From: Chloroflexota bacterium
GTDB lineage: Bacteria > Chloroflexota > Anaerolineae > Promineifilales > Promineifilaceae
Assembly: GCA_017993775.1 (NCBI GenBank)
Contig: JAGOMA010000013.1
Span: forward strand, 62,001-126,000
Length of the DNA: 64,000 nucleotides
Reading direction: 5' to 3'
Shown here: piece after piece, positions 1 to 64,000 of the stretch
Layout of the letters: each line of letters begins with the position of its first letter
Position numbering within the stretch: the stretch's first letter is position 1
Program-made: the position numbers and the translations under genes
The notes under the pieces: model-generated
Told to the model about the DNA's origin: nothing
The model's database searches: none
What the model saw: the letters and a program-made list of their open reading frames with translations, nothing else

Positions 1-50
1 AAACGTATGGGGACACTTTCATCGACGGTATCTTCCTCGTTACGAATTTG

Positions 51-70
51 CCAAGATTGGTCCAATCTGG
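51..70. repeat. agattgg-N-ccaatct palindrome, copy 1
   Basis: A short palindrome (agattgg t ccaatct at 54-68). A related double copy occurs at 50874-50910 in another intergenic region, so this belongs to a dispersed family. Confidence 0.55.
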
Positions 71-73
71 CCT

Positions 74-193
74 GATTGACTGACAAATCTCAGAATTTTA
101 CCGCGGAGAGCGCAGAGAACGCGGAGGTTTTCTCTGGTACAAACTCCGCGTTGTTCGCGTTCTCCGCGGTTAGACAAGTTTTGTCAGTCAATC
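74..193. repeat. Long imperfect inverted repeat
   Basis: The outer arms 74-87 and 180-193 are perfect complements (gattgactgacaaa and its reverse complement). The inner arms, about 98-126 and 144-172, carry an imperfect match built on ccgcggaga and tctccgcgg. As RNA this would fold into one stem of roughly 45 bp with a short loop. It lies in the noncoding start of the window, upstream of the LCP gene. The ccgcgga...gcagag text is low-complexity and looks like a dispersed repeat, not a regulatory site. Function is unknown. Confidence 0.7.
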
Positions 194-220
194 AGCCAAT
201 CTGAGGACTCAATTGTAGCC

Positions 221-254
221 AGACCTGACAGGTTTGGGAAAACCTGTCAGGTCT
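221..254. repeat. Perfect 15-bp hairpin, agacctgacaggttt family
   Basis: The arms 221-235 and 240-254 are perfect complements around a 4-base loop. The same core (agacctgacag) forms the hairpin at 3122-3153. It lies just before the LCP gene and overlaps a TTG that would otherwise extend that gene, which argues for the downstream ATG at 282. It may act as a terminator for an upstream transcript. Confidence 0.75.
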
Positions 255-281
255 GACCCATCTACGCTAAAATCAGGCGGT

Positions 282-1781
282 ATGAAGCGCTCCTTTTCCT
301 GTTATGTAATTTTAATTGGGCTGCTGACGGCCGTCTGGCTGCTGATTGGCTGCCGCCCTACCACGGTCACGGTCTTACCCACGGTGGCGGCGACGGCCGT
401 TGTCCAAATCGCCACGCCCGCCGCCCCGGCCGACCAACAGCCCATCACCCTGCCCCCCACCAACACCGCCCAACCAACCAAGCCACCCAACCAACCTATC
501 CAACCAACCACCACCCTGCCGCCCACATTTACGCCACAGCCCACCCCAACGCCGCGGCCGACGATACGGCCGTTTGCCACCATGCAGGCCACCCCGCCAA
601 CGGCCGTGCCCAGCCCCATGCCCCCCTTCCCCAAAAGCGAGGCCATCACCAACATCGTCCTGGTGGGCAACGACGTGGCCGAACCGCAAGGCGGCCGCAC
701 CGACAGCATCATCCTGGTATCCATCAACCGCGAGACAAAAACAGCCACCATGCTCTCGCTGCCGCGCGATTTGTATGTGGTGATTCCCGGCTGGCAAATG
801 ACCAAAATCAACCTGGCCCTGCCCCACGGCCACGGCGTCGATTACCCCGGCGCAGGCGGCGGCCTGCTGAAAGATACCATCGAATACAACCTGGGCATCC
901 CGGTCGATTATTACGCGCGCATCGGCTTTGACGGCTTCAAAAGCGTCGTCGACGCCGTGGGCGGCGTGGAGGTGGTGGTTACTTGCGCCCTGCGCGACTG
1001 GCGGCTCAAGTCGCCAGAATCAGACCAGACAGTCGAGGAAAATTGGGAGCAGTTTACCCTGGAACCGGGCGTTTATGCGATGGATGGCGACCTGGCGCTC
1101 TGGTATGCACGTTCGCGGCGCACCACCAACGATTTTGAGCGCGGCCGGCGGCAGCAGCAGGTGCTGCGGGCCATCTTTGATCGCGGCCTGGACCAAAATA
1201 TCATCGCCGACATCCCCGATTTGTGGCGCGTGTATCGGGAGGCGGTAGAAACGGACCTGACGCTGCCGGTGGTACTGGAACTGGCCGCCCTGGCCCCGGC
1301 CGTGCGCGAGAACGGCGTTCAGCATTTGGCCATCGCCGGGGATGCGGTGCAGTCGTGGCAGGAACCGGGGACAGGTTGGTCGACGCAGTTGTTAAGGCCG
1401 GAAACGGCCGTGCCCATTCTGCGCCGGGTCATGCAGCCGCCCGCCCTCAACCGCGCCACCCGCCCGCCCATCGTCGTAGAAATCGTCACCGACAACGAAG
1501 ACCTATACCGGCAAATGGCTGAAAATTTGTCCTGGTATGGCTTTGTGCCGCGCTTTAAGCCCACAAACGACCCGCCACCGGCCCACACGCGCATCGACTA
1601 CTTCGGTCCGAATTTCAAGGGGTCGTACAGCGAACTGTTGAGCTGGCTGTTCAAACAAAGGGCAACGGCCGTTAACCTGACTCCCGACGCAGCCAGCAGC
1701 GCCAACTACCGCGTCACTTTGGGCTACGACGCCGACCCCTGCCTGCCCTCTTTTGTGGCCCCGGTTGGGGAAAATCCTTAA
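282..1781 (+). CDS. LytR-CpsA-Psr (LCP) family lipoprotein
   Basis: LCP enzymes transfer undecaprenyl-linked glycopolymers onto cell-wall peptidoglycan on the outer face of the membrane. The ATG at 282 gives a hydrophobic N-terminus with a lipobox (LLIGC, residues 15-19). An earlier TTG at 234 sits inside a hairpin and is rejected. A Pro/Thr-rich wall-type linker covers residues 40-115. The LCP domain runs about 120-310, with NIVLVGND, the SLPRDLYV strand and the RSRRTTNDFERGRRQQ Arg-rich motif that binds the pyrophosphate of the lipid carrier. A LytR_C-like domain follows from about 395. There is no clear ribosome site; a TAAAAT box ends 8 bases before the ATG, so the mRNA may be leaderless. 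The family is secure, the exact polymer is not known. Confidence 0.88.
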   Translation: MKRSFSCYVILIGLLTAVWLLIGCRPTTVTVLPTVAATAVVQIATPAAPADQQPITLPPTNTAQPTKPPNQPIQPTTTLPPTFTPQPTPTPRPTIRPFATMQATPPTAVPSPMPPFPKSEAITNIVLVGNDVAEPQGGRTDSIILVSINRETKTATMLSLPRDLYVVIPGWQMTKINLALPHGHGVDYPGAGGGLLKDTIEYNLGIPVDYYARIGFDGFKSVVDAVGGVEVVVTCALRDWRLKSPESDQTVEENWEQFTLEPGVYAMDGDLALWYARSRRTTNDFERGRRQQQVLRAIFDRGLDQNIIADIPDLWRVYREAVETDLTLPVVLELAALAPAVRENGVQHLAIAGDAVQSWQEPGTGWSTQLLRPETAVPILRRVMQPPALNRATRPPIVVEIVTDNEDLYRQMAENLSWYGFVPRFKPTNDPPPAHTRIDYFGPNFKGSYSELLSWLFKQRATAVNLTPDAASSANYRVTLGYDADPCLPSFVAPVGENP

Positions 1782-1848
1782 ATCGTTCGTTGTGAACATT
1801 CTTCGTCACATTATCATGTAAAACAAAATAGAATTTCAGGAGGCTTTG

Positions 1849-2325
1849 ATGACTAATCCGCAAACAGCTTTACGTGTACAACTGGAAGAAAGCCGGCGAG
1901 AGCTACTGCGTGTGTTGGCTGGGTTGAGCGAGGCGGAGTGGGAAACGGCCGTTTACGCCGAAGGAACCACCTGGCAGGTTATCGACCTGCTGCGCCATCT
2001 GACCGACGCCGAAAATGGCATGATCACATTGATGGCTCGCATCCGCGACGGCGGTGAAGGCGTGCCGGAAGATTTCGATCTGGATCGCTGGAATGCCAGC
2101 CGCATCAAAAAAATCCAGGCCAAAACAACCATCGAGTTATTCACCGACATGGCGCAAAATCGCGCCAATTTGCTGGCATTTATGGATTCGTTGGGCGAGG
2201 CGGATTGGGCGAAAAAGGGGCGGCACGGCAGCGGCAGCATCATGAGCATTCAGGAAATCTGCCAGATTATTGCCGACCACGAACACCTGCACACCCGCGA
2301 CATGCGGCAGGCGCTGGGCAAATAG
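1849..2325 (+). CDS. DinB-like (four-helix, metal-binding) protein
   Basis: 158 residues. The N-terminal part (ELLRVLAGLSEAEWE) and the DLLRHLTDAENGM segment have the spacing of the DinB/YfiT fold. In that fold one early His and a late HxxxH ligate a divalent metal; here they are the His in LLRHL and the pair in HEHLH near residues 143-147. Family members include thiol-dependent transferases and uncharacterised stress proteins, so the reaction cannot be named. The ATG at 1849 is preceded by a perfect AGGAGG at 1838-1843 with 5-base spacing, which fixes the start against the TTG three bases earlier. It appears monocistronic, with a strong hairpin just after the stop. Confidence 0.8.
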   Translation: MTNPQTALRVQLEESRRELLRVLAGLSEAEWETAVYAEGTTWQVIDLLRHLTDAENGMITLMARIRDGGEGVPEDFDLDRWNASRIKKIQAKTTIELFTDMAQNRANLLAFMDSLGEADWAKKGRHGSGSIMSIQEICQIIADHEHLHTRDMRQALGK

Positions 2326-2336
2326 GCAAAAAAAAG

Positions 2337-2373
2337 GAGATGCCTTGTAAGCGGGCGCTTACAAGTGCATCTC
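2337..2373 (+). terminator. Strong hairpin after the DinB-like gene
   Basis: The arms cttgtaagcg and cgcttacaag (2344-2353, 2356-2365) are extended by gagatgc and gcatctc, giving a 17-bp stem with one bulge. No U-tract follows; a run of G follows instead. It may stop transcription or protect the 3' end. The rest of the 390-base gap to the next gene shows nothing I can name, apart from a weak TATAAC box about 60 bases before the DUF302 gene. Confidence 0.6.
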
Positions 2374-2714
2374 TCGGGGGGGGAGCCAAATACATTGTAG
2401 CATATTCTTTATTTAATGCAAATTTATAATGTTAATTTGTTAAATCCTCATGGGATAGATTTTTCCCCCGGCTTTTTCCCGCTTTCTTCGGATGTCGGAA
2501 GGGCGACATTTTCCAGATAACCTCAGCGAGCGGGCAAGTCATTTCGATTATGCTGCAAAAAAAATCCTGGCGGACGGGACATGAGTTTGCTTAAATTCTG
2601 GTGATTTTTCATACGCCAATCTTTCTGAATTGCGCACTGTGGGGTATAACAAGCTTTAGACGCCGAGTACATTTACCGGCGAGTTGTCAGATCTAAAAAA
2701 GTTGAGGGAATACT

Positions 2715-3119
2715 ATGACACAAACAAATCAGGGATTGGGCATGATGGTTTATTTGGATATGGATTATGAAACGGCCGTGGAAAAAGTCACCGCCGCCTT
2801 AAAAGACGAAGGGTTTGGGGTGCTGACCGAAATTGACGTCAAAGCAACGCTCAAAAAGAAACTGGATGTCGATTTTCGCCCTTACAAAATCCTGGGCGCA
2901 TGCAATCCCCCCCTGGCCCACAAAGCGCTGACGCTGTCCCCGGAGATCGGGCTGCTGCTGCCATGTAACGTGACGGTGTCGGAGGAGGAGAACGGCCGTA
3001 TCCTCGTCCACCTCATCAACCCCGAAGTCATGCTCGGCATGGTAGACATCCCCGAACTCGCCGATGTCGCCTGCGACGCCAAAGAACGCTTCGAGCGCGT
3101 AGCCGCCGCCCTGGCATAA
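2715..3119 (+). CDS. DUF302 domain protein
   Basis: 134 residues, close to the whole DUF302 domain. Seen: the YETAVEKVTAALKDEGFGVLTEIDVKATLKKK helix-strand start, the YKILGACNPPLAHKAL core with its conserved Cys, the GLLLPCNVTVSE strand with a second Cys, and the C-terminal helix. DUF302 proteins are small soluble alpha/beta proteins of unknown biochemistry, often found near redox or sulfur genes. Here the neighbours are convergent FtsH and a DinB-like protein, which says nothing specific. The ATG is preceded by gaggga. No signal peptide or membrane segment is present. Confidence 0.88.
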   Translation: MTQTNQGLGMMVYLDMDYETAVEKVTAALKDEGFGVLTEIDVKATLKKKLDVDFRPYKILGACNPPLAHKALTLSPEIGLLLPCNVTVSEEENGRILVHLINPEVMLGMVDIPELADVACDAKERFERVAAALA

Positions 3120-3121
3120 AA

Positions 3122-3153
3122 AAGACCTGACAGATTTTCTGCTGTCAGGTCTT
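3122..3153. terminator. Bidirectional terminator between DUF302 and ftsH
   Basis: The perfect 12-bp arms aagacctgacag and ctgtcaggtctt flank an 8-base loop. An A-run precedes and a T-rich stretch follows, and it lies between two convergent stop codons. It shares its stem core with the hairpin at 221-254. Confidence 0.8.
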
Positions 3154-3172
3154 AAACGTTCAACTAAAAACA

Positions 3173-5044
3173 TCAAGCCGCCGCTTCTGGCAAAGGCGGC
3201 GGTTCATTCATCAACCGCTCAAACGTCTCCCGATCCAACGTTTCCACATCCAGCAGCGTATTGGCCAAAGCCACCAGGCTTTCACGATTTTTACGAATAA
3301 TCTCCAACGCCCGCTCATAATTCCGCTGCAAAATTCGCCGAATTTCGGTGTCAATCGTCTGCGCCGCATCTTCGCTGTAATCGCGATCGCCGCCCAGGCC
3401 CCACTCCTGGCCTAAAAATGGATTATTGCGCTGGCTGCCATACGTAGGCAGCCCCAGCGAAGCCGACATGCCATACTGCGTCACCATCGCCCGCGCCAGC
3501 CGTGTGGCCTGCTGCAAATCATTCGACGCACCTGTAGTAATGCGGCCAAAGAAAACCTCTTCAGAGGCGCGTCCACCCAAAGCCATCGTAATCTGGTCTT
3601 CCAAAAACTCGCGGCTGTGGACCATGCGGTCTTCCGGCAAAGGCATCACATACCCGCCAGCTCGCCCGCGAGGCACAATGGTAATTTTCTGCACCGGATC
3701 GGTGTACACCAGATTAAAACTCACCACCGCATGACCCGCTTCGTGATAAGCGACTGTTTTCTTGTCATCTTCGCTCATGACCCGGCTTTTACGCTCCGGA
3801 CCCATAACCACCCGGTCAAAAGCATCCTGAAACTCCAGCAAACCCAGGGTCTTTTTGTTACGGCGGGCCGTAAAAATGGCCGCTTCGTTGATTAAATTAG
3901 CCAGGTCTGCGCCAGAAAAACCAGCCGTAAGCCGCGCCAAGTCCGAAAAAGAAACATCCGGGGCAATTGGCTTGCCGCGTGCATGTACGTTCAGGATCGC
4001 TTCACGCCCGGTCAGGTCCGGCAAATCGACAAACACCTTGCGGTCAAATCGACCGGGACGCAATAACGCCGGATCTAAAATATCGGCGCGGTTGGTAGCG
4101 GCGATCACAATGATGTTGGTCTGATTGTCGAACCCATCCATTTCGACCAGAATCTGGTTAAGGGTTTGTTCGCGTTCATCGTTGCCGCCGCCCATGCCTG
4201 CGCCGCGCTGACGGCCGACCGCGTCGATTTCATCCACAAAAACGATGGAAGGCGCTACTTGTTTCGCCTTGTCGAATAAATCGCGCACGCGGCTGGCGCC
4301 CACGCCGACAAACATTTCCACAAATTCCGAGCCGGAAATATGGAAGAAGGGCACACCAGCCTCGCCGGCGACGGCGCGAGCCAGGAGGGTTTTGCCGGTT
4401 CCGGGCGGGCCAACCATCAGCACGCCTTTGGGAATACGCGCGCCAACCTGGATGAAGCTTTCCGGTTCGCGCAAGAATTTAATCACTTCAACCAGTTCAA
4501 GTTTGGCTTCATCGGCTCCGGCGACATCGCCGAAGGTGACGGTGGGGCGCTCGGCATCGTTCAAGTTTTTAGCGCGGCTGCGGCCAAAACCAAAGATATT
4601 GTTGCCGCCGCCGCCTTGCGACTGCCGAAAACCACGCGAAAAGAACCATATCAGCAGCAGCAGCGGGCCAATGATCATGGCCAGGTTAAACAGATTGTTC
4701 CAGGTGGAGCGATCGACCACGATGAGAGTGACGTTGTTTTCGGCCAGTACTTGTTGGGTCACGCCAAAGTAGCTGAGGGTTCCATCGAGGCTGCCGCCGG
4801 GATCTAGGGTGGTGGCAACTTCGGTACCGTTGGTCATCATGAGGCGAATTTGGTCGCCGGTGACGTTGATGGTGTCTACTTTGCCGGTAGCGATGAGGTT
4901 CATGGCTTCCGGCAGGCTAACCTGCTCTGGGCCCTGGAAACGGCCGCTTAACCACAACTGCATCCCCAAGATAATGGCCAGAATACCGATAATCCACACC
5001 CACACCGGGATACCGGGGCGGCTTTGTTTGGGTTGTTCATTCAT
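3173..5044 (-). CDS. ftsH: ATP-dependent zinc metalloprotease FtsH
   Basis: Membrane-anchored AAA+ protease that extracts and degrades misfolded membrane proteins and selected soluble regulators. At 623 residues it is of normal length. Seen in order: a first membrane segment at about 11-31, a periplasmic/extracytoplasmic loop, a second segment at about 118-138, a Gly-rich joint, Walker A GPPGTGKT near 212, Walker [10 protein letters not shown], the second region of homology ending in LLRPGRFDR, and the HEAGH zinc motif near 431 with the downstream acidic ligand region. The short acidic/Pro C-terminus ([11 protein letters not shown]) is typical of lineage-specific tails. It is flanked by convergent DUF302 and by the hydroxylase gene upstream; no operon partner is evident. 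Confidence 0.97.
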
Positions 5045-5144
5045 AATTTTAGTGTCCGGAAAATGTTTTGCTTGTCCTGAGAATTATCGCCTATTCAGGT
5101 GGCATTCGCACGTACCTTCCGCTACTTCTAATGTTTAATCTATG

Positions 5145-5180
5145 AAAAAGGCCCGAATGTTAAGAAATCCGGGCCTTTTT
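5145..5180 (-). terminator. Intrinsic terminator of the XDH-type gene
   Basis: On the minus strand the stem CGGGCC/GGCCCG with A- and T-runs on both sides lies 34 bases after the stop of the hydroxylase. A consensus Rho-independent terminator that could also serve the other strand. Confidence 0.85.
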
Positions 5181-5213
5181 TAGCAGGATGCGACAGGATT
5201 TGCAGGCGGTGAA

Positions 5214-7793
5214 TCAGGCGGATCGCACGGCCGTGCGCTTTTTCTGCGGCAGCTGCATCGGCAGTTTCGTGCGGCGAACGCCATCAAACTGATACAGGGC
5301 ATTGGCGACAGCGCCGGCCGTAGGAACCAGACCAATTTCGCCAACACCTTTGGCCCCGTATGGACCATAGGGGTCCGGCACTTCTACGCCGATGATTTCC
5401 ATTTCGGGCATTTCTTTGGCGCGGAGGATGCCCATCTGGCGCAGGCGGGTGGATTTGGGACGGCCGTTCGCCATCACCAACTCTTCACTGATCGCATATC
5501 CCAGACCCATGTGCAGCGACCCTTCCAACTGCCCTTCAAACAGAGTCGGGTTAAAAATTTTGCCGGCGTCGTGGGCAGCCGTAATCTTTTTCACCTGCCC
5601 ATCGTCATCCAAAATCACCAACTGCGTGGCATAGCTGTAGGAGTAATGCGTATACACCTTCTCGACCATGGCGCCTGGCTTTGTGGTCCAATCCACCACC
5701 CACTCGCCACGATACGTGTTGCCCACCAATTCCGCCAGCGCATGGGTCTTCAAATCTTCTTTCAACTGCTTGCAGGCATCGATGAGCGCATTGCCCACCA
5801 ACGACGTGGCCCGCGAGGCCGTCGTCATGCCTGCTTCTTGATTGGCGGCCGTGTCGATAACGACCTCAATCAGGCGCGGGTCGATGCCAGTTTCCGTGGC
5901 TACCACCTGCTGAGCGACGGTGTTCACGCCCTGCCCCATCTCGGTCCAACCGTGGTCCACAATCACTCTATCCGGCGCGGCAATGGTCACCTGGGCCGAC
6001 GAGGCATCGGGCATGCCGTTGCCAATGCCTGTGTTTTTCAGGCCGCAGGCCAGCCCCGCATATTTGGCGGCGTAAAATTCATCTTTCACGGCCAACAGCG
6101 TCGCCCGCGCCCCGGCTCCCGCTTCAATGACCTGGCCGGTGGCCGTCATGTTGCCGTCTTGCAGGGCGTTGTCGTAGCGGAACTGCCAGCGGTCGAAGCC
6201 GCCCTGTTCGCACAGATCGTCGATCAAACTTTCCAGGCCAAAGATGGCCTGATTCACGCCAAAGCCGCGCATTGCCCCGCAAGGCACGTTGTTGGTGTAG
6301 ACGGCGATAGCTTCGACATCGGTGACAGGCACGTTGTAGGCTCCGGTGGCGTGACCGGCCGAGCGTTCTAATACCTTCATGCCAACGGAGGCATAGGCGC
6401 CGGTATCGCCCAGGAACTTTACGCGCACAAAGGTAAGCATCCCGGCGGCGTCGCAGCCGATTTCGTAATCCATCCAGATGGGATGGCGTTTGGGATGCAT
6501 CATGATCGATTCATCACGGGTGAGGCGCACTTTGACGGGAACGTTAAGCAGATAGGCCATCAGGGCGGCATGTCCTTGCACGGTCAAATCTTCTTTGCCG
6601 CCGAAGCCGCCGCCATTGGGAACCATAATCACGCGCACTTTTTCGAGCGGCAGGCCCAATAATTTGGCGATCTGGATGCGATCATCGTAGACGCCCTGCC
6701 CCTGAGACAACATTTCCAGGCCATCGTTGGCAGGATAGGCGATGGCGGCTTCGGTTTCCATGAAACCGTGTTCGATCCATTGGGTTTCAAATTCGCTTTG
6801 GGCGATGTAGGCCGATTTGGCCCGCGCTTCGTCTACGCTGCCGCGGCTGGTGTAACTGCGCGACAGTTTGTTGCCGTTTTCGTGGATGCGTGGCACGTCG
6901 GGTTGCAAAGCTTTGTGCATGTCGATGAGCGGTTCCAGCACCTCGTACTCTACCTTGATGAGTTCTACCGCCTGGCGGGCGATTTTTTCTGATTGGGCCA
7001 CGACGCCGGCGAGGACATCGCCGATATAGCGCGTGGTTTCGCCGATGGCGACCATCAGCGGCCAATCCTGGCGAATGAGGCCGATGATGCGGTCGCCGGG
7101 GATGTCTACGGCCGTTACCACCCGCACCACACCGGCCATTTTCTCGGCTTCACGGGTGTCGATGGACAATACCCGGGCACGCGGATGGTCGCTGAAGCGC
7201 AGCGCGCCATACACCATGCCTTCCAACTTGATATCATCGACATATTTGTGGCGACCCAGGACGAGGTCTTGGGCTTTGTATTTGGGCAGGCGGGAACCGA
7301 CACGGCCGTTTCCGTTTGGCGGTGCAATCTCTTCTTCTTTACGAATGGCGGCGGCCGCATACTCCACCGCGTCGATAATCTTTTTATAGCCGGTGCAGCG
7401 GCACAAATGGGGCGTAAGGGCTTTGGCGATATCTTCGCGGCTGGGTTCCGGGTTTTTGTTGATGAGCGCATTGGACTGCATGACAATGCCGGGGATGCAA
7501 AAGCCGCACTGCACGCCGCCCTTTTCCACAAATGCGTTCGCGTAAACCTTTTGCCGGTATTCGCCCAGGCCATCGGTGGTGGTTATCTGACCATCCGCAG
7601 CCTTTTGCATGGTGGTTACACATGACAAGACTGCCTTGCCATTCAAATCAACCGCGCAGCAGCCGCACGCAGCCTGGGGCGCGCAGCCATCTTTTGGTGT
7701 GGTGATTCCTTCGTGTTCGCGGAGATAAGTGAGGAGCGGCAGTTCGGGGTCTCCTTCGTAGACCCGAAGCTGTCCATTAAGCCAAAATTCCAT
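5214..7793 (-). CDS. Fused 2Fe-2S/molybdopterin hydroxylase, xanthine dehydrogenase type
   Basis: A single 859-residue chain carries both the iron-sulfur and the molybdopterin parts of a xanthine-oxidase-family hydroxylase. Residues 1-160: plant-type 2Fe-2S domain (C37, C43, C46, C58; the C-x5-C spacing is that of the fused family) and the helical 2Fe-2S domain (QCGFC, then CRCTGY). Residues about 170-859: aldehyde-oxidase a/b hammerhead, then the Mo domain with QGQGVYD, GGGFGGKE, CGAMRGFG, and GEIGLVPT at the end, holding the catalytic Glu. There is no FAD domain. This architecture matches what is called selenium-dependent xanthine dehydrogenase, though selenium use cannot be read from the sequence. 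Divergence from a nucleoside importer supports a purine substrate. An aldehyde or other heterocycle remains possible. Confidence 0.85.
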   Translation of the reverse strand: MEFWLNGQLRVYEGDPELPLLTYLREHEGITTPKDGCAPQAACGCCAVDLNGKAVLSCVTTMQKAADGQITTTDGLGEYRQKVYANAFVEKGGVQCGFCIPGIVMQSNALINKNPEPSREDIAKALTPHLCRCTGYKKIIDAVEYAAAAIRKEEEIAPPNGNGRVGSRLPKYKAQDLVLGRHKYVDDIKLEGMVYGALRFSDHPRARVLSIDTREAEKMAGVVRVVTAVDIPGDRIIGLIRQDWPLMVAIGETTRYIGDVLAGVVAQSEKIARQAVELIKVEYEVLEPLIDMHKALQPDVPRIHENGNKLSRSYTSRGSVDEARAKSAYIAQSEFETQWIEHGFMETEAAIAYPANDGLEMLSQGQGVYDDRIQIAKLLGLPLEKVRVIMVPNGGGFGGKEDLTVQGHAALMAYLLNVPVKVRLTRDESIMMHPKRHPIWMDYEIGCDAAGMLTFVRVKFLGDTGAYASVGMKVLERSAGHATGAYNVPVTDVEAIAVYTNNVPCGAMRGFGVNQAIFGLESLIDDLCEQGGFDRWQFRYDNALQDGNMTATGQVIEAGAGARATLLAVKDEFYAAKYAGLACGLKNTGIGNGMPDASSAQVTIAAPDRVIVDHGWTEMGQGVNTVAQQVVATETGIDPRLIEVVIDTAANQEAGMTTASRATSLVGNALIDACKQLKEDLKTHALAELVGNTYRGEWVVDWTTKPGAMVEKVYTHYSYSYATQLVILDDDGQVKKITAAHDAGKIFNPTLFEGQLEGSLHMGLGYAISEELVMANGRPKSTRLRQMGILRAKEMPEMEIIGVEVPDPYGPYGAKGVGEIGLVPTAGAVANALYQFDGVRRTKLPMQLPQKKRTAVRSA

Positions 7794-8316
7794 GCGAGTC
7801 CTCCATTGACGTCAATTTCCCCAGGTAAGAGCTGGCAGCCGAATGGCACGGGGGGTGTTAACAATCAAGTGTGAATGGTTGATTGTTCCATTCGTCTCGC
7901 CAAGTACGCCAGCCAAAACAAGTCCACAAATTCCGGCGTGACTATCAATAGCGGATATGGAACTACTTTCTACCGCATGGGCGGCAAAGCAGTTTTTTTG
8001 AGGTTCGGTGGTCAATGTACGACCAATTCGTCTATGATAACATAAGGAACGGATGGTGGTAGAGGGAAACGGCCGTTTTATAGTAAATAGCACATTTGTC
8101 ACATTCGATTTATGACATTCTACATAACGGCAGCTTATCAATCTTAAAGTATATTTACAATTGCTTGTTATCTGTTTTTCCAGATAATACAGCAAAACCG
8201 AAAAGTAAGTACACACAAAAGTCTTAAACAGATGAGACACCACTTCCTTTTCACCTTATCAAACGGATCGTAGGTAAACACCGGCACTCACCGGCGTTAC
8301 CCCAACGAGGCATTGC
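7794..8316. promoter_or_regulatory. 523-base divergent regulatory gap, XDH gene and nucleoside importer
   Basis: Separates two divergent transcription units and should hold both promoters. I see a small inverted repeat (gaatggttgattgttccattc near 7872) and one ACGGCCGT copy at about 8070. I find no purine-riboswitch core. A 143-codon minus-strand reading frame here has no recognisable protein features and is left out. The ribosome site cgagg at 8306-8310 belongs to the permease. Confidence 0.4.
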
Positions 8317-9555
8317 GTGCAGAAATCAAAGTTGAACCGACAATTCTTTGATCGACTCATTGATACACTCATGCCTGTTTTTGCCGTGCTGGCGGCTTTT
8401 GCCGTTGGCGCAGTCATTTTACTCCTGCAAGGTGTCAACCCCCTCGAGGCCTACCAATCAATGATTGTCGGCGCGTTTGGCAGCAAAAATGGTCTGTCTG
8501 ACACGCTGGTAAAAGCCACCCCACTCCTTTTGGTGGGCCTCGGCATTGCCATTGCGTTTCGCGGCGGCGTTATTAACATCGGCGCGGAAGGGCAAATCAT
8601 CATGGGTTCCCTCTTCACCACCTGGGTAGGACTGCAGCTGGGCAATCAGGTTTCGGGCGTCATCGTGATTATCATTGGTTTGCTGGCCGGCGCATTCATG
8701 GGCGGCATCTGGGGAGCAATTCCCGGTTATTTGAAAGCGCAGTTGGGGGTGAACGAAATCCTCAGCACCATCATGCTCAACCAGATCGCCATTCAGATTG
8801 GATATTACTTGCTGCGCGGTCCGATGATGGACCCGGCCGAGATCGCCGCCGGAACCAACATCCCCCACTCCGCCCGCCTCATCAAAGACATCGACATGCC
8901 CCGCTTCACAGACATCGCACAATCGCTGGGATTTACGCAGTCGGCCAAAGATTTGAACCTGCAAGGGTTTTTAGGTGAAGTTTACGGCGTGCTGACAGAG
9001 CCAACGCGGCTGCACAGCGGCTTTATTTTTGCCATCATTATGGCGATTGTGGTGTACATTTTTCTCTGGCGTACAACAATTGGCTATCGGATCCGCGCCG
9101 TGGGGTTAAATCGCCACGCATCACGATATGCCGGCATGAATGTGAAACGTACGATGGTCCTGTCGATGACTTTGAGCGGCGCGTTTGCTGGCTTGGCTGG
9201 GGCTGTGGAGATTTTAGGGCTGCACCACCGCATGTTTGAGCCTACGGCCGTTTCCGCTGGTTATGGCTTCTCTGGCATTGTGGCCGCGTTGTTTGGCAAA
9301 TTGCACCCGCTGGGCATCATCCCATCGTCGATCTTGTTTGGCGGCCTGCTGGTCGGCGGCGACAAGATGCAGCGCGCCATGCAGGTGCCCCAAGTACTCA
9401 TCACCGCGATTCTTGGGCTGGTGGTGCTCTTTGTGGTCAGCACCGATTATGTGGTCCGCAGGCGGCAAAACCGGCGGGTTGATACCAATTTACGCGGCGA
9501 ACAACCTGTGGAAGAAACGGCCGTGTCCGCCACCGCCCCGGAGGTCACCCCATGA
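8317..9555 (+). CDS. ABC importer permease, nucleoside type, first subunit
   Basis: Branched-type (BPD_transp_2) inner-membrane permease of 412 residues with about nine or ten hydrophobic segments. The segment GIAIAFRGGVINIGAEGQI is the usual NIGAEG signature of this permease class, and GLNRHASRYAGMNVKR is the ATPase-coupling loop. The GTG start has a gagg site six bases upstream. It overlaps the next gene by ATGA. The set permease-permease-BMP lipoprotein-double ATPase matches the Bacillus YufNOPQ/NupNOPQ and Streptococcus nucleoside importers, so guanosine or general nucleoside uptake is the likely role. The C-terminus is a short soluble tail with an ETAV tripeptide made by the ACGGCCGT repeat. 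Confidence 0.88.
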   Translation: MQKSKLNRQFFDRLIDTLMPVFAVLAAFAVGAVILLLQGVNPLEAYQSMIVGAFGSKNGLSDTLVKATPLLLVGLGIAIAFRGGVINIGAEGQIIMGSLFTTWVGLQLGNQVSGVIVIIIGLLAGAFMGGIWGAIPGYLKAQLGVNEILSTIMLNQIAIQIGYYLLRGPMMDPAEIAAGTNIPHSARLIKDIDMPRFTDIAQSLGFTQSAKDLNLQGFLGEVYGVLTEPTRLHSGFIFAIIMAIVVYIFLWRTTIGYRIRAVGLNRHASRYAGMNVKRTMVLSMTLSGAFAGLAGAVEILGLHHRMFEPTAVSAGYGFSGIVAALFGKLHPLGIIPSSILFGGLLVGGDKMQRAMQVPQVLITAILGLVVLFVVSTDYVVRRRQNRRVDTNLRGEQPVEETAVSATAPEVTP

Positions 9556-10502
9556 GCGAAAACCTCACCCTGTTAGCCATCGTCCTGGGCATTCTGCACT
9601 CCGGCATCCGGCTGGCAACCCCCTACCTCTACGCCGCCATCGGCGAAACCTTCGCCCAGCGCTCCGGCGTCCTCAACCTGGGCGTGGAAGGCATCATGCT
9701 TATGGGCGCATTTTTCGGCTTTTACGCCACCTTCCAAACCGGCAATCCCTGGATTGGCCTGGTCGCCGCCGCCCTGACCGGCAGTTTAATGGGCCTGCTC
9801 ATGGCCGTAGTCAGCATCACCTTCCAGGCCGAGCAAGGGATCAGCGGCATCGGCCTCTACATGTTTGGTTTGGGCATTTCCAGCCTGCTGTTCAAAACTA
9901 TGTTAGGCACAGTCGAAGGAGTCCAGGGATTCCGCGAACTCCATTTTTGCATTACCAGCAGCTTTTGCCTGGCGGACATTCCGGTCTTGGGCGATGTGTT
10001 CTTCAGCCACAGTTTGCTCACCTACGGCGCTTATGCCCTTGTCCCCATCGCCACCTACGTCCTCAACAAAACCACCTGGGGGCTGAAGGTACGTTCTGTC
10101 GGCCAAAACCCGGAGGCCGCCGACTCTCTGGGCGTCAGCGTGACAGGTATTCGCTACACGTCCGTCATTCTGGGCGCGTCTCTGGCCGGTATTGCCGGCG
10201 CATCGCTGTCCATCTCTCTGCTGAACATTTTTCAAGAAAACATGACCAACGGCATCGGGTTTATCGCCGTAGCCCTGGTGTATTTTGGCAGTTGGACGCC
10301 TCTGGGCGTGATGCTTGGCGCGCTGCTGTTCAGTTCCATCAACGCCTTGCAATTATGGGTGCAAGTCCTGAATTTGCCCATCCCTTCGGACGTCGCCGTG
10401 ATGCTGCCTTACCTGCTCACCATTGTCGCACTGGCCATTCCATTCCGGCGCTCCTTGCAGCCGGCAGCGCTCACCAAGCCGTTCTCACGCGGCGAAAATT
10501 AG
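9552..10502 (+). CDS. ABC importer permease, nucleoside type, second subunit
   Basis: 316 residues, the shorter of the two permeases of a nucleoside-type importer. Seen: LRLATPYLYAAIGETFAQRSGVLNLGVEGIM with the NLGVEG signature, eight or nine hydrophobic segments, and the coupling loop VRSVGQNPEAADSLGVSV. Translationally coupled to the first permease through a 4-base ATGA overlap. The following 200 bases hold an imperfect inverted repeat of the cccctaa/ttagggg kind and then the lipoprotein gene. That spacing would allow a separate promoter or processing site giving more binding protein than permease. Confidence 0.88.
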   Translation: MSENLTLLAIVLGILHSGIRLATPYLYAAIGETFAQRSGVLNLGVEGIMLMGAFFGFYATFQTGNPWIGLVAAALTGSLMGLLMAVVSITFQAEQGISGIGLYMFGLGISSLLFKTMLGTVEGVQGFRELHFCITSSFCLADIPVLGDVFFSHSLLTYGAYALVPIATYVLNKTTWGLKVRSVGQNPEAADSLGVSVTGIRYTSVILGASLAGIAGASLSISLLNIFQENMTNGIGFIAVALVYFGSWTPLGVMLGALLFSSINALQLWVQVLNLPIPSDVAVMLPYLLTIVALAIPFRRSLQPAALTKPFSRGEN

Positions 10503-10703
10503 GTATTCAGGTTACGCAGCCACTCTGATAAAACCCCTAATGGTTTTACGACATTCCAGAGGGCAAACTAACCAAACAAACCCTTAGGGTTTTAGGCGCG
10601 TCACATCAATTAGTTAGTAACCAGTTGGTGGTTGTCATGAGATGGGTCATCTCCACACAATCATCCACTGTTATCTATATACTTTGACAGAATGGAGAAG
10701 AAA

Positions 10704-12794
10704 ATGAACAAAAAATTGTGGTTATTATTGATGACGCTGGTGCTGGCTCTGGCCCTGGCAGCTTGCGGCGGCGGCGAAGTTACTGAAACGGCCGTGCCCG
10801 AAGTAGCACCCACCGAGGCAGCCGCACCCACCGAAGCCCCAGCAGTCGCGCCCACGGAAGAAGCAGTCTCTGATGTTTCCGCCGAGGCCGACACATCCGG
10901 CATCGAGGCCATTCGCATCGCCATCGTCATGCCCAGCACGGTCACAGACCTTGCCTGGAGCCAATCGATGTACGATGCCCTGGTGCGTATCCAAGAGCAG
11001 GCAGGGGGTCCGGATGTCGTGGAAATCGCCTACACAGAAAACATGTTCAACGTGACCGACGCCGCGTCAGCCATCCGCGATTATGCGGACAATGGCTACA
11101 ACCTCGTCATTGCTCACGGCACGCAATATGGAACCTCGCTGTTCGAAATTGCCCCCGATTTCCCCGAAACCAGCTTTGCCTGGGGCACGGCCGTTGATTA
11201 TGGCGCAGACCTCGGCCTGACCAATGTCTTCGCCTACGAAGCCCGCGCTGAAGAAGGCGGCTTTGTGAATGGCGTCTTGGCCGCCAACTTGAGCAAATCC
11301 GGTATTCTCGGCGTGGTTGGCCCGGTGGAAGCCGGCGACGCCAAACTGTACATCGACGGCTTTGTCGCTGGCGCAAAATCCGCCAATCCCGACATCCAGG
11401 TCAACGTCTCCTACACTGGTTCCTTTGGCGACACCGCCCTGGCTGCTGAAGCCGCCAACACCCACATCGCCGCCGGCGCCGACGTGCTGACCGGTTCAGC
11501 GCAGCAGGTAGTAGGCGCGATTGGCGTAGCCAAAGAACAAGGCGTCTTGTGGATGGGCACCCAATCTGACCAAAGCTCGCTGGCCCCAGACATCGTAGTC
11601 GCCTCGCAGCTTTATGATTGGGACGGCATCCTCACGGACATGATCAAGCGGAATCAGGCCGGGGAATATGGCGGCGCAGCCTATGCCCTGACGCTGGCCA
11701 ACAGCGGCCTGGTTATGAAATTCGCGGATGGTTTGGAAGCAACGGCCGTGGCCGCTGCCAATGAAGCCTCAGCCCAAATCGTCGCTGGTTCTCTGGATGC
11801 CATGGCAGCAGCCGAAGCCGCCATGCCCGCCGAAGAACCCGCCGCGGAAGAGGCAGACATGATGGAATACCCGGAAATCGAACCGGTACGCATCGCCCTG
11901 GTCATGCCTTCCACGACGACTGACCTTGCCTGGAGCCAATCCATCTACGACTCCCTGATCCTGCTGCAAGAGCACTACGGGGCAGACGTAATTGAAATTG
12001 CCTACACCGAAAACATGTTCAACGTGACCGACGCGGCCGCAGCGATACGCGATTACGCCGACAGCGGGTACAACCTGATCCTGGCCCATGGCGCACAATA
12101 TGGCACCTCGCTCTTTGAGATTGCCCCCGACTTCCCGGAAACCAGCTTTGCCTGGGGCACCACCACCAACTTCGGCGCAGATGAAGGCGTGACCAATGTC
12201 TTCGCCTATGATCCGCGCCTGGAGCAGGGCGGTTATGTACTGGGTGTGTTGGCCGCCAACATCACCGAATCGGGCATCATTGGCCTGGTTGGTCCGGTGG
12301 ACGCGGGCGACGCCAAGCTGCATGTGGATGGTTTTGTGGCCGGCGTACGGGACACCAACCCCGACGCCCAGGTCAATGTATCCTTCACCGGCTCTTTTGG
12401 CGACACCGCCCTGGCCGCTGAAGCCGCCAATACCCAAATCGCCGCCGGCGCCGACGTGCTGACCGGTTCGGCGCAGCAGGTGGTGGGGGCGATTGGCGTG
12501 GCCAAGGAAGCTGGCATCCCCTGGATGGGTGTGCAAGCCGACCAATCTCCTTTGGCTCCCGACATCGTCGTGGCGACCGTCTTGTACGACTGGCGGGCGA
12601 CCCTGTTGGCCATGATTCAGGCCAATCAGGCGGGCGAATATGGCGGCAAAGTGTTCCAGCTGACCCTGGAAAACGGCGGCCAGACGATGATTTACGCCGA
12701 TAGTCTGTCTGCCGACGCGGTAGCCGCAGCCCAGGCAGCGGAAGCCGGTATCATCGACGGCAGCATTGAAATTGTTCCTGAACCGAGAAATTAA
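10704..12794 (+). CDS. BMP/PnrA-type nucleoside-binding lipoprotein with two tandem binding domains
   Basis: Extracytoplasmic substrate-binding lipoprotein of the adjacent importer. The chosen ATG has ggagaag six bases upstream; the ATG four codons earlier has none. Lipobox LAAC after a clean signal peptide, then a Pro/Ala/Thr/Glu-rich linker. Unlike the usual single-domain family members (about 350 residues), this one carries two complete PnrA-like domains, at about 70-375 and 395-690. Each contains the motifs MPST-TDLAWSQS, IAYTENMFNVTDAA, FEIAPDFPETSFAWG and AGADVLTGSAQQVVGAIGVAKE. The copies are nearly identical in long blocks at both protein and DNA level, so the duplication looks recent or is being homogenised. 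Confidence 0.9.
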   Translation: MNKKLWLLLMTLVLALALAACGGGEVTETAVPEVAPTEAAAPTEAPAVAPTEEAVSDVSAEADTSGIEAIRIAIVMPSTVTDLAWSQSMYDALVRIQEQAGGPDVVEIAYTENMFNVTDAASAIRDYADNGYNLVIAHGTQYGTSLFEIAPDFPETSFAWGTAVDYGADLGLTNVFAYEARAEEGGFVNGVLAANLSKSGILGVVGPVEAGDAKLYIDGFVAGAKSANPDIQVNVSYTGSFGDTALAAEAANTHIAAGADVLTGSAQQVVGAIGVAKEQGVLWMGTQSDQSSLAPDIVVASQLYDWDGILTDMIKRNQAGEYGGAAYALTLANSGLVMKFADGLEATAVAAANEASAQIVAGSLDAMAAAEAAMPAEEPAAEEADMMEYPEIEPVRIALVMPSTTTDLAWSQSIYDSLILLQEHYGADVIEIAYTENMFNVTDAAAAIRDYADSGYNLILAHGAQYGTSLFEIAPDFPETSFAWGTTTNFGADEGVTNVFAYDPRLEQGGYVLGVLAANITESGIIGLVGPVDAGDAKLHVDGFVAGVRDTNPDAQVNVSFTGSFGDTALAAEAANTQIAAGADVLTGSAQQVVGAIGVAKEAGIPWMGVQADQSPLAPDIVVATVLYDWRATLLAMIQANQAGEYGGKVFQLTLENGGQTMIYADSLSADAVAAAQAAEAGIIDGSIEIVPEPRN

Positions 12795-12803
12795 ATTCTG
12801 ATG

Positions 12804-12846
12804 CGTGATGCGTGATGTGTAACGTTCTTGCGCATCACGCATCACG
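12804..12846. terminator. Hairpin, gtgatgcgtgatg family
   Basis: Perfect 14-bp arms (12804-12817, 12833-12846) made of a doubled gtgatgc unit, between the lipoprotein and ATPase genes. Relatives lie at 30377-30418 and, without the second arm, inside the polymerase gene at 33748-33772. There is no U-tract, so it may act as an mRNA stability element in an operon and not as a full stop. Confidence 0.7.
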
Positions 12847-12865
12847 GACAACAAGCCTTTGACCT

Positions 12866-14428
12866 ATGGATAACCATTCAAACCTTCTTCCATCTGGATT
12901 ACCACGGATTGAATCGCTGGAGATGCGGGGCATTGTAAAAAAATTCCCCGGTGTGCTGGCTAATGATCACGTTGATTTTGACGTGAAAGCGGGCGAAATC
13001 CACGCTTTGCTGGGTGAAAACGGCGCGGGCAAAAGCACCCTGATGAAAATCTTGTACGGTATGTATCAACCAGAAGAAGGGGAGATTTTGTTGAACGGCC
13101 GTCCCATCACCATTCATTCCCCCACCGACTCCATTAATCATGGCATCGGGATGATCCACCAACATTTTATGCTGGTGGACAACGTGACAGTCGCCGAAAA
13201 CGTCGCTCTTGGGTTGAAATCCACGCGCGGTTTACGCCTGGACCTGGACGTGGTGTCGGCGCGCATCCGCGAACTGGCGGAGAAGTACGGCTTGCAGGTT
13301 GACCCGCAGGCTGTCATTTCTAAGCTGGCCGTAGGCGAGCGGCAGCGGGTGGAAATTGTGAAGGCGTTGTATCGTGGGGCGGCGCTGCTGGTGTTGGATG
13401 AGCCAACGGCCGTACTCACCCCGCAAGAAGTAGACGACCTGTTTGTCATCTTCCGCCAAATGGCCGCCGACGGCCATGCGCTGATCTTCATCTCGCATAA
13501 GCTGAACGAAATTTTTGCCCTGACCGACCGCGTGAGTGTGCTGCGCGACGGCAAAATGATCGGCACAGTGAACACGGCCGATGTGACTAAAGCTGACCTG
13601 GCCAACATGATGGTCGGGCGCGAAGTGCTGTTAACGCGCCATCGCCCGCCGGTCACGGTGGGCGACGCCCGCCTGATGGTCACTAAGGTCAACGCACTCA
13701 ATGATGATGGCAAGCCGGTGCTTAAAAACGTGAGTTTCGAGATAAAAAGCGGCGAGATTTTAGGTGTCGCGGGGGTGTCGGGCAATGGGCAACGGCCGTT
13801 AGCCGAAGCCATCGCCGGTTTGCAAGCTGTGGCCGATGGCCAGATTTTGCTGGAAGGCCATGACGTAACCAATTTTACCCCGGCGCAAATGTTCACCGTT
13901 GGCCTTTCTTACATTCCCGAAGAGCGGATGCACGATGGCTGCATCAAGGATTTCTCCGTGGAGGAGAACGCCATTTTGCAGGATTATGTGAAACGGCCGT
14001 ACAGCAATTGGATTTTCCTGGCCTTCAAACAAATCGCCGACCATGCCCAACATTTGATCAAATCGTTTAACGTGAAAACGCCCAGCCGGGACACGCTTAT
14101 TAAAAACCTGTCTGGCGGCAACATCCAGAAATTGATTTTGGCGCGGGAGCTGGCGCGAGAACCGCGTGTGCTCATTGCCGCCCAACCGACACGCGGCGTC
14201 GATATTGGCGCGACCGAATACATCCACAATCAGCTTTTACGCCAGCGCGCCGAAGGGCTGGCCACGCTGCTCATTTCCGAAGACCTGGATGAAGTAAAAG
14301 CGCTGTCTGATCGCATTATGGTGCTGTTTGGCGGCGAGGTGATGGGCATTGTGACGAGTGAAGAAGTGACGGTGGAGCAGTTGGGCCTGATGATGGCCGG
14401 CGAGCGATCCGAACACGTATTTGCCTGA
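12866..14428 (+). CDS. ABC importer ATPase, two nucleotide-binding domains (nucleoside type)
   Basis: Cytoplasmic energy subunit, 520 residues with two ABC domains fused as in sugar and nucleoside importers. First domain: Walker A GENGAGKST near 50-58, a Q-loop in IHQHFMLVDNV, signature VGERQRVE, Walker B LLVLDEPTAVLT. Second domain: degenerate Walker A GVSGNGQRPL near 305, signature LSGGNIQK, and a Walker B in which the usual DEP is replaced by AQPTRGVD. That asymmetry is normal for this family. It is the last gene of the importer unit, followed by a hairpin repeat between convergent stops. Confidence 0.92.
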   Translation: MDNHSNLLPSGLPRIESLEMRGIVKKFPGVLANDHVDFDVKAGEIHALLGENGAGKSTLMKILYGMYQPEEGEILLNGRPITIHSPTDSINHGIGMIHQHFMLVDNVTVAENVALGLKSTRGLRLDLDVVSARIRELAEKYGLQVDPQAVISKLAVGERQRVEIVKALYRGAALLVLDEPTAVLTPQEVDDLFVIFRQMAADGHALIFISHKLNEIFALTDRVSVLRDGKMIGTVNTADVTKADLANMMVGREVLLTRHRPPVTVGDARLMVTKVNALNDDGKPVLKNVSFEIKSGEILGVAGVSGNGQRPLAEAIAGLQAVADGQILLEGHDVTNFTPAQMFTVGLSYIPEERMHDGCIKDFSVEENAILQDYVKRPYSNWIFLAFKQIADHAQHLIKSFNVKTPSRDTLIKNLSGGNIQKLILARELAREPRVLIAAQPTRGVDIGATEYIHNQLLRQRAEGLATLLISEDLDEVKALSDRIMVLFGGEVMGIVTSEEVTVEQLGLMMAGERSEHVFA

Positions 14429-14435
14429 TAAAAAA

Positions 14436-14497
14436 GAGACTGGAGATTCGTATAATCTCCAGTCTCCAATCTCCAAACCCAGTCTCCAATCCTCTCC
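14436..14497. repeat. ccagtctccaatctcc-family hairpin and tail
   Basis: The perfect 13-bp arms gagactggagatt and aatctccagtctc (14436-14448, 14454-14466) are followed by several agtctccaatctcc units. It lies between the convergent stops of the ABC ATPase and the CrtC-like gene, so it can serve as a bidirectional terminator. Sister elements are at 25303-25340, 35291-35346 and 52632-52686. Confidence 0.75.
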
Positions 14498-14498
14498 C

Positions 14499-15662
14499 TT
14501 ACAACCCCAATCCCCAGGTGTATTCCAAACTACCAAACCCCTGTCCCATGGTGTCAGGGGTGATGGCTTTGCCCTGAACACGGCCGTTTAACCCCGCCAT
14601 CCTGAACATAAACTCGTTGTAATTCCAATGGCTGCGCAGCCAGCCCCCCAGCAGCGGGCGGTCGATATAGAGATTGGCATGTCCGTAGGGCACAGCGCGG
14701 AAATTGACAAAATCACCCTGTTTATTGCTCACCTGCACGTCGAATTGTGGATGGCGGCCAAGCCCCAGGACCGGCGTGACTTGGGCGGTGGTGAAGGTGA
14801 TTTGTTCGGACGCGCCGGCCCAATCCCAAAAACCGGCGGGCAGAATGGAAACGGCCGTTTGCTCCTTCTGGTTGCTGCCAAAAAAATGATACCCACGCCG
14901 CAGCAAGTTCAGCCCCACATACGGCACGTAGGCCGAAAACATCGAGCCATCCGGGAACAAAGCCCAAATCCATTTCCAGGGAAACGTGGGCACATTCAGG
15001 CACACGCGCTGGAAATAGCCCAATCCTGCCAACGTTTCCCGGCCGGTGGGCAGGTCAAAGTCGCCGCGAAAGTTCATGCGCCGCCAGGCGATGAAGTGCG
15101 TCCCGCCCAGTGGGGTGTCCAGGTTGATCGATTCGTGGGGTGAATTGTGCAGGCAGTCGAGATCGCCCCAGGCTTGAAAGTGCGCGGCCCCTTTTTGGCC
15201 GTAAACGTGGGCCTCCAGGGCGAGCGGACGGCCGTTGCTGCGGCCAATTTCCAGGCCAAGGGGACGACCATCCGGCTGAGTGGCTGTACACTGAATAACA
15301 GCGTCCGGCGCGGAGAGGGTGGCAACGGCCGTACTCTTCACAAAATCTTCGTACACCTGGCCGCCATCACAATACCAGCCATTCACCATGGCGCTAAACC
15401 GGTCCACGCCGCCCGTTATCGGCCGGTTCAGGTCCAGACCGGGCAGCCAATGGTCATTGATGCGGATTTGTTCGCCTGCCCGCGCCGCGATGGAAAACAT
15501 CATCTGTCGTGGACCGTAGCCTTCTCTTTCTCTTGGGAACAGGATAAAAAACCACCAGGAAGAGGAGGTTGGTTTTTGCATTTCCGGCATCTGCGACCAG
15601 ATCAGGTCATAGACACGTTGGTGTTCGGCCAGGGATTTGAATTGTGGGGAGGAATTGTTCAT
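14499..15662 (-). CDS. CrtC/AttH- or tocopherol-cyclase-like lipocalin-fold protein
   Basis: 387 residues, rich in Trp and aromatic beta-strands, with no signal peptide or membrane segment. The N-terminal WWFFILFPREREGYGPRQ, the central GGTHFIAWRRMNF and the C-terminal QGFGSLEYTWGLGL resemble the paired lipocalin-like domains of hydroxyneurosporene synthase/AttH and tocopherol-cyclase-like proteins. I base this on overall pattern, not on a proven catalytic motif. It is the last gene of the minus arm that starts at crtB, so a role in carotenoid or lipid modification (for example hydration of an end group) fits. An unrelated lipid-binding protein is the main alternative. Confidence 0.45.
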   Translation of the reverse strand: MNNSSPQFKSLAEHQRVYDLIWSQMPEMQKPTSSSWWFFILFPREREGYGPRQMMFSIAARAGEQIRINDHWLPGLDLNRPITGGVDRFSAMVNGWYCDGGQVYEDFVKSTAVATLSAPDAVIQCTATQPDGRPLGLEIGRSNGRPLALEAHVYGQKGAAHFQAWGDLDCLHNSPHESINLDTPLGGTHFIAWRRMNFRGDFDLPTGRETLAGLGYFQRVCLNVPTFPWKWIWALFPDGSMFSAYVPYVGLNLLRRGYHFFGSNQKEQTAVSILPAGFWDWAGASEQITFTTAQVTPVLGLGRHPQFDVQVSNKQGDFVNFRAVPYGHANLYIDRPLLGGWLRSHWNYNEFMFRMAGLNGRVQGKAITPDTMGQGFGSLEYTWGLGL

Positions 15663-15838
15663 GCGTCTCCTTCTGGGTAGGTATCGGCGGCGGCAGCCAA
15701 AGGTTGTCCACTTTTGCCCCGACTATACCCGAAAGTTGACGATTGAGGAGGTTTTTTGATTTCAGACTGATAGATGGCGAGTACTGGCTCTGTGCCGATG
15801 AAGGGGATGGGAGCAGACGGCCGTTCCCCACCCTCTAC

Positions 15839-17320
15839 TCAACCCCGCGCTTTTTCGCTATTTTCCGCCAGACGATCAATCAATCCGGAAAAAATCAGGC
15901 TGTGCAATGGGTACAACACATACCAGTACAACAAACCCGACAATCCTTTGGGCGCAAAAAAAGCCGTCTGCGTGAGACGTGTGTCCTTATCGGCCACAGA
16001 CTCCGCCTCAAATTGAAGCCAGGCGCGGCCTGGGACTTTCATTTCTGCCCGCAAACGCAGCAAATGGTCAGGATCTACCACTTCAACCCGCCAAAAATCC
16101 AGGGCGTCGCCCACGCGCACTTCGTCGGCGTCGCGCCGACCCCGCCGGAACCCCACACCCCCCACCAACCGATCCAAAATGCCGCGCAGCCACCAGGCCC
16201 AGTTCATATACAGCCAGCCATGGTTGCCGCCCAGCCGCGAAAAAGCGTGATAGGCCGCTGCCGGTGGCGCGGACACCAACCGCTGTCGCCGCTCAATAAT
16301 CATCCCGTCGAGCGTGGTCAGCATGACAGGCACGGCATCGCCCTGACTGGTGAAAAGGGCGTCACTCCAGGACGTTTCCACCTCACCGGCTTCCAGGCGA
16401 GCGAGGGCATATTGCACGGCCGTTTTATACGTCATCGGCTCGATTTGTGGGAACAACTGGTGTGCGTCATCTGAACGCACAATCACTTCATTACGCAGTC
16501 CTTCAATCAACGGACGGGCGATGGCCGCCGGAATCGGCGTGACCCAATGCACCCAGTAAGACGACAACCAGGGCGTCAGCACCGGGACCGGGACCAGCCG
16601 TCGCCGCAAACCGCGAACTTGCGCGTAACCCATCATCATCTCGCCATAGGTCAAAACATCCGAGCCGCCAATATCAATAATCCGCCCCGCGCTGGCCGTT
16701 GAAGTCAGGGCTGCGGTCAGATACTCCAACACATTACGAACGGCTATCGGCTGCACGCGAGTGTACACCCACTGTGGGCAAACCATCACCGGCACACGCT
16801 CCGTAAGATAACGAATCATCTCAAAGGAAATACTGCCGGACCCGACAATCACGGCCGCGCGAAATTCAGTCACTGGCAAGCCAGATTCGCGGAGCGCGTC
16901 GCCGGTTTCCTGGCGCGAGCGCAAGTGGGGCGACAATTCCGACTCCGGATCGCCTAATCCTCCCAAATAAATAATGCGCCCCACGCCGGCCGCTTTGGCC
17001 GCCTGGCCAAAATTGCGCGCTGCGGCCAAATCGCGCTCATAAAAATCATGGCTGCCGCTCATGCTGTGAATGAGGTAATAGGCAGAATCAATGCCGGCCA
17101 TGGCCGCCGGCAAAGTTTCCGGGTTGAGAACGTCTCCGGTAACCAGCTCCACATCAGGCAGCCAGGGACGACCTTGCAATCGGGCCGGGTCGCGGACGAG
17201 AAGGCGTAGTTGGTAACCGGCTTCCAACAGGCGCGGCACAAGCCGTCCGCCGATGTAGCCAGTCGCGCCAGTGATGAGCAAACGGTGGGGTTTGGGGAGT
17301 TTGGAGTTTAGATCAGGCAT
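15839..17320 (-). CDS. NAD(P)-binding SDR/NmrA-type protein with C-terminal DUF2867-like domain
   Basis: 493 residues from the ATG at 17320, which overlaps the stop of the upstream SDR gene by eight bases. Residues 10-300: an atypical short-chain/NmrA Rossmann domain with TGATGYIGGRL, LVRDPARL, the GDVLNPETL cofactor-pocket strand, and LIHSMSGSHDF in place of the classical YxxxK. Residues about 330-490: a DUF2867-type steroid-transfer-like domain with a hydrophobic C-terminal helix (GLLYWYVLYPLHSLIFSGLI), so it may touch the membrane. Such fusions are uncharacterised oxidoreductase-like proteins. Position in the light-response arm suggests carotenoid, quinone or lipid handling; no substrate can be named. 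The first codons overlap a ctccaaactcc-rich stretch. Confidence 0.75.
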   Translation of the reverse strand: MPDLNSKLPKPHRLLITGATGYIGGRLVPRLLEAGYQLRLLVRDPARLQGRPWLPDVELVTGDVLNPETLPAAMAGIDSAYYLIHSMSGSHDFYERDLAAARNFGQAAKAAGVGRIIYLGGLGDPESELSPHLRSRQETGDALRESGLPVTEFRAAVIVGSGSISFEMIRYLTERVPVMVCPQWVYTRVQPIAVRNVLEYLTAALTSTASAGRIIDIGGSDVLTYGEMMMGYAQVRGLRRRLVPVPVLTPWLSSYWVHWVTPIPAAIARPLIEGLRNEVIVRSDDAHQLFPQIEPMTYKTAVQYALARLEAGEVETSWSDALFTSQGDAVPVMLTTLDGMIIERRQRLVSAPPAAAYHAFSRLGGNHGWLYMNWAWWLRGILDRLVGGVGFRRGRRDADEVRVGDALDFWRVEVVDPDHLLRLRAEMKVPGRAWLQFEAESVADKDTRLTQTAFFAPKGLSGLLYWYVLYPLHSLIFSGLIDRLAENSEKARG

Positions 17321-18293
17321 AGATTTTTTGGCTGAGGCGCGCACATTCGGCCCATAATTGCTGCCGTTCGGTGGCCGAACTTTGGGTGCGCAAATAAAAT
17401 TTGTGGGTTGGCCGGGCGCGTCGGTCAAGCCAGAATTTGCCGCTGACGGCAGCAAGTTGGGGCGCCGCCGCCAGCCAGACGATGGTATCGGCGCCCTGTT
17501 TGGGCGTGCGCAAACCGAGCCGCATTATTTTGCGGAAGGTAGGCAAAGAAGATTGCACGCCGGGGGTATCGACCCAGCCGGGGTGCATGGCGTTGACGGT
17601 GATACCGTCAGGGGCCAACCGCTTTGCCAGCATTTCCATGAGGATAATTTGGGCGCGTTTGGTCTGGGCGTAGGCGATGGTTCCATTGTAACCGGCTGCA
17701 GTGGCAGAAAAAATGCTGGGGTCGAATTTTTGGGTGTACATGCCGCCGGAAGAGACCCAGATGATGCGCGCCGGGGCGCTGGCTTGCAGCAAGGGCGTGA
17801 GTTGTTGGGTTAAGAGGAAGGGACCGATGAGGTTGGTGGCCAGGGTTTGCTCAATGCCGTCCACGGAAACCTGTCGGGTGGGCAGCAGGACGCTGGCGTT
17901 GTGGATGAGCACGTCGAGGCGTGTTTGCTGCTGCTGGAATTGGGCGGCGAATTGGGCAACGGCCGTTAAGTCGCTCACGTCCAACACAACCAGGTGGACA
18001 CGGCCGTTGCCTGTCTCGGCAATCACCTGCTGGCGGGCCTGGGTCCCTTTTTCGGCATTGCGGGCGACCATGTAGACGGTGGCCCCAAGCGCGGCTAAGT
18101 GCACGGCCGTGGCCAGCCCCAAACCGGCATTCGCCCCGGTAATCAGGCATACCCGATCCGTCATGTCCACATCAAGGTCTGAATCGCTCCAGGTGAGCGA
18201 GCGAAGCGCGTACCCTGCCCAGGTGTAACTAGGCAAAACCAATTCGTCGATGAGGCCATCGACCGAGCGAAAAATCCATTTTGTCATAAACAT
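17313..18293 (-). CDS. Short-chain dehydrogenase/reductase, DHRS12/retinol-dehydrogenase-like
   Basis: 326 residues. A 45-residue N-terminal extension with a hydrophobic stretch precedes the classical SDR core: TGANAGLG cofactor loop near 55-62, NAS (DVLIHNAS) near 130, catalytic Ser in IWVSSGG, and YAQTKRA supplying the Tyr and Lys. The overall form is like retinol dehydrogenase and DHRS12 proteins, which reduce or oxidise apolar alcohols and aldehydes. Its stop overlaps the next gene and it lies 84 bases from folE2, so it is probably cotranscribed in the crtB arm. Carotenoid or isoprenoid alcohols are possible substrates (inference). Confidence 0.85.
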   Translation of the reverse strand: MFMTKWIFRSVDGLIDELVLPSYTWAGYALRSLTWSDSDLDVDMTDRVCLITGANAGLGLATAVHLAALGATVYMVARNAEKGTQARQQVIAETGNGRVHLVVLDVSDLTAVAQFAAQFQQQQTRLDVLIHNASVLLPTRQVSVDGIEQTLATNLIGPFLLTQQLTPLLQASAPARIIWVSSGGMYTQKFDPSIFSATAAGYNGTIAYAQTKRAQIILMEMLAKRLAPDGITVNAMHPGWVDTPGVQSSLPTFRKIMRLGLRTPKQGADTIVWLAAAPQLAAVSGKFWLDRRARPTHKFYLRTQSSATERQQLWAECARLSQKIYA

Positions 18294-18377
18294 CAGAGAA
18301 AAAATTAGGTGGGTGCTAAAACAAACGTCATGCGTCAGACGGCTGCCTGACGCACGGCGTTTGTGATTGTAACGGCA

Positions 18378-19469
18378 TCACGTCGCTACGGCGCGATAGG
18401 TGAATGGCTCCAGATAGGCGTCATAACCGCCCTCTACCCCTTTCACAATTACGCTGATGGCGTCGTGGGAGTGCAAGGATTCTTTGTGGGAGGCGAAAAC
18501 GCGGAAATCCAGGATGCGTTCGTCGCTGTCCAGCCCTTCGTAAAGCAAACGAACGGCGTCCTCCACAAATTTCAGGTTCGCGGCGTTAAGTTCCGCAAAA
18601 GCCTGCTCATCTTCCCGCTTGACAAGAACCTGGGTTTCCGTTTGCAGCTTATCGCGGGCAATGTCTACCAGGTCTTCAATCATAAAGTCATCGGTGTATT
18701 CAACCGAAATTTTAGCCACTGAGCGCTGGCTGTGCGGCACGGCCGCTACGCCGCGGAACAAATTGGCGTGAACGCTCAATTCGTAACTGCACGGGCAGGC
18801 CGAGGAATACACAAAGTCCAGGTGAACAAATTGGCGCACACCACGATCCGGCGTGACAACCGTCTCCAAAACGACGGGGTAATATTGGTACCCGACCATG
18901 CCACTGCGCAGGCTTTGCAGCTTGAGCGGGTAGTCGAAGGCCACGGCAATGCGCGCATTGGAACTTTCCAGGTTTTTCAGGTAGCTGTAGACAACCTGCT
19001 GCAGCGTGTGGGGATTTAGTTCACTTTCGTCGTATTCATAAAAGGTACGCATGATTCGGCTCATATTGATGCCTTTTTTGTAGGCGTCCAACGAGACCGT
19101 ACCGGTAACGGAGGCGTGAATTTGCATTGGGTCGCCTTCACGCGTGATGATTTTCATCGGGATTTTGAAGTTGTGAATACCAACATGTTGAATGGTAACA
19201 TTTGCGCCACGATTTTGGTCGGTGTTTTGCATGTCTGGCAGCGTGGCTTTGTATGAAGGCGTCACCATGAAATTTTGGTCGTAGCGCTGCTGTAAATCTT
19301 TCACGCGGCGCGTATCGGCGATTGATTGGGGGGCGACTGCTGGTGCGACCTCTGTCGTAATGGCGGCGTCGCGCTTACCGTTGTGGTGGCCATTGCCGTT
19401 TGTATGAAGGTGACGGCCGTTACCATTAACGGTCGGAACATACGTGTTGATTGATTTATACATCATCAT
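18378..19469 (-). CDS. folE2: GTP cyclohydrolase FolE2 (type IB)
   Basis: Converts GTP to 7,8-dihydroneopterin triphosphate, the entry to folate and pterin synthesis, using a metal held differently from the Zn enzyme FolE. Seen after a low-complexity Asn/Gly/His N-terminal 60 residues: DMQNTDQNRG, IQHVGIHNFKIPM, MSRIMRTFYE, SSACPCSYELSVHANLF with the conserved active-site Cys, VPHSQRSVAKI, and ESLHSHDA near the end. At 363 residues it is about 70 longer than typical because of the N-terminal tail. It sits between crtB and the SDR genes on the same strand as them. Its presence in a CarH-linked cluster with photolyase suggests supply of a pterin/folate antenna for that enzyme (inference). Confidence 0.92.
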   Translation of the reverse strand: MMMYKSINTYVPTVNGNGRHLHTNGNGHHNGKRDAAITTEVAPAVAPQSIADTRRVKDLQQRYDQNFMVTPSYKATLPDMQNTDQNRGANVTIQHVGIHNFKIPMKIITREGDPMQIHASVTGTVSLDAYKKGINMSRIMRTFYEYDESELNPHTLQQVVYSYLKNLESSNARIAVAFDYPLKLQSLRSGMVGYQYYPVVLETVVTPDRGVRQFVHLDFVYSSACPCSYELSVHANLFRGVAAVPHSQRSVAKISVEYTDDFMIEDLVDIARDKLQTETQVLVKREDEQAFAELNAANLKFVEDAVRLLYEGLDSDERILDFRVFASHKESLHSHDAISVIVKGVEGGYDAYLEPFTYRAVAT

Positions 19470-19655
19470 TCTCCTAAAAATTGCATATGCTACTGAGCAT
19501 AACGCTCGTTGATTCAGTGGTTTAATAATTTATGTGCAACCGCTGTGAAACAAAGCCACAGCCTATAGGCGGAGGCCAACTTTATCATGTTGCATTGTTT
19601 CAGACGTTGTGAGGTTTGGTTTACTTACCCATTTCAACACAGGTGAAAGAAAAAT

Positions 19656-20597
19656 CTATTGAAAACTTCGCCACCATAATCCGGGCAGCAGGCGAAGTTT
19701 GCCCCATGTGCTTACAAACGCACGATTGTTAAACACATCATAATCATTGGCTTCAATTTTGGGCAAAATAGCCCGGTACAAACCAGCTGCGGCGGCGATG
19801 GCGAAACGGCCGTCTTTATGCAACTTCCCAATCCCCGGCCACGCCTCTTCATAAAGCTGCCGGGTGCGGTCCAATTGAAAACGCATAAAGGCGCGCCACC
19901 GATCATCCACAACCCCGGCGGCAATATCCGCTTCGGTCAGACCAAAATGGGCCAATTCTTCCAACGGCAAATACAAACGACCGCGCCGCCAATCTTCACC
20001 CACATCACGCAGAATGTTGGTCATCTGTAAAGCCAGGCCCAATTTGATGGCAAATGGCAGCGCATCCGCCCCGGAAAAACCGATAATATGCATACTCATC
20101 AGACCCACCGTAGAGGCCACGCCATAGCTGTAGGTAGCCAGATCTTCAAACGTTTCGTACCGATCTTGCCGCATATCCCGAGAAACGCCTTCAACCAATT
20201 GTTCCGCATAGCGCGTAGGAACCTGATACCGCAGCCGGGCGTCGGCCCAGGCAACGGCCGCCAAATTATCGCTGCGCGGGTGATTGGAGAACGCCTGCTG
20301 CCGCCACTGCTCCAATTCAACCTCCATATCTCCCTGAGGACAATCTACTATGTCATCCGTGATGCGGCAGAAGGCGTACAGCGCGCGGACTGCCCGCCGT
20401 TTTTCCTCCGGCAACAATCCCGAAGCCATATAAAACGACCGGCTATGTTCAGAAGTAACCACATCGCAGTAAGCATACGCTTCTTTCAGCAGGGCTTCAT
20501 CAACAACCATAGCGCTGTGCGTAACGCCACCGACATGCCACGCCTCCCCCGCTAATGATAACAACTGATTTTCCCAAGCCCGTGTCTGTGCGACCAT
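19656..20597 (-). CDS. crtB: Phytoene synthase CrtB
   Basis: Head-to-head condensation of two geranylgeranyl diphosphates to phytoene, the first committed carotenoid step. 313 residues. Seen: [12 protein letters not shown], the two Asp-rich diphosphate-Mg motifs DDIVD near 85 and DVGED near 195, [10 protein letters not shown], and RRGRLYLP. A squalene/dehydrosqualene synthase of the same fold is the alternative, but the divergent crtI and CarH support phytoene. Ribosome site gaggaga lies seven bases before the ATG. Transcription probably starts near 20758 from a near-consensus promoter facing away from carH, leaving a leader of about 160 bases. Confidence 0.92.
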
Positions 20598-20764
20598 AAG
20601 ATTGTCTCCTCACTTAATTGAAGCGGTAAATAATTGATAACTCAGGTTACGCTCTCAAAAATCTTAAGGGCTTTGATACCCCCTGTCAACCGATTTTGAT
20701 CCAGGAAAACCGATAAGGTTTACATCTACATCTGAAGACCAGCATAACGCATCAGTTGAAAAGG

Positions 20765-20841
20765 ATATTAACATGTTGCAACGGTTTTGTCAATATATAA
20801 ATGTGCAAATTATTGACAAAATCAAGATTTCATGTTAATCT
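20765..20841. promoter_or_regulatory. Mirror-image divergent promoters of crtB and carH, probable CarH operator
   Basis: Plus strand: TTGACA 20813-20818, 17-base spacer, TAATCT 20836-20841, serving carH. Minus strand: TTGACA (complement of 20788-20793), 17-base spacer, TAATAT (complement of 20765-20770), serving crtB. Each promoter reads attgacaaaa near the -35 box and CATGTTAAT running into the -10 box, so the region is a near-perfect inverted repeat with 19 bases between the two -35 boxes. Shared boxes overlapping both promoters are what a repressor shutting both arms would need. CarH as the binder is inferred from adjacency and known biology. Confidence 0.8.
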
Positions 20842-20878
20842 CATAATAACCGAAGCAAAGGTACAAGGAAATTGTTAC

Positions 20879-22234
20879 ATGATCAGCCTGAGTAAAACAC
20901 CAACATACAACTTGAAAGTTGTCTTACAAGAAACCGACATAAAACCGGATACATTACGAGCCTGGGAGCGACGATACGGTCTTCCTGAGCCAGAACGAAC
21001 CCAAGGTAAACATCGCCTCTACTCCGACTATGACATCGCAATCATTAAATGGCTAATCTCGCGTCAACAGGAAGGCATGAGCATCAGTCGGGCTGTGCAA
21101 CTGTGGCGAAACCTGGAAGAAAGTGGGCAAGATCCGTTGGCAAAAATGGTGGACCAGCCTACGCAATTAGTTGAAAAAAATAATAGTACCACAGTACCAA
21201 CGCCTGTCAACGGCATGTCCACAACAATGGACGATATTCGACAAAAATGGGTAAATGCCTGCTTGAATTACGATGAAGCTACTGCAGAAGTCGCACTCAC
21301 TCAAGCTTTTGCACTTTATCCGCCAGATATCGTTTGCCTGCAAGTCCTGCAAAAAGGGTTGGTCCACATCGGCGATCTTTGGTACCACAATCAGGCGACG
21401 GTGCAGCAGGAGCATTTTGCTTCGGCGCTGGCTATGCGCCGGCTCAACACCCTCGTAACGGCCGCGCCGCCGCCCAACCGCCCAGGCAAAATCATCGTTG
21501 CCTGCCCGGCCGACGAGCACCACATTTTTGCGCCCATGTTTTTAACCTTGACCTTGCGTTATCGCGGCTGGGAAACGATTTACCTGGGAGCCAATGTGCC
21601 GTTGGAGTACCTGGAGAGCACCATTACATCTACACAACCCGACCTGATTGTGATGACGGCGCAGCAGCTGCATACGGCCGCTTCCTTATATGAGGTCGGC
21701 GAGTTTTTGCGCCAAAAAGGGATCAGCCTGGCTTTTGGCGGGCGCATCTTTAGCCTGACCCCGGCCTTGAGAAACAGAATATCGGGCCATTTCCTGGGCG
21801 AAAAATTAGACACGGCCGTGCAAGCCATCACCACCATATTGGACAAACGGCCGTTGCCCCCCAACCCCAAACCCGTCAGCCCGGAGTACCAGATTGCCCA
21901 GCGCCACTTCCGCGAAAACCAGGCAGAAATAGAAGCCCGCGTCTGGCAATCGCTCAAACGCGAATCTTTCCGCTACGAACATATCACCAACGCCAACCTG
22001 CACCTGGCCCGCGATATTAAAGCCGCGCTCACACTCGGCAGTGTCTCTTTCCTGGGTTCCGAAGTGGCCTGGACAGAAACGCTGCTCCTCAATTACGAGA
22101 TGCCAATCGAGCTATTGCACCGTTACCTCATTGCGTATCATCAGGCTGCCCAAGAAATTTTGCCAGAACAAGGCGGTCCGATCATCGAATGGCTGGACTG
22201 CATCACCGAAAATAGCCAGACCCCTTGCGCTTAA
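20879..22234 (+). CDS. carH: CarH/LitR-type MerR regulator with B12-binding photosensor and an added C-terminal domain
   Basis: CarH-type proteins bind adenosylcobalamin, form DNA-binding tetramers in the dark and fall apart when light breaks the Co-C bond, releasing carotenoid genes. 451 residues from the ATG at 20879 (caagga upstream; the earlier in-frame start lies inside the promoter). Residues 9-75: MerR helix-turn-helix (TLRAWERRYGLPEPER, GKHRLYSDYDI). Residues about 120-200: helical cap with W168-x9-E178-H179, exactly the CarH light-sensing motif. Residues about 200-330: Rossmann B12 domain with E-x-H near 212-214 in the place of the lower-ligand His, and GANVP. Residues 335-451: a helical domain absent from the roughly 290-residue classical CarH. 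Confidence 0.9.
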   Translation: MISLSKTPTYNLKVVLQETDIKPDTLRAWERRYGLPEPERTQGKHRLYSDYDIAIIKWLISRQQEGMSISRAVQLWRNLEESGQDPLAKMVDQPTQLVEKNNSTTVPTPVNGMSTTMDDIRQKWVNACLNYDEATAEVALTQAFALYPPDIVCLQVLQKGLVHIGDLWYHNQATVQQEHFASALAMRRLNTLVTAAPPPNRPGKIIVACPADEHHIFAPMFLTLTLRYRGWETIYLGANVPLEYLESTITSTQPDLIVMTAQQLHTAASLYEVGEFLRQKGISLAFGGRIFSLTPALRNRISGHFLGEKLDTAVQAITTILDKRPLPPNPKPVSPEYQIAQRHFRENQAEIEARVWQSLKRESFRYEHITNANLHLARDIKAALTLGSVSFLGSEVAWTETLLLNYEMPIELLHRYLIAYHQAAQEILPEQGGPIIEWLDCITENSQTPCA

Positions 22235-22272
22235 GCATCACGAAGCCAGGATAGGTGCATTTCAGAAATCTT

Positions 22273-23691
22273 ATGAAAACTGCTATTTGGTGGATTCGGC
22301 GCGATTTGCGCCTGAGTGATAACGACGCCCTGACGGCCGCAATCCAGAACGCGGATCAGGTTATTCCCCTGTTCATCATCGACCCGGCGCTGGCAAACAC
22401 CAGGTATGCCGGCGAAAAACGGTTGGCCTTTCTTTGGGCCGGTTTAAGCTGCCTTGATGACGCGCTGCGCCGCCAAGGCAGCTATTTAGTCGTGCGTCAG
22501 GGCCGCCCATCGCAGGAGTTGGCGGCGCTGATGGCCGAAACCGGCGCCACGGCCGTTTACGCCCAGGAAGAGTATTCGCCCTATGCCCAACGACGCGACC
22601 GGGCCATTGCTGCCGAGTGCCCGCTGCACCTGACACCCGGTCTGACCATTCAGCCGCCTACGGCCGTTCTCAAAACCAACGGCCAGCCCTACACCGTTTT
22701 CACCCCGTTCAGCAACGTCTGGCGCGCACGACCGTTTCCCCGCCCATCGGACATTTTGCCCGCGCCCGACCACATTCCCACGCCCGCCGCCATCCCCAGT
22801 TTGCCGCTGCCTGCCGAGCCAGCCTTGCCCGCCGCTCTCCCCTTCCCCGCCGGCGAAGCCGAAGCGCAGCGGCGGCTCCAGCGCTTTTGCCGCCCGGACG
22901 ATGGCCCCATCTACACCTACGCCGAACAGCGCAACCGCATGGATCTGGATGGCACGTCGCAGCTTTCGCCCTATTTGCGGTTTGGCATGGTGTCCGCCCG
23001 GCAAACGGCCGTCGCCGCGCAAGCCGCCCATGAAACTGCCACCACGAACGGCCGTTCCGGCAGCGCCGCCTGGCTCAACGAACTGATCTGGCGCGAATTT
23101 TATATCCACATTTTGTACCATTTTCCGCACGTCCTCAGCGGCAACTTCAACCCGGCCTACAACGCCATGCAGTGGCAAAACGACAAAACCCAATTCGCCG
23201 CCTGGCAAAACGGCCGTACCGGCTTCCCCGTCATCGACGCCGCCATGCGCCAACTACAAACCACCGGCTGGATGCACAACCGCGCCCGCATGATCGTCGC
23301 CTCATTTCTGGTGAAAGACCTGCTCATCGACTGGCGCTGGGGCGAGCAGCACTTTATGCAGCATCTGGTCGATGGCGATCCGGCGGCCAACAACGGCGGC
23401 TGGCAGTGGTCGGCAGGCACAGGCACAGACGCCGCGCCTTATTTCCGCATTTTTAACCCCATTACCCAAAGCCAAAAATTTGATCCAGACGGCCGTTATA
23501 TCCGTCAATGGGCGCCAGAGCTAACGGCCGTGCCCGACACCTTCATCCACGAACCGGCCAAAATGCCCCTATCAGAGCAAAAACGAGTCGGCGTGATCAT
23601 CGGCCAGAATTACCCCGCCCCCATCATCAATCGCCAACACACGCGCCAACACACCCTGGAAGCTTACAAACTGGCGCGTGAATCGGTATAA
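22273..23691 (+). CDS. phr: Deoxyribodipyrimidine photolyase (class I CPD type)
   Basis: Light-driven repair of cyclobutane pyrimidine dimers by FADH-, usually with a folate or deazaflavin antenna. 472 residues. N-terminal photolyase domain: [41 protein letters not shown]-terminal FAD domain: [75 protein letters not shown]. These match class I CPD photolyases; the Trp/Asn residues of the active site are in place. The ATG at 22273 is preferred to one six codons upstream, because [14 protein letters not shown] begins the domain. It follows carH by 38 bases and precedes crtI, so it is most likely light-induced with them. Confidence 0.94.
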
Positions 23692-23734
23692 TTTTCAAAA
23701 CCCGAAGGGTTTGATCTTCAAAAAGGGAGTTAAC

Positions 23735-25270
23735 ATGTCACAAAAAGTACTCATCATCGGTAGTGGATTTGGCGCATTAGGCGCGGCGGCGCGATTGGCC
23801 GCCCGCGGATATGACGTTGAAATCTTTGAAAAACTAGACAAAATCGGCGGCCGCGCCTACGTATTCGAGAAAAACGGCTTCAAATTCGACGGCGGCCCCA
23901 CAGTTATCACCGCGCCGTTTATGTTCGACGATATTTTCGCCCTCGCCGGCCGCCGCCGCGAAGATTATGTCGACTTTGTTCAGCTCGACCCGTTCTACCG
24001 CATCTTTAACCACGAAGGGCGTTCCTTCGACTACAACGACGACCCGGACTTCATCTCCAGCGAAATCGCCAAATGGAACCCCGCCGATGTGGCCGGCTAC
24101 CATCGCTTTATGTCTACCACCAAAGCCATCTTCGAGAAAGGCTTTGTACAATTGGCCGACAAACCTTTCCTGACCATCGGCGATATGCTGCGCGTCGCCC
24201 CAGACCTCATCAAGCTGCAATCGCATAAATCGGTCTACCAATACGCCGCCAGCTTCGTGGAAAACGATTTTCTGCGCCGCGTCTTTTCCTTCCACCCGCT
24301 GCTGATTGGCGGCAATCCGTTTGACTCGTCGTCGATCTACGCCATGATCCATTACCTGGAACGGGAATGGGGTATTCATTATGCAAAGGGCGGCACTGGC
24401 GCGCTGGTAGCTGCCATGGCCAGGTTGATTGAAGAGTTGGGCGGCCAGTTTCACCTGAATGCCGAGGTAGAGGAGATATTGGTAAACGGCCGTACCGCCA
24501 CCGGCATCCGTCTGGCCGATGGAACCATCCACAAAGCCGATCACGTCATCTCCAACGCCGACGTGGCCTGGACCTACCTGAACATGATCCCCGCCAAAGC
24601 GCGCGGCTTGCGCAACTCCGACACGCGCTACAAAAAGCTCACCAAATACAGCATGTCGCTGTTTGTCATCTACTTTGGCACTAAAAAACGGTACACCGAC
24701 ACCAATCTCGCCCACCACAACATCATCCTCAGCGAGCGCTACAAAGGACTGCTTTCCGACATCTTCCAAAAGAAAGTCTTGTCGGAAGATTTCTCGCTCT
24801 ATTTGCACATGCCCACCCTCACAGACCCCAGCATTGCCCCCGCCGGACATGAAGGCTTCTATGTCCTGTCGCCGGTTCCGCACCTGGGCGCAGATATCGA
24901 CTGGACCCAAACGGCCGTGCCCTACCGCAACGCCATCATGCAATTCCTGGAAGACAACTACCTGCCCGATCTCCAGGCCAACGTCGTCGCCGAAACCCAC
25001 ATCGACCCATTACATTTCCAGGGCCGACTCAACTCCTACATGGGGTCCGCTTTCTCCGTGCAGCCCGTTCTCACCCAGTCCGCCTGGTTCCGGCCGCACA
25101 ACCGTTCCGAAGATTTTGACAACCTCTATTTCGTGGGCGCAGGCACACATCCCGGCGCGGGCTTGCCAGGTGTGCTGTCTTCATCTAAGATCGCCGAAGA
25201 TTTAATCGTCAGCAGTTCACCACTGCCGGCAAACTATCGTCGTCCACAACAAGAACTTGTAAAGGGGTAA
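23735..25270 (+). CDS. crtI: Phytoene desaturase CrtI type
   Basis: FAD-dependent desaturase that introduces conjugated double bonds into phytoene. 511 residues from an ATG with gggag upstream. The N-terminal FAD site [30 protein letters not shown] and [19 protein letters not shown], plus the C-terminal [29 protein letters not shown], are classical for CrtI. The sequence cannot say whether it makes three or four desaturations (neurosporene or lycopene). CrtI-like ketolases and saturases share these motifs, but the pairing with divergent crtB in one cluster supports the desaturase. A short overlap region with the end of phr is only apparent, arising from an unused upstream start. Confidence 0.92.
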
Positions 25271-25302
25271 GACCACATCCGAGTGGTTTTCAAAAAATGA
25301 AG

Positions 25303-25340
25303 CGTAGAGATTGGAGCCTCTCCAACTTCCAATCTCTACG
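25303..25340. repeat. Hairpin, gtagagattgga (ccaatctc) family
   Basis: Perfect 13-bp arms cgtagagattgga and tccaatctctacg around a 12-base loop, shortly after crtI. Same ccaatctc core as the elements at 14436, 35291 and 52632. It may partly separate crtI from the P450 gene. Confidence 0.7.
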
Positions 25341-25436
25341 CCCCAAGGTTCTAATTACGCTGTTTTTGTTTTACAAGGTCTAACCAAAATCGATGAGGGG
25401 ATGCCGGTAACCAAATGAAAACGAGGAAGGTTACCC

Positions 25437-26810
25437 ATGTCAGAAGAAGAGTCACCCTGCCCGCATAGCCGCCCGCTGCCCATAGCCGATGGTGAAACCG
25501 GAGCCAAAATTCTTAAAGGATTATCACGCGATCGGTCATTGTTAACCGCCCTGTCGCTCATGCGCGAGCATGTTGGGCCGGTTTTCCAGATCACCTTGCC
25601 GATTTTCCGTCCGGCGGTGTTTGTGGGGCCAGACACAAACCGCGAAATCCTGGTCACCCAACGCAGCCAATTTATCTGGCGCAAAGAAAGCGATCCGGTC
25701 GCCAAACTGCTGCGACGCGGCATTTTGGTGGTGGATGGCTCAGAGCACGACGATTTGCGGGCCATCATGGACCCGCCGCTGCATCGTCGGCATGTAATCA
25801 ACCATTTGGACGCTTTCTGGGACTACACCAATGTGGTGATTGACGGCTGGGAAAACGGCCGTTCCGTCGATATGCTCGTAGAAATGCGCAAAATAGCCCT
25901 GCTCATCCTCATGGGAACCATGTTCAAAGTGGACTTTGCGCCTGATCTAGACCGCTTGTGGCGGCCCATCCTCAAAGCCATCAGCTACATTTCGCCAGGC
26001 ATTTGGATCATCTTTCCCAACCTTCCCCGCCCGCAGTACCAGCGAGCCATCCAGGAAATCGACGCCTACCTCTTCGGCGTTATCGCCCAACGGCGCGCCG
26101 CCCTGGCCGATGGCTCCGCAGCCGTCGATCCCGGCGACCTGCTGGGCGAATTGATCCGCGGCGGATTGGATGACGGCCGTATCCGCGACCAGATGCTTAC
26201 CATGCTCATCGCCGGCCACGATACCAGCACTGCACTATTGTCTTGGGTCTGGTATCTGCTGGGCAGCCACTCGGAAGCCATGGCCCAGGCCAAAGCAGAG
26301 GTAACGGCCGTAATCGGCCAGGCCAACCAGCCGCCCACACTGGAACAAGTCAACCAGTTATCTTACCTGGACATCGTGATCAAAGAAGCGCTGCGCCTCT
26401 ACCCGCCCATCCATGTCGGCAACCGCCACGCCGGAGACAATATCAACGTGAACGGCTATGAAGTCCCAGAGGATACCCGTGTCATGTACTCCATTTATCT
26501 GGCGCACCGCGACGAGCGGTACTGGGAAAATCCGGCCGATTTTTGCCCCGAACGTTTTGATCACAGCCAGGCGGAACAGGGAAAACGGCCGTCACTCACC
26601 TATGTCCCCTTCGGCGGCGGGCCGCGCAACTGCATCGGCGCCGCTTTTGCCCAAATAGAAAGCAAAATTGTCCTGGCGCGCATCTTGCAGCGTTTTGACC
26701 TGACCCTGCTCAATGCCGACAAAATCAAACCCTACATGGGCGCCACCCTGGAACCAAGACCCGGTGTCCTCATGCAGATCGCCTTTGCAGAGGCCCGCCA
26801 TGCTGGATAA
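25437..26810 (+). CDS. Cytochrome P450, probable carotenoid hydroxylase
   Basis: 457 residues, soluble bacterial type with no membrane anchor. Seen: I-helix AGHDTSTALLSW (acid-alcohol pair for oxygen activation), ExxR in KEALRLYPP, the PERF variant CPERFDH, and the heme loop FGGGPRNCIGAAFAQIE with the Cys thiolate ligand. The layout and neighbours recall CYP175A1 of Thermus, a carotenoid beta-ring hydroxylase that lies with crtB, photolyase and the LitR/CarH gene. Ring or chain hydroxylation of a carotenoid is therefore the best guess. No lycopene cyclase gene is visible in the window, so the true substrate may be acyclic. It overlaps the glycosyltransferase start by 11 bases. Confidence 0.88.
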   Translation: MSEEESPCPHSRPLPIADGETGAKILKGLSRDRSLLTALSLMREHVGPVFQITLPIFRPAVFVGPDTNREILVTQRSQFIWRKESDPVAKLLRRGILVVDGSEHDDLRAIMDPPLHRRHVINHLDAFWDYTNVVIDGWENGRSVDMLVEMRKIALLILMGTMFKVDFAPDLDRLWRPILKAISYISPGIWIIFPNLPRPQYQRAIQEIDAYLFGVIAQRRAALADGSAAVDPGDLLGELIRGGLDDGRIRDQMLTMLIAGHDTSTALLSWVWYLLGSHSEAMAQAKAEVTAVIGQANQPPTLEQVNQLSYLDIVIKEALRLYPPIHVGNRHAGDNINVNGYEVPEDTRVMYSIYLAHRDERYWENPADFCPERFDHSQAEQGKRPSLTYVPFGGGPRNCIGAAFAQIESKIVLARILQRFDLTLLNADKIKPYMGATLEPRPGVLMQIAFAEARHAG

Positions 26811-27891
26811 CTTTTTCATCAAATGGCAGCGGACGATCTATCTCTCGCTGTTGGCTCCGGCGCTGGCCTACCGCGCCAACCGCGCCTACCAATCGCTGCC
26901 CGAACTGCGCCAGACCCCCGTCAACCGGACGCTGCCGGCCCTGTCCATCATCATTCCGGCGCGCAACGAGGCACATAATCTACAGGCGCTGCTCCCTTCG
27001 CTCAGGGCAGCCAATTACCCCGGCGAGATGGAGATCATCGTCGTTGACGACAATTCCGAAGACGAAACGGCGGCCATTGCCCGCGCCCACGGCGTGCGGC
27101 TGATCAGTTTGCGCGATCTGCCGCCGGGTTGGCTGGGCAAGCCCAACGCCCTGTGCCACGGCGCAGCAGCCGCTCGCGGCGATTGGCTGCTCTTCACGGA
27201 CGCCGATACCATCCACACGCCAGACAGCTCGGCTCAGGCGGTGCAGTACGCCATCGACCATCAATTGGACGGCCTGAGTTTGTTCCTCACGCAGCAGTGC
27301 CGGGGAATGGTAGACCGGCTGGCGCTGACGGCCGCGTTTGCGGGCATGTTTGTCGCCTGGCAGCAGACATCGGCGCATCTGAATGGGCAGTATATTTTGC
27401 TGCGGCGGCAGGTGTATGACGAGATTGGCGGCTTTACGGCCGTGCGCCATGAAGCCCTGGAAGACGTCGCCCTGGGCCTCCACCTGCAACAAAAAGGGTA
27501 CCGTGTGCAGCTCATGCGCGGCGAAGGAGCCGCCCAAGTGCGCATGTATCGCAACGCCACCCAAATCTGGCATGGCATGAACCGCCTCGGGTCGCAGTCG
27601 CTTCGTTTTTCCGGGGTGAAATCACTCCTGACCATCTTTTTTATTACCATTGCCATGAACCCGCTGCTGGTTTTTCTGGCGGTTGTGTCTGGCCGGGTGC
27701 GCCGCCGCTGGCTGCCGCTGACCTGGGGCGCGGTGGCCATCGCTTTTTGGCCCTGGGCGCGGCGTTACGGTCCAGCCTGGCAGGCCATTTTGTCCCCTTT
27801 TGGCGCATTGATCATTCAGGCGGCCGGCGCATGGGGGCTGGTTCGTCGTTTTACCGGGCGGGGCATACCCTGGAAAGGACGCATCGTATGA
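26800..27891 (+). CDS. GT2-family glycosyltransferase, carotenoid-type
   Basis: 363 residues from an ATG inside the end of the P450 gene. GT-A fold: LSIIIPARNEAHNLQALLPSL, EIIVVDDNSEDET, WLLFTDADT with the DxD metal site, LRRQVYDEIGGF and EDVALGLHLQQKGY. Two or three hydrophobic helices at the C-terminus (about 270-345), and one at the N-terminus, suggest membrane association. Related enzymes (CruC, CrtQ) attach sugars to hydroxylated carotenoids. Placed directly after the P450 and overlapping the hydrolase gene, it probably glycosylates the hydroxylated product. Substrate and sugar are inferred from position only. Confidence 0.82.
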   Translation: MLDNFFIKWQRTIYLSLLAPALAYRANRAYQSLPELRQTPVNRTLPALSIIIPARNEAHNLQALLPSLRAANYPGEMEIIVVDDNSEDETAAIARAHGVRLISLRDLPPGWLGKPNALCHGAAAARGDWLLFTDADTIHTPDSSAQAVQYAIDHQLDGLSLFLTQQCRGMVDRLALTAAFAGMFVAWQQTSAHLNGQYILLRRQVYDEIGGFTAVRHEALEDVALGLHLQQKGYRVQLMRGEGAAQVRMYRNATQIWHGMNRLGSQSLRFSGVKSLLTIFFITIAMNPLLVFLAVVSGRVRRRWLPLTWGAVAIAFWPWARRYGPAWQAILSPFGALIIQAAGAWGLVRRFTGRGIPWKGRIV

Positions 27892-28718
27892 CAGAAATCT
27901 CTTTTTTTCGCGAGGAAATTTATCAGCCGTTTTACTGGCAGGGCGGCCGGCAGGCGGCCCTGTTGGTGCATGGTTTCCCCGGCACACCGGCAGAGGTACG
28001 GCCGTTAGCCGAAGCGCTTTTTGCCCAGGGTTGGACAGTGCAAGCGCCGCTGCTGCCCGGTTTCGGCACGCAAATTGACAAATTGTTCGACCAGACCCGG
28101 GAAGATTGGCTAACGGCCGTGGCCGAAGCCCATGCCACCCTGCGCGCCAATCACGACGCCGTACTACTGGTTGGCTACTCGATGGGCGGCGCGATAGCCC
28201 TGAACGTGGCGGCACAAGAGCCGCCAGACCGGCTGGTCCTGCTGGCCCCTTTCTGGCGCATTGGAACCGAAGTGCATCAGGCCATCTGGCAAGGCGTCAA
28301 ACGCTTCGTCCCTGAATTCCAGTTGTTTAAGCGCGTTGACTTCACCGATCCGCGTATGCGAAAAGCATTTAGCGCGGTTTTCCCCCATATCGATCTGGAG
28401 GATTCTGAGATTCAGACCTTTCTGCAAGAGATGCGGGTTCCGGCGCGATTGGTCGACGAGGTGCTGGCCTTGGGGCAGGCGGCCAAAGAAGCGGCCGGGC
28501 AGATTCACACCCCTACGCTGGTCATCCAGGGCAGCATCGACCAGACCATTCCGCCCAAAGCGACGCACCTGCTGCTGCGGGAGCTGGCCGGGCAGGCGCG
28601 GTATATAGAGGTTGCCACCGGGCACGCGCTGACGGATATGGAAACGGCCGTCTGGCCACAAATCAAACGCGCCCTCCTGGATTTTGCCAAACCCTTGCAA
28701 GCAGACACACCCACCTAA
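27888..28718 (+). CDS. Alpha/beta hydrolase, carboxylesterase or lipase-like
   Basis: 276 residues, coupled to the glycosyltransferase by a 4-base ATGA overlap. Seen: oxyanion loop LLVHGFPGTP, nucleophile elbow GYSMGGA with Ser near 96, acid in IQGSIDQTIP near 217, and His in ATGHALTD near 246. This set matches the monoacylglycerol lipase/carboxylesterase (Est30-like) branch. In a cluster that seems to make a hydroxylated and glycosylated carotenoid it could add or remove an acyl group, but an unrelated esterase carried at the operon end is equally possible. Confidence 0.82.
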   Translation: MTEISFFREEIYQPFYWQGGRQAALLVHGFPGTPAEVRPLAEALFAQGWTVQAPLLPGFGTQIDKLFDQTREDWLTAVAEAHATLRANHDAVLLVGYSMGGAIALNVAAQEPPDRLVLLAPFWRIGTEVHQAIWQGVKRFVPEFQLFKRVDFTDPRMRKAFSAVFPHIDLEDSEIQTFLQEMRVPARLVDEVLALGQAAKEAAGQIHTPTLVIQGSIDQTIPPKATHLLLRELAGQARYIEVATGHALTDMETAVWPQIKRALLDFAKPLQADTPT

Positions 28719-28912
28719 AATCCGTATTCCGTAAACCGCAGCCCGTCATCCGAAAGCCCTGCCCTGGCAAAATGCGTCGGATAACGGCAAACAGACTTCA
28801 AGCAACACACGCCAGATTGTAAACACTCAGACAAGCGGCCGACTTTTGTGCTAAAATAAATCCAAAGTGTATTCGGGGTTATTTTTTGCATTTGGCAATC
28901 AGGGAGGGTTCC
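28719..28912. other. 194-base gap with a ccgtattccgtaa repeat tract
   Basis: No gene. The first 60 bases hold a low-complexity tccgtattccgtaa and tcatccgaaa stretch of the dispersed type. The AGGGAGG ribosome site at 28901-28907 belongs to the next gene. Confidence 0.4.
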
Positions 28913-30325
28913 GTGTCGAAACAAATTCCCCGTTGGCAGCTTGTCCTCTATTCCTCTGGATCATTGGCTACGGCCGTTTCCTATCAAGCATTTTCCACCT
29001 ACGTCCAATTCCTCTACATCGACGTGTATGGCCTGCGCGCCGCGTGGGTCGGGCTGATCTGGTCCGTTTACGGCTTATGGAACGCCGTCAACGATCCTCT
29101 GGCAGGTTTCCTGTCTGACCGCACCCACACTCGTTGGGGACGGCGCATTCCGTGGATAGCCGGGTCATTCATCCCCCTCAGCCTCACATTCTACCTGCTC
29201 TTTGTGCCGCCGGCTGGGTTAGTTGCCCAGCCAGATTTGTCTCTGCTGTTTTATTTCCTCTTCTTCGTCCTGGCCTTCGACCTGCTGTGGACCATCGCCG
29301 TGATGAACTGGACGGCGCTGTTCCCGGAAATGGTTCCAGACGAGAAACAGCGGGCCAACGTCTCCGCCTGGCGGCAGATTTTTTCGGTGGTTGGCTTGCT
29401 GGTGGGCGTGGCTCTGCCGCCCATTCTGGCCGGGGAAGATTGGAGCGGGGTGCGCATGGTGGCCGGGCTGGTGGCGGTGGTAACGGCCGTATTCTTTGCC
29501 CTATCGCTCATTGGCAGCCGCGAACGGCCAGAATTTGCCGAAGACGAACCGCTGCCTTTAATCGATTCGCTGCGCATTACCATGACCAATCGCAACTTCC
29601 TGGCCTTTTTAGGGGCCAATTTGATGGTGCAATTTGTGTTTTTGGCCCTTACGTCCACCTCGCCGTTTTTCACCAAATACGCCCTGCGGCTGCAAACTGA
29701 CCTGACGGTGGGCGGCATTACGCTGGATGTGGCCACGCAAAACTCCGTTTTTTTGGCCTCGGCCTTCCTCATGGCCCTGATTGCCATGCCGGTGTGGACC
29801 AAAATCACGCAAAAGCGCGGCGCATGGCAAACCCTGCGCCTGTGCTGCCTAACATCGGCGGCTATTTTGCTGACGTTTTTCCTGGCGAATGATTTTTATA
29901 CCGGCGTGCTGGTGATCATGTTGTTTGGAACCAGCCTGGCCGGGCTGCTCATGCTCACCGATTTGCTCATCGCCGACCTGGTGGATGCCGACGAACTGAT
30001 GACGGGAGCGCGGCGTGAAGGGTTGTATTTTGGCATGAACGGCTTCATCATCCGCTTTGCGTTTACCATTCAGGGCATCATCACGGCCACAGTGTTGACC
30101 TTGAGCCGCTATGTCCAACCGACGGCAGGCGTGTTGTATCCGGAACAGCCGGGTACGGCCGTTTTCGGCTTTCGCCTGATGATTGCCGGCATTCCAGCCC
30201 TGGCGTTGGTGGCGGGGTATTTTATTTTGGGCAAATACTCGCTGCACGGGGAAAAATTGGTGGCGATGCGCACGGCCGTGTCCGCCCTCCACGAGCAAAA
30301 ACAAGCCCAACTCTCGGCGGATTAA
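28913..30325 (+). CDS. MFS transporter, GPH (sugar:cation symporter) family
   Basis: 470 residues with about twelve hydrophobic segments. The GTG start is chosen because it has AGGGAGG six bases upstream. Signature of the glycoside-pentoside-hexuronide family: WNAVNDPLAGFLSDRTHTRWGRRIPWI between helices 2 and 3, with the DP and Arg-rich loop. The family moves sugars or glycosides with Na+ or H+, although members also carry drugs and other solutes. Its neighbours do not suggest a particular substrate. It stands alone between two terminators. Confidence 0.85.
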   Translation: MSKQIPRWQLVLYSSGSLATAVSYQAFSTYVQFLYIDVYGLRAAWVGLIWSVYGLWNAVNDPLAGFLSDRTHTRWGRRIPWIAGSFIPLSLTFYLLFVPPAGLVAQPDLSLLFYFLFFVLAFDLLWTIAVMNWTALFPEMVPDEKQRANVSAWRQIFSVVGLLVGVALPPILAGEDWSGVRMVAGLVAVVTAVFFALSLIGSRERPEFAEDEPLPLIDSLRITMTNRNFLAFLGANLMVQFVFLALTSTSPFFTKYALRLQTDLTVGGITLDVATQNSVFLASAFLMALIAMPVWTKITQKRGAWQTLRLCCLTSAAILLTFFLANDFYTGVLVIMLFGTSLAGLLMLTDLLIADLVDADELMTGARREGLYFGMNGFIIRFAFTIQGIITATVLTLSRYVQPTAGVLYPEQPGTAVFGFRLMIAGIPALALVAGYFILGKYSLHGEKLVAMRTAVSALHEQKQAQLSAD

Positions 30326-30330
30326 ACGCA

Positions 30331-30366
30331 AAAGCCTTCGGCGCTTTTGTAAGCGCCGAAGGCTTT
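30331..30366. terminator. Intrinsic terminator after the GPH symporter
   Basis: Perfect 16-bp arms (aaagccttcggcgctt and its complement) with a 4-base loop, six bases after the stop codon, ending in T residues. It can work in both directions. Confidence 0.88.
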
Positions 30367-30376
30367 GATCTGAATC

Positions 30377-30418
30377 GTGAGGCGTGATGCGTGAGCAAAA
30401 TCACGCCTCACGCCTCAC
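30377..30418. repeat. Hairpin, gtgaggcgtgatgcg family
   Basis: Arms gtgaggcgtga (30377-30387) and tcacgcctcac (30401-30411) with further gcctcac units to about 30438. Same family as 12804-12846; lies between convergent genes next to a true terminator. Confidence 0.7.
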
Positions 30419-30450
30419 TCATTATGCCTCATGCCTCAAATCCCACCACA

Positions 30451-30867
30451 TCAAACGAGGCTAGCCTGCAACGAAATCTCAGCGGCGGCCAAAACCTTAG
30501 ACACCGGGCATTTTTCTTTGGCGGCCTGCGCCAATTCCTGAAACTTCTCCTCGGAGATGTCCGGAACCTGAACATTGCAGATCAAATCAATGTTGGTAAT
30601 GGTCGGTCCTTCGCCCAGATGGACTTTGGCGGTAGTTTCAACACGCACGGGCGGCGTGCCGTTGCCGGTTAATAAGGCCGACAAAAACATGGAGTAGCAG
30701 CCGGCATGAGCCGCGCCAAGCAGTTCTTCGGGGTTCGTGCCGGGGCCATCGGCAAAGCGCGACGCCCAGGTATATGGGCCTTCATAAGCGCCGCTTTGTA
30801 AGCGCATCACACCCTTGCCTTCTTTCAGAGTGCCTTCCCAGGCGGCAGTCGCTGTACGTACAGTCAT
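30451..30867 (-). CDS. OsmC-family peroxiredoxin
   Basis: 138 residues, normal for OsmC. Thiol-dependent reduction of organic hydroperoxides in the cytoplasm. The two redox Cys are in GAAHAGCYSMFLSALL near 57 and in EKCPVSKVLAAAEISL near 121. The preceding GTNPEELLGAAHAGC and the KVHLGEG strand match the OsmC and not the Ohr branch. The ATG at 30867 has aaggaga upstream. It is monocistronic. A second, more divergent OsmC-type protein lies at 50407. Confidence 0.92.
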   Translation of the reverse strand: MTVRTATAAWEGTLKEGKGVMRLQSGAYEGPYTWASRFADGPGTNPEELLGAAHAGCYSMFLSALLTGNGTPPVRVETTAKVHLGEGPTITNIDLICNVQVPDISEEKFQELAQAAKEKCPVSKVLAAAEISLQASLV

Positions 30868-31044
30868 TTCGTCATTCTCCTTGATTAATAATTTGCAAAT
30901 TGCAGCTTGTGGTTTATGCTGACATCATAACGAGGTTGCTTTTAGCAGGCAAATGATCTCAGCAATTGTTCAAAAAAGCGCCGGTACCGCTGCCAATCTT
31001 TGGCGCAGCATCGTCAGATTTTAGCTCGTTGATTGTAATTTTAC

Positions 31045-31104
31045 AGACCCCAAGGGTTTGTTCCTGAGAATTTGGATTTTGGGGGTATCAAACCCTTGGG
31101 GTCT
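31045..31104. terminator. Hairpin, accccaagggttt family
   Basis: Perfect 16-bp arms (agaccccaagggtttg and its complement) separated by 28 bases, in the gap between the OsmC gene and a minus-strand hypothetical gene that ends at 31125. A likely stop signal for the latter. A tighter relative is at 38783-38822. Confidence 0.7.
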
Positions 31105-31124
31105 TGCCGGAGAAACCTGAACAG

Positions 31125-31607
31125 TTAGCGTTGATTGGCCATTTCGTCGATTGATTCGGCTAACATTTCGGCAAATTTTTCGTTTTTTGCCGTCAGCTCA
31201 TAGAGGGTCACTAATGTGGCTGGCTGTTTCATGTCCATAGAAAGCCAATACGGCCGTATCGTCATGCTCAGGCTATGGCCAGGAAATTCATAACGATAGG
31301 CGTCCTCTTCAGATTTTCGGTAAAAACGAATATACTTCGTGTCAAACACCCTGCGAAAGTCACGCTCTATTTCTTCATAGTCAAATTTCAAGATACGCAC
31401 CATCGAATTAGCAAACCGATTATTGAGAATGAATGCCAACGAGACTCTCGTGATGCCAAAAATAATAATGAAAAATATACCCCCTACATTTATCCCAAAC
31501 CCGAACGCCAACAAGACAATTAACAGCAAGATAGAAATCACCGCCGAGCTTGCCCAAACAATACTCTGGAAGTGAATGTGCTGTTTTTGCCACCGAGAAG
31601 ATTTCAT
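31125..31607 (-). CDS. Hypothetical two-helix membrane protein
   Basis: 160 residues, family not recognised. Two adjacent hydrophobic helices at about 17-37 and 40-62 (VISILLLIVLLAFGFGI, GIFFIIIFGITRVSLAFIL), then a soluble charged domain rich in Tyr, Glu and Lys (RVFDTKYIRFYRKSEEDAYRYEF). The arrangement suits a small inner-membrane protein with a cytoplasmic C-terminal domain. Its base composition is lower in GC than its neighbours and it holds one ACGGCCGT copy. The ATG has ggagaattc upstream. Confidence 0.7.
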   Translation of the reverse strand: MKSSRWQKQHIHFQSIVWASSAVISILLLIVLLAFGFGINVGGIFFIIIFGITRVSLAFILNNRFANSMVRILKFDYEEIERDFRRVFDTKYIRFYRKSEEDAYRYEFPGHSLSMTIRPYWLSMDMKQPATLVTLYELTAKNEKFAEMLAESIDEMANQR

Positions 31608-31770
31608 CTTGAATTCTCCTTCGACTGTAGTCGATGAGCGGAAACAAAGTGTTGCACTTTATTGTACAAAATTATCTCACCAAAGGATGATGACGTTTGT
31701 CAGTCTTTCATCACCTGGATAATCATAAATTCTACAGCCGCCCTCACTTGCTTCTCAAATACACTTCCCC

Positions 31771-31832
31771 AAAAGATGCGCATCTCTTGCCCAAATTATC
31801 AAGACAATTTTAGTAAGAGATGCGCATCTTTT
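31771..31832. terminator. 18-bp perfect inverted repeat with internal agatgcgcatct palindromes
   Basis: Arms aaaagatgcgcatctctt (31771-31788) and its complement (31815-31832). On the minus strand the pair follows the HU gene stop by 12 bases and ends in T residues, consistent with termination. Each arm itself contains the 12-base palindrome agatgcgcatct, so a paired protein-binding site is an alternative. Confidence 0.65.
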
Positions 31833-31843
31833 GCCTAACTCGT

Positions 31844-32224
31844 CTAACCTTTTTGGAAGACTGTGCTGCTCAGGGCTTGCCGGAACTCCTTACTGGGCGT
31901 AAACCTCACATTGAGGCCGGTAATGTTTTCGGCGGACACATCTTCCGGATTGTCTGAGCCTGCGGCGGTGATGGTAATATGAAAAGAACCAAACGGGCTT
32001 AATTCAACGATGTTGCCGGCCATAAGTTCTTGCGGGATGATGGCCAGAAAGGCCTCAACAGCCGCTGCCATGTCGGCGGTCGTGAGCGTGCACATTTGCG
32101 CCGCCTTGCGGGCGATGTCTCGCTGGTTGCTGCGCCCCGCGCTCTTGACGACCGGATAATAACGCGGCGGCGCGGCGTGGTTCTGTGGATTCTTTTTCGG
32201 GACAACGTTATAGTTGATGGGCAT
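31844..32224 (-). CDS. HU-like DNA-binding protein, HU-HIG type
   Basis: 126 residues. Small histone-like protein of the variety best known from Bacteroidetes (HU-HIG), in which the HU fold follows a short N-terminal strand segment. Seen: INYNVVPKKNP and YYPVVKSAGRSNQRDIARKAAQMCTLTTADMAAAVEAF for the N-terminal helices, GNIVELSPFGSFHITITAAGSDNPEDV for the saddle, and the NVRFTPSKEFRQAL end. It would bind DNA without sequence preference. Divergent from clpS. The gene has normal composition and one terminator. Confidence 0.85.
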   Translation of the reverse strand: MPINYNVVPKKNPQNHAAPPRYYPVVKSAGRSNQRDIARKAAQMCTLTTADMAAAVEAFLAIIPQELMAGNIVELSPFGSFHITITAAGSDNPEDVSAENITGLNVRFTPSKEFRQALSSTVFQKG

Positions 32225-32282
32225 TTTAGCGGCTCCTTTTCGCCTGTCGATTGGTACAGGAAATTAATCCGGAGTGGAAAAT

Positions 32283-32621
32283 TTGTCAAATACACCTATG
32301 CAGACGCTCGTTGACGTTGGTCGCCCGAAAACGGCCAAGGAAGAAAAGACGGACACGGCCGTTGCCCACGACCCATTGTGGAAGGTCATCGCCCACGACG
32401 ACCCCGTCACCACTATGGAATTTGTGGTGCGCATCATGGTGCAGGTCTTCAAAAAGCCGCTCATTTTCGCCGAAGCCATTATGTGGCAAGTCCACACCGA
32501 AGGCCAATCCGTGGTCGACGTGTTACCTCGAGCCGAAGCCGAACACCGCGTGGGCAAAGCCACCGCCGCCGCCCGCCTGGAAGGTTTTCCCTTCCGCTTC
32601 ACCATCGAGCCAGAAAACTAA
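32283..32621 (+). CDS. clpS: ATP-dependent Clp protease adaptor ClpS
   Basis: Delivers N-degron substrates to ClpA/ClpC. About 112 residues. Core motifs: WKVIAHDDPVTTMEFVVRIMVQVF (normally LHNDDxTPMEFV; here AHDDPVT) and VGKATAAARLEGFPFRFTIEPE. The start is uncertain: a ggag at 32271-32274 best serves the TTG at 32283; a GTG at 32274 and an ATG at 32298 are alternatives that do not change the domain. A clpP gene lies elsewhere in the window. The 150 bases after the stop carry no clear gene. Confidence 0.85.
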   Translation: MSNTPMQTLVDVGRPKTAKEEKTDTAVAHDPLWKVIAHDDPVTTMEFVVRIMVQVFKKPLIFAEAIMWQVHTEGQSVVDVLPRAEAEHRVGKATAAARLEGFPFRFTIEPEN

Positions 32622-32777
32622 CCCGCCAATCCCCACCATCAGTAAAAAACTACGGCTGGTGGATCATGCCCAACGCCGCCGCCAAAAAGTTAGAGCCTGC
32701 GGATGGCGGTCTGCGGCTAATCGAACCCGAGTACTAGACCCATGACGGCCGTTCTCAACCATGTTATCATCCCCCCC

Positions 32778-35700
32778 ATGAACGCCATCGACCCGGCCCG
32801 TTTCACTCACCTGCACGTCCACTCCCACTACTCCTTGCTGGGCGGCACGGCGTCTGTGGCGCAGTTGGCCGGGCGCGCCGCCCGCGACGGCCTGAAGAGC
32901 CTGGCTCTCACCGACAACCACGCCCTTTACGGCGCAGTCGCGTTTGATCGCGCCTGCCGCGCCGCCGGAATCCAACCCATCATTGGCATGACGGCCGTTC
33001 TCCCCCCACCCGACAACGCCCCCGCCCTCGACTCGCCCGACCTGGGACAAATCATCCTGCTGGCAACCGGACCGGAAGGCTACCGCTCCTTGTGCCGCCT
33101 GTCCTCGCACATTCAGGGCAGCCCGGAACGGCAGGCGCGCCCTTTGCTGCACTGGGACGAGCTAAAAGCCAATCCGGCCGGGTTGATTTGTCTGGACGGC
33201 GGCCAAAAAGGCTGGCTGGAGCGGTTCATTCGCGCCGGAAATCTTCAGGCCGCCACCCATTACGCCGGTCGATTAGGCGGCATCTTTGAAGACAAAGGTT
33301 TTGTGGGCCTGGAATGGCAGCAAACGGAGGATACGGCCGTTCTCCAGGAAGCCATCGCCATTGGCGCCCGGTTTGGTCTGCGCCCGGTTGTCGCCCAGCC
33401 GATTTACTGCCTGGAACCCGACGACGCGCCCCTGCTGCCCCTGCTATCGGCCATCGACGCCAACTGCGCCATCGCGGCCATCCCCCTTGACCCCACGCGC
33501 ACCGTCCATTGGCTGTCGCCCGACGGCATCGCCGAACGTTTCGCCGCCTTCCCCGATGCGCTCACGGCCGTTTACGACATCATCAGCCAATGCCAACCCT
33601 GCCTGCCAGACGGCCGTCCACTCTGGCCCACGCTCAATCTACCCGCCGGCCAAACCGTCGAAGAGGCCCTGCACGAGCAGGCGCAAGCCGGATTAGCGGC
33701 GCGCATACCGGCATCGGCCAGCCCTCATCCATCAACCCGCCACAAAGCACGCCTCACGAATCACGAATCACCAGCCACAGCCTACGAATCCCGCCTCGCT
33801 CACGAACTGGCGGCCATCAACCGCCACGGCTTCGCGCCGCTCTTCCTGGTGGTGGCCGATGTGGTGCGATATGCGCGAGAAACGGCCGTGCCCGTCAGCA
33901 CACGCGGCAGCGTCGCCGATTCGTTGGTCGCCTATGCCCTGGGCATCACCACCGTCGATCCGGTGGCCAACGGGCTGCTGTTCGAACGCTTCCTCAACCC
34001 GGCGCGCACCAGTTTGCCCGATATTGACCTCGATTTTTGCAGCCGCCGCCGCGACGAAGTGCTCCATTACGTGCGCCGCGCCTACGGCTCAGACCGCGTC
34101 GCCCTGGTCGCCACCATCAGCACCATGCAGCCCAAATCGGCCGTGCGCGAAACCGCCAAAGCCTTCGGCTTCGACGAAACCGGCATCAAAAAGCTGGCTG
34201 CCCTGGTCCCGCGCGGCTGGCATCCCGACCCGCGCCGCCGCGAACCCATCGACCTGGAAACCATTCTCGCCGAACTCGACGACGAGAAAAGCAAAGAGGT
34301 TTTTCGCCTGGCGTTTCGTCTGGTCGGGCAGCCCCACCACCTCAGCATCCATCCCGGCGGCGTGATCATCACCCCTGGCCCACTCACCGACACTGTGCCG
34401 GTGCAATTTGCGCCCAAAGGATTCCTCACCACGCAGTACGACCACCACGACGTGGAGGCCATCGGCCTGCCCAAGCTCGATTTGCTGGGTATTCGCGCCC
34501 TCACCGTGCTGGCCGACGCCGCCGAGATGATTCGCACCGGCCGCAACGGCCGTTTCCGGCTGGAAACCATCCCCCTGGACGATGCGGCTACTGGCGAGAC
34601 ATTGGCGCGAGGGGCGACAATTGGCGTATTCCAGTGCGAATCAACCGGAGCGCAGCGCACCTTGCGCCAACTTCAGGCGCGGTCCGTGTGGGACCTGGCC
34701 GTCGCCAATGCCTTTTTCAAACCCGGCCCGGCGACAGGCGGCATGGCCAAGGCCTTTGTGCGCCGCTATCGGGGCGAAGAACAGGTCAGTTACCTGCATC
34801 CGGCGCTGGAACCGATTTTAGGACCGACGCAGGGCGTGCTGCTGTTTCAGGAGCAAGTGCTGCGCGTGGCGACGGAAATCGCCGGACTGACCTGGGCGCA
34901 AGCCGACCGCCTGCGCCAGGGCATGAGCAAATTTCAGGCGCGGGAGATGGCCGCGCTGCGGCTGGCTTTTGTGCATGGCTGCCAGCGCCAGCCGCCCGGC
35001 GGGCCAGGCTTTACGCCGGAGCAGGCGGCGACGCTGTGGGAGCAGGTGGCGGCCTTCGCCGGTTACGGCTTCAACCAGGGGCACGCCACTGCCTACGCCG
35101 ACGTCAGCTACCGTTCAGCCTACCTGAAGACCCATTACCCGGCTGAATTTCTCTGCGCCCGGCTGGCCGACCACGGCGGGTTTCATCACCCGGCGGTGTA
35201 CATGGCTGAAGCGCGGCGGCTGGGCATAGCCGTGCGGCCGCCGCATGTAAACTTTAGCGGCCGAAAGTTTACGCTGTCCGTGGGCGAGATGGGGGATGGG
35301 AGATCGGAGACCATGCAATCTTCAATCGCCAATCTCCCATCTCCCATTCTGTGGCTGGGTTTGGGGCAGGTGCGAGATGTGCGGCGGGAGTCGGTAAAGG
35401 GGATTGTGCGGGCACGGCCGTTCGCTTCCCTGGCCGATTTGTTGGCGCGCGTGCCGCTGCAAACCAAAGAAATCCGACATCTGATCCAGTGCGGAGCGTT
35501 GGATGGTTTGGGCGACAGCCGGGCCGGGATGCTGGCGCAGGCGGAGGAAATTTTGCGCGCCGGCAGCGCGTTGCAAATGGCCTTTGATTTTGCCCGCGCC
35601 AGACCTGAGCCAGAATCGGCGGCGCAGCGGCTGGCCTGGGAAACCCACCTGCTGGGGCTGCCCATCAGCGTGCATCCGTTGGCATTGGCGGCGGGGCAGA

Positions 35701-35966
35701 TTAGCCGCACGCTGCCCATCCGCCGCCTGCCGGAAAGCCGGGGGCAGTTGGTGAGCGTCGCCGGGGCGCGTCTGCCGGGTTGGACTGGTGGGAAGGGTTA
35801 CTTTTTGGATGATGGCGACGATTTTGTGATTGTGCAGGGTTTGGAGAAAGGCGCGCTGCCGGTGGGCGAGGTGGTGGTGGTAGACGGCCGTTACCGCCAC
35901 GACGAGTGGGGCGCGGCCTGGTTGCAGGCCACATCCGTCCGAACTGTGACAAACTCTCTGCTATAA
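32778..35966 (+). CDS. DNA polymerase III alpha-type subunit, DnaE2-like
   Basis: C-family DNA polymerase, 1062 residues, the length of the error-prone DnaE2 branch and shorter than replicative DnaE. N-terminal PHP domain (HLHVHSHYSLLGG, ALTDNHALYG). Palm motif SLPDIDLDFCSRRRDEV with the catalytic Asp pair and a later GVFQCESTGAQRTLR. Fingers GVLLFQEQVLRVA, then FAGYGFNQGHATAYADVSYRSAYLKTHYPAEFL and a C-terminal OB fold. No imuA or imuB is adjacent, and GFNQGHA differs from the usual DnaE2 GFPEHHA, so assignment within the family is tentative. Two stretches (33748-33772, 35291-35346) are in-frame copies of intergenic repeat families. Leaderless start likely (TATCAT seven bases before the ATG). 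Confidence 0.85.
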   Translation: MNAIDPARFTHLHVHSHYSLLGGTASVAQLAGRAARDGLKSLALTDNHALYGAVAFDRACRAAGIQPIIGMTAVLPPPDNAPALDSPDLGQIILLATGPEGYRSLCRLSSHIQGSPERQARPLLHWDELKANPAGLICLDGGQKGWLERFIRAGNLQAATHYAGRLGGIFEDKGFVGLEWQQTEDTAVLQEAIAIGARFGLRPVVAQPIYCLEPDDAPLLPLLSAIDANCAIAAIPLDPTRTVHWLSPDGIAERFAAFPDALTAVYDIISQCQPCLPDGRPLWPTLNLPAGQTVEEALHEQAQAGLAARIPASASPHPSTRHKARLTNHESPATAYESRLAHELAAINRHGFAPLFLVVADVVRYARETAVPVSTRGSVADSLVAYALGITTVDPVANGLLFERFLNPARTSLPDIDLDFCSRRRDEVLHYVRRAYGSDRVALVATISTMQPKSAVRETAKAFGFDETGIKKLAALVPRGWHPDPRRREPIDLETILAELDDEKSKEVFRLAFRLVGQPHHLSIHPGGVIITPGPLTDTVPVQFAPKGFLTTQYDHHDVEAIGLPKLDLLGIRALTVLADAAEMIRTGRNGRFRLETIPLDDAATGETLARGATIGVFQCESTGAQRTLRQLQARSVWDLAVANAFFKPGPATGGMAKAFVRRYRGEEQVSYLHPALEPILGPTQGVLLFQEQVLRVATEIAGLTWAQADRLRQGMSKFQAREMAALRLAFVHGCQRQPPGGPGFTPEQAATLWEQVAAFAGYGFNQGHATAYADVSYRSAYLKTHYPAEFLCARLADHGGFHHPAVYMAEARRLGIAVRPPHVNFSGRKFTLSVGEMGDGRSETMQSSIANLPSPILWLGLGQVRDVRRESVKGIVRARPFASLADLLARVPLQTKEIRHLIQCGALDGLGDSRAGMLAQAEEILRAGSALQMAFDFARARPEPESAAQRLAWETHLLGLPISVHPLALAAGQISRTLPIRRLPESRGQLVSVAGARLPGWTGGKGYFLDDGDDFVIVQGLEKGALPVGEVVVVDGRYRHDEWGAAWLQATSVRTVTNSLL
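33748..33772. repeat. tcacgaatcacg repeat tract inside the polymerase gene
   Basis: cacgcctcacgaatcacgaa and the following bases match one arm of the gtgatgcgtgag/cgcctcac hairpin family (12804, 30377). It encodes part of the linker before the polymerase core (residues near 325), where family members vary. Confidence 0.6.
35291..35346. repeat. ccaatctcccat hairpin inside the polymerase gene
   Basis: gatgggagat (35295-35304) and atctcccatc (35332-35341) are complements, with a caatcttcaatcgccaatc filling. This is a copy of the ccaatctcc family, read in frame as about 19 residues between the FSGRKFTLSVGE strand and LGLGQVRDVR. Confidence 0.75.
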
Positions 35967-35974
35967 TTAGCCCC

Positions 35975-38128
35975 ATGACTGACATGTCTACATTTTTTAG
36001 CGAGCATATTGATCTCGTTTACTTTTTTTACGGCCTGGCCTTCTTCAGCATGGGGCTGGCAATTTGGTTGGAATCGCGCCGCGCTTCGGAATTTCGGCTG
36101 GCCGGGGCGATGGTTTTTCTGGCCGGTTTTGGCTTGATCCATGGGATGCATGAATGGTTCGATATGTTTATCCGCATGGGCAAATTCGACGATTTATCGG
36201 CGCAGGGAACCTTCTTTTTCAATGGCATGCGGCTGGGGGAACTGGCGCTGTCTTTTTCTTTATTAATTGTTTTTGGTATCCGGCTCATTTTTTCTGATCA
36301 TGCAGAAGACCAACGCGGCGTCACCTTATCTTGGATGGCGGCTGGCGTGCTTACGCTGTTTTGGGTGGTCAGTACCGCGTTGACCCGGTGGGTTTATAAC
36401 CCCAGCATGACTGATTTTGTGACCGGGGCGGATGTGTTGGCGCGTTACATTTTGGGGATTCCCGGCGCCATGCTGGCCGCCTGGGCTATATTTTTGGAAC
36501 AGCGCGCCTTTCGTGCGCGAAAAATGCCGGATTTTGGCAAGGCGTTGTTAGGCGCAGCGGTGGCCTTGATCTTGTATGGGCTGGTGGGACAAGTTTTTGT
36601 CACGCCATCTTTTCTTTTTCCGGCAAATATCATCAATTCTGCGCTTTTTTTGCAGGTGTTTGGTTTTCCGGTGCAGTTGTTTCGGGCGACCATGGGCATG
36701 GTGATGGCGATTTTTGTCATTCGGGCGCTGCGTGTGTTTGAGGTAGAAAGCCGGGAGAAGCTGGCAATGGCCAATGAGGCCCGGCTGCTGGCGCAGCAGG
36801 CTGCGCTGACGACGCAGGAGAAGGCGCGTATTGAAACCGATTTGTTGAATCAGGAATTGCAAACGGCCGTCCAAGAGCTGTCGATCCTCTACGAATTATC
36901 GCGCAATCTGGCGGCGACTCTTGACCGGGACACGCTGCTGCAATCGACCATCAACAAGATTTTTGATTCCTTGCCGCGCATTGGCGGCGGCATGATTTTA
37001 TTGCGGGAGAAACCGGGACGGCCGTTGGAACTCATCGCCCGGTCCGGCTACAAAAGTGTCGATGGGAATGGCGTGCAAACATTCGATTGTACTTACACGC
37101 AAGCCTATCTATTGGGCGAATACGTCGCCAACACCGGGCGGCTGGCGTGGTGCGACGGTCTGAACATCATCGATTTGGGCGAGACAGCCGATATAATCGC
37201 CGATTATAACAACCCGACGATTTCGGTGGATGCCAGCGGGCATACCATCGGGGTGCCGCTGACGGTGCAAAGCCGCACGGCAGGCAGCATGGTCTTGAGC
37301 GTTAATCCCTTCACGGAGCCGTTTTCGCAGCGCGACTTGTCGCTGATTATTGCCGTGGCCGGTCAGTTGAGCATTGCCATTGAAAATGTGAACCTGTATC
37401 AGGCGGTCCAAGAGCGCGAGGCGCTGCGCGGCGAGCTGCTGCATCAGGTGGTGGCGGCGCAGGAAAAAGAGCGGCAGCGTATTGCCCGCGAACTGCACGA
37501 CAGCACCGGGCAAACACTGACGGCGCTCGGGCTGGGTTTGGCGGCGGCCAGCGAAAACTTACACAACAATCCGATCACAGCCGCCGCGCAGTTGGTTGAG
37601 CTACGGTCGCTTAGTTCTCATGCGCTGCAAGAGATTCATGATATGGTGGCCGATTTACGGCCGTCGCTGCTCGACAATTTGGGTCTGGTTTCGGCGCTGC
37701 GCAGTCAGGTGCAAGCGTTTGAACGGCGGAGCAAGATTGCCGCTTCTTTTTCGGTTGGCGGGCTGCGCCGCCGGTTAGACCCGGACGTGGAAATGTCGGC
37801 TTTTCGCATCGCGCAGGAGGCGTTGACCAATGTGTACAAACACGCTCAGGCGACCGAAGTGAAGGTGCGGATTATTTTCCGTGAGGATCGGCTGTGTTTG
37901 CGGGTGCGGGATAACGGCCGTGGGTTTGATCCGGACACCGTGTTAGATGCGGGCATGAAAGAGCGAGAATCATGGGGGCTGTTGGGGATGCAGGAACGCG
38001 TATCGCTGGTGGGCGGAACGTTTTTTATCCGTTCGCGCCCCACACTGGGCACAATTATTCAAGTTTGTATTCCCTTAGCCAAAGAGGATGTAGCCGATGT
38101 CGAAGATAAAACTCTTGTTAGCCGATGA
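35975..38128 (+). CDS. Membrane sensor histidine kinase, NarL/DegS type with GAF domain
   Basis: 717 residues. Seven or eight N-terminal hydrophobic segments (residues 5-265) form a 7TM-like sensor region. A coiled coil follows (ESREKLAMANEARLLAQQAAL), then a GAF domain at about 310-460, and the kinase core: HisKA_3 dimerisation box ERQRIARELHDSTGQTLTALG with the phospho-His near 505, and HATPase with ALTNVYKHAQA, DNGRGFDP and GLLGMQERV. The upstream ATG set inside dnaE is unlikely; the chosen ATG lies seven bases after a TATAAT box and may start a leaderless mRNA. It overlaps the response-regulator gene by 32 bases. The signal is unknown. Confidence 0.9.
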   Translation: MTDMSTFFSEHIDLVYFFYGLAFFSMGLAIWLESRRASEFRLAGAMVFLAGFGLIHGMHEWFDMFIRMGKFDDLSAQGTFFFNGMRLGELALSFSLLIVFGIRLIFSDHAEDQRGVTLSWMAAGVLTLFWVVSTALTRWVYNPSMTDFVTGADVLARYILGIPGAMLAAWAIFLEQRAFRARKMPDFGKALLGAAVALILYGLVGQVFVTPSFLFPANIINSALFLQVFGFPVQLFRATMGMVMAIFVIRALRVFEVESREKLAMANEARLLAQQAALTTQEKARIETDLLNQELQTAVQELSILYELSRNLAATLDRDTLLQSTINKIFDSLPRIGGGMILLREKPGRPLELIARSGYKSVDGNGVQTFDCTYTQAYLLGEYVANTGRLAWCDGLNIIDLGETADIIADYNNPTISVDASGHTIGVPLTVQSRTAGSMVLSVNPFTEPFSQRDLSLIIAVAGQLSIAIENVNLYQAVQEREALRGELLHQVVAAQEKERQRIARELHDSTGQTLTALGLGLAAASENLHNNPITAAAQLVELRSLSSHALQEIHDMVADLRPSLLDNLGLVSALRSQVQAFERRSKIAASFSVGGLRRRLDPDVEMSAFRIAQEALTNVYKHAQATEVKVRIIFREDRLCLRVRDNGRGFDPDTVLDAGMKERESWGLLGMQERVSLVGGTFFIRSRPTLGTIIQVCIPLAKEDVADVEDKTLVSR

Positions 38129-38759
38129 CCATGCCGTGGTACGATCTGGTTTGCGCATGTTGTTGGAAGCGCAGCCGGACATGGAAATTGTTGCAGAAGC
38201 GGAAAACGGCCGTGAAACAATCGAAAAAGTCCTGACCTTTCAGCCAGATATTGTGCTGATGGATATTGAAATGCCGGGCATGAATGGGATTGAGGCGACG
38301 CGAAAAATAAAGGAAGAATCACCGGAAACGGCCGTGCTAGCTCTGACCATGTACGAAGACGACCAATACTTCTTTGAAATGCTCAAAGCGGGAGCCGCCG
38401 GTTACATTCCCAAACGCGCCGCGCCCGACGCTCTCGTTAACGCCATTCGCACTGTCAAAAAGGGCGAAGTGTTCCTTTACCCGTCGATGGCCGCGTACCT
38501 GGTGGAAGATTATTTACAGCGAGACGAAGCGCCAGAAGAAGATGAAGCCGACGTTGTAGACCTGACAACGCGGGAAAGAGAAGTGCTGGTGCTGATTGCC
38601 GAGGGACTGAGCAACGGCGAAATCTCCGAAAAACTGGTGATCAGCATTAAAACTGTGGACCGGCATCGAGAAAATATCATGCGCAAACTGAACATCCACA
38701 ACCGGATTGATTTAGTGAAATTTGCGCTTAAAAAGGGAATGATTGATTTAGAGGATTAG
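38097..38759 (+). CDS. NarL/FixJ-family response regulator
   Basis: 220 residues. Receiver domain with the DDH acidic pair, phosphoacceptor Asp in IVLMDIEMPGMNG near 56, Thr in LTMYEDD and Lys in YIPKRAAP. An acidic linker (EAPEEDEADV) leads to a LuxR-type helix-turn-helix: LTTREREVLVLIAEGLSNGEI and KTVDRHRENIMRKLNI. It is the cognate partner of the kinase, translated from an overlapping start, and the unit closes with a strong terminator. Confidence 0.94.
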   Translation: MSKIKLLLADDHAVVRSGLRMLLEAQPDMEIVAEAENGRETIEKVLTFQPDIVLMDIEMPGMNGIEATRKIKEESPETAVLALTMYEDDQYFFEMLKAGAAGYIPKRAAPDALVNAIRTVKKGEVFLYPSMAAYLVEDYLQRDEAPEEDEADVVDLTTREREVLVLIAEGLSNGEISEKLVISIKTVDRHRENIMRKLNIHNRIDLVKFALKKGMIDLED

Positions 38760-38782
38760 GTGAGGGGTAACTGAAAGGCACA

Positions 38783-38822
38783 AAAAGACCCCAGGGGTTT
38801 TCCTGAACCCCTGGGGTCTTTT
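38783..38822 (+). terminator. Intrinsic terminator of the two-component operon
   Basis: Perfect 17-bp arms (aaaagaccccaggggtt and its complement), 6-base loop and T-run. Related to the accccaagggttt repeat at 31045. Confidence 0.9.
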
Positions 38823-38824
38823 CA

Positions 38825-38929
38825 TCAGGCGTGGGCCTGACGGTATCAGGCGTGGGCCTGACGGTATCAGGCGTGGGCCTGACGGTATCAGGCGTGGGCC
38901 TGACGGTATCAGGCGTGGGCCTGACGGTA
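38825..38929. repeat. Five perfect 21-bp tandem repeats spanning a stop codon
   Basis: Unit tcaggcgtgggcctgacggta, five copies (38825, 38846, 38867, 38888, 38909). On the minus strand each unit reads TAC CGT CAG GCC CAC GCC TGA, so each encodes YRQAHA plus a stop. The first unit read is the real end of the Cys-rich protein gene and four more follow as noncoding sequence. Each unit also contains a TCAGGC-gtgg-GCCTGA hairpin. It is not a CRISPR array: no spacers. Confidence 0.95.
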
Positions 38930-39271
38930 GACGGGGCAGTCGGGACAGTCGGCGGGCAGCACGCCCTCGGCTGACAGGCGGGCGACCCAACAGGGCTTGC
39001 CGCGCTGCTGATTGGCAGGGCAGTCTGCGCGACGGGCAGGATCGCACCCTTTTGTTACCCAACAGGGCAAGGCGATAGACGGCCGTTTCTCTTTAGCCAC
39101 CGGCAGAAAGGGTTCCGGTGATTGTGCGTTCTTCTGCTCGGCCGCTTCACGCTCCCACTTGTCTACCATCCGGTTCATCAGACGAGCGATGGTAAATGTC
39201 AGGGCTATGGGTACTAGGCAGCGCACCGCAAACAGCAAGATCTCAATTCCCGCTCCTTCCAATTCGTTCAT
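38909..39271 (-). CDS. Membrane-anchored Cys-rich (two-CW-like) small protein
   Basis: 120 residues. One N-terminal membrane segment (IEILLFAVRCLVPIALTFTIA), a charged helix, then six Cys in a compact C-terminal domain: PCWVTKGC, RRADCPA, GKPCW, DCPDCPV. The CW-x4-C...CPA...PCW pattern is that of small two-CW-type metal-binding modules; whether it binds Zn or Fe-S cannot be told. It follows the NrfD gene on the same strand after a hairpin and could be an accessory to that complex. The gene ends in the first unit of the 21-bp tandem repeat. ggagg lies eight bases before the ATG. Confidence 0.7.
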   Translation of the reverse strand: MNELEGAGIEILLFAVRCLVPIALTFTIARLMNRMVDKWEREAAEQKNAQSPEPFLPVAKEKRPSIALPCWVTKGCDPARRADCPANQQRGKPCWVARLSAEGVLPADCPDCPVYRQAHA

Positions 39272-39310
39272 GCCGATTATCCTCCGCTAAAAAACTTCAA
39301 AATAAGAGGT

Positions 39311-39340
39311 AGACATCCGGTCTTGAGAAACCGGATGTCT
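39311..39340 (-). terminator. Hairpin between NrfD-type and Cys-rich genes
   Basis: Perfect 11-bp arms agacatccggt and accggatgtct with an 8-base loop, 46 bases after the NrfD stop. Probably a terminator or a 3'-end stabiliser; it makes cotranscription of the Cys-rich gene uncertain. Confidence 0.65.
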
Positions 39341-39385
39341 GAAAGTGAATAACCAACCCCAACAAGCTGGTCGAGAACCCAATGA

Positions 39386-40636
39386 TTAATCGGTGGCCAT
39401 TGGCTGCAGCGAAACTGCCTGCATGTCGTGTTCCTCAACCAGGGTATGATCCACAATCCCCAGGCTGCGCACGCCGATCGTAAAGGCCAATATGCCGTAG
39501 GCAATGACCCCGGCCCCGGCTGCAATCTCAACCAAAGAGGGCCGATAATGCGTGTACTGCGGGATCAGGCTTTGCGGAATCTGATTAAAGACCACTAACT
39601 GCCCAACCATGTTGGTGTCCCAGCGGTAACAAATCAGACCAATTACCACAAAAGTTAACGCGGCGATTAACAGACGCGTATTTTGTCGCCATTTGCTATT
39701 TAGCAAAATCAACATCGGAACGATAATGCCCAAGGTGATTTCGCCTATCCAAAAATTGATGGCCAAGGGTCCTTTGGTCAGATAGGTTAATCCTTCGCTA
39801 CGGCCGGGTTCATAGGTGTAGCTCATCGACAACGCATCCCAGAAGCGCAAGTAGAGGTATCCTACCAACACCCAGCCGATGAAACGGGCTACCATGTCGA
39901 TTAAGGAAGGGTCGATTTTGGCGCGCGGCGTTACTTTGCTGGCCAGAATAGAAGCCAGTGTAACCAGCGATGGACCGGCGGCCATGGCCGATACGATGAA
40001 GAGAACGGCTAGACCAGGCCGATACCAAACGGGCCGAGCTTTTAAGACGCCGTAGGTAGCGCCCAAAGAAGATTGATGCAGCATGGATAAACCAAGCCCG
40101 GCGATTGCCAGAAGCGGCGCGATTTTGTGTACAGAGGCAAGGCGGTTGCCGAATCCGGGCCAGCGGCTTTGGACCATGTTGCTTTGACCGATGATCGGCG
40201 TTACCTCCAGCGCCAAAACCGTCAGGTAGAGGGTGACACACATTGTCACTTCCCATAATGGCGAGTGGATGTTCCAGTAGCGGAGTGAATGCCAAAAGCG
40301 GTCCGGTCGGCCGATGTCGAGCATCAGGGTGAGGACGGCCATGCTGTAACCGATGAGGCCCATGAAGACGGCCGTTCTGGCTATCGGCTGCAACTTCTTA
40401 ATTCCCAATAGGTAAACGGCCGCCGACAAAAGGAATGCGCCGCCGCTGAGAGCAATCGACGATAAGTCAATGCCAATCCATAAGCCCCAGGGAACCAGAT
40501 CTGTCAGGTTGGTGACAACCAGACCTTTGACAAAGATGATTCCTGCGGCTACCAGACCCAGCGCTATCACCGTGAGAAGTCCAGCTATCCACCAAAAGTA
40601 AGATGTGCGCAACAGGCTTAAGCGTTGTTTGAACAT
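39386..40636 (-). CDS. NrfD/HybB-type integral membrane quinone subunit
   Basis: 416 residues with about ten hydrophobic helices. VPWGLWIGIDLSSIALSGGAF near 50, GYSMAVLTLMLDIGRPDRFWHSLRYWNIHSPLWEV and ISMLHQSSLG-like LSMLHQSSLGATYG are typical of the HybB/QrcD/DsrP branch of the NrfD superfamily, which exchanges electrons with menaquinone. It overlaps the ferredoxin gene by 19 bases, so the two are translated together. With the octaheme cytochrome it forms a three-part module resembling Qrc, Hyb or part of alternative complex III, but with no molybdopterin catalytic subunit nearby. Confidence 0.88.
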   Translation of the reverse strand: MFKQRLSLLRTSYFWWIAGLLTVIALGLVAAGIIFVKGLVVTNLTDLVPWGLWIGIDLSSIALSGGAFLLSAAVYLLGIKKLQPIARTAVFMGLIGYSMAVLTLMLDIGRPDRFWHSLRYWNIHSPLWEVTMCVTLYLTVLALEVTPIIGQSNMVQSRWPGFGNRLASVHKIAPLLAIAGLGLSMLHQSSLGATYGVLKARPVWYRPGLAVLFIVSAMAAGPSLVTLASILASKVTPRAKIDPSLIDMVARFIGWVLVGYLYLRFWDALSMSYTYEPGRSEGLTYLTKGPLAINFWIGEITLGIIVPMLILLNSKWRQNTRLLIAALTFVVIGLICYRWDTNMVGQLVVFNQIPQSLIPQYTHYRPSLVEIAAGAGVIAYGILAFTIGVRSLGIVDHTLVEEHDMQAVSLQPMATD

Positions 40637-41421
40637 GGCACTGCCTCCTTCGAATCTTCCACATGTACCGGCAAATAAAACACCCGTGGCTCAGTCCCTA
40701 ATTCTTCCCGCAGCCGGTAAGATGAATTTGCCGCCAGCGCCACACTCACCGGGGAGTTGGGATCATTCAAATCGCCAAAAATTCGCGCGCCGTTGGGACA
40801 AGCTACCACACAGGCTGGCGTTGCCGCCTGGTCTACGCCTGGGGTCAGGCCATAAGCCAGCCCACGGTCTATGCGCTGATAACAAAACGAACATTTTTCC
40901 ACGACACCACGCGGCCGTCGGGGAATCTCGGGTTGGCCCCACCCAGGAACGACCGGATTCTCGCCCGTGAATGCTTCCCAGTTGAATGAACGCGCGCCAT
41001 ACGGGCAAGCCATTTCACAGTAGCGACAGCCGATGCATTTGTCATAATCCATCATGACGATGCCGTCCGGCCGGTGATAGCTGGCTTTGACGGGGCAAAT
41101 GTCGACACAGGGCGCATCCTCGCACTGCATACAGGGCATCGGTAGAAAAACTTCTTGCCCGCCGACCGGTTTATCTTCAATGATGCGGGTCCAGCTTTTG
41201 TCGGGGGCCACATCATTTTGCGCCTGACAGGCTTTGACGCAGTAACCGCAGCCGGTGCATTTTGATTGGTCGATCACCATTGCCCATTTGTAAGGGCTTG
41301 TTTCTTCGCTGGGGCCAGATAAACTTTCGAGTTTAATGTATTTAGCCGAGATGGTGGTGGTTGCCAGACCAGCCAGACCAAACTTCAAGAAGCTGCGTCG
41401 GTTGATTGTTGTCTCAGTCAT
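40618..41421 (-). CDS. Tat-exported four-cluster ferredoxin (HybA/PsrB-like)
   Basis: 267 residues. N-terminal Tat signal NRRSFLKFGLAGLATTTIS. Four [4Fe-4S] binding sets: CTGCGYCVKAC, CMQCEDAPCVDIC, CIGCRYCEMAC and the split CSFC...CVVAC. These are the marks of the PsrB/HybA/QrcC electron-transfer subunit, which sits on the outer face of the membrane and passes electrons between a cytochrome or catalytic subunit and an NrfD partner. Eight bases from the octaheme gene and overlapping the NrfD gene. Confidence 0.93.
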   Translation of the reverse strand: MTETTINRRSFLKFGLAGLATTTISAKYIKLESLSGPSEETSPYKWAMVIDQSKCTGCGYCVKACQAQNDVAPDKSWTRIIEDKPVGGQEVFLPMPCMQCEDAPCVDICPVKASYHRPDGIVMMDYDKCIGCRYCEMACPYGARSFNWEAFTGENPVVPGWGQPEIPRRPRGVVEKCSFCYQRIDRGLAYGLTPGVDQAATPACVVACPNGARIFGDLNDPNSPVSVALAANSSYRLREELGTEPRVFYLPVHVEDSKEAVPCSNNA

Positions 41422-41429
41422 GGCGCACC

Positions 41430-42407
41430 TTAATCTACTCGAGTGCGGCGGTAGGCGCGCTCGAACAGGGGCGATAACATAACGCCCATTAACAGACCAA
41501 ATGCCGTGGGAATGACGAAGGCAAACGGAGCCGTGTCAGAAACCGGGGTGGATGGGACGATGGTTTCAGCGCTGACGATGTGGCTGCGGGATGATTGGAG
41601 GGCTGTCAGGCTTTCACAGGTGGAAACGGCCGTTGCTTGTCCGTCTAAACCACCGCCATCAGACGTAGGTAGAACCCCATTCAGCATTACTGCATCCTGC
41701 ATAGGCGAGTGCATCTCGTGGTCGTGGCAGGCATTACAAGTTTGCAAATCAACGCCAAACGTATGAGACCGTTTACTGTGACCATCACCCAGCGGTTCGT
41801 CGGTTACTGTCAGGTGGCAGTCGGTGCAAAGCAAGCCTTCCTGGGAATGAGCTGTGAACGCAAAATAATAGGCGTCCTCGTTGTGACAGGTGATGCATAA
41901 TTCCTGAACGCTGTCTGTTTTAATCTTTGTGGTGTGTGGGTTATGGCAGCGAACGCAAGTCAGCTCTTCCTGGGCATGTTGGCTTAGCTGCCAGTCATCA
42001 TGTGTTTCCACATGACAACTACCGCACGCTTCAGATGAGCGGTTCGTCGGCATAACCTGCTCCGGATGATGCGAAGCCTCCTCGCCCATCGAATGGCAAG
42101 CCTCACAGCCTACGCTTCCTTCGTGCCAGGTTTGCGTTTCGGCATCATAACCGGTTGTATGGCAGGCTAAACATTCAGTGGGGCTGCCCTGGTCTTGCCA
42201 GGCTGCCTGGAAAGCAGGATCCACCATCGATTGCCCATGCTGGCTGTCCTGCCAATTGATGACGACACTTTCGTGGCATTCATTGCAATCACTGGGCAAA
42301 GCGGTCTGCGCTTCTGGTTTTGCTTCGCTGACCATATAGGTGAATAAGGTTAGCGATAGTCCGCATACCAATCCAAAAATAATGCGAATAGTCCAACGTT
42401 TAAGCAT
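41430..42407 (-). CDS. Octaheme c-type cytochrome, C-terminally anchored
   Basis: 325 residues. Signal peptide or N-terminal anchor (IIFGLVCGLSLTLFTYMVSEA), then eight CxxCH heme sites (CNECH, CLACH, CEACH, CGSCH, CVRCH, CITCH, CTDCH, CNACH) with extra His residues for bis-His ligation. A Ser/Thr linker leads to a C-terminal membrane helix (FAFVIPTAFGLLMGVMLSPLF) with a basic stop. It is the first gene of the module and probably gives or takes electrons outside the membrane. Partner and direction are not known; nothing marks it as a nitrite or hydroxylamine enzyme (no CxxCK, no catalytic motif seen). Confidence 0.92.
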   Translation of the reverse strand: MLKRWTIRIIFGLVCGLSLTLFTYMVSEAKPEAQTALPSDCNECHESVVINWQDSQHGQSMVDPAFQAAWQDQGSPTECLACHTTGYDAETQTWHEGSVGCEACHSMGEEASHHPEQVMPTNRSSEACGSCHVETHDDWQLSQHAQEELTCVRCHNPHTTKIKTDSVQELCITCHNEDAYYFAFTAHSQEGLLCTDCHLTVTDEPLGDGHSKRSHTFGVDLQTCNACHDHEMHSPMQDAVMLNGVLPTSDGGGLDGQATAVSTCESLTALQSSRSHIVSAETIVPSTPVSDTAPFAFVIPTAFGLLMGVMLSPLFERAYRRTRVD

Positions 42408-42541
42408 GGGTCTCTCCTCTTTTGTTACTTCTACTTATGCTCAGTCGCCTCAAAGGGTTTTCAGTGGGAGCCTTTTCTGAGGTGGTCCTAAAAAACTGGA
42501 GACTGATGTTGAATATGGACTCTTAGTACGCCAACACAAAA

Positions 42542-42576
42542 CCTTGCCTTACCGGGTGGGAGCAGGTAAGGCAAGG
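42542..42576 (-). terminator. Terminator hairpin of the 47-codon membrane gene
   Basis: Perfect 12-bp arms ccttgccttacc and ggtaaggcaagg, three bases after the TAA of the small gene. Confidence 0.75.
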
Positions 42577-42579
42577 ACG

Positions 42580-42723
42580 TTATTGACGAAAGTTAATGGT
42601 TAAATTGCTGTTTTCGATTGCCGGGCGCTGCCGAGAGCTAATGAACATAAGGATCAGGATTGGCAGACCAAATCGGACAACGAACAATGCCAATAAGATG
42701 AGGATTCCGAATAACACGTCCAT
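42580..42723 (-). CDS. 47-residue single-pass membrane peptide
   Basis: A short frame not likely to be in standard calls. It starts MDVLFGILILLALFVVRFG and continues as a hydrophobic helix to about residue 29, then a polar tail (SSRQRPAIENSNLTINFRQ). A strong GGGAGG lies six bases before the ATG, and a perfect hairpin follows the stop directly; both are good signs of a real gene. It lies about 170 bases upstream of the octaheme cytochrome on the same strand. It may be a small subunit of that complex, as in other respiratory complexes, or independent. No family recognised. Confidence 0.65.
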   Translation of the reverse strand: MDVLFGILILLALFVVRFGLPILILMFISSRQRPAIENSNLTINFRQ

Positions 42724-42853
42724 TACACACCTCCCAGGTGATAAATCTCAAACCTTTCAGATAAGTTAAGTTTAGGTCTTCAGGGGGTGCGGGTAAATTG
42801 GGAAGAAGTCGGATTTGTTTATGGGTGGAATGGGGAAAATGGGGGAGGATTTT

Positions 42854-42877
42854 TGGGGGAAACGGCCGTTTCCCCCA
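42854..42877. repeat. 24-bp perfect palindrome centred on ACGGCCGT
   Basis: tgggggaaacggccgtttcc and the remaining cccca form an uninterrupted palindrome in noncoding DNA. This is the longest extension of the window's recurring octamer that I saw. The surrounding 290-base gap otherwise holds only the jag terminator. Confidence 0.85.
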
Positions 42878-42953
42878 TAATCTGTCCTGGCTAGAAGCCG
42901 GAATTTGGGTGTTTTACCCATATAGACATGGGGTTCACCCCAGAAAACCAAAA

Positions 42954-42980
42954 GGCGGCTGGTTTATTCAACCAACCGCC
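42954..42980 (-). terminator. Terminator of the rpmH-jag operon
   Basis: Arms ggcggctggtt and aaccaaccgcc (one G-T pair) with a 5-base loop. On the minus strand it follows the jag stop by 35 bases and is followed by TTTTGGTTTT. Confidence 0.8.
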
Positions 42981-43015
42981 CAGATCCCTGCTCTAATTTG
43001 TTGATCAGGTTGTGA

Positions 43016-43879
43016 TTATTTTTTGGGGATGATGCGCACTTTGCGCCGTTTGCCCTCGCCGGTGCTTTCGGTGTAAACATATTTGTCGTCACGCAGGGCC
43101 ATGTGGACAATGCGCCGCTCGTGGGGCGGCATGGGTTCCAGGCTCATGGCGCGTTTGCGCTTGGCTACTTTGTGGGCCATACGCTCAGCCAGGCGCATGA
43201 GCGCCTGTTCGCGGCGCTGGCGATAACTCTCCACGTCGATAACAAAGCTGGCGCGCTGCTTAAGTTGGTGCCCGACCATCAGCCGGGAAATGTACTGCAA
43301 GGAATTGAGCGTTTCACCACGCGGCCCAATGAGGCTGCTCATATCTTGACCATAAATTTCGATGATATTGACCCGTTTACCGGTAAGATCGTCGGGGTCG
43401 GATAGGGAAACATCCAGGGAAGCGGTTACGCGCATTTTTTCCAGTAGATCGCCGATGACGGTTACGGCCGTATCGCGTTCTTGCTCTCGCTGCGCCACTT
43501 CATCGTCAGATTCGTCCTGGGGCACAGCCGTCTGCCCGCCAGATACTTGTTCGGGTTCCGGTTTGGTTGGGGGCGGCGGAGTAGGGGCAGGAGCGGGGGT
43601 GGGAACGGCCGTTTTCACCGGGGCACTGCTTGGCGCAGGCACTGCCGGTTTAGCCAACTCAGGTGGTGGCGCAGGCGCCACTGCAGGCGCAGCCACGACA
43701 TACGTCAACCGCACAACCGCATCCCGCGCGCCAATGCCTAACAATCCTTTACTGCCCCGATCTAAAACTTCAATCTCTACATCAGCGCGATTAACGCGCA
43801 ATCTAGCCAGGCCAGAAGCAATAGCTGCTTCTACATCAGACCCTTGAGCTTCAATCTTTCGTTCTTGTTCGATGGACAT
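43016..43879 (-). CDS. jag: Jag/KhpB RNA-binding protein
   Basis: 287 residues. N-terminal Jag_N domain (residues 5-60: VEAAIASGLARLRVNRADVEIEVLDRGSKGLLGIG), a long Pro/Ala-rich linker (68-130), a KH domain with NIIEIYGQDMSSLIGPRGETLNSLQYI, and a C-terminal R3H domain with ESYRQRREQALMRLAERMAHKV and PPHERRIVHMAL. It binds RNA in the cytoplasm and lies next to yidC (spoIIIJ) in most bacteria, as here, 11 bases away. The linker is longer than in Firmicutes. Confidence 0.94.
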   Translation of the reverse strand: MSIEQERKIEAQGSDVEAAIASGLARLRVNRADVEIEVLDRGSKGLLGIGARDAVVRLTYVVAAPAVAPAPPPELAKPAVPAPSSAPVKTAVPTPAPAPTPPPPTKPEPEQVSGGQTAVPQDESDDEVAQREQERDTAVTVIGDLLEKMRVTASLDVSLSDPDDLTGKRVNIIEIYGQDMSSLIGPRGETLNSLQYISRLMVGHQLKQRASFVIDVESYRQRREQALMRLAERMAHKVAKRKRAMSLEPMPPHERRIVHMALRDDKYVYTESTGEGKRRKVRIIPKK

Positions 43880-43890
43880 TTCAACTCTCT

Positions 43891-44763
43891 TTAGCGTTTA
43901 GCCGACCGCCGTTTACGTTTAGAAGTCGGCGGTTTGGCCTTATAAGGCTCTTGCCCGTTACTCTCACTGGAAAGCTCGCTCTTCTCCGTTAACATTGGTT
44001 CCGCCACCGACAAAGCCGGCTTCACCATCTCATCACCCGACGGCATAATCCGCAGCATATACAGACCCTGCAAGATACCAATGATATTGGAGAAAATAAA
44101 GTAAAGTGACAACCCCGCCTGGAATTGCAGCGAAAAGAACCCAAACATAATCGGCATGGTATACAGCATCGATTGGGTCATCGCGGCCGTAGGATCCTCT
44201 TGCCCCTTCTTGTCTTTGTCGCCCTTCTTCTTGGGAGTTGGCGAGGCATACTTTTGCTGCACAAACATGGTCACAAACACCAGAATGGGCAGAATCAAAA
44301 ACGGATCCGGTTGGCCTAAATTCCAGATAAAAAATTGATTATTGATGGGCAAAAGCTGCGATAAATCAATTCCCGCGTAAACACGCTGGGTCAATTCAAA
44401 CAATGCCTGCGGCGTCGTGCCCAACATGATCCGAAACACCTGAAACATGCCAAAAAGAATGGGCATCTGGATGATCATGGGCAAACAACCGGTCAGCGTA
44501 TCGGCCGGGTTATAGCCAATTTTGGCAAATTCTTCCTGCATTTTCTGCGGGTTGTCTTTGTATTTCTTTTGGATGGCTTGAATTTGCGGCTGAATCGCCT
44601 GGGTTTTCATCATCGAACGCTGCTGACGAATGTTCAGCGGCAGCGTGACGAGCCGAATGATGATCGTAAAAACCGCAATCGCCAAAAGCAGGTTGTTGCC
44701 GAGAAAATCATACAGCAACACCATCGCATTTAGCATAGGGTTAACGACAAATTGATCCCACAT
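43891..44763 (-). CDS. yidC: Membrane protein insertase YidC/Oxa1
   Basis: 290 residues. Inserts and folds membrane proteins with or without Sec. Short form with five helices and no large outer domain: VLLYDFLGNNLLLAIAVFTIIIRLVTLPLNIRQQRSM holds the hydrophilic-groove Arg; then KYKDNPQKMQEEFAKIGYNPADTLTGCLPMIIQMPILFGMF and a Pro-rich helix 3. The C-terminus is very basic (KPPTSKRKRRSAKR), as expected for ribosome contact. Order rnpA-yidD-X-yidC-jag is conserved except for the inserted beta-propeller gene. Confidence 0.95.
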   Translation of the reverse strand: MWDQFVVNPMLNAMVLLYDFLGNNLLLAIAVFTIIIRLVTLPLNIRQQRSMMKTQAIQPQIQAIQKKYKDNPQKMQEEFAKIGYNPADTLTGCLPMIIQMPILFGMFQVFRIMLGTTPQALFELTQRVYAGIDLSQLLPINNQFFIWNLGQPDPFLILPILVFVTMFVQQKYASPTPKKKGDKDKKGQEDPTAAMTQSMLYTMPIMFGFFSLQFQAGLSLYFIFSNIIGILQGLYMLRIMPSGDEMVKPALSVAEPMLTEKSELSSESNGQEPYKAKPPTSKRKRRSAKR

Positions 44764-44799
44764 AAATTTTGATCCTATCCCAGGTGGCTGGGTTTACTT

Positions 44800-45945
44800 T
44801 TATTCTACCGGTGAAAAAGTCCACTGCTGAGCGCCGCTTGCGCGATCAAAAGCAGCCAGTAATAGATCCGCGTTGCCCTGAAGGGCAACAACAAGCGCAT
44901 CACCAACAATTACTGGGGTGGTGTAGACAGAGGCTGGGGCAGATTGCTGCCATAGCTGCGCGCCGCCATCGGTGGAAAATGCCGTCACCTGCCCGGTTTT
45001 AGCCTGCACATCACCTTGCGAGACCAGATAAACCACGTTATCGGCCACGATTGGGCTGGTTTGCACAGGACCAGTGACGGTTTTCTGCCATACCAGGCTG
45101 CCATCCGTGGCATTCAGGGCAAAGACGTTGCCTTTCAGATCGCCAAAATACACAACGCCATCCGCAACTGCCGGAGCGCCCCAAACCCAATCAGGCGTCA
45201 CATAAGCCCAGGTTTCAACGCCAAATTGTAAGCGATCCAGGGCATGGAGTTTGCTGTCGAAACTACCGACAAAAATCTGGTCCCCCACCACGATGGGTGA
45301 GCCAGCAATCGCGCCGGAAGTTTCCCAACGGCCGTTTTCCGCGCCAGATTCCGGGTCGATGGCATAAACAAGGCCATCTAAAGAGGCCACATACAACGTC
45401 CCATCGGCATAAGTGGGTTGGCCCCAAATCGCGTTCTGAGCTGAAAAAGGCGTATCCCACAACGGCGCGCCGGTTTTGCGGTCCAGGGCAAACAACTGGT
45501 TATCGGCCGTGCCAAAGTAGACACGATCCCCCACAATCAACGGCGGGGCGACAATTTTGTCTTTCGCCACCGTGGATTGTTCCCAAACCGTCGCCGGATT
45601 CGTGGGCTGTTCTTCCAGGCCAAAGGTATGCACGATCACTTTCGGGCTGAACATGCCGCTGGAAGCGCCAAAATCGCCAATGACCACACCGCTCTCATCG
45701 ACAGCAGGGGCAGCGTAATATTGAGCCGTACTTCGTTCGGCCGGGAACCGCCAGATTTGGCTTTGCGTGGCCGCGTTAATGGCTAAAACTTCTGTGCCGT
45801 GGGCCAGATACACCACATCACCAGCCACAGATAAACCGGGCCAATTCACGTTGGGAACCTGACCAGAACAGGCGGCCAGAACAAAACTGGCGAGGATAAG
45901 AAAAAGTATGATCGGCTTAAGCAACGGCCGTTTGTCTGCGTACAA
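44800..45945 (-). CDS. PQQ-like beta-propeller lipoprotein
   Basis: 381 residues. Lipoprotein signal ILASFVLAAC. Repeated blades of the PQQ-enzyme/BamB type: VVYLAHGTEVLAINAATQSQIW, VYFGTADNQLFALDRKTGAPLW, LYVASLDGLVYAIDPESGAENGRW, IFVGSFDSKLHALDR, VYFGDLKGNVFALNATDGSLVW, and a last one ending at the C-terminus. No quinone-enzyme active site is evident, so it is more probably a scaffold like BamB. It is inserted between yidD and yidC in the insertase operon, which suggests a role in folding or assembly on the outer face of the membrane. A monoderm cell would have no Bam complex. Confidence 0.85.
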   Translation of the reverse strand: MYADKRPLLKPIILFLILASFVLAACSGQVPNVNWPGLSVAGDVVYLAHGTEVLAINAATQSQIWRFPAERSTAQYYAAPAVDESGVVIGDFGASSGMFSPKVIVHTFGLEEQPTNPATVWEQSTVAKDKIVAPPLIVGDRVYFGTADNQLFALDRKTGAPLWDTPFSAQNAIWGQPTYADGTLYVASLDGLVYAIDPESGAENGRWETSGAIAGSPIVVGDQIFVGSFDSKLHALDRLQFGVETWAYVTPDWVWGAPAVADGVVYFGDLKGNVFALNATDGSLVWQKTVTGPVQTSPIVADNVVYLVSQGDVQAKTGQVTAFSTDGGAQLWQQSAPASVYTTPVIVGDALVVALQGNADLLLAAFDRASGAQQWTFSPVE

Positions 45946-45959
45946 AGAGGATCCTCCGA

Positions 45960-46172
45960 TTAGGGAACCGGGTCATAACCGCCAGGGTTAAACGGGTGAC
46001 AGCGGGCAATACGTTTCACGGCCATCCAGCCCCCTTTAAAGAAGCCATATTTTTCAATCGCTTCGTAACCGTAATGAGAACAGGTTGGCGTAAAACGGCA
46101 GCTTGGCGGGAAAGCCGGTGAAATAAATTTCTGGTAAAAGCGGATCAGCAGCAATGCAATGCGTTTCATCAC
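45960..46172 (-). CDS. yidD: Membrane protein insertion efficiency factor YidD
   Basis: 70 residues. Amphipathic N-terminal helix ([17 protein letters not shown]), then the family core [49 protein letters not shown] with its three Cys. It helps YidC-dependent insertion. Its start overlaps the rnpA stop by four bases. Confidence 0.96.
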
Positions 46173-46540
46173 AACCCCGACCAGGCTTCACTTGTCGGCT
46201 GGGCTTTGAGGAGTTGTAAGCGAGATAACAATGAGAGAACGGCCGTTTCCACTTCCCCAAACGATGCTCCAGGCATCTCGTTACGAGCAATAAACAAACA
46301 ATCCCAACCCGGCTCAATTTCTGCCATATGGTGACGAATGACTTCTCGCAGCAGACGCCGGGCGCGATTCCGCTGAACTGCCTTCCCTACGCGCCGACTG
46401 GCAACAAACCCAAATCGGCTGACATCTAATGCATTGGGAAGAACAATCAGCACAACGAGAGGATGCCGTCGGCTCCGACCCTGTTGCCGCACGCGCTGCA
46501 AATCCGCAGAACGCCGCAAACGGTTTTGGGATTGCAGCAT
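46169..46540 (-). CDS. rnpA: Ribonuclease P protein component
   Basis: 123 residues. Binds the catalytic RNA and 5' leader of pre-tRNA. Seen: [45 protein letters not shown] (the RNR basic motif), and [11 protein letters not shown]. The ATG stands directly after a GGGGAGG, unusually close; translation may be coupled to rpmH, which ends 19 bases upstream. Confidence 0.95.
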
Positions 46541-46559
46541 CCTCCCCAGGCCCTAAAGC

Positions 46560-46799
46560 CTAACCCCCCTTCACCTTATACGTGTCGCCCCGTCGTTTTA
46601 CAGAACGATACGCCGTGGCCGAGGTAGCGTTCCAATTGATACGCTTGCCAAATTGATTCATGTCCACAGTCAACGATTTACGACCCTTGGCGCGACGCGC
46701 TTTCAAAACATCACGCCCACCCTTTGTTTGCATCCGCTGACGGAACCCATGTACACGCATCCGACGACGGATTTTTGGTTGATAAGTACGCTTTACCAT
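46560..46799 (-). CDS. rpmH: Ribosomal protein bL34 with a C-terminal extension
   Basis: 79 residues. Residues 1-45 are a standard bL34 ([19 protein letters not shown], then [22 protein letters not shown]), where the protein normally stops. Here 34 more residues follow in frame ([33 protein letters not shown]), again basic. The ATG has GGGAGA eight bases upstream. An intrinsic terminator hairpin and U-tract lie directly before that site, and a near-consensus promoter lies about 95 bases before the gene. Confidence 0.93.
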
Positions 46800-46813
46800 T
46801 TCTATATTCTCCC

Positions 46814-46838
46814 AAAAAAACCAGGGCCTTAAGCCCTG
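46814..46838 (-). terminator. Terminator-like attenuator in the rpmH leader
   Basis: On the minus strand CAGGGC-ttaag-GCCCTG followed by G and seven U residues, then at once the GGGAGA ribosome site and, eight bases on, the rpmH ATG. No room remains for a promoter after it, so the hairpin must lie within the rpmH leader. A second small hairpin (attgccttacggcaat, 46873-46888) lies upstream. Confidence 0.8.
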
Positions 46839-46898
46839 TGAAAATTTCATACCAAGTTGGAACTCATGCCAGATTGCCGTAAGGCAATGCGACGTAAA

Positions 46899-46927
46899 AT
46901 TATACACGAGCGCCTGGAGGCGGTCAA
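46899..46927 (-). promoter_or_regulatory. Sigma70-type promoter of the rpmH-rnpA-yidD-yidC-jag operon
   Basis: Minus strand TTGACC (complement of 46922-46927), 17-base spacer, TATAAT (complement of 46899-46904). Start of transcription is expected near 46892, giving a leader of about 93 bases that contains the terminator-like hairpin. Confidence 0.85.
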
Positions 46928-46944
46928 ATCTGGCGGCGGCGCCT

Positions 46945-47565
46945 TTAGACCTGGTCCATCTTCTCGACAATGTGGCCTACCAGACCATAATCCTGCGCCT
47001 GTTTAGCGCTCATCCAGAAGTTACGGTCGGTGTCTTTTTCCACTTTTTCCAATGGCTGCCCGGTTTGGGCGGCAAAGGTCTGGTTGAGACGCTTGCGCAT
47101 TTTGATGATTTCTTCGGCCTCGATAGCGATGTCGGAAGCCTGCCCCGATGCGCCGCCCATCGGTTGGTGGAGCAAGAAGCGGGTATTGGGCAAACTGTAG
47201 CGGTTTTCTTTTTCGGCAGCGGAGTAAATAAGAGCGCCGGCGCTGGCCACCCAGCCTGTTCCGATTATCTTGACAGTTGGTTTGATAAAACGAATCATGT
47301 CAAAGATGGTGTCGCCGGATTCTACATGCCCACCTGGCGAATTAATGATGATTTTGATGTCGTCATCGGAATCGGCCGCCAAAACCAAGAGTTGGCGGGT
47401 AATTTCCTGAGCGACTTTCATATTAATTTCACCAAAAATCAATATGGTGCGGGTTTCCAACAATTTATTCATCAGGTTAAAGCCGGGGGCTTTTTCGTTT
47501 TCTTGTTTTTCTTGCGGTTCGTCTTCGATTTCTTCTTCTTCAATTTCGTCAATGAGGTATGTCAT
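46945..47565 (-). CDS. clpP: ATP-dependent Clp protease proteolytic subunit ClpP
   Basis: 206 residues from the ATG with caggag upstream. A 30-residue, highly acidic N-terminal extension ([20 protein letters not shown]) precedes the usual fold. Catalytic triad: Ser in [13 protein letters not shown] near 108, His in FLLHQPMGG near 133, Asp in [10 protein letters not shown] near 182. The oligomer handle [18 protein letters not shown] is present. The sequence around the Ser (VASAGA) differs from the canonical AASMGA, and the acidic tail is unusual; a specialised ClpP paralogue is possible. Upstream of rpmH and separated from it by that gene's own promoter. Confidence 0.92.
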
Positions 47566-47722
47566 CTGAATCTCCTGGTTCAATTGCGTGGCCCAAAGGG
47601 GGCATTGGTTACTTTTGGCTATGATTATGCCGGTCAATCGTTAGATTGGCGTAAGTAAGAGCCAGATTGATAGGTATGTATGGAAGGTAATTGTGCCACG
47701 GAGCAGCTTATCCTTCAAATAA

Positions 47723-47747
47723 AAAGGGGCACAGAACGTGCCCCTTT
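47723..47747 (-). terminator. Terminator of enolase
   Basis: Perfect 10-bp arms aaaggggcac and gtgccccttt, 5-base loop, between the eno stop (47774) and clpP. Consistent with an independent eno transcript. Confidence 0.85.
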
Positions 47748-47773
47748 GGTAAATCATCAGGATGCGTTAATGC

Positions 47774-49066
<1,293 letters not shown>

Positions 49067-49329
49067 TTACTCCTTTTTTGAATTCAGCATGTGTCGCTTG
49101 TGAAAAACAGGCGATGCACGATTGTTAGTCTTAAAAACCACCTGCAACTATACCGAACCCGGCCCCAAATCGCAACCGTCGTCGTCATAAGAAATACCTG
49201 CTTTTTATCACATGCTAAGGAGGTGTTGGGAAAGAACGGCCGTGTCCATCCCATCGCTCAATTAGAACAGATGCGTTATCATTTGCGCTCTGTTTTCCAC
49301 CCTGAAACGCGGTGCCGATGAGGTGTATC

Positions 49330-50223
49330 ATGCAATTGATCCTTTCTGCTCAACTCCCTTTTCGCCTAAAAACAGTGATCAACTCCCACGGTTGGGTGCA
49401 GTTGGCTCCCTTCATCCACCACGAGGCGCAGGCGTCCTTCACCTACCTGTTGGAACTGGCGCAGGGTCAGGTGGTCGAGTTGCGTGTCGCGTCGTCCGAT
49501 GATGGCGTGGTGATCACCCTTGTGGATGGTCTGGACAACACGGCCGTTGCCGAAATCAGCCAAAAAGCCACCTGGATGCTCGGACTCGGCCAGGATTTCG
49601 CCGATTTTTATGCCGCTGCCCAACACGAACCGAAACTGGCCCAGGTAAAACCCAACGCCCAGGGCCGCTTGCTGCGCTCCGCCACTATTTTCGAAGACGT
49701 GGTAAAAACCATCCTCACGACCAATACAACCTGGAGCGGCACCATCCGCATGGTGAAAGGGCTGGTGGATAATTTTGGCGCACCCTTACCCGATGATCCA
49801 ACGCGGCAGGCATTCCCCACCCCGGCCCGGCTGGCCGAGGCGGATGTGGAAATGCTGCGCAAAGCAGTCAAGCTGGGCTATCGCGCGCCCTACGTGCTGG
49901 AATTGGCGCAGCGGGTAGCGGCGGGCGAACTGGACCTGGAGGTGTGGAAAACGGCCGTGCTCACCACCGCCGAATTACGCCACCAACTCCTGGCCCTCAA
50001 AGGCGTCGGACCGTATGCCGCCGCCAGTTTACTTATGCTCTTAGGCCATTACGATTTCGTGCCTGTCGATTCCTGGGCGTTCAAACTTGTCTCCCACGAA
50101 TGGCATAACGGCGAACCGATAGACAAAACTCAGGTGGAAGCCGCGTTTGCGCCATGGGGTCGCTGGAAAGGTCTGGCTTACTGGTTCTGGGATTGGACCT
50201 ATTTGCACGAAACTCCGGCGTAA
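49330..50223 (+). CDS. HhH-GPD DNA glycosylase, AlkA-like
   Basis: 297 residues. Base-excision glycosylase with an N-terminal AlkA/OGG-type beta domain (LPFRLKTVINSHGWVQLAPF), DVVKTILTTNTTWSGTIRMVKGLVD, and the helix-hairpin-helix LLALKGVGPYAAASLLMLLG, ending with the catalytic Asp in FVPVDSWAFKLV. The Lys that gives beta-lyase activity in OGG1 (GVGTK) is replaced (GVGPY), which points to a monofunctional enzyme removing alkylated purines. The ATG at 49330 has gaggtg upstream; two earlier starts lie within that site. Confidence 0.87.
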   Translation: MQLILSAQLPFRLKTVINSHGWVQLAPFIHHEAQASFTYLLELAQGQVVELRVASSDDGVVITLVDGLDNTAVAEISQKATWMLGLGQDFADFYAAAQHEPKLAQVKPNAQGRLLRSATIFEDVVKTILTTNTTWSGTIRMVKGLVDNFGAPLPDDPTRQAFPTPARLAEADVEMLRKAVKLGYRAPYVLELAQRVAAGELDLEVWKTAVLTTAELRHQLLALKGVGPYAAASLLMLLGHYDFVPVDSWAFKLVSHEWHNGEPIDKTQVEAAFAPWGRWKGLAYWFWDWTYLHETPA

Positions 50224-50406
50224 GGCAAGCATAACCACCAACCCCACGCAGCCCGCGCCACTGGGAACCTGTGACATTTAGCAGATGGGTAACGGCCGTT
50301 TGTCACTTTTCGCACTTTTTATTATCTAAATAATACAGTACGGTCACCTGGGTGCAGCCACCCGGCCGTAACACAACATCAACCGATACAACGGAGGACT
50401 CTTTTC

Positions 50407-50802
50407 ATGGAAATGATTATCGACTTTCCCGGCGGCGCGCGAGTAGACGCCCACTTTGGCCCATTCACCGTGCCCACCGATCAACCGCCTTACAGCACCG
50501 CCCCAACCCCATTCGCCACATTTCTGGCATCCATCGGCACCTGCGCCGGTATTTACGTCTTGGGATTCTGCCAACAACGCGGCATCTCAGCCGAAGGCAT
50601 CCGCCTGGTGCAAAACCTGGAGGTCAATCCCATGACCGGCATGGTCACAAAAGTGAACCTGGACATTCAGGTTCCGTCCGATTTTCCCGAAAAATACAAG
50701 CCAGCCATCATCCGCGCCGCCGACCAATGCGCCGTCAAAAAACATTTTGAACACCCGCCGAAGATTGAGGTGCAGGCTACCACAATGGCCACGGCCGTCT
50801 AA
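50407..50802 (+). CDS. OsmC-family protein
   Basis: 131 residues. Shorter, divergent member: FPGGARVDAHFGPFTVPTDQP, the redox Cys in LASIGTCAGIYVLGFCQQRG near 44, and a second Cys in RAADQCAVKKHFEHPP near 111. The CAVKKH motif instead of CPV/CPY is typical of the YhfA-like branch, whose substrates are not established. ggagga lies before the ATG. Followed by a terminator. Confidence 0.87.
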   Translation: MEMIIDFPGGARVDAHFGPFTVPTDQPPYSTAPTPFATFLASIGTCAGIYVLGFCQQRGISAEGIRLVQNLEVNPMTGMVTKVNLDIQVPSDFPEKYKPAIIRAADQCAVKKHFEHPPKIEVQATTMATAV

Positions 50803-50833
50803 CCCTGAGCCGTTGGCCCATTATCCTTTGCCG

Positions 50834-50858
50834 AAAGCCCGTTTGCGCGGGCTTTTTG
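50834..50858 (+). terminator. Intrinsic terminator of the OsmC-type gene
   Basis: aaagcccg and cgggcttt with a 6-base loop and a T-run. Confidence 0.85.
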
Positions 50859-50873
50859 CTTTCACATCGGCAC

Positions 50874-50910
50874 AAGATTGGTCTAATCTTGCAGATTGGA
50901 CCAATCTGAC
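50874..50910. repeat. agattgg/ccaatct palindrome, copy 2
   Basis: agattggtctaatct followed by cagattggaccaatctg, two adjacent palindromes related to 51-70. Confidence 0.6.
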
Positions 50911-50931
50911 TAACCGTACAAGAGATGAACC

Positions 50932-51357
50932 ATGAAACACGCCTTGCACGATTGGCCGCTTTTGGGGGTTGCGCCGCCTGCCATGTGGCTGGCGCTCGTC
51001 TGGCTGGCGGGTAAACGCACGCCGCAACGCAACCTGGGCAGCCTGCTGTGGCGTGCCCTGTCTGCGCTGGATTCACTCTCCTGTAAGCTGGCGGACGTGG
51101 CCTGCCTGAGCCACGGCTTTATCTTGACTGGGGCGCAGCTGCCTCTACCTATGGTGGATGGCGGCGTGATTTTGCCGTGGATGCTGGGGGAGCAGGGTTA
51201 CACGCCAAAAGCGGCCGATGCGGTAGTCCAAAAGGCGGGCGTTCTAGCCCTGGCGCTGTTGAGCAGCGTAATTACCTGGCTGCTGTTGTGGTCGCGGCGC
51301 GAGGCTATCGGCCGGTTGTGGGCAGCAAACGGCCGTCTCGCGCATGACCCAATCTGA
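50932..51357 (+). CDS. Hypothetical membrane protein with an M50-like LPxPxxDGG segment
   Basis: 141 residues, not firmly recognised. Hydrophobic N-terminus (LLGVAPPAMWLALVWLAG), a central segment AQLPLPMVDGGVILPWMLGEQGYTPKAADAVVQKAG, and a C-terminal helix (VLALALLSSVITWLLLW). The P-x-x-DGG pattern recalls the second metal-binding motif of site-2 (M50) proteases, but no HExxH precedes it. It could be a remnant or a non-proteolytic relative. It holds the TM-Arg-rich tail NGRLAHDPI made by the octamer repeat. Confidence 0.6.
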   Translation: MKHALHDWPLLGVAPPAMWLALVWLAGKRTPQRNLGSLLWRALSALDSLSCKLADVACLSHGFILTGAQLPLPMVDGGVILPWMLGEQGYTPKAADAVVQKAGVLALALLSSVITWLLLWSRREAIGRLWAANGRLAHDPI

Positions 51358-51680
51358 GTCCTCGCACCCGGTTTGTCCGGCCGCTACTGGGTCTGACTAA
51401 ACGGCGAACAGGGAAGCGGTAGACGGTCGGGCACTATACGCCTTTCTGGCTAAAACCATCCACCTGCTGGGCTTCGCCCCGCCCCGCCACTCATGATCAA
51501 CATCATCGGTAATCTTGCGCCGCGGCCCATCACCCTGGTCCCCATTCTCTCAGTCGCAATCCCCTGACAAGCCAGACTTCTCCATTTACAAGCCGCGCCA
51601 GCCTGATACAATCTCGATGCGGCTGAACGCGCCACCCCCATTGGACCCTTCTGTTTGGTCGCCGCAAAAGGAAGATGCAC
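51358..51680. other. 320-base gap without recognisable gene
   Basis: Frames on both strands are short and lack protein-like patterns. The only functional item is gaaga/aaggaa just before the GNAT gene. Confidence 0.4.
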
Positions 51681-52622
51681 ATGATCCCCCAAGAAAATTT
51701 GCCAACGGTGTCCCATCGCCCGCTGAAGGATGAAACCGATTACTGGTGCGTGCACCAACTGCTGCTGGAAACAGTGACCACGACCCCGCCGGGGTTCAAC
51801 TGGGACATGCGCCGCTGGGAAGGCCGCCGTTTTTACGACGGCCGTGAAGGTGGCAATCCTGATTGGAACCAGAACTGCCAGCTTTGGGAAACGGACAACG
51901 GCCGTCTCGTCGGCATCGTCAACCCGGACGGCCAGGGCTGGGGCCATTTGCAGGTTGACCCAGACTTCCGCTACCTGGAAGAGGCAATGATCGAGTGGGC
52001 GGAAACGAATCTAAGCGAAACGGCAGAGGATGGAAACGGCCGTCAACTCCAATTCTTCGTCTACGACTACGACGCCCACCGCCAACACCTGCTCAGCGAG
52101 CGCGGCTACAAAAAGATGGACTACGGCGGTGTGGTGCGACGGCTGCGCTTTGGGCAGCAGCCGCTGGCCCAACCCAACCTGACGGCAGGCTACACCCTGC
52201 GCACCACCAACCCGGCCGACCTATCCGACTGCCAGAAAATCGCCGATTTGCTCAATGCGGCGTTTAGGCGCGATTTTCATAGCGCCGCCGAATACTACTG
52301 GTTTACCCGCAACGCCCCCAGCTTCCGCCGCGAATTGGACCTGGTGGCCGTCGCCCCGGCGGGCGATTTTGCCGCCTACGTGGGCATCCCCTGGGACGAA
52401 ACGAACCGGCGCGGCATCTTCGAACCGGTCTGCACCCATCCTGACCACCAGCGCAAAGGGCTGGGCAAAGCCCTGATGCAAGAAGGGCTGCATCGGCTAA
52501 AAGCCTGGGGCGCGGTTGACGTAACCGTGGAAACCGGCGACATGATCCCGGCCAATGCGTTGTACACCAGCATGGGCTTCACGGAAATATTCAAGGGGTA
52601 TTACTGGCGTAAGGTGTACTGA
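51681..52622 (+). CDS. Tandem GNAT N-acetyltransferase
   Basis: 313 residues, two GNAT folds in one chain, like mycothiol synthase and other double-domain members. N-terminal half (residues 1-150): degenerate, with HLQVDPDFRYLEEAMIEWAE and FVYDYDAHRQHLLSERGYKKMDYGG. C-terminal half: AAYVGIPWDETNRRGIFEPVCTHPDHQRKGLGKALMQEGLHRLKAWGA with the QRKGLGKAL acetyl-CoA loop, and NALYTSMGFTEIFKGYYW. Only the second domain has a complete acetyl-CoA site. The ATG at 51681 has AAGGA at better spacing than the one two codons earlier. Substrate unknown. Confidence 0.87.
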   Translation: MIPQENLPTVSHRPLKDETDYWCVHQLLLETVTTTPPGFNWDMRRWEGRRFYDGREGGNPDWNQNCQLWETDNGRLVGIVNPDGQGWGHLQVDPDFRYLEEAMIEWAETNLSETAEDGNGRQLQFFVYDYDAHRQHLLSERGYKKMDYGGVVRRLRFGQQPLAQPNLTAGYTLRTTNPADLSDCQKIADLLNAAFRRDFHSAAEYYWFTRNAPSFRRELDLVAVAPAGDFAAYVGIPWDETNRRGIFEPVCTHPDHQRKGLGKALMQEGLHRLKAWGAVDVTVETGDMIPANALYTSMGFTEIFKGYYWRKVY

Positions 52623-52631
52623 GGGAGATTA

Positions 52632-52686
52632 GAGAGTGGAGACTTTTGCTAGTCTCCACTCTCCAATCTCCAATCTCCAATCTCCT
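52632..52686. repeat. ccaatctcc-family hairpin with tail
   Basis: Arms gagagtggagact and agtctccactctc (13 bp, perfect) and then three ccaatctc units, between the GNAT and RidA genes. The RidA ATG follows at 52690, so the element also supplies its leader. Confidence 0.75.
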
Positions 52687-52689
52687 CTC

Positions 52690-53094
52690 ATGAGCAAAAC
52701 AACTCTCAACCCCAATTCTCTTTTCAACAGTCTGCAATTTGGTTTTTCGCAAATTGTGGTGGCGCAGGGCAGCCGCATGGTGTACTTTTCCGGGCAGGTG
52801 GCCTGGGACGAACATCAGAATATCGTCGGCGCGAATGATTTGCGGGCGCAGGTGTGGCAGAGTCTGCGGAATGTGGAAACGGCCGTCACCACCGCCGGCG
52901 GCGCGCTCAACGACATCGTCGCCCTGCGCATCTACATCGTCCACGACTGGATGGACCGCACCGCCCCCGTCAGCGAAGGACTGAAAGCCTTCTTCCCCGG
53001 CGACCAGCCCCCGGCCACCACGTGGATTGGCGTGCAGTCGTTGGCGCGGCCAGAGTTTCTGATTGAGGTGGAGGGAACGGCCGTACTGGAATAA
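52690..53094 (+). CDS. RidA/YjgF family protein
   Basis: 134 residues. Rid proteins hydrolyse reactive enamine/imine intermediates. FGFSQIVVAQGSRMVYFSGQVAWDEHQNIVG, QVWQSLRNVETAVTTAGGALNDIVALRIYIVHD and a C-terminal QSLARPEFLIEVEGTAVL match the fold. The Arg of archetypal RidA, normally in RxxxxxP near residue 105, is in LARPEF here. It probably forms a trimer. It has no obvious ribosome site because the repeat element ends at its start. Confidence 0.88.
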   Translation: MSKTTLNPNSLFNSLQFGFSQIVVAQGSRMVYFSGQVAWDEHQNIVGANDLRAQVWQSLRNVETAVTTAGGALNDIVALRIYIVHDWMDRTAPVSEGLKAFFPGDQPPATTWIGVQSLARPEFLIEVEGTAVLE

Positions 53095-53185
53095 CGCATT
53101 CTGGCCGTTTTTTTACCGCAGCAGTCGTGATAGAATGAGTAAAACAGTTACTAACCATGCCTGCGTTAGGCAAGAGGCAAAAAAA

Positions 53186-53407
53186 ATGGAAAAAATTGTT
53201 AATTTTCCACAGAAAGCCCTGAAATATCAGACCGAAGTAAATCCCGATGGCCGCATTGAACTGCAAGTGCCCCTATCACCTGGCGCACATGTCACCATTT
53301 TCATCGTTGAAGAACCAGACACATTTCATGATCTGACACACGCTGCTCAAACCAGCCTGGACCTTTGGGACAATCCCTTCGACGACGAGGATTGGAATCA
53401 TGCTTAA
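53186..53407 (+). CDS. Probable antitoxin of the PemK/MazF pair
   Basis: 73 residues, no named family. Begins MEKIVNFPQKALKY, includes a beta-rich stretch (GRIELQVPLSPGAHVTIFIVEE) that could form a small strand-helix DNA-binding dimer, and an acidic C-terminus (DLWDNPFDDEDWNHA) as toxin-neutralising tails often have. It overlaps the toxin start by eight bases, the classical arrangement. A role is assigned from position and size. Confidence 0.7.
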   Translation: MEKIVNFPQKALKYQTEVNPDGRIELQVPLSPGAHVTIFIVEEPDTFHDLTHAAQTSLDLWDNPFDDEDWNHA

Positions 53408-53744
53408 ACAGGGTGACATCGTCCTGGTCCCCATACCATTCACCGACTTATCTGCGCAAAAGCGACGCCCGGTTATTGTGATTTCCACAGATCAATACAA
53501 TCAACAAAACGCTGATGTAGTTGTAGTGGCCATGACTTCACGGCCGTTTCAAACCCATTATGGCTTCACCATTACAAACGACCAATTGACCGAAGGCGCA
53601 CTCAATCGGCCCGGACAAATTCGCGTGCATAAAATCTACACCCTCTCTCAAACCATTATCGTCAAAAAATTTGGACGTGTGAGTATCCAGGTTCTTAAAC
53701 GAATTGGCTCCTTACTGCAAGAATTGACAACTCCATCTCCCTAA
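53400..53744 (+). CDS. PemK/MazF-type endoribonuclease toxin
   Basis: 114 residues. Begins KQGDIVLVPIPFTDLSAQKRRPVIVIS, continues DVVVVAMTSRPF and RPGQIRVHKIYTL, all typical for MazF/PemK proteins that cut mRNA. The Arg in KRRPV and Thr/Ser of MTS match the catalytic surface. It follows a small acidic-tailed gene in overlap, so the two form a type II toxin-antitoxin unit. Confidence 0.88.
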   Translation: MLKQGDIVLVPIPFTDLSAQKRRPVIVISTDQYNQQNADVVVVAMTSRPFQTHYGFTITNDQLTEGALNRPGQIRVHKIYTLSQTIIVKKFGRVSIQVLKRIGSLLQELTTPSP

Positions 53745-53759
53745 AGTAGAAGAGAAGAT

Positions 53760-55439
53760 ATGACCCAACTAAACAAATACAGTTCCCGCATCACCCAGCC
53801 AAAGGCGCAAGGCGCCTCCCAGGCCATGCTCTACGGCACCGGCATGACCGAAGCCGACATGGACAAGGCCCAGGTTGGCATCGCCAGCATGTGGTACGAT
53901 GGCAACACCTGCAATATGCACCTGCTCGACCTGGCCGACAAAGTGAAAGCCGGCGTCGAAGCCGCCGACCTCGTCGGCATGCGCTTCAACACCATCGGCG
54001 TCAGCGACGGCATCAGCATGGGCACCGACGGCATGAGCTTTTCGCTGCAATCGCGCGAAATCATCGCCGATTCCATCGAGACCATGATGGGCGCGCAGTG
54101 GTACGACGGCCTCATCGCCCTGCCCGGCTGCGACAAAAACATGCCCGGCTGCATCATGGCCATGTCGCGCCTGGACCGCCCGGCGATTATGGTCTACGGT
54201 GGCACCATTCGCGCCGGCTGCATCCCGCAAAACGATAAGCTAGACATTGTGTCGGCGTTCCAAAGTTATGGCGAATATATTGCCGGTAAAATTACTGAAG
54301 ATGAGCGGCAGGCGATTGTGCGCCACTCCTGCCCTGGCCCTGGCGCGTGTGGCGGCATGTACACCGCCAACACCATGGCCTCGGCCATCGAGGCGCTGGG
54401 CATGAGTCTGCCTTACAGCGCCTCCTATCCCGCCGAATCGCCGGATAAATTGGACGAATGTGTGCGCGCCGGCGCAGCCATGCGCCTGCTGCTGGAGCGC
54501 GACATCAAACCGAGCGACATCATGACCCGTGAAGCGTTTGAGAACGCCATGGTCGTGGTGATGGCCTTGGGCGGTTCCACCAACGCCGTGCTGCACCTCA
54601 TCGCCATGGCCAAAACGGGCGGCGTGAACCTGACCATCGACGATTTCCAGGTGGTCAGCGATCGCGTGCCGTTTTTGGCCGATTTGAAGCCCAGCGGCCG
54701 TTTCGTGATGGAAGATTTGCACCAGGTGGGCGGCACGCCGGCCGTCATGAAATATCTGCTGGAAAACGGCTATATCAACGGCGACTGCCTGACGGTGACG
54801 GGCAAAACCGTAGCCGAAAATCTGGCTGAAGTGCCCAATCTAGCCGCCGGGCAGGAGATCATCCAGCCATTGGCAAAGCCGATCAAAGAGACCGGCCACA
54901 TCCAGATTTTGCGCGGCAACCTGGCCCCGGAGGGCAGCGTCGCCAAAATTACAGGCAAAGAAGGGCTGATTTTCAGCGGCACGGCGCGCGTTTATGACTC
55001 GGAAGAGGAGATGTTGGCCGGACTGGAAGCGGGCGAGATTGTGAAGGGCGACGTGATTGTGATCCGCTACGAAGGGCCGAAGGGCGGTCCCGGCATGCCG
55101 GAAATGCTGACGCCAACGAGCGCCATTATGGGCGCAGGGTTGGGCAAAGACGTGGCGCTGATGACTGACGGCCGTTTCTCCGGCGGCAGTCATGGGTTCA
55201 TCGTTGGGCACATCTGCCCGGAAGCGCAGGAAGGCGGCCCCATCGCCCTGATCCACACCGGCGACAAAATCACCATCGACGCCGAAAAGCGGACAATTGA
55301 CGTTGACTTAAGCGACGCCGAATTAGCCCAGCGCCGCGCCGCCTGGACCATGCCGCCCTACAAAGCGACACGCGGCACGCTCTACAAATACATCAAAAAT
55401 GTGCAGTCGGCTTCAGAGGGGTGTCTGACCGATGGCTGA
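53760..55439 (+). CDS. ilvD: Dihydroxy-acid dehydratase IlvD
   Basis: Third step of branched-chain amino acid synthesis. 559 residues. The Fe-S Cys residues are in [19 protein letters not shown] and [16 protein letters not shown]; three Cys in these positions mark the [2Fe-2S] type. Later motifs: [33 protein letters not shown]. No other ilv or leu gene is in the window. A 15-base gap after the toxin gene may mean readthrough, but the gagaagata site supports independent translation. Confidence 0.96.
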
Positions 55440-55510
55440 TCCAACGTAGAAAACCCCCGAAAACCAGCGGCAAAGCGGCGTTGGTTAGGGGCAGACTGGA
55501 TTGAGGTCAC

Positions 55511-55554
55511 AAAAAAACGGCCGCCAGCATTGTTTATTGCTGACGGCCGTTTTT
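55511..55554. terminator. Bidirectional terminator using the ACGGCCGT octamer
   Basis: The stem aaaaacggccgccagca pairs with tgctgacggccgttttt (one mismatch) and has A and T runs at its ends, between convergent ilvD and the LysM gene. Confidence 0.85.
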
Positions 55555-55622
55555 GTTTCAGTTAACAAACCGGACGATTGGAAATCCGAAACCCATTACC
55601 AACCATACGGCGCGGGAAGCGG

Positions 55623-56609
55623 CTACCAACAGCCGTAATAGCCGCAGGAGGGGTAATAAAATGGCTGCAACGGAGCCGTCGTCATTTCCGGCGGAACCGG
55701 GTTGGGAATGACCAATACCTGCCCGCCATAAATCAGATTGTAATTGTAAATGGCATTGATGCGCGCCAACCATTGGAAATGGATACCATGTTGTTCGGCA
55801 ATACGGTACAAATTCTCGCCTTGCTGCACAGTGTAATAGGCGAAGCAGGGCATTTCATTGATGGTAATGGGACCGGCATTGCCGGGATTGGTAATGTTCA
55901 CCACCCAACCAGGTTGAATCAGGTCCGGGCAGGCGTAGTTATTGGCCGCCTGAATATCTTGCACCGTGGTGCCATAGCAGCGAGCCAATTGCGTCAGCCA
56001 TTCATTCTTTTCTACGATGTGCTGCACAGCCTGACCAGGAACAACCAGACCGGCTGGCAACTGAACGGCAGCCTCGCCACCGGTACCGACAGCGGCTGTG
56101 TCGGCTGGGCCTGTGGCAACCATTCCACCGCCGGCATTGGCATCGCCGGATTCCGGCACGCCGCCAAGCGTGGAATCAGTTACGGCCGTTTGGCCCGAAT
56201 TGTCAGGAGCCGCCGCATCCGTAGACCCGGAACCGTCCGCTGCAGCCTGGTCGCCTTCGACAACCTCGCCCACAACAACTTCCATCTCGCCCGAATCGCC
56301 TTCTGTGACGGCCGGTTGGCTCGCATCACCTGTCGAAGCATTACCTGTGGAAGTATCGCCTGTTGAGGCGTCGCCTGTTGAGACGTCGCCTGTTGAGGCG
56401 TCGCCTGTTGAGACGTCGCCTGTTGAGACGTCGCCTGTGACGGCCGTTTCACCGGTTTCCGATTCGGCAGCCATGTCTTCGACAACACCGGCTGTTTCTT
56501 CCGTAACCATATCGCCGTCCGCACCGCGATTTAACCACCAGCGGATGCCCAAAACAACCACCAAAACCACTACAACCGCCAGCAAAATGTAAATAATCCG
56601 ACGAGTCAT
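55623..56609 (-). CDS. Membrane-anchored LysM protein with a TGD repeat linker
   Basis: 328 residues from the ATG with ggaggt six bases upstream. N-terminal membrane anchor (IIYILLAVVVVLVVVLGIRWWL), an acidic linker, then STGDV/STGDA pentapeptide repeats (about eight, residues 57-97). Two LysM domains follow at about 205-260 and 275-320 (HIVEKNEWLTQLARCYGTTVQDIQAANN; YTVQQGENLYRIAEQHGIHFQWLARIN). LysM binds N-acetylglucosamine in peptidoglycan. The end is rich in Pro, Tyr and Cys (FYYPSCGYYGCW). Probably a cell-envelope structural protein. Confidence 0.88.
   Translation of the reverse strand: MTRRIIYILLAVVVVLVVVLGIRWWLNRGADGDMVTEETAGVVEDMAAESETGETAVTGDVSTGDVSTGDASTGDVSTGDASTGDTSTGNASTGDASQPAVTEGDSGEMEVVVGEVVEGDQAAADGSGSTDAAAPDNSGQTAVTDSTLGGVPESGDANAGGGMVATGPADTAAVGTGGEAAVQLPAGLVVPGQAVQHIVEKNEWLTQLARCYGTTVQDIQAANNYACPDLIQPGWVVNITNPGNAGPITINEMPCFAYYTVQQGENLYRIAEQHGIHFQWLARINAIYNYNLIYGGQVLVIPNPVPPEMTTAPLQPFYYPSCGYYGCW
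56328..56442. repeat. 15-bp minisatellite coding STGDV/A
   Basis: About eight copies of a unit like gtcgcctgttgagac, varying at two positions, in frame in the LysM linker. Likely to vary in copy number between strains. Confidence 0.85.
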
Positions 56610-56977
56610 AATCTTACCTCCTTTAACTTGCAACTCTTTCTAGGCTTGTTCTCGCAGAAATCGCCTTCTCTACGAACTTTGTATAGGAAAAGCAAAACCA
56701 ATTATTGCAATGATATGACATAACCCATTATACATAAAATGATTTGGCTGACTCATGATACCATGCGTTTCCCGAGTCAGTCAAGGCATCGGGAAGGTTT
56801 TTACGAAATATGGCCGCCTGATACGGCCGTATCTCCCATCAACCGGTTACCAGATGGCCGGGCGATCTGGTTACGGCCGTTTTTTGTCCGCCATTAGCCA
56901 GCTAAAAAGGGGCCACAATTGGCGGTTCACGCCATCTGCCCATACAATACCCTCACCCTGTAATGAGGATGGCGCTT
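56610..56977. promoter_or_regulatory. Divergent 368-base gap, LysM gene and RNB nuclease
   Basis: Contains two octamer copies, one as the 14-base palindrome gatacggccgtatc near 56820, and a partly complementary ggttaccagat/atctggttac pair. Promoters for both flanking genes should lie here; I could not fix either. Confidence 0.35.
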
Positions 56978-58807
56978 ATGCCCGAACAATTCCTGCCGCT
57001 CAACAGCCTGGTACTCTACAAAAACCAACCGGCCCGATTGAGCAAAACCAACGACAAAAAAATCGAAATCAACCTGGCCGACGGCCGTTCCCTCAAAGTC
57101 CGGCCCAAAGATGTCGACCTGCTCCATCCCGGTCCCATCACCCATCTTGCTCATCTGGCAATGCCAGAGGGCGACATAGAAACCGCCTGGGAACTACTCC
57201 AGGGAAGCACAACCACCCTACCAGAACTGGCCGAACTGGCCTTCGCGGCCTACACGCCGGAAACTGCCTGGGCTGCCTGGCAGCTTGTCGCCGACGGGCT
57301 GTATTTCAGCGGCACAATCGAGGAAATTTCCGCCCGTACGCCAGAACAAACGGCCAATGAATTAGCCGCCCGTGCTGCCAAAGCCACCGAAGAACAATCC
57401 TGGCAAGATTTTCTGGCCCGCCTGGAAAAAGGGGTAACGGCTGCCGATGACGGCCGTTACCTGCAAGAAATCGCCGCCCTGGCCAACGGACAAACCCAGC
57501 GCAGCCAGGCCCTCCGCGCCCTCAATCTGTCCGAAACGCCGGAATCCGCCCACACCCTCCTCCTGCAAATCGGGTATTGGGACGACCACCACAACCCTTA
57601 CCCGGCGCGCGCCGGTCTGCCCGCCGCCTCCCCCCGCCTGCCCGTGCCCGATCTGCCAGACGAAGAACGCCGCGACCTGACCCACCTGCCCGCCTTCGCC
57701 ATCGACGACGAGGGCAACCAGGACCCCGACGACGCTCTCAGTTGGGAAAACGGCCGTCTCTGGGTGCATATCGCCGACGTCGCCGCCCTGATCCCGCCAG
57801 ACAGCTTGCTAGACCTGGAAGCGCGCGCGCGCGGCGCGAACCTGTACCTGCCCGAAGGAACCATCACCATGCTCCCGCCCACCGCCACCCAATGGCTTGG
57901 TCTGGGGCTGGTAGAACTTTCGCCCGCGCTCTCCTTTGGTCTGGACCTGGGCGCCAATGGCGAAGTGACTGATTTGGAGATTGTGCCCAGCTGGATTCAC
58001 GTCACGCGGTTGACGTATGAAGAGGTTGACGGCCGTTTGCACGAAGAGTCATTTAAATCATTATACGAAATCGCGCGGCTTTCGGAACAGCGCCGTCACG
58101 AAAACGGCGCAGTACAAATTGAACTGCCGGAAGTCCGGGTGCGCGTGGCTGAAGATGGCGCGGTGAGCATACGGCCGTTGCCCAATTTGCGCAGCCGCGA
58201 TCTGGTGCGCGACGCCATGTTGATGGCCGGCGAAGCCATCGCCCGGTTCGCCTTTAGCCACAACATCCCCCTGCCCTACACCACCCAGGATGCGCCAGCC
58301 GAACCGCTGCCGCCGGCCACCACGACGGCCGAATTTTTTGCCCGCCGCCGCCTGATGAAACCCAGCCAACAAAGCAGCGCCCCCGGCGCGCACGCCGGAT
58401 TGGGCCTGGGCTTGTACGCCCAGGCCACCAGCCCGCTGCGCCGTTACCTCGACCTCGTTGTTCACCAACAACTGCGCGCTTACATTCTGGGCGAGGAGCT
58501 GCTGGATGCCCAAGAGGTAATGGCCCGTGTGGGCGCAGCCGACGCAATTTCTGGCGACGTGCGCCGCACCGAACGCCTGTCCAACCGGCATTGGACGATG
58601 GTTTACCTGCGCCAACACCCGGATTGGCAGGGCACAGGCATTATTGTCGAAAAACGTGGGCGCAAGGATGTGGTGTTGATTCCCGAACTGGATTTGGAAA
58701 CGCGGGTGTATGTGAAGGGGGAACGGCCGTTAGACAGCCAGCTTACCGTCGCCCTGACCGAGGTAGATTTGGTGAATCTGGAAGCCCATTTTCGCGTTGT
58801 GGATTAA
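56978..58807 (+). CDS. RNB-domain exoribonuclease (RNase II/R family)
   Basis: 609 residues. 3'-5' hydrolytic exonuclease in the cytoplasm. A 200-residue N-terminal part without a typical cold-shock pair (begins LPLNSLVLYKNQPARLSKT), then the RNB domain: HLPAFAIDDEGNQDPDDALSW with the Asp cluster holding Mg, ADVAALIPPDSLLDLEARARGANLYLPEGTITMLP, and the basic TSPLRRYLDLVVHQQL. A short C-terminal S1-like part (GTGIIVEKRGRKDVVLIPEL) is present. The third of three close ATG codons is preferred (gagga nine bases upstream). Confidence 0.87.
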   Translation: MPEQFLPLNSLVLYKNQPARLSKTNDKKIEINLADGRSLKVRPKDVDLLHPGPITHLAHLAMPEGDIETAWELLQGSTTTLPELAELAFAAYTPETAWAAWQLVADGLYFSGTIEEISARTPEQTANELAARAAKATEEQSWQDFLARLEKGVTAADDGRYLQEIAALANGQTQRSQALRALNLSETPESAHTLLLQIGYWDDHHNPYPARAGLPAASPRLPVPDLPDEERRDLTHLPAFAIDDEGNQDPDDALSWENGRLWVHIADVAALIPPDSLLDLEARARGANLYLPEGTITMLPPTATQWLGLGLVELSPALSFGLDLGANGEVTDLEIVPSWIHVTRLTYEEVDGRLHEESFKSLYEIARLSEQRRHENGAVQIELPEVRVRVAEDGAVSIRPLPNLRSRDLVRDAMLMAGEAIARFAFSHNIPLPYTTQDAPAEPLPPATTTAEFFARRRLMKPSQQSSAPGAHAGLGLGLYAQATSPLRRYLDLVVHQQLRAYILGEELLDAQEVMARVGAADAISGDVRRTERLSNRHWTMVYLRQHPDWQGTGIIVEKRGRKDVVLIPELDLETRVYVKGERPLDSQLTVALTEVDLVNLEAHFRVVD

Positions 58808-58867
58808 GGTCTTGGGGACGTGATGCCCACTGCGCAAGAGTATGGCGTGCGGATTTTTGCAGACGGA

Positions 58868-61800
58868 TCAGGACAGAACGGCCGTTACGCCCATCCGACG
58901 CTGCGAAACAAGCAAACGGCCGCTGCCAATCTGCTCTACATAATGTGACATGCCCTTATACTCGGCTACCAGGCGGTCAAATGTCGGCTCGTCGAGCAAG
59001 TATAAATCCGCGTCCTGCACAGCGCGCAGGGTAGCCGAATAAGGCACATCGGCAAACAAGGCATACTCGCCAAAATGCTCGCCCGGCCCCAAATACCCCA
59101 TCACCTGCTCCCCGTCACCCACCGACTGCGCCACCGCCAACTTGCCAGAAGCCACAATAAATAAATGTGACCGCGCCTGCCCCTGCCGCACGATCACTTC
59201 ACCAGCCTTAACTCGACGTTGTTGGAGCCGCGCATCGATCAATGCCAACTGCTGCGGGCTGAGGCTGTTGAACAGGGGCATTTGCTTGAGCAATTGGCGC
59301 GACTGCGCCCCGGAACTAACCTGCGACGAGAGAGTTGTATCAACCCGCAGCAGCGGATCAAAGCTCTGGCGGTCGATCACCAGCGCCCTGACCGGCGTCA
59401 GGGCGCGATAAGTCGCCTCATAGACGCCTTCATCGAGCAAGGCGAGCGCGCCAAAATAACCGCCCGTTTCCAGAACGGCCGTTTCCAGCCCTTCCTGATA
59501 AACGCCCACCCGCCCAGACTCGATGAGAAAAAAAGCCTGGGCGTCGCTGCCGGCCTGGACGATGTGCTGCCCCGCACGGCCGTGCCACGGCCGTATCACA
59601 GCCATCAACGCATCCAGGCCCGCTTCGTCAAACCCGGCGAAAATATCCGCCTGCCGAATCAAATCACGCCGCCTATCCCGCGCCAAAATGAAACCGGTCG
59701 CCAGGCCGCTGCCCCAATCCATCTCGGCCAACACTTGCCGCCCCAATGTTTCCGCTTCCGGCCAGGGCAAACTGTCGTAAGCGGCCTGCCCCGCCTGACG
59801 CGTAAAAAGTGTACCCGCCAGATCATCCAGGCGGTCCACGCTCAGCAGCAGCGCCTGCTGGCAGCGCCGGGCAATGACCAAAATATCCTCGTCGGGGGTG
59901 ATGGGGCCGAGCGTGAGAATTTCGGTGTAAATGCGGCGCAGGCGGCGGCTGCCAAACACAGCCTCGTAACTGGTAAACAAGGCTTGCATAAAATGGTTAA
60001 ACGCACTCACCAATCGTTCGCGCTCGCTGAAAGCGGCCACGTCGGCGGCGGTCACGTCGGCGCGGCTAAATTGGGCCAGCGCGCCCAACAGCAGATACAA
60101 CAGGGCAGCATACAGCCACAAAATTGCTTCCGGCAGGTGCAGCGCCGGAAAATATGGCAGCCAGGGGATGATCAAAAAGGCCAGAACAAGCAGCAGCCAG
60201 GGCGTACCAAAGCGGGAATGCCAAAAATTGAAGAGCAGCGGGGTGAGAAACACCAGCCCAGGAAAAACGCCTATGAGGATGAGCAAGGTGGGGAGGAAAC
60301 GGCCGTCACCCCCCAGCCACAGCAGCCCCACCAAATAAATCAGCCCCAATACAAAAAACGCGCCCATCGTCACCCGTTCCCATACCGCCAAATCGTCTGG
60401 CTGGATGGTGAACCAGGAGTTGATGCCCGTGGCCAACACACCGCCGCCCGCCAGGATCAGGGCAGCCTGCCGCCATATTTGGGACGTTGGGGGATCGGGG
60501 CTGATCCAGGCGAGCGTGACCCCGGCGAATACGGCCGTTAGCGACCAAACGCCCCATTGAAAACGAGAACCGGCCAGTTGGCGGCCAATGCCCACCAACG
60601 CCGCCAGCGCCGCCAGGTGGATCAACCAGAGAACAATGCCCACGGCATATCCAGCGTGTGGCAGCAGCGTGAGGCTAAAAATAACCAGCGGCAGGCCAAA
60701 CAACAGCGGCAGACCCAACAGCACGGCCAGCACATCACCGCGCGAGAGCAGATCGCGGCGCGAGAGCCATTCCAGACCGGCGCGCAGGCGGCTCCAACTG
60801 TAGCGCAGCAGAGCAGCGAGAATTGGGAGGATAACGGCCGTTACCAATCCCAACAACAGCGCCTGCCCCCACCAGCCATAATCGCTCCACAACCGCTGAG
60901 CCAGAGGAACCAGCCGCGACTGCCAGAAATACAGGGCAAACCACACCGCGTACATGCCGTAAGCAAAGGCCAACGCGCCAAAAAAGACAAAAATGCGCTC
61001 GTTACGGCTCAACGATCGCCCAAAAGCGCGTGGGTTTGTTAATTCGCGGCGGCGCGACCAAACCTGTTCGCGCCAGAACGTGAAAGCGCGCTGGCGCAGA
61101 CCGGGCATATCCAGCCAATCCATCAAAATAAAGTAGCCATCCAATTCCAGCAGCGGATTCAGGTTAAAAAAAACAGTAAGGTAGGCGATGAAGCCCATTT
61201 GGAAGAGGAATGCGGCCCAGAGTTGGGCGGCGGCGGCGGGCACGGCCGTTAACGCCCACGTCAAACCCAGGCCGATCAGGCCGCCAATCAACAGGCCGGA
61301 ATGTGGCCCGGCCCAGGAAACGGCGATGCGCGCCGCGCGTGACGCCAGCCAGGTGTCGCGGGTATCGACAAAAAAGGCGGGCATCCCCCAATAAATGAGG
61401 AACCCGGCGCGATTTAGCTCGCGGCCAACTCGTTTGACGGTAAGACCATGGGCTAGCTCGTGGATGAAGATGACGATGATGTTGGCCGCCAACAGGGTGG
61501 CGACGCTCAGACCGCCGTTGAGCAAGGGGAAACTGCCGCTGAAAAAGAGACGGCCGTACAAAACCCCACCCAATAAAATGATGACCAATAAAATAAATTG
61601 GGCCGGCCAGGAAAACAGCCAGCCCAACCAGCCATATAAGGTGGCGAACAAGCCATCCAGCCCGTCACGGGCCAGTTCGGTGTGTAAAAAGCCGTGCAGC
61701 AGCCGACGGCCACGATTTTCCGGCGCGCGCGCGGCTAACTCGGCGTTGATCTGGTCGTAGACGTTGGTGGGGGGATCTTGCAAAAAGTAACCGGCGCGCA

Positions 61801-62098
61801 AATCGGCGACGAGGCGATTCAGGTGGGCGATGGGCAGCGATTTGTAGCGAATGAGGTTGTAAAACAGGAGGTCCTTGACGGATTTACGGCCGTTCATCTG
61901 CCACCACAACGCATAGTCCGGTTCCGACAGGCGCAGGTAGGTCTTGGTTTGTGGCTGCTTGAGAACGTAATACGGCTCGTCCTGCGACTCCAGGCGGGCA
62001 ACTTCGACGTCTGTTATCCGCTGCGGTTTGTACGCTCCGGGGTCGACAGCCTCGGCAACGGCCGTCCAAAATCGTTGACCTGCTTCATTTTCTGCCAT
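58868..62098 (-). CDS. Polytopic M50-type metalloprotease with PqqD-like N-terminus and two cNMP-binding domains
   Basis: 1076 residues. Residues about 25-110: a winged PqqD-like domain (YYVLKQPQTKTYLRLSEPDYALWWQMNGRKSVKDLL). Residues 140-420: M50 site-2-protease-like core with HELAH near 214 in helix IIVIFIHELAHGLTV, and the second ligand in NPLLELDGYFILMDWL. Residues 440-720: many more hydrophobic helices. Residues 800-900 and 935-1055: two cyclic-nucleotide-binding domains (GSDAQAFFLIESGRVGVYQ; GQARSHLFIVASGKLAVAQS, LGPGEHFGEYALF). PqqD-M50 proteins often act on ribosomal peptides; cNMP domains suggest allosteric control. It seems to stand alone, without a peptide or partner gene next to it. 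Confidence 0.85.
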   Translation of the reverse strand: MAENEAGQRFWTAVAEAVDPGAYKPQRITDVEVARLESQDEPYYVLKQPQTKTYLRLSEPDYALWWQMNGRKSVKDLLFYNLIRYKSLPIAHLNRLVADLRAGYFLQDPPTNVYDQINAELAARAPENRGRRLLHGFLHTELARDGLDGLFATLYGWLGWLFSWPAQFILLVIILLGGVLYGRLFFSGSFPLLNGGLSVATLLAANIIVIFIHELAHGLTVKRVGRELNRAGFLIYWGMPAFFVDTRDTWLASRAARIAVSWAGPHSGLLIGGLIGLGLTWALTAVPAAAAQLWAAFLFQMGFIAYLTVFFNLNPLLELDGYFILMDWLDMPGLRQRAFTFWREQVWSRRRELTNPRAFGRSLSRNERIFVFFGALAFAYGMYAVWFALYFWQSRLVPLAQRLWSDYGWWGQALLLGLVTAVILPILAALLRYSWSRLRAGLEWLSRRDLLSRGDVLAVLLGLPLLFGLPLVIFSLTLLPHAGYAVGIVLWLIHLAALAALVGIGRQLAGSRFQWGVWSLTAVFAGVTLAWISPDPPTSQIWRQAALILAGGGVLATGINSWFTIQPDDLAVWERVTMGAFFVLGLIYLVGLLWLGGDGRFLPTLLILIGVFPGLVFLTPLLFNFWHSRFGTPWLLLVLAFLIIPWLPYFPALHLPEAILWLYAALLYLLLGALAQFSRADVTAADVAAFSERERLVSAFNHFMQALFTSYEAVFGSRRLRRIYTEILTLGPITPDEDILVIARRCQQALLLSVDRLDDLAGTLFTRQAGQAAYDSLPWPEAETLGRQVLAEMDWGSGLATGFILARDRRRDLIRQADIFAGFDEAGLDALMAVIRPWHGRAGQHIVQAGSDAQAFFLIESGRVGVYQEGLETAVLETGGYFGALALLDEGVYEATYRALTPVRALVIDRQSFDPLLRVDTTLSSQVSSGAQSRQLLKQMPLFNSLSPQQLALIDARLQQRRVKAGEVIVRQGQARSHLFIVASGKLAVAQSVGDGEQVMGYLGPGEHFGEYALFADVPYSATLRAVQDADLYLLDEPTFDRLVAEYKGMSHYVEQIGSGRLLVSQRRMGVTAVLS

Positions 62099-62176
62099 TC
62101 CCCCAGTTTAAACTCTGTTATAATTCGGGACAACTTGAATCCGTCCGGATTCGCCAAACACACCTTGGAGGCCCAA

Positions 62177-62554
62177 ATGGGATTCTTTAAACGATTATTT
62201 GGCAGCGAGAAAACTGAAGCGTACGTGGACAAACAAGGCGTTTACTTTTATGTGCGCTGCAACAACTGTGGCACAATTGTGCGGCTGCGCGCCGACAAAC
62301 AGTACGATCTGGAAAACAATGACGGCGGATATGTCTGGCACAAAACCATTGTCGACAGCAAATGTTTCCGCCCCATGCCGGCTGTGGTCATTCTGAACAG
62401 CAGCTATGAGCTGGAAAACGCCGACATACAAGGCGGCCAATTCGTAACCGAGGCGGATTACGGCCGTCAGCAAAAAGAAATCGCCGTGCAGCGTGAACTG
62501 GCAAATCGCCCCGCCGCCGGACCCACGACACCCGAAGACAACGACCTATCATGA
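62177..62554 (+). CDS. Hypothetical small soluble protein with a CxxC
   Basis: 125 residues, unrecognised. MGFFKRLFGSEKTEAYVDK, then YFYVRCNNCGTIVRLRADKQYDLEN with a CNNC pair, VDSKCFRPMPAVVILNSSYELENADI, and an Ala/Pro tail. The CxxC plus a later Cys could bind one metal ion. ggagg lies five bases upstream and TATAAT about 55 bases upstream. It overlaps the glutaredoxin gene by four bases and so is probably functionally tied to it. Confidence 0.75.
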   Translation: MGFFKRLFGSEKTEAYVDKQGVYFYVRCNNCGTIVRLRADKQYDLENNDGGYVWHKTIVDSKCFRPMPAVVILNSSYELENADIQGGQFVTEADYGRQQKEIAVQRELANRPAAGPTTPEDNDLS

Positions 62555-62850
62555 GCAACAACACCGACACAATCACCTTATACACGTCCAATTATTGCGG
62601 CCACGCCCACCGCGTAGAGCAATTTTTAGCCGACGAGAACATCCCAGTAACAATCATCAACATCACAGAAGATTTAGCCGCCAAAGAGGCGCTGATCGGC
62701 ATCAACAACGGTTTTGCCAGTGTGCCAACCCTGGTTTTTGCCGATGGCAGCAAACTGACCGAGCCATCCATCGATGAACTACGTCGGAAATTGGGGCTGG
62801 AACAACCGGACTGGCGCGAAAAAATCCGCACCCGGCTGAACAATTTTTGA
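62551..62850 (+). CDS. Glutaredoxin-like protein with a CGHA active site
   Basis: 99 residues. Thioredoxin-fold: ITLYTSNYCGHAHRVEQFLADENI and GFASVPTLVFADGSKLTEPSIDEL with the cis-Pro after SV. The usual CPYC or CPWC is CGHA, keeping only the first Cys, which gives a monothiol or mycoredoxin-like enzyme. Coupled by ATGA to the CxxC protein upstream. Confidence 0.88.
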   Translation: MSNNTDTITLYTSNYCGHAHRVEQFLADENIPVTIINITEDLAAKEALIGINNGFASVPTLVFADGSKLTEPSIDELRRKLGLEQPDWREKIRTRLNNF

Positions 62851-62912
62851 GGCGGTTTACACAGGTGGTAGGTGATGCGTGGCTCGGAGTCTTGCACATA
62901 GCACTCCTTCGA

Positions 62913-63126
62913 AATTAGCAGTAATTCTCAATTTAGATCAGGCATTCGTGCGAACAAGGCAATTTCTTGGCAATTGACGCTAAACTGTCATGCTGAGCGG
63001 AGTCTTCGGAGCGAAGTATCCCGCTCCACCAGAAGAAGGGGATGCCTCGGAGGTTGCTTCGGCAGGCTCAACACAAGCTTTCAGCATGACGCATTTCTGG
63101 TTAAATTGAGAATTGCTGCGAAATTA
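62913..63126. mobile_element. MITE-like nested inverted repeat
   Basis: Outer arms 62913-62935 (aattagcagtaattctcaat...) and 63102-63126 are imperfect complements, identical over attctcaattta. Inside, gtcatgctga (62987-62996) and tcagcatgac (63081-63090) are perfect complements. The interior has no reading frame. The gtcatgctgagc text is a familiar dispersed repeat of environmental bacteria. About 215 bases, between a glutaredoxin and a kinase gene. Confidence 0.6.
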
Positions 63127-63190
63127 GGACACGGATTGACGCGGATGAACACGGATAAGAATCTGTGGAAATTCGTGTTCATTTGTGTCC
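63127..63190. repeat. ggacacggattgacgcgga inverted repeat
   Basis: ggacacggat...gaacacggat on the left and cgtgttcatttgtgtcc on the right are imperfect complements. A low-complexity repeat of the gacacgga type, directly following the MITE-like element. Confidence 0.6.
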
Positions 63191-63238
63191 CTTTCATTGA
63201 TGGCGCTGAGCCTGCGCGCATGCCGTTTCCTCAAAAAA

Positions 63239-64000
63239 CTATTTCTTACCGCTATTTTTGCGGCTGAGGTAAAGCAAGGTTGCCGACACCATGCCGGCGG
63301 AGCCGAGGAGGCTCCAACTAAGCTGGCCCAGCCGTTTTTCCAGACGGCGGTTGGATTCGTTGTCGCGCACGCTGTGGACGCGGAGACGGCCGTTTTCCAC
63401 CATCGACAACACGCGGCGCACCTGATCTGGCGTTTCCAAATACGGCCGTAACACTTCCAACATTCCCTGCCAGGTAAATTCCCGCGCACTCTGCTCCCGT
63501 ATGACCTGCTCGCCAAACTTTTCGAAATAATACCAGGGGTTTATTTCTGGATTAAGCTGCGAAACCAGACCAGAAACCATGCCCACTGCCCGTCCCAAAT
63601 AGATAAAATCTTTCGGCACCTGAAACGGAAAATCGAACAGCACATCACGGAATTCACGGCTGATTTCGGCAATTTCGCGCGGGTCGGGCTGCGCCAGTTC
63701 AAGCAGTTTTCGCCCCCAAAGCCTGTCTAGCAGCAGCCGCAGCGCTTCGGTGATCCGGTCTAGATCGGCGTTGGGCAGGAAGAAGCCCAGGGCTTTGGCG
63801 GCGGCTGTCAGTTCGTAGGCGTCGCGGCGGGTGACGCTGACCAGAACCCGGCGCAGATTTTCGCCCATCAGTTCCGGCACATTACCCACCATGCCAAAAT
63901 CAACAAAGGTCAGGCGAAACGGCCGTTTCTCTTTCGCATCTATTGGCCGCCATTCATCGTCGGTATACGGCCGGACAAACAAATTACCCGGGTGCGGATC
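63239..64000 (-). CDS. AarF/UbiB (ABC1) family kinase-like protein, C-terminal part
   Basis: Partial; the 5' end lies beyond the window. The visible 253 residues begin DPHPGNLFVRPYTDDEW, the catalytic-loop motif of the family, then LTFVDFGMVGNVPELM with the DFG-type metal motif. After a helical region (SVTRRDAYELTAAAKALGF, INPWYYFEKFGEQVIREQ) it ends in a hydrophobic helix (WSLLGSAGMVSATLLYLSR), typical of UbiB-like proteins which sit at the membrane and act in quinone or lipid handling as ATPases. No ubi or men gene is adjacent in the window. Confidence 0.9.
   Translation of the reverse strand, partial: DPHPGNLFVRPYTDDEWRPIDAKEKRPFRLTFVDFGMVGNVPELMGENLRRVLVSVTRRDAYELTAAAKALGFFLPNADLDRITEALRLLLDRLWGRKLLELAQPDPREIAEISREFRDVLFDFPFQVPKDFIYLGRAVGMVSGLVSQLNPEINPWYYFEKFGEQVIREQSAREFTWQGMLEVLRPYLETPDQVRRVLSMVENGRLRVHSVRDNESNRRLEKRLGQLSWSLLGSAGMVSATLLYLSRKNSGKK

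Follow-up and report, generated by a model that had tools for sequence, protein, structure and literature searches.

CarH-controlled promoters in described systems

CarH proteins repress adjacent crt genes, and the CarH operators of T. thermophilus and B. megaterium contain three or four repeats; for the CarH operator of T. thermophilus there is the structure 5c8e, with a 26-bp DNA. In T. thermophilus, crtB and carH (litR), located on pTT27, are also divergent, with a photolyase and a P450 nearby, as in the locus described here. Direct reading of the HB8 crtB-carH region (TGTACAaaagcTTGACA) gives TGTACA-AAAGC-TTGACA-AAACC-TATACA, and both loci have the tandem repeats TGTACA-N5-TTGACA (TGTGCA in the first repeat here), the second at the position of the carH -35. 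The Thermus operator includes TATACA as a third repeat, and its crtB arm lacks TTGACA, whereas our locus has only two repeats and, on the crtB arm, a consensus -35 that mirrors that of carH; directly after carH comes ldrP in Thermus, and a photolyase here. It has been reported that T. thermophilus crtB is helped by a CRP-family activator (PMC7662524).

In the dark, the AdoCbl-loaded CarH oligomer binds DNA and represses, and light dissociates the oligomer (PMC9304148, PMC10442372). Known CarH operators are tandem 11-bp repeats, 5'-nnnnTnnACAn-3', one of them carrying the -35 (PMC9304148). In Myxococcales these repeats lie over -35/-10 elements and vary in number, as they do here, and in myxobacteria CarH tolerates operators that have just one full repeat or two (PMC9304148). 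Divergent CarH-controlled pairs have been proposed in Sorangiineae and Nannocystineae, and for the Sorangiineae pairs crtI-carH and crtE-crtD control of both promoters is expected, as it is here; the passages of PMC9304148 consulted describe no conserved pair of TTGACA boxes placed back to back around a central box, as in our locus. Thus, the design of the crtB-carH switch is already known from Thermus and myxobacteria, and is found here in an uncultured Chloroflexota with its own variations.

The divergent crtB-carH locus

The window, that is, the whole stretch of 64,000 nucleotides analysed, contains crtB and carH on both sides of a 281-bp intergenic region, which is AT-rich (35% GC, versus 56% GC for the window). 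The identities assigned to both genes in an earlier note on this DNA agree with their Pfam matches (Table 1), the best NCBIfam model for crtB being a CrtB, at 282 bits and below its 550 cut-off. The start codon of carH is the ATG at 20879, and not the 20801 of the mechanical ORF, and that of crtB, on the minus arm, is the ATG at 20597. On the right, carH, phr and crtI are tightly packed, and on the left crtB is accompanied by folE2, after which a hairpin probably ends the unit. Between crtI and the P450 gene there is a strong inverted repeat (25300-25345, AGAGATTGGAG...CTTCCAATCTCT) without a clear T run, which is possibly a terminator or an attenuator. Further to the left, 14499-15662 on the minus strand encodes a 387-aa protein, in a leftward gene run, for which Pfam gave no match.

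Table 1. Coordinates of the features of the crtB-carH locus within the window.
Feature	Position	Strand	Evidence or remarks
Terminator-like hairpin	18356-18329	-	12 pairs and T-rich tail
folE2, GTP cyclohydrolase, after crtB	18378-19469	-	NF010200 over cut-off
crtB, phytoene synthase family	19656-20597	-	Pfam SQS_PSY
Second promoter-like match TTGACA-17-TAAGAT in crtB leader	20689-20661	-	Both elements altered in same-genus relative
Conserved divergent promoter/operator block	20764-20842		97.5% identical to same-genus genome
crtB promoter -10 TAATAT, extended TGT	20770-20765	-	Sequence reading
crtB promoter -35 TTGACA	20793-20788	-	Also inverted TnnACA box, 14 bp from central box
Tandem CarH operator, two 11-bp repeats nnnnTnnRCAn	20798-20808 and 20809-20819	+	Fits CarH repeat nnnnTnnACAn (PMC9304148)
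Central CarH box TGTGCA (DR1; TGCACA on minus strand)	20802-20807	+	Exactly 11 bp from carH -35
carH promoter -35 TTGACA, CarH repeat DR2	20813-20818	+	Sequence reading
carH promoter -10 TAATCT, extended TGT	20836-20841	+	TGnTAAT kept in same-genus relative
carH, MerR HTH, B12-binding domains and predicted C-terminal five-helix domain, 451 aa	20879-22234	+	Pfam MerR_1, B12-binding_2, B12-binding
phr, DNA photolyase, downstream of carH	22273-23691, probable ATG 22273	+	Pfam; start region read
crtI, phytoene desaturase family	23735-25270, probable ATG 23735	+	TIGR02734, 581 bits, over cut-off; start region read
Cytochrome P450, co-directional with crtI	25437-26810	+	Pfam p450

As the earlier note had described, 20765-20841 reads directly as two back-to-back divergent promoters of the form TTGACA-17-TAATnT; each also has an extended -10 (TGT). 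When the intergenic region was shuffled 20,000 times with its dinucleotides preserved, neither a strict divergent pair nor a tandem 11-bp box with promoter arose in any shuffle, and a relaxed divergent pair arose in 70. The -35 boxes are perfect, whereas the -10 boxes, despite the extended TG of both arms, match TATAAT at only 3/6 (TAATCT) and 4/6 (TAATAT) positions. The carH transcript would be expected to start near 20848 and that of crtB near 20758, with a leader of about 160 nt. At the -35 boxes, the mirrored stretches TTTTGTCAATA and TATTGACAAAA are identical (11/11), forming a perfect 11-bp inverted repeat, and at the -10 boxes GATATTAACATG and CATGTTAATCTC agree at 11/12 positions. The 17-nt spacers of the two arms are identical at 9/17 positions, which is not exceptional, arms of different genomes having a mean of 7.5 (range 3-11). 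A count of TGTCAA-N16..22-TTGACA gives a single occurrence each in the 6.0-Mb genome and the same-genus genome, a pattern that the crtB-carH block and its orthologue fit.

Two candidate elements in the crtB leader were rejected. The second promoter-like match (Table 1) is not conserved in the same-genus relative and is probably a chance occurrence, and a search for a riboswitch in the 160-nt leader gave no Rfam match of note and a folding that is not unusual (z = 0.59).

A directional operator between the promoters

The central box TGTGCA, an element absent from the earlier note, forms with the carH -35 an operator of two repeats in exact register. DR1 departs from TnnACA by one A to G change, and several relatives have TGTACA; the operator has two repeats rather than three or four, the positions of a third repeat being empty here and at most family sites. 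The crtB -35 ends 4 bp beyond the edge of the operator repeat.

The promoter/operator block is far better conserved in the same-genus genome than the adjacent leader (20651-20759), which is 70.6% identical. This relative carries a one-base insertion on the crtB side of the centre, before the -35 of that arm, but has no change from the central TGTGCA through to the carH -35; TGnTAAT is kept as well. The identical mirrored flanks pointed out earlier are present in our locus, but the identity of CATGTTAAT is lost on both arms of the relative (right CATGCTAAT, left CCTGTTAAT). Taking into account this insertion, the changes in the flanks, and a spacer identity that falls in the range of unrelated arms, it is the promoter elements and the directional element that are conserved, and not the mirror symmetry as such.

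When genome contigs were scanned with this one CarH sequence, just two relatives came up, and the comparison was therefore based on family genomes. The closest named relatives are Chloroflexota/Anaerolineae MAGs, with CarH identities of 94% and 66%, which places the window in that group. The regions upstream of carH in relatives show TGTRCA-N5-TTGACA. Ten genomes with the divergent module were compared. In each of them the distance of the central box to one arm is exactly 11 bp, against 13, 14 or 15 bp to the opposite arm, and the operator is turned round in two (G010 and G016; for G016 the core sequence was read and the outermost flank letters of the spacing were assumed). The gap between the two -35 boxes is 18-20 bp in 10/10 genomes, a constancy that would fit a need for joint coverage. 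Conservation thus falls on a tandem repeat with a direction, TGTRCA-N5-TTGACA, which has an 11-bp period and keeps register with a single arm. The mirror-like appearance is best explained by the -35 TTGACA of both near-consensus promoters doubling as a CarH half-site, and not by a dyad-symmetric reading by the protein.

The operator in the family and its predicted targets

The pattern TGTRCA-N2..10-TTGACA-N16..18-TAnnnT was scanned in 52 family genomes, giving 80 box-plus-promoter sites, 49 of them at N=5 (11-bp spacing) and 2-9 at each other spacing, with 1 and 2 matches for the reversed-pattern controls. The formal P for the 11-bp spacing, 7e-27, is overstated by the non-independence of orthologous sites, although many different target genes are involved. 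Raw spacing counts for TGTCAA-N-TGYACA peak at 5 and 8; as both share a codon phase, they are confounded by coding sequence and were set aside, and when a -10 is required only the 11-bp peak is left.

Among the targets of these 49 sites are carH itself in about 15 genomes, carH beside crtB being the most frequent single target, crtI in 2, and TspO-like membrane proteins in 8 (L196, L142, L197, L146, L179, L168, L152 and L199), of which 2 pass Pfam and the rest are assigned by resemblance. An SDR/DICT/SRPBCC-like/desaturase unit is also found; in the window genome (G000) its site lies at contig C67:102475-102514 (L084 ~5475-5515, minus strand), and the SDR, DICT-domain and CrtI/CrtD-like desaturase genes of C67 are probably a second CarH-controlled unit of this genome. 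Fasciclin lipoproteins, AhpC-like proteins and ABC/FtsX transporters complete the targets, and since their genes also carry the motif, another regulator or a second CarH could share it. Genera in which crtB and carH are apart often have separate tandem CarH repeats at crtB, which points to crtB as a CarH target in the family; in genus g22 crtB itself has three (TGGACA-TATACA-TTGACA).

Two further resemblances were observed in the window genome. On contig C113 (L085 ~5538-5570), a stretch of about 33 bp shares 88% identity with part of the divergent block, adjoining a TetR-like regulator and ABC genes, with a box spacing unlike that of a CarH operator. Within carH, antisense to it, 21221-21183 on the minus strand reads TGGACA-N5-TTGACA-N16-TACTAT, probably by chance; the same-genus genome has TGGGCA in place of the first box.

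The CarH protein

The MerR-type HTH and two B12-binding domains of CarH match Pfam over the curated cut-offs. Residues W168, E178, H179 and H215 align with W131, E141, H142 and H177 of T. thermophilus CarH (TtCarH), and this W-x9-EH motif and the lower axial His are invariant in a 24-sequence family alignment. His132, the upper ligand of the light state in Thermus CarH, is replaced by Tyr169, with Tyr or Phe in the aligned relatives. In TtCarH, the His132 ligand switch drives tetramer breakup (PMC10442372). This position varies among B12 photoreceptors (Arg, Gln or Tyr, including Tyr in AbDPcob; PMC11796333), and for this reason His132 does not define the family; given the replacement by Tyr169, light release in a CarH of this kind may use another route. 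The best NCBIfam match is the CarH equivalog NF052513, at 118.9 bits and below its cut-off of 400.

The C-terminal domain of about 115 residues (21880-22231) is predicted to contain five helices, in a model of low confidence (pLDDT 56). The best PDB fold match of this weak model is the photocobilin 8j2w, over nearly the full chain, and the match of the family profile runs into the C-terminal domain of 8j2y. In photocobilins (8j2w, 8j2y; PMC10979010) a five-helix domain, the photoglobin domain, likewise comes C-terminal to the B12-binding domain, and the predicted domain of this CarH resembles it; CarH differs from them in its N-terminal MerR DNA-binding domain. No Pfam heme oxygenase was found in the window genome or in 24 relatives. 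This makes the binding of biliverdin or bilin by the C-terminal domain doubtful, and bilin sensing was rejected on this ground and because the key Asp is not reliably placeable. A photocobilin-like C-terminal domain on a CarH lacking the His132 of Thermus is the least expected point of this analysis.

A second CarH, encoded on contig C14 (L086 5758-7065), is 43-44% identical to the crtB-adjacent protein and has the same key residues. Its gene adjoins an NAD-dependent epimerase-like gene, near lon, and its promoter contains the tandem TAGACA-N5-TAAACA, identical in the same-genus genome and like repeats 2-3 of Thermus, which suggests that this CarH is autoregulated as well.

Proposed mechanism and alternative explanations

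Taking these data together, the probable reading is that of a bidirectional promoter autoregulated by CarH, in which dark AdoCbl-CarH on the directional operator would shut both carH and crtB and light would free both. In the dark, AdoCbl-loaded CarH oligomers would occupy the two tandem repeats (20798-20819), covering the carH -35 directly, and would probably make contact with the inverted TTGACA on the crtB side as well; the crtB promoter would be shut by overlap or steric exclusion. Such contact or exclusion is likely because the crtB -35 ends so close to the operator edge and is itself an inverted TnnACA box; it is from this proximity that we infer repression of the crtB arm by CarH. Light would then cleave the Co-C bond and CarH would leave the DNA, allowing both units to start, crtB-folE2 leftward and carH-phr-crtI, probably also the P450 gene, rightward. 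CarH would limit its own level, and the genes for pigment and light repair should be silent in the dark and expressed in the light. The compact autoregulated light switch of the earlier note is thus the best reading of the sequence, with a CarH operator that overlaps or abuts both -35 boxes, but not by way of symmetric boxes. This reading is favoured by the 11-bp register in the ten modules, the 49/80 family sites and their targets, the three tandem repeats at other crtB promoters of the family, the Thermus match, the kept AdoCbl residues and the conservation of the block. Against it stand two in-register repeats versus three in T. thermophilus, a DR1 with TGTGCA instead of TnnACA, the presence of the motif before ABC/FtsX, fasciclin and AhpC-like genes, and a CarH without His132.

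It has also been considered that CarH, bound to the tandem operator, represses the carH arm alone, with crtB near-constitutive or under another factor, such as the CRP-family activator of Thermus (PMC7662524). In favour of this, just one arm keeps the 11-bp register with the operator, the spacing to the other drifting over 13-15 bp, and crtB owns a near-consensus promoter; however, the -35 boxes stay 18-20 bp apart in ten genomes, as if one complex must cover both, and the tandem repeats that crtB often has where it is apart from carH mark it as a target, which leaves this explanation rather improbable. Less probable still is that the operator is real but mainly read by the second CarH or by another MerR protein: the second CarH keeps the same key residues and its own gene has a tandem promoter repeat, but among the targets of the box carH beside crtB is the commonest, and CarH proteins are known to repress adjacent crt genes.

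The proposal of the earlier note, one repressor reading the mirror-symmetric boxes as a dyad and silencing both arms, draws on the perfect 11-bp inverted repeat around the -35 boxes, each of which is a TnnACA box. Nevertheless, the spacing of the mirrored boxes varies over 18-20 bp and the tandem register never does, the flanking CATGTTAAT symmetry is gone in the nearest relative, and the known CarH operators are tandem (PMC9304148). The dyad-symmetric operator was rejected on the spacing data and the lost flank symmetry, and is very unlikely; what takes its place is a directional repeat in register with one arm and reversed in two genomes. Two strong unregulated promoters placed back to back, without any operator, would agree with their near-consensus sequences and with AT-rich intergenic DNA, but are scarcely credible against the conserved central box, the 11-bp register, the family-wide enrichment and the Thermus match. 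The bidirectional CarH-controlled promoter is hence the reading that we prefer.

Implications for the family

A broader and more tentative proposal is that a distinct type of CarH, with MerR, B12-binding and photoglobin-like domains and Tyr in place of His132, might run a light/photo-oxidative regulon (crtB, crtI, photolyase, the SDR/DICT/desaturase operon and TspO-like proteins) through two-repeat directional operators, one operator in either orientation switching two consensus promoters at crtB-carH.

If the preferred reading is right, a B12 light switch of understood structure would be extended to an uncultured family of Chloroflexota, and the predicted operator code, TGTRCA-N5-TTGACA, could be scanned genome-wide to name light-regulated genes. 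The locus would also offer a natural test of the minimum repeat number for CarH and of DNA release without the His132 ligand switch, and a small bidirectional promoter governed by one operator could become a green-light optogenetic part.
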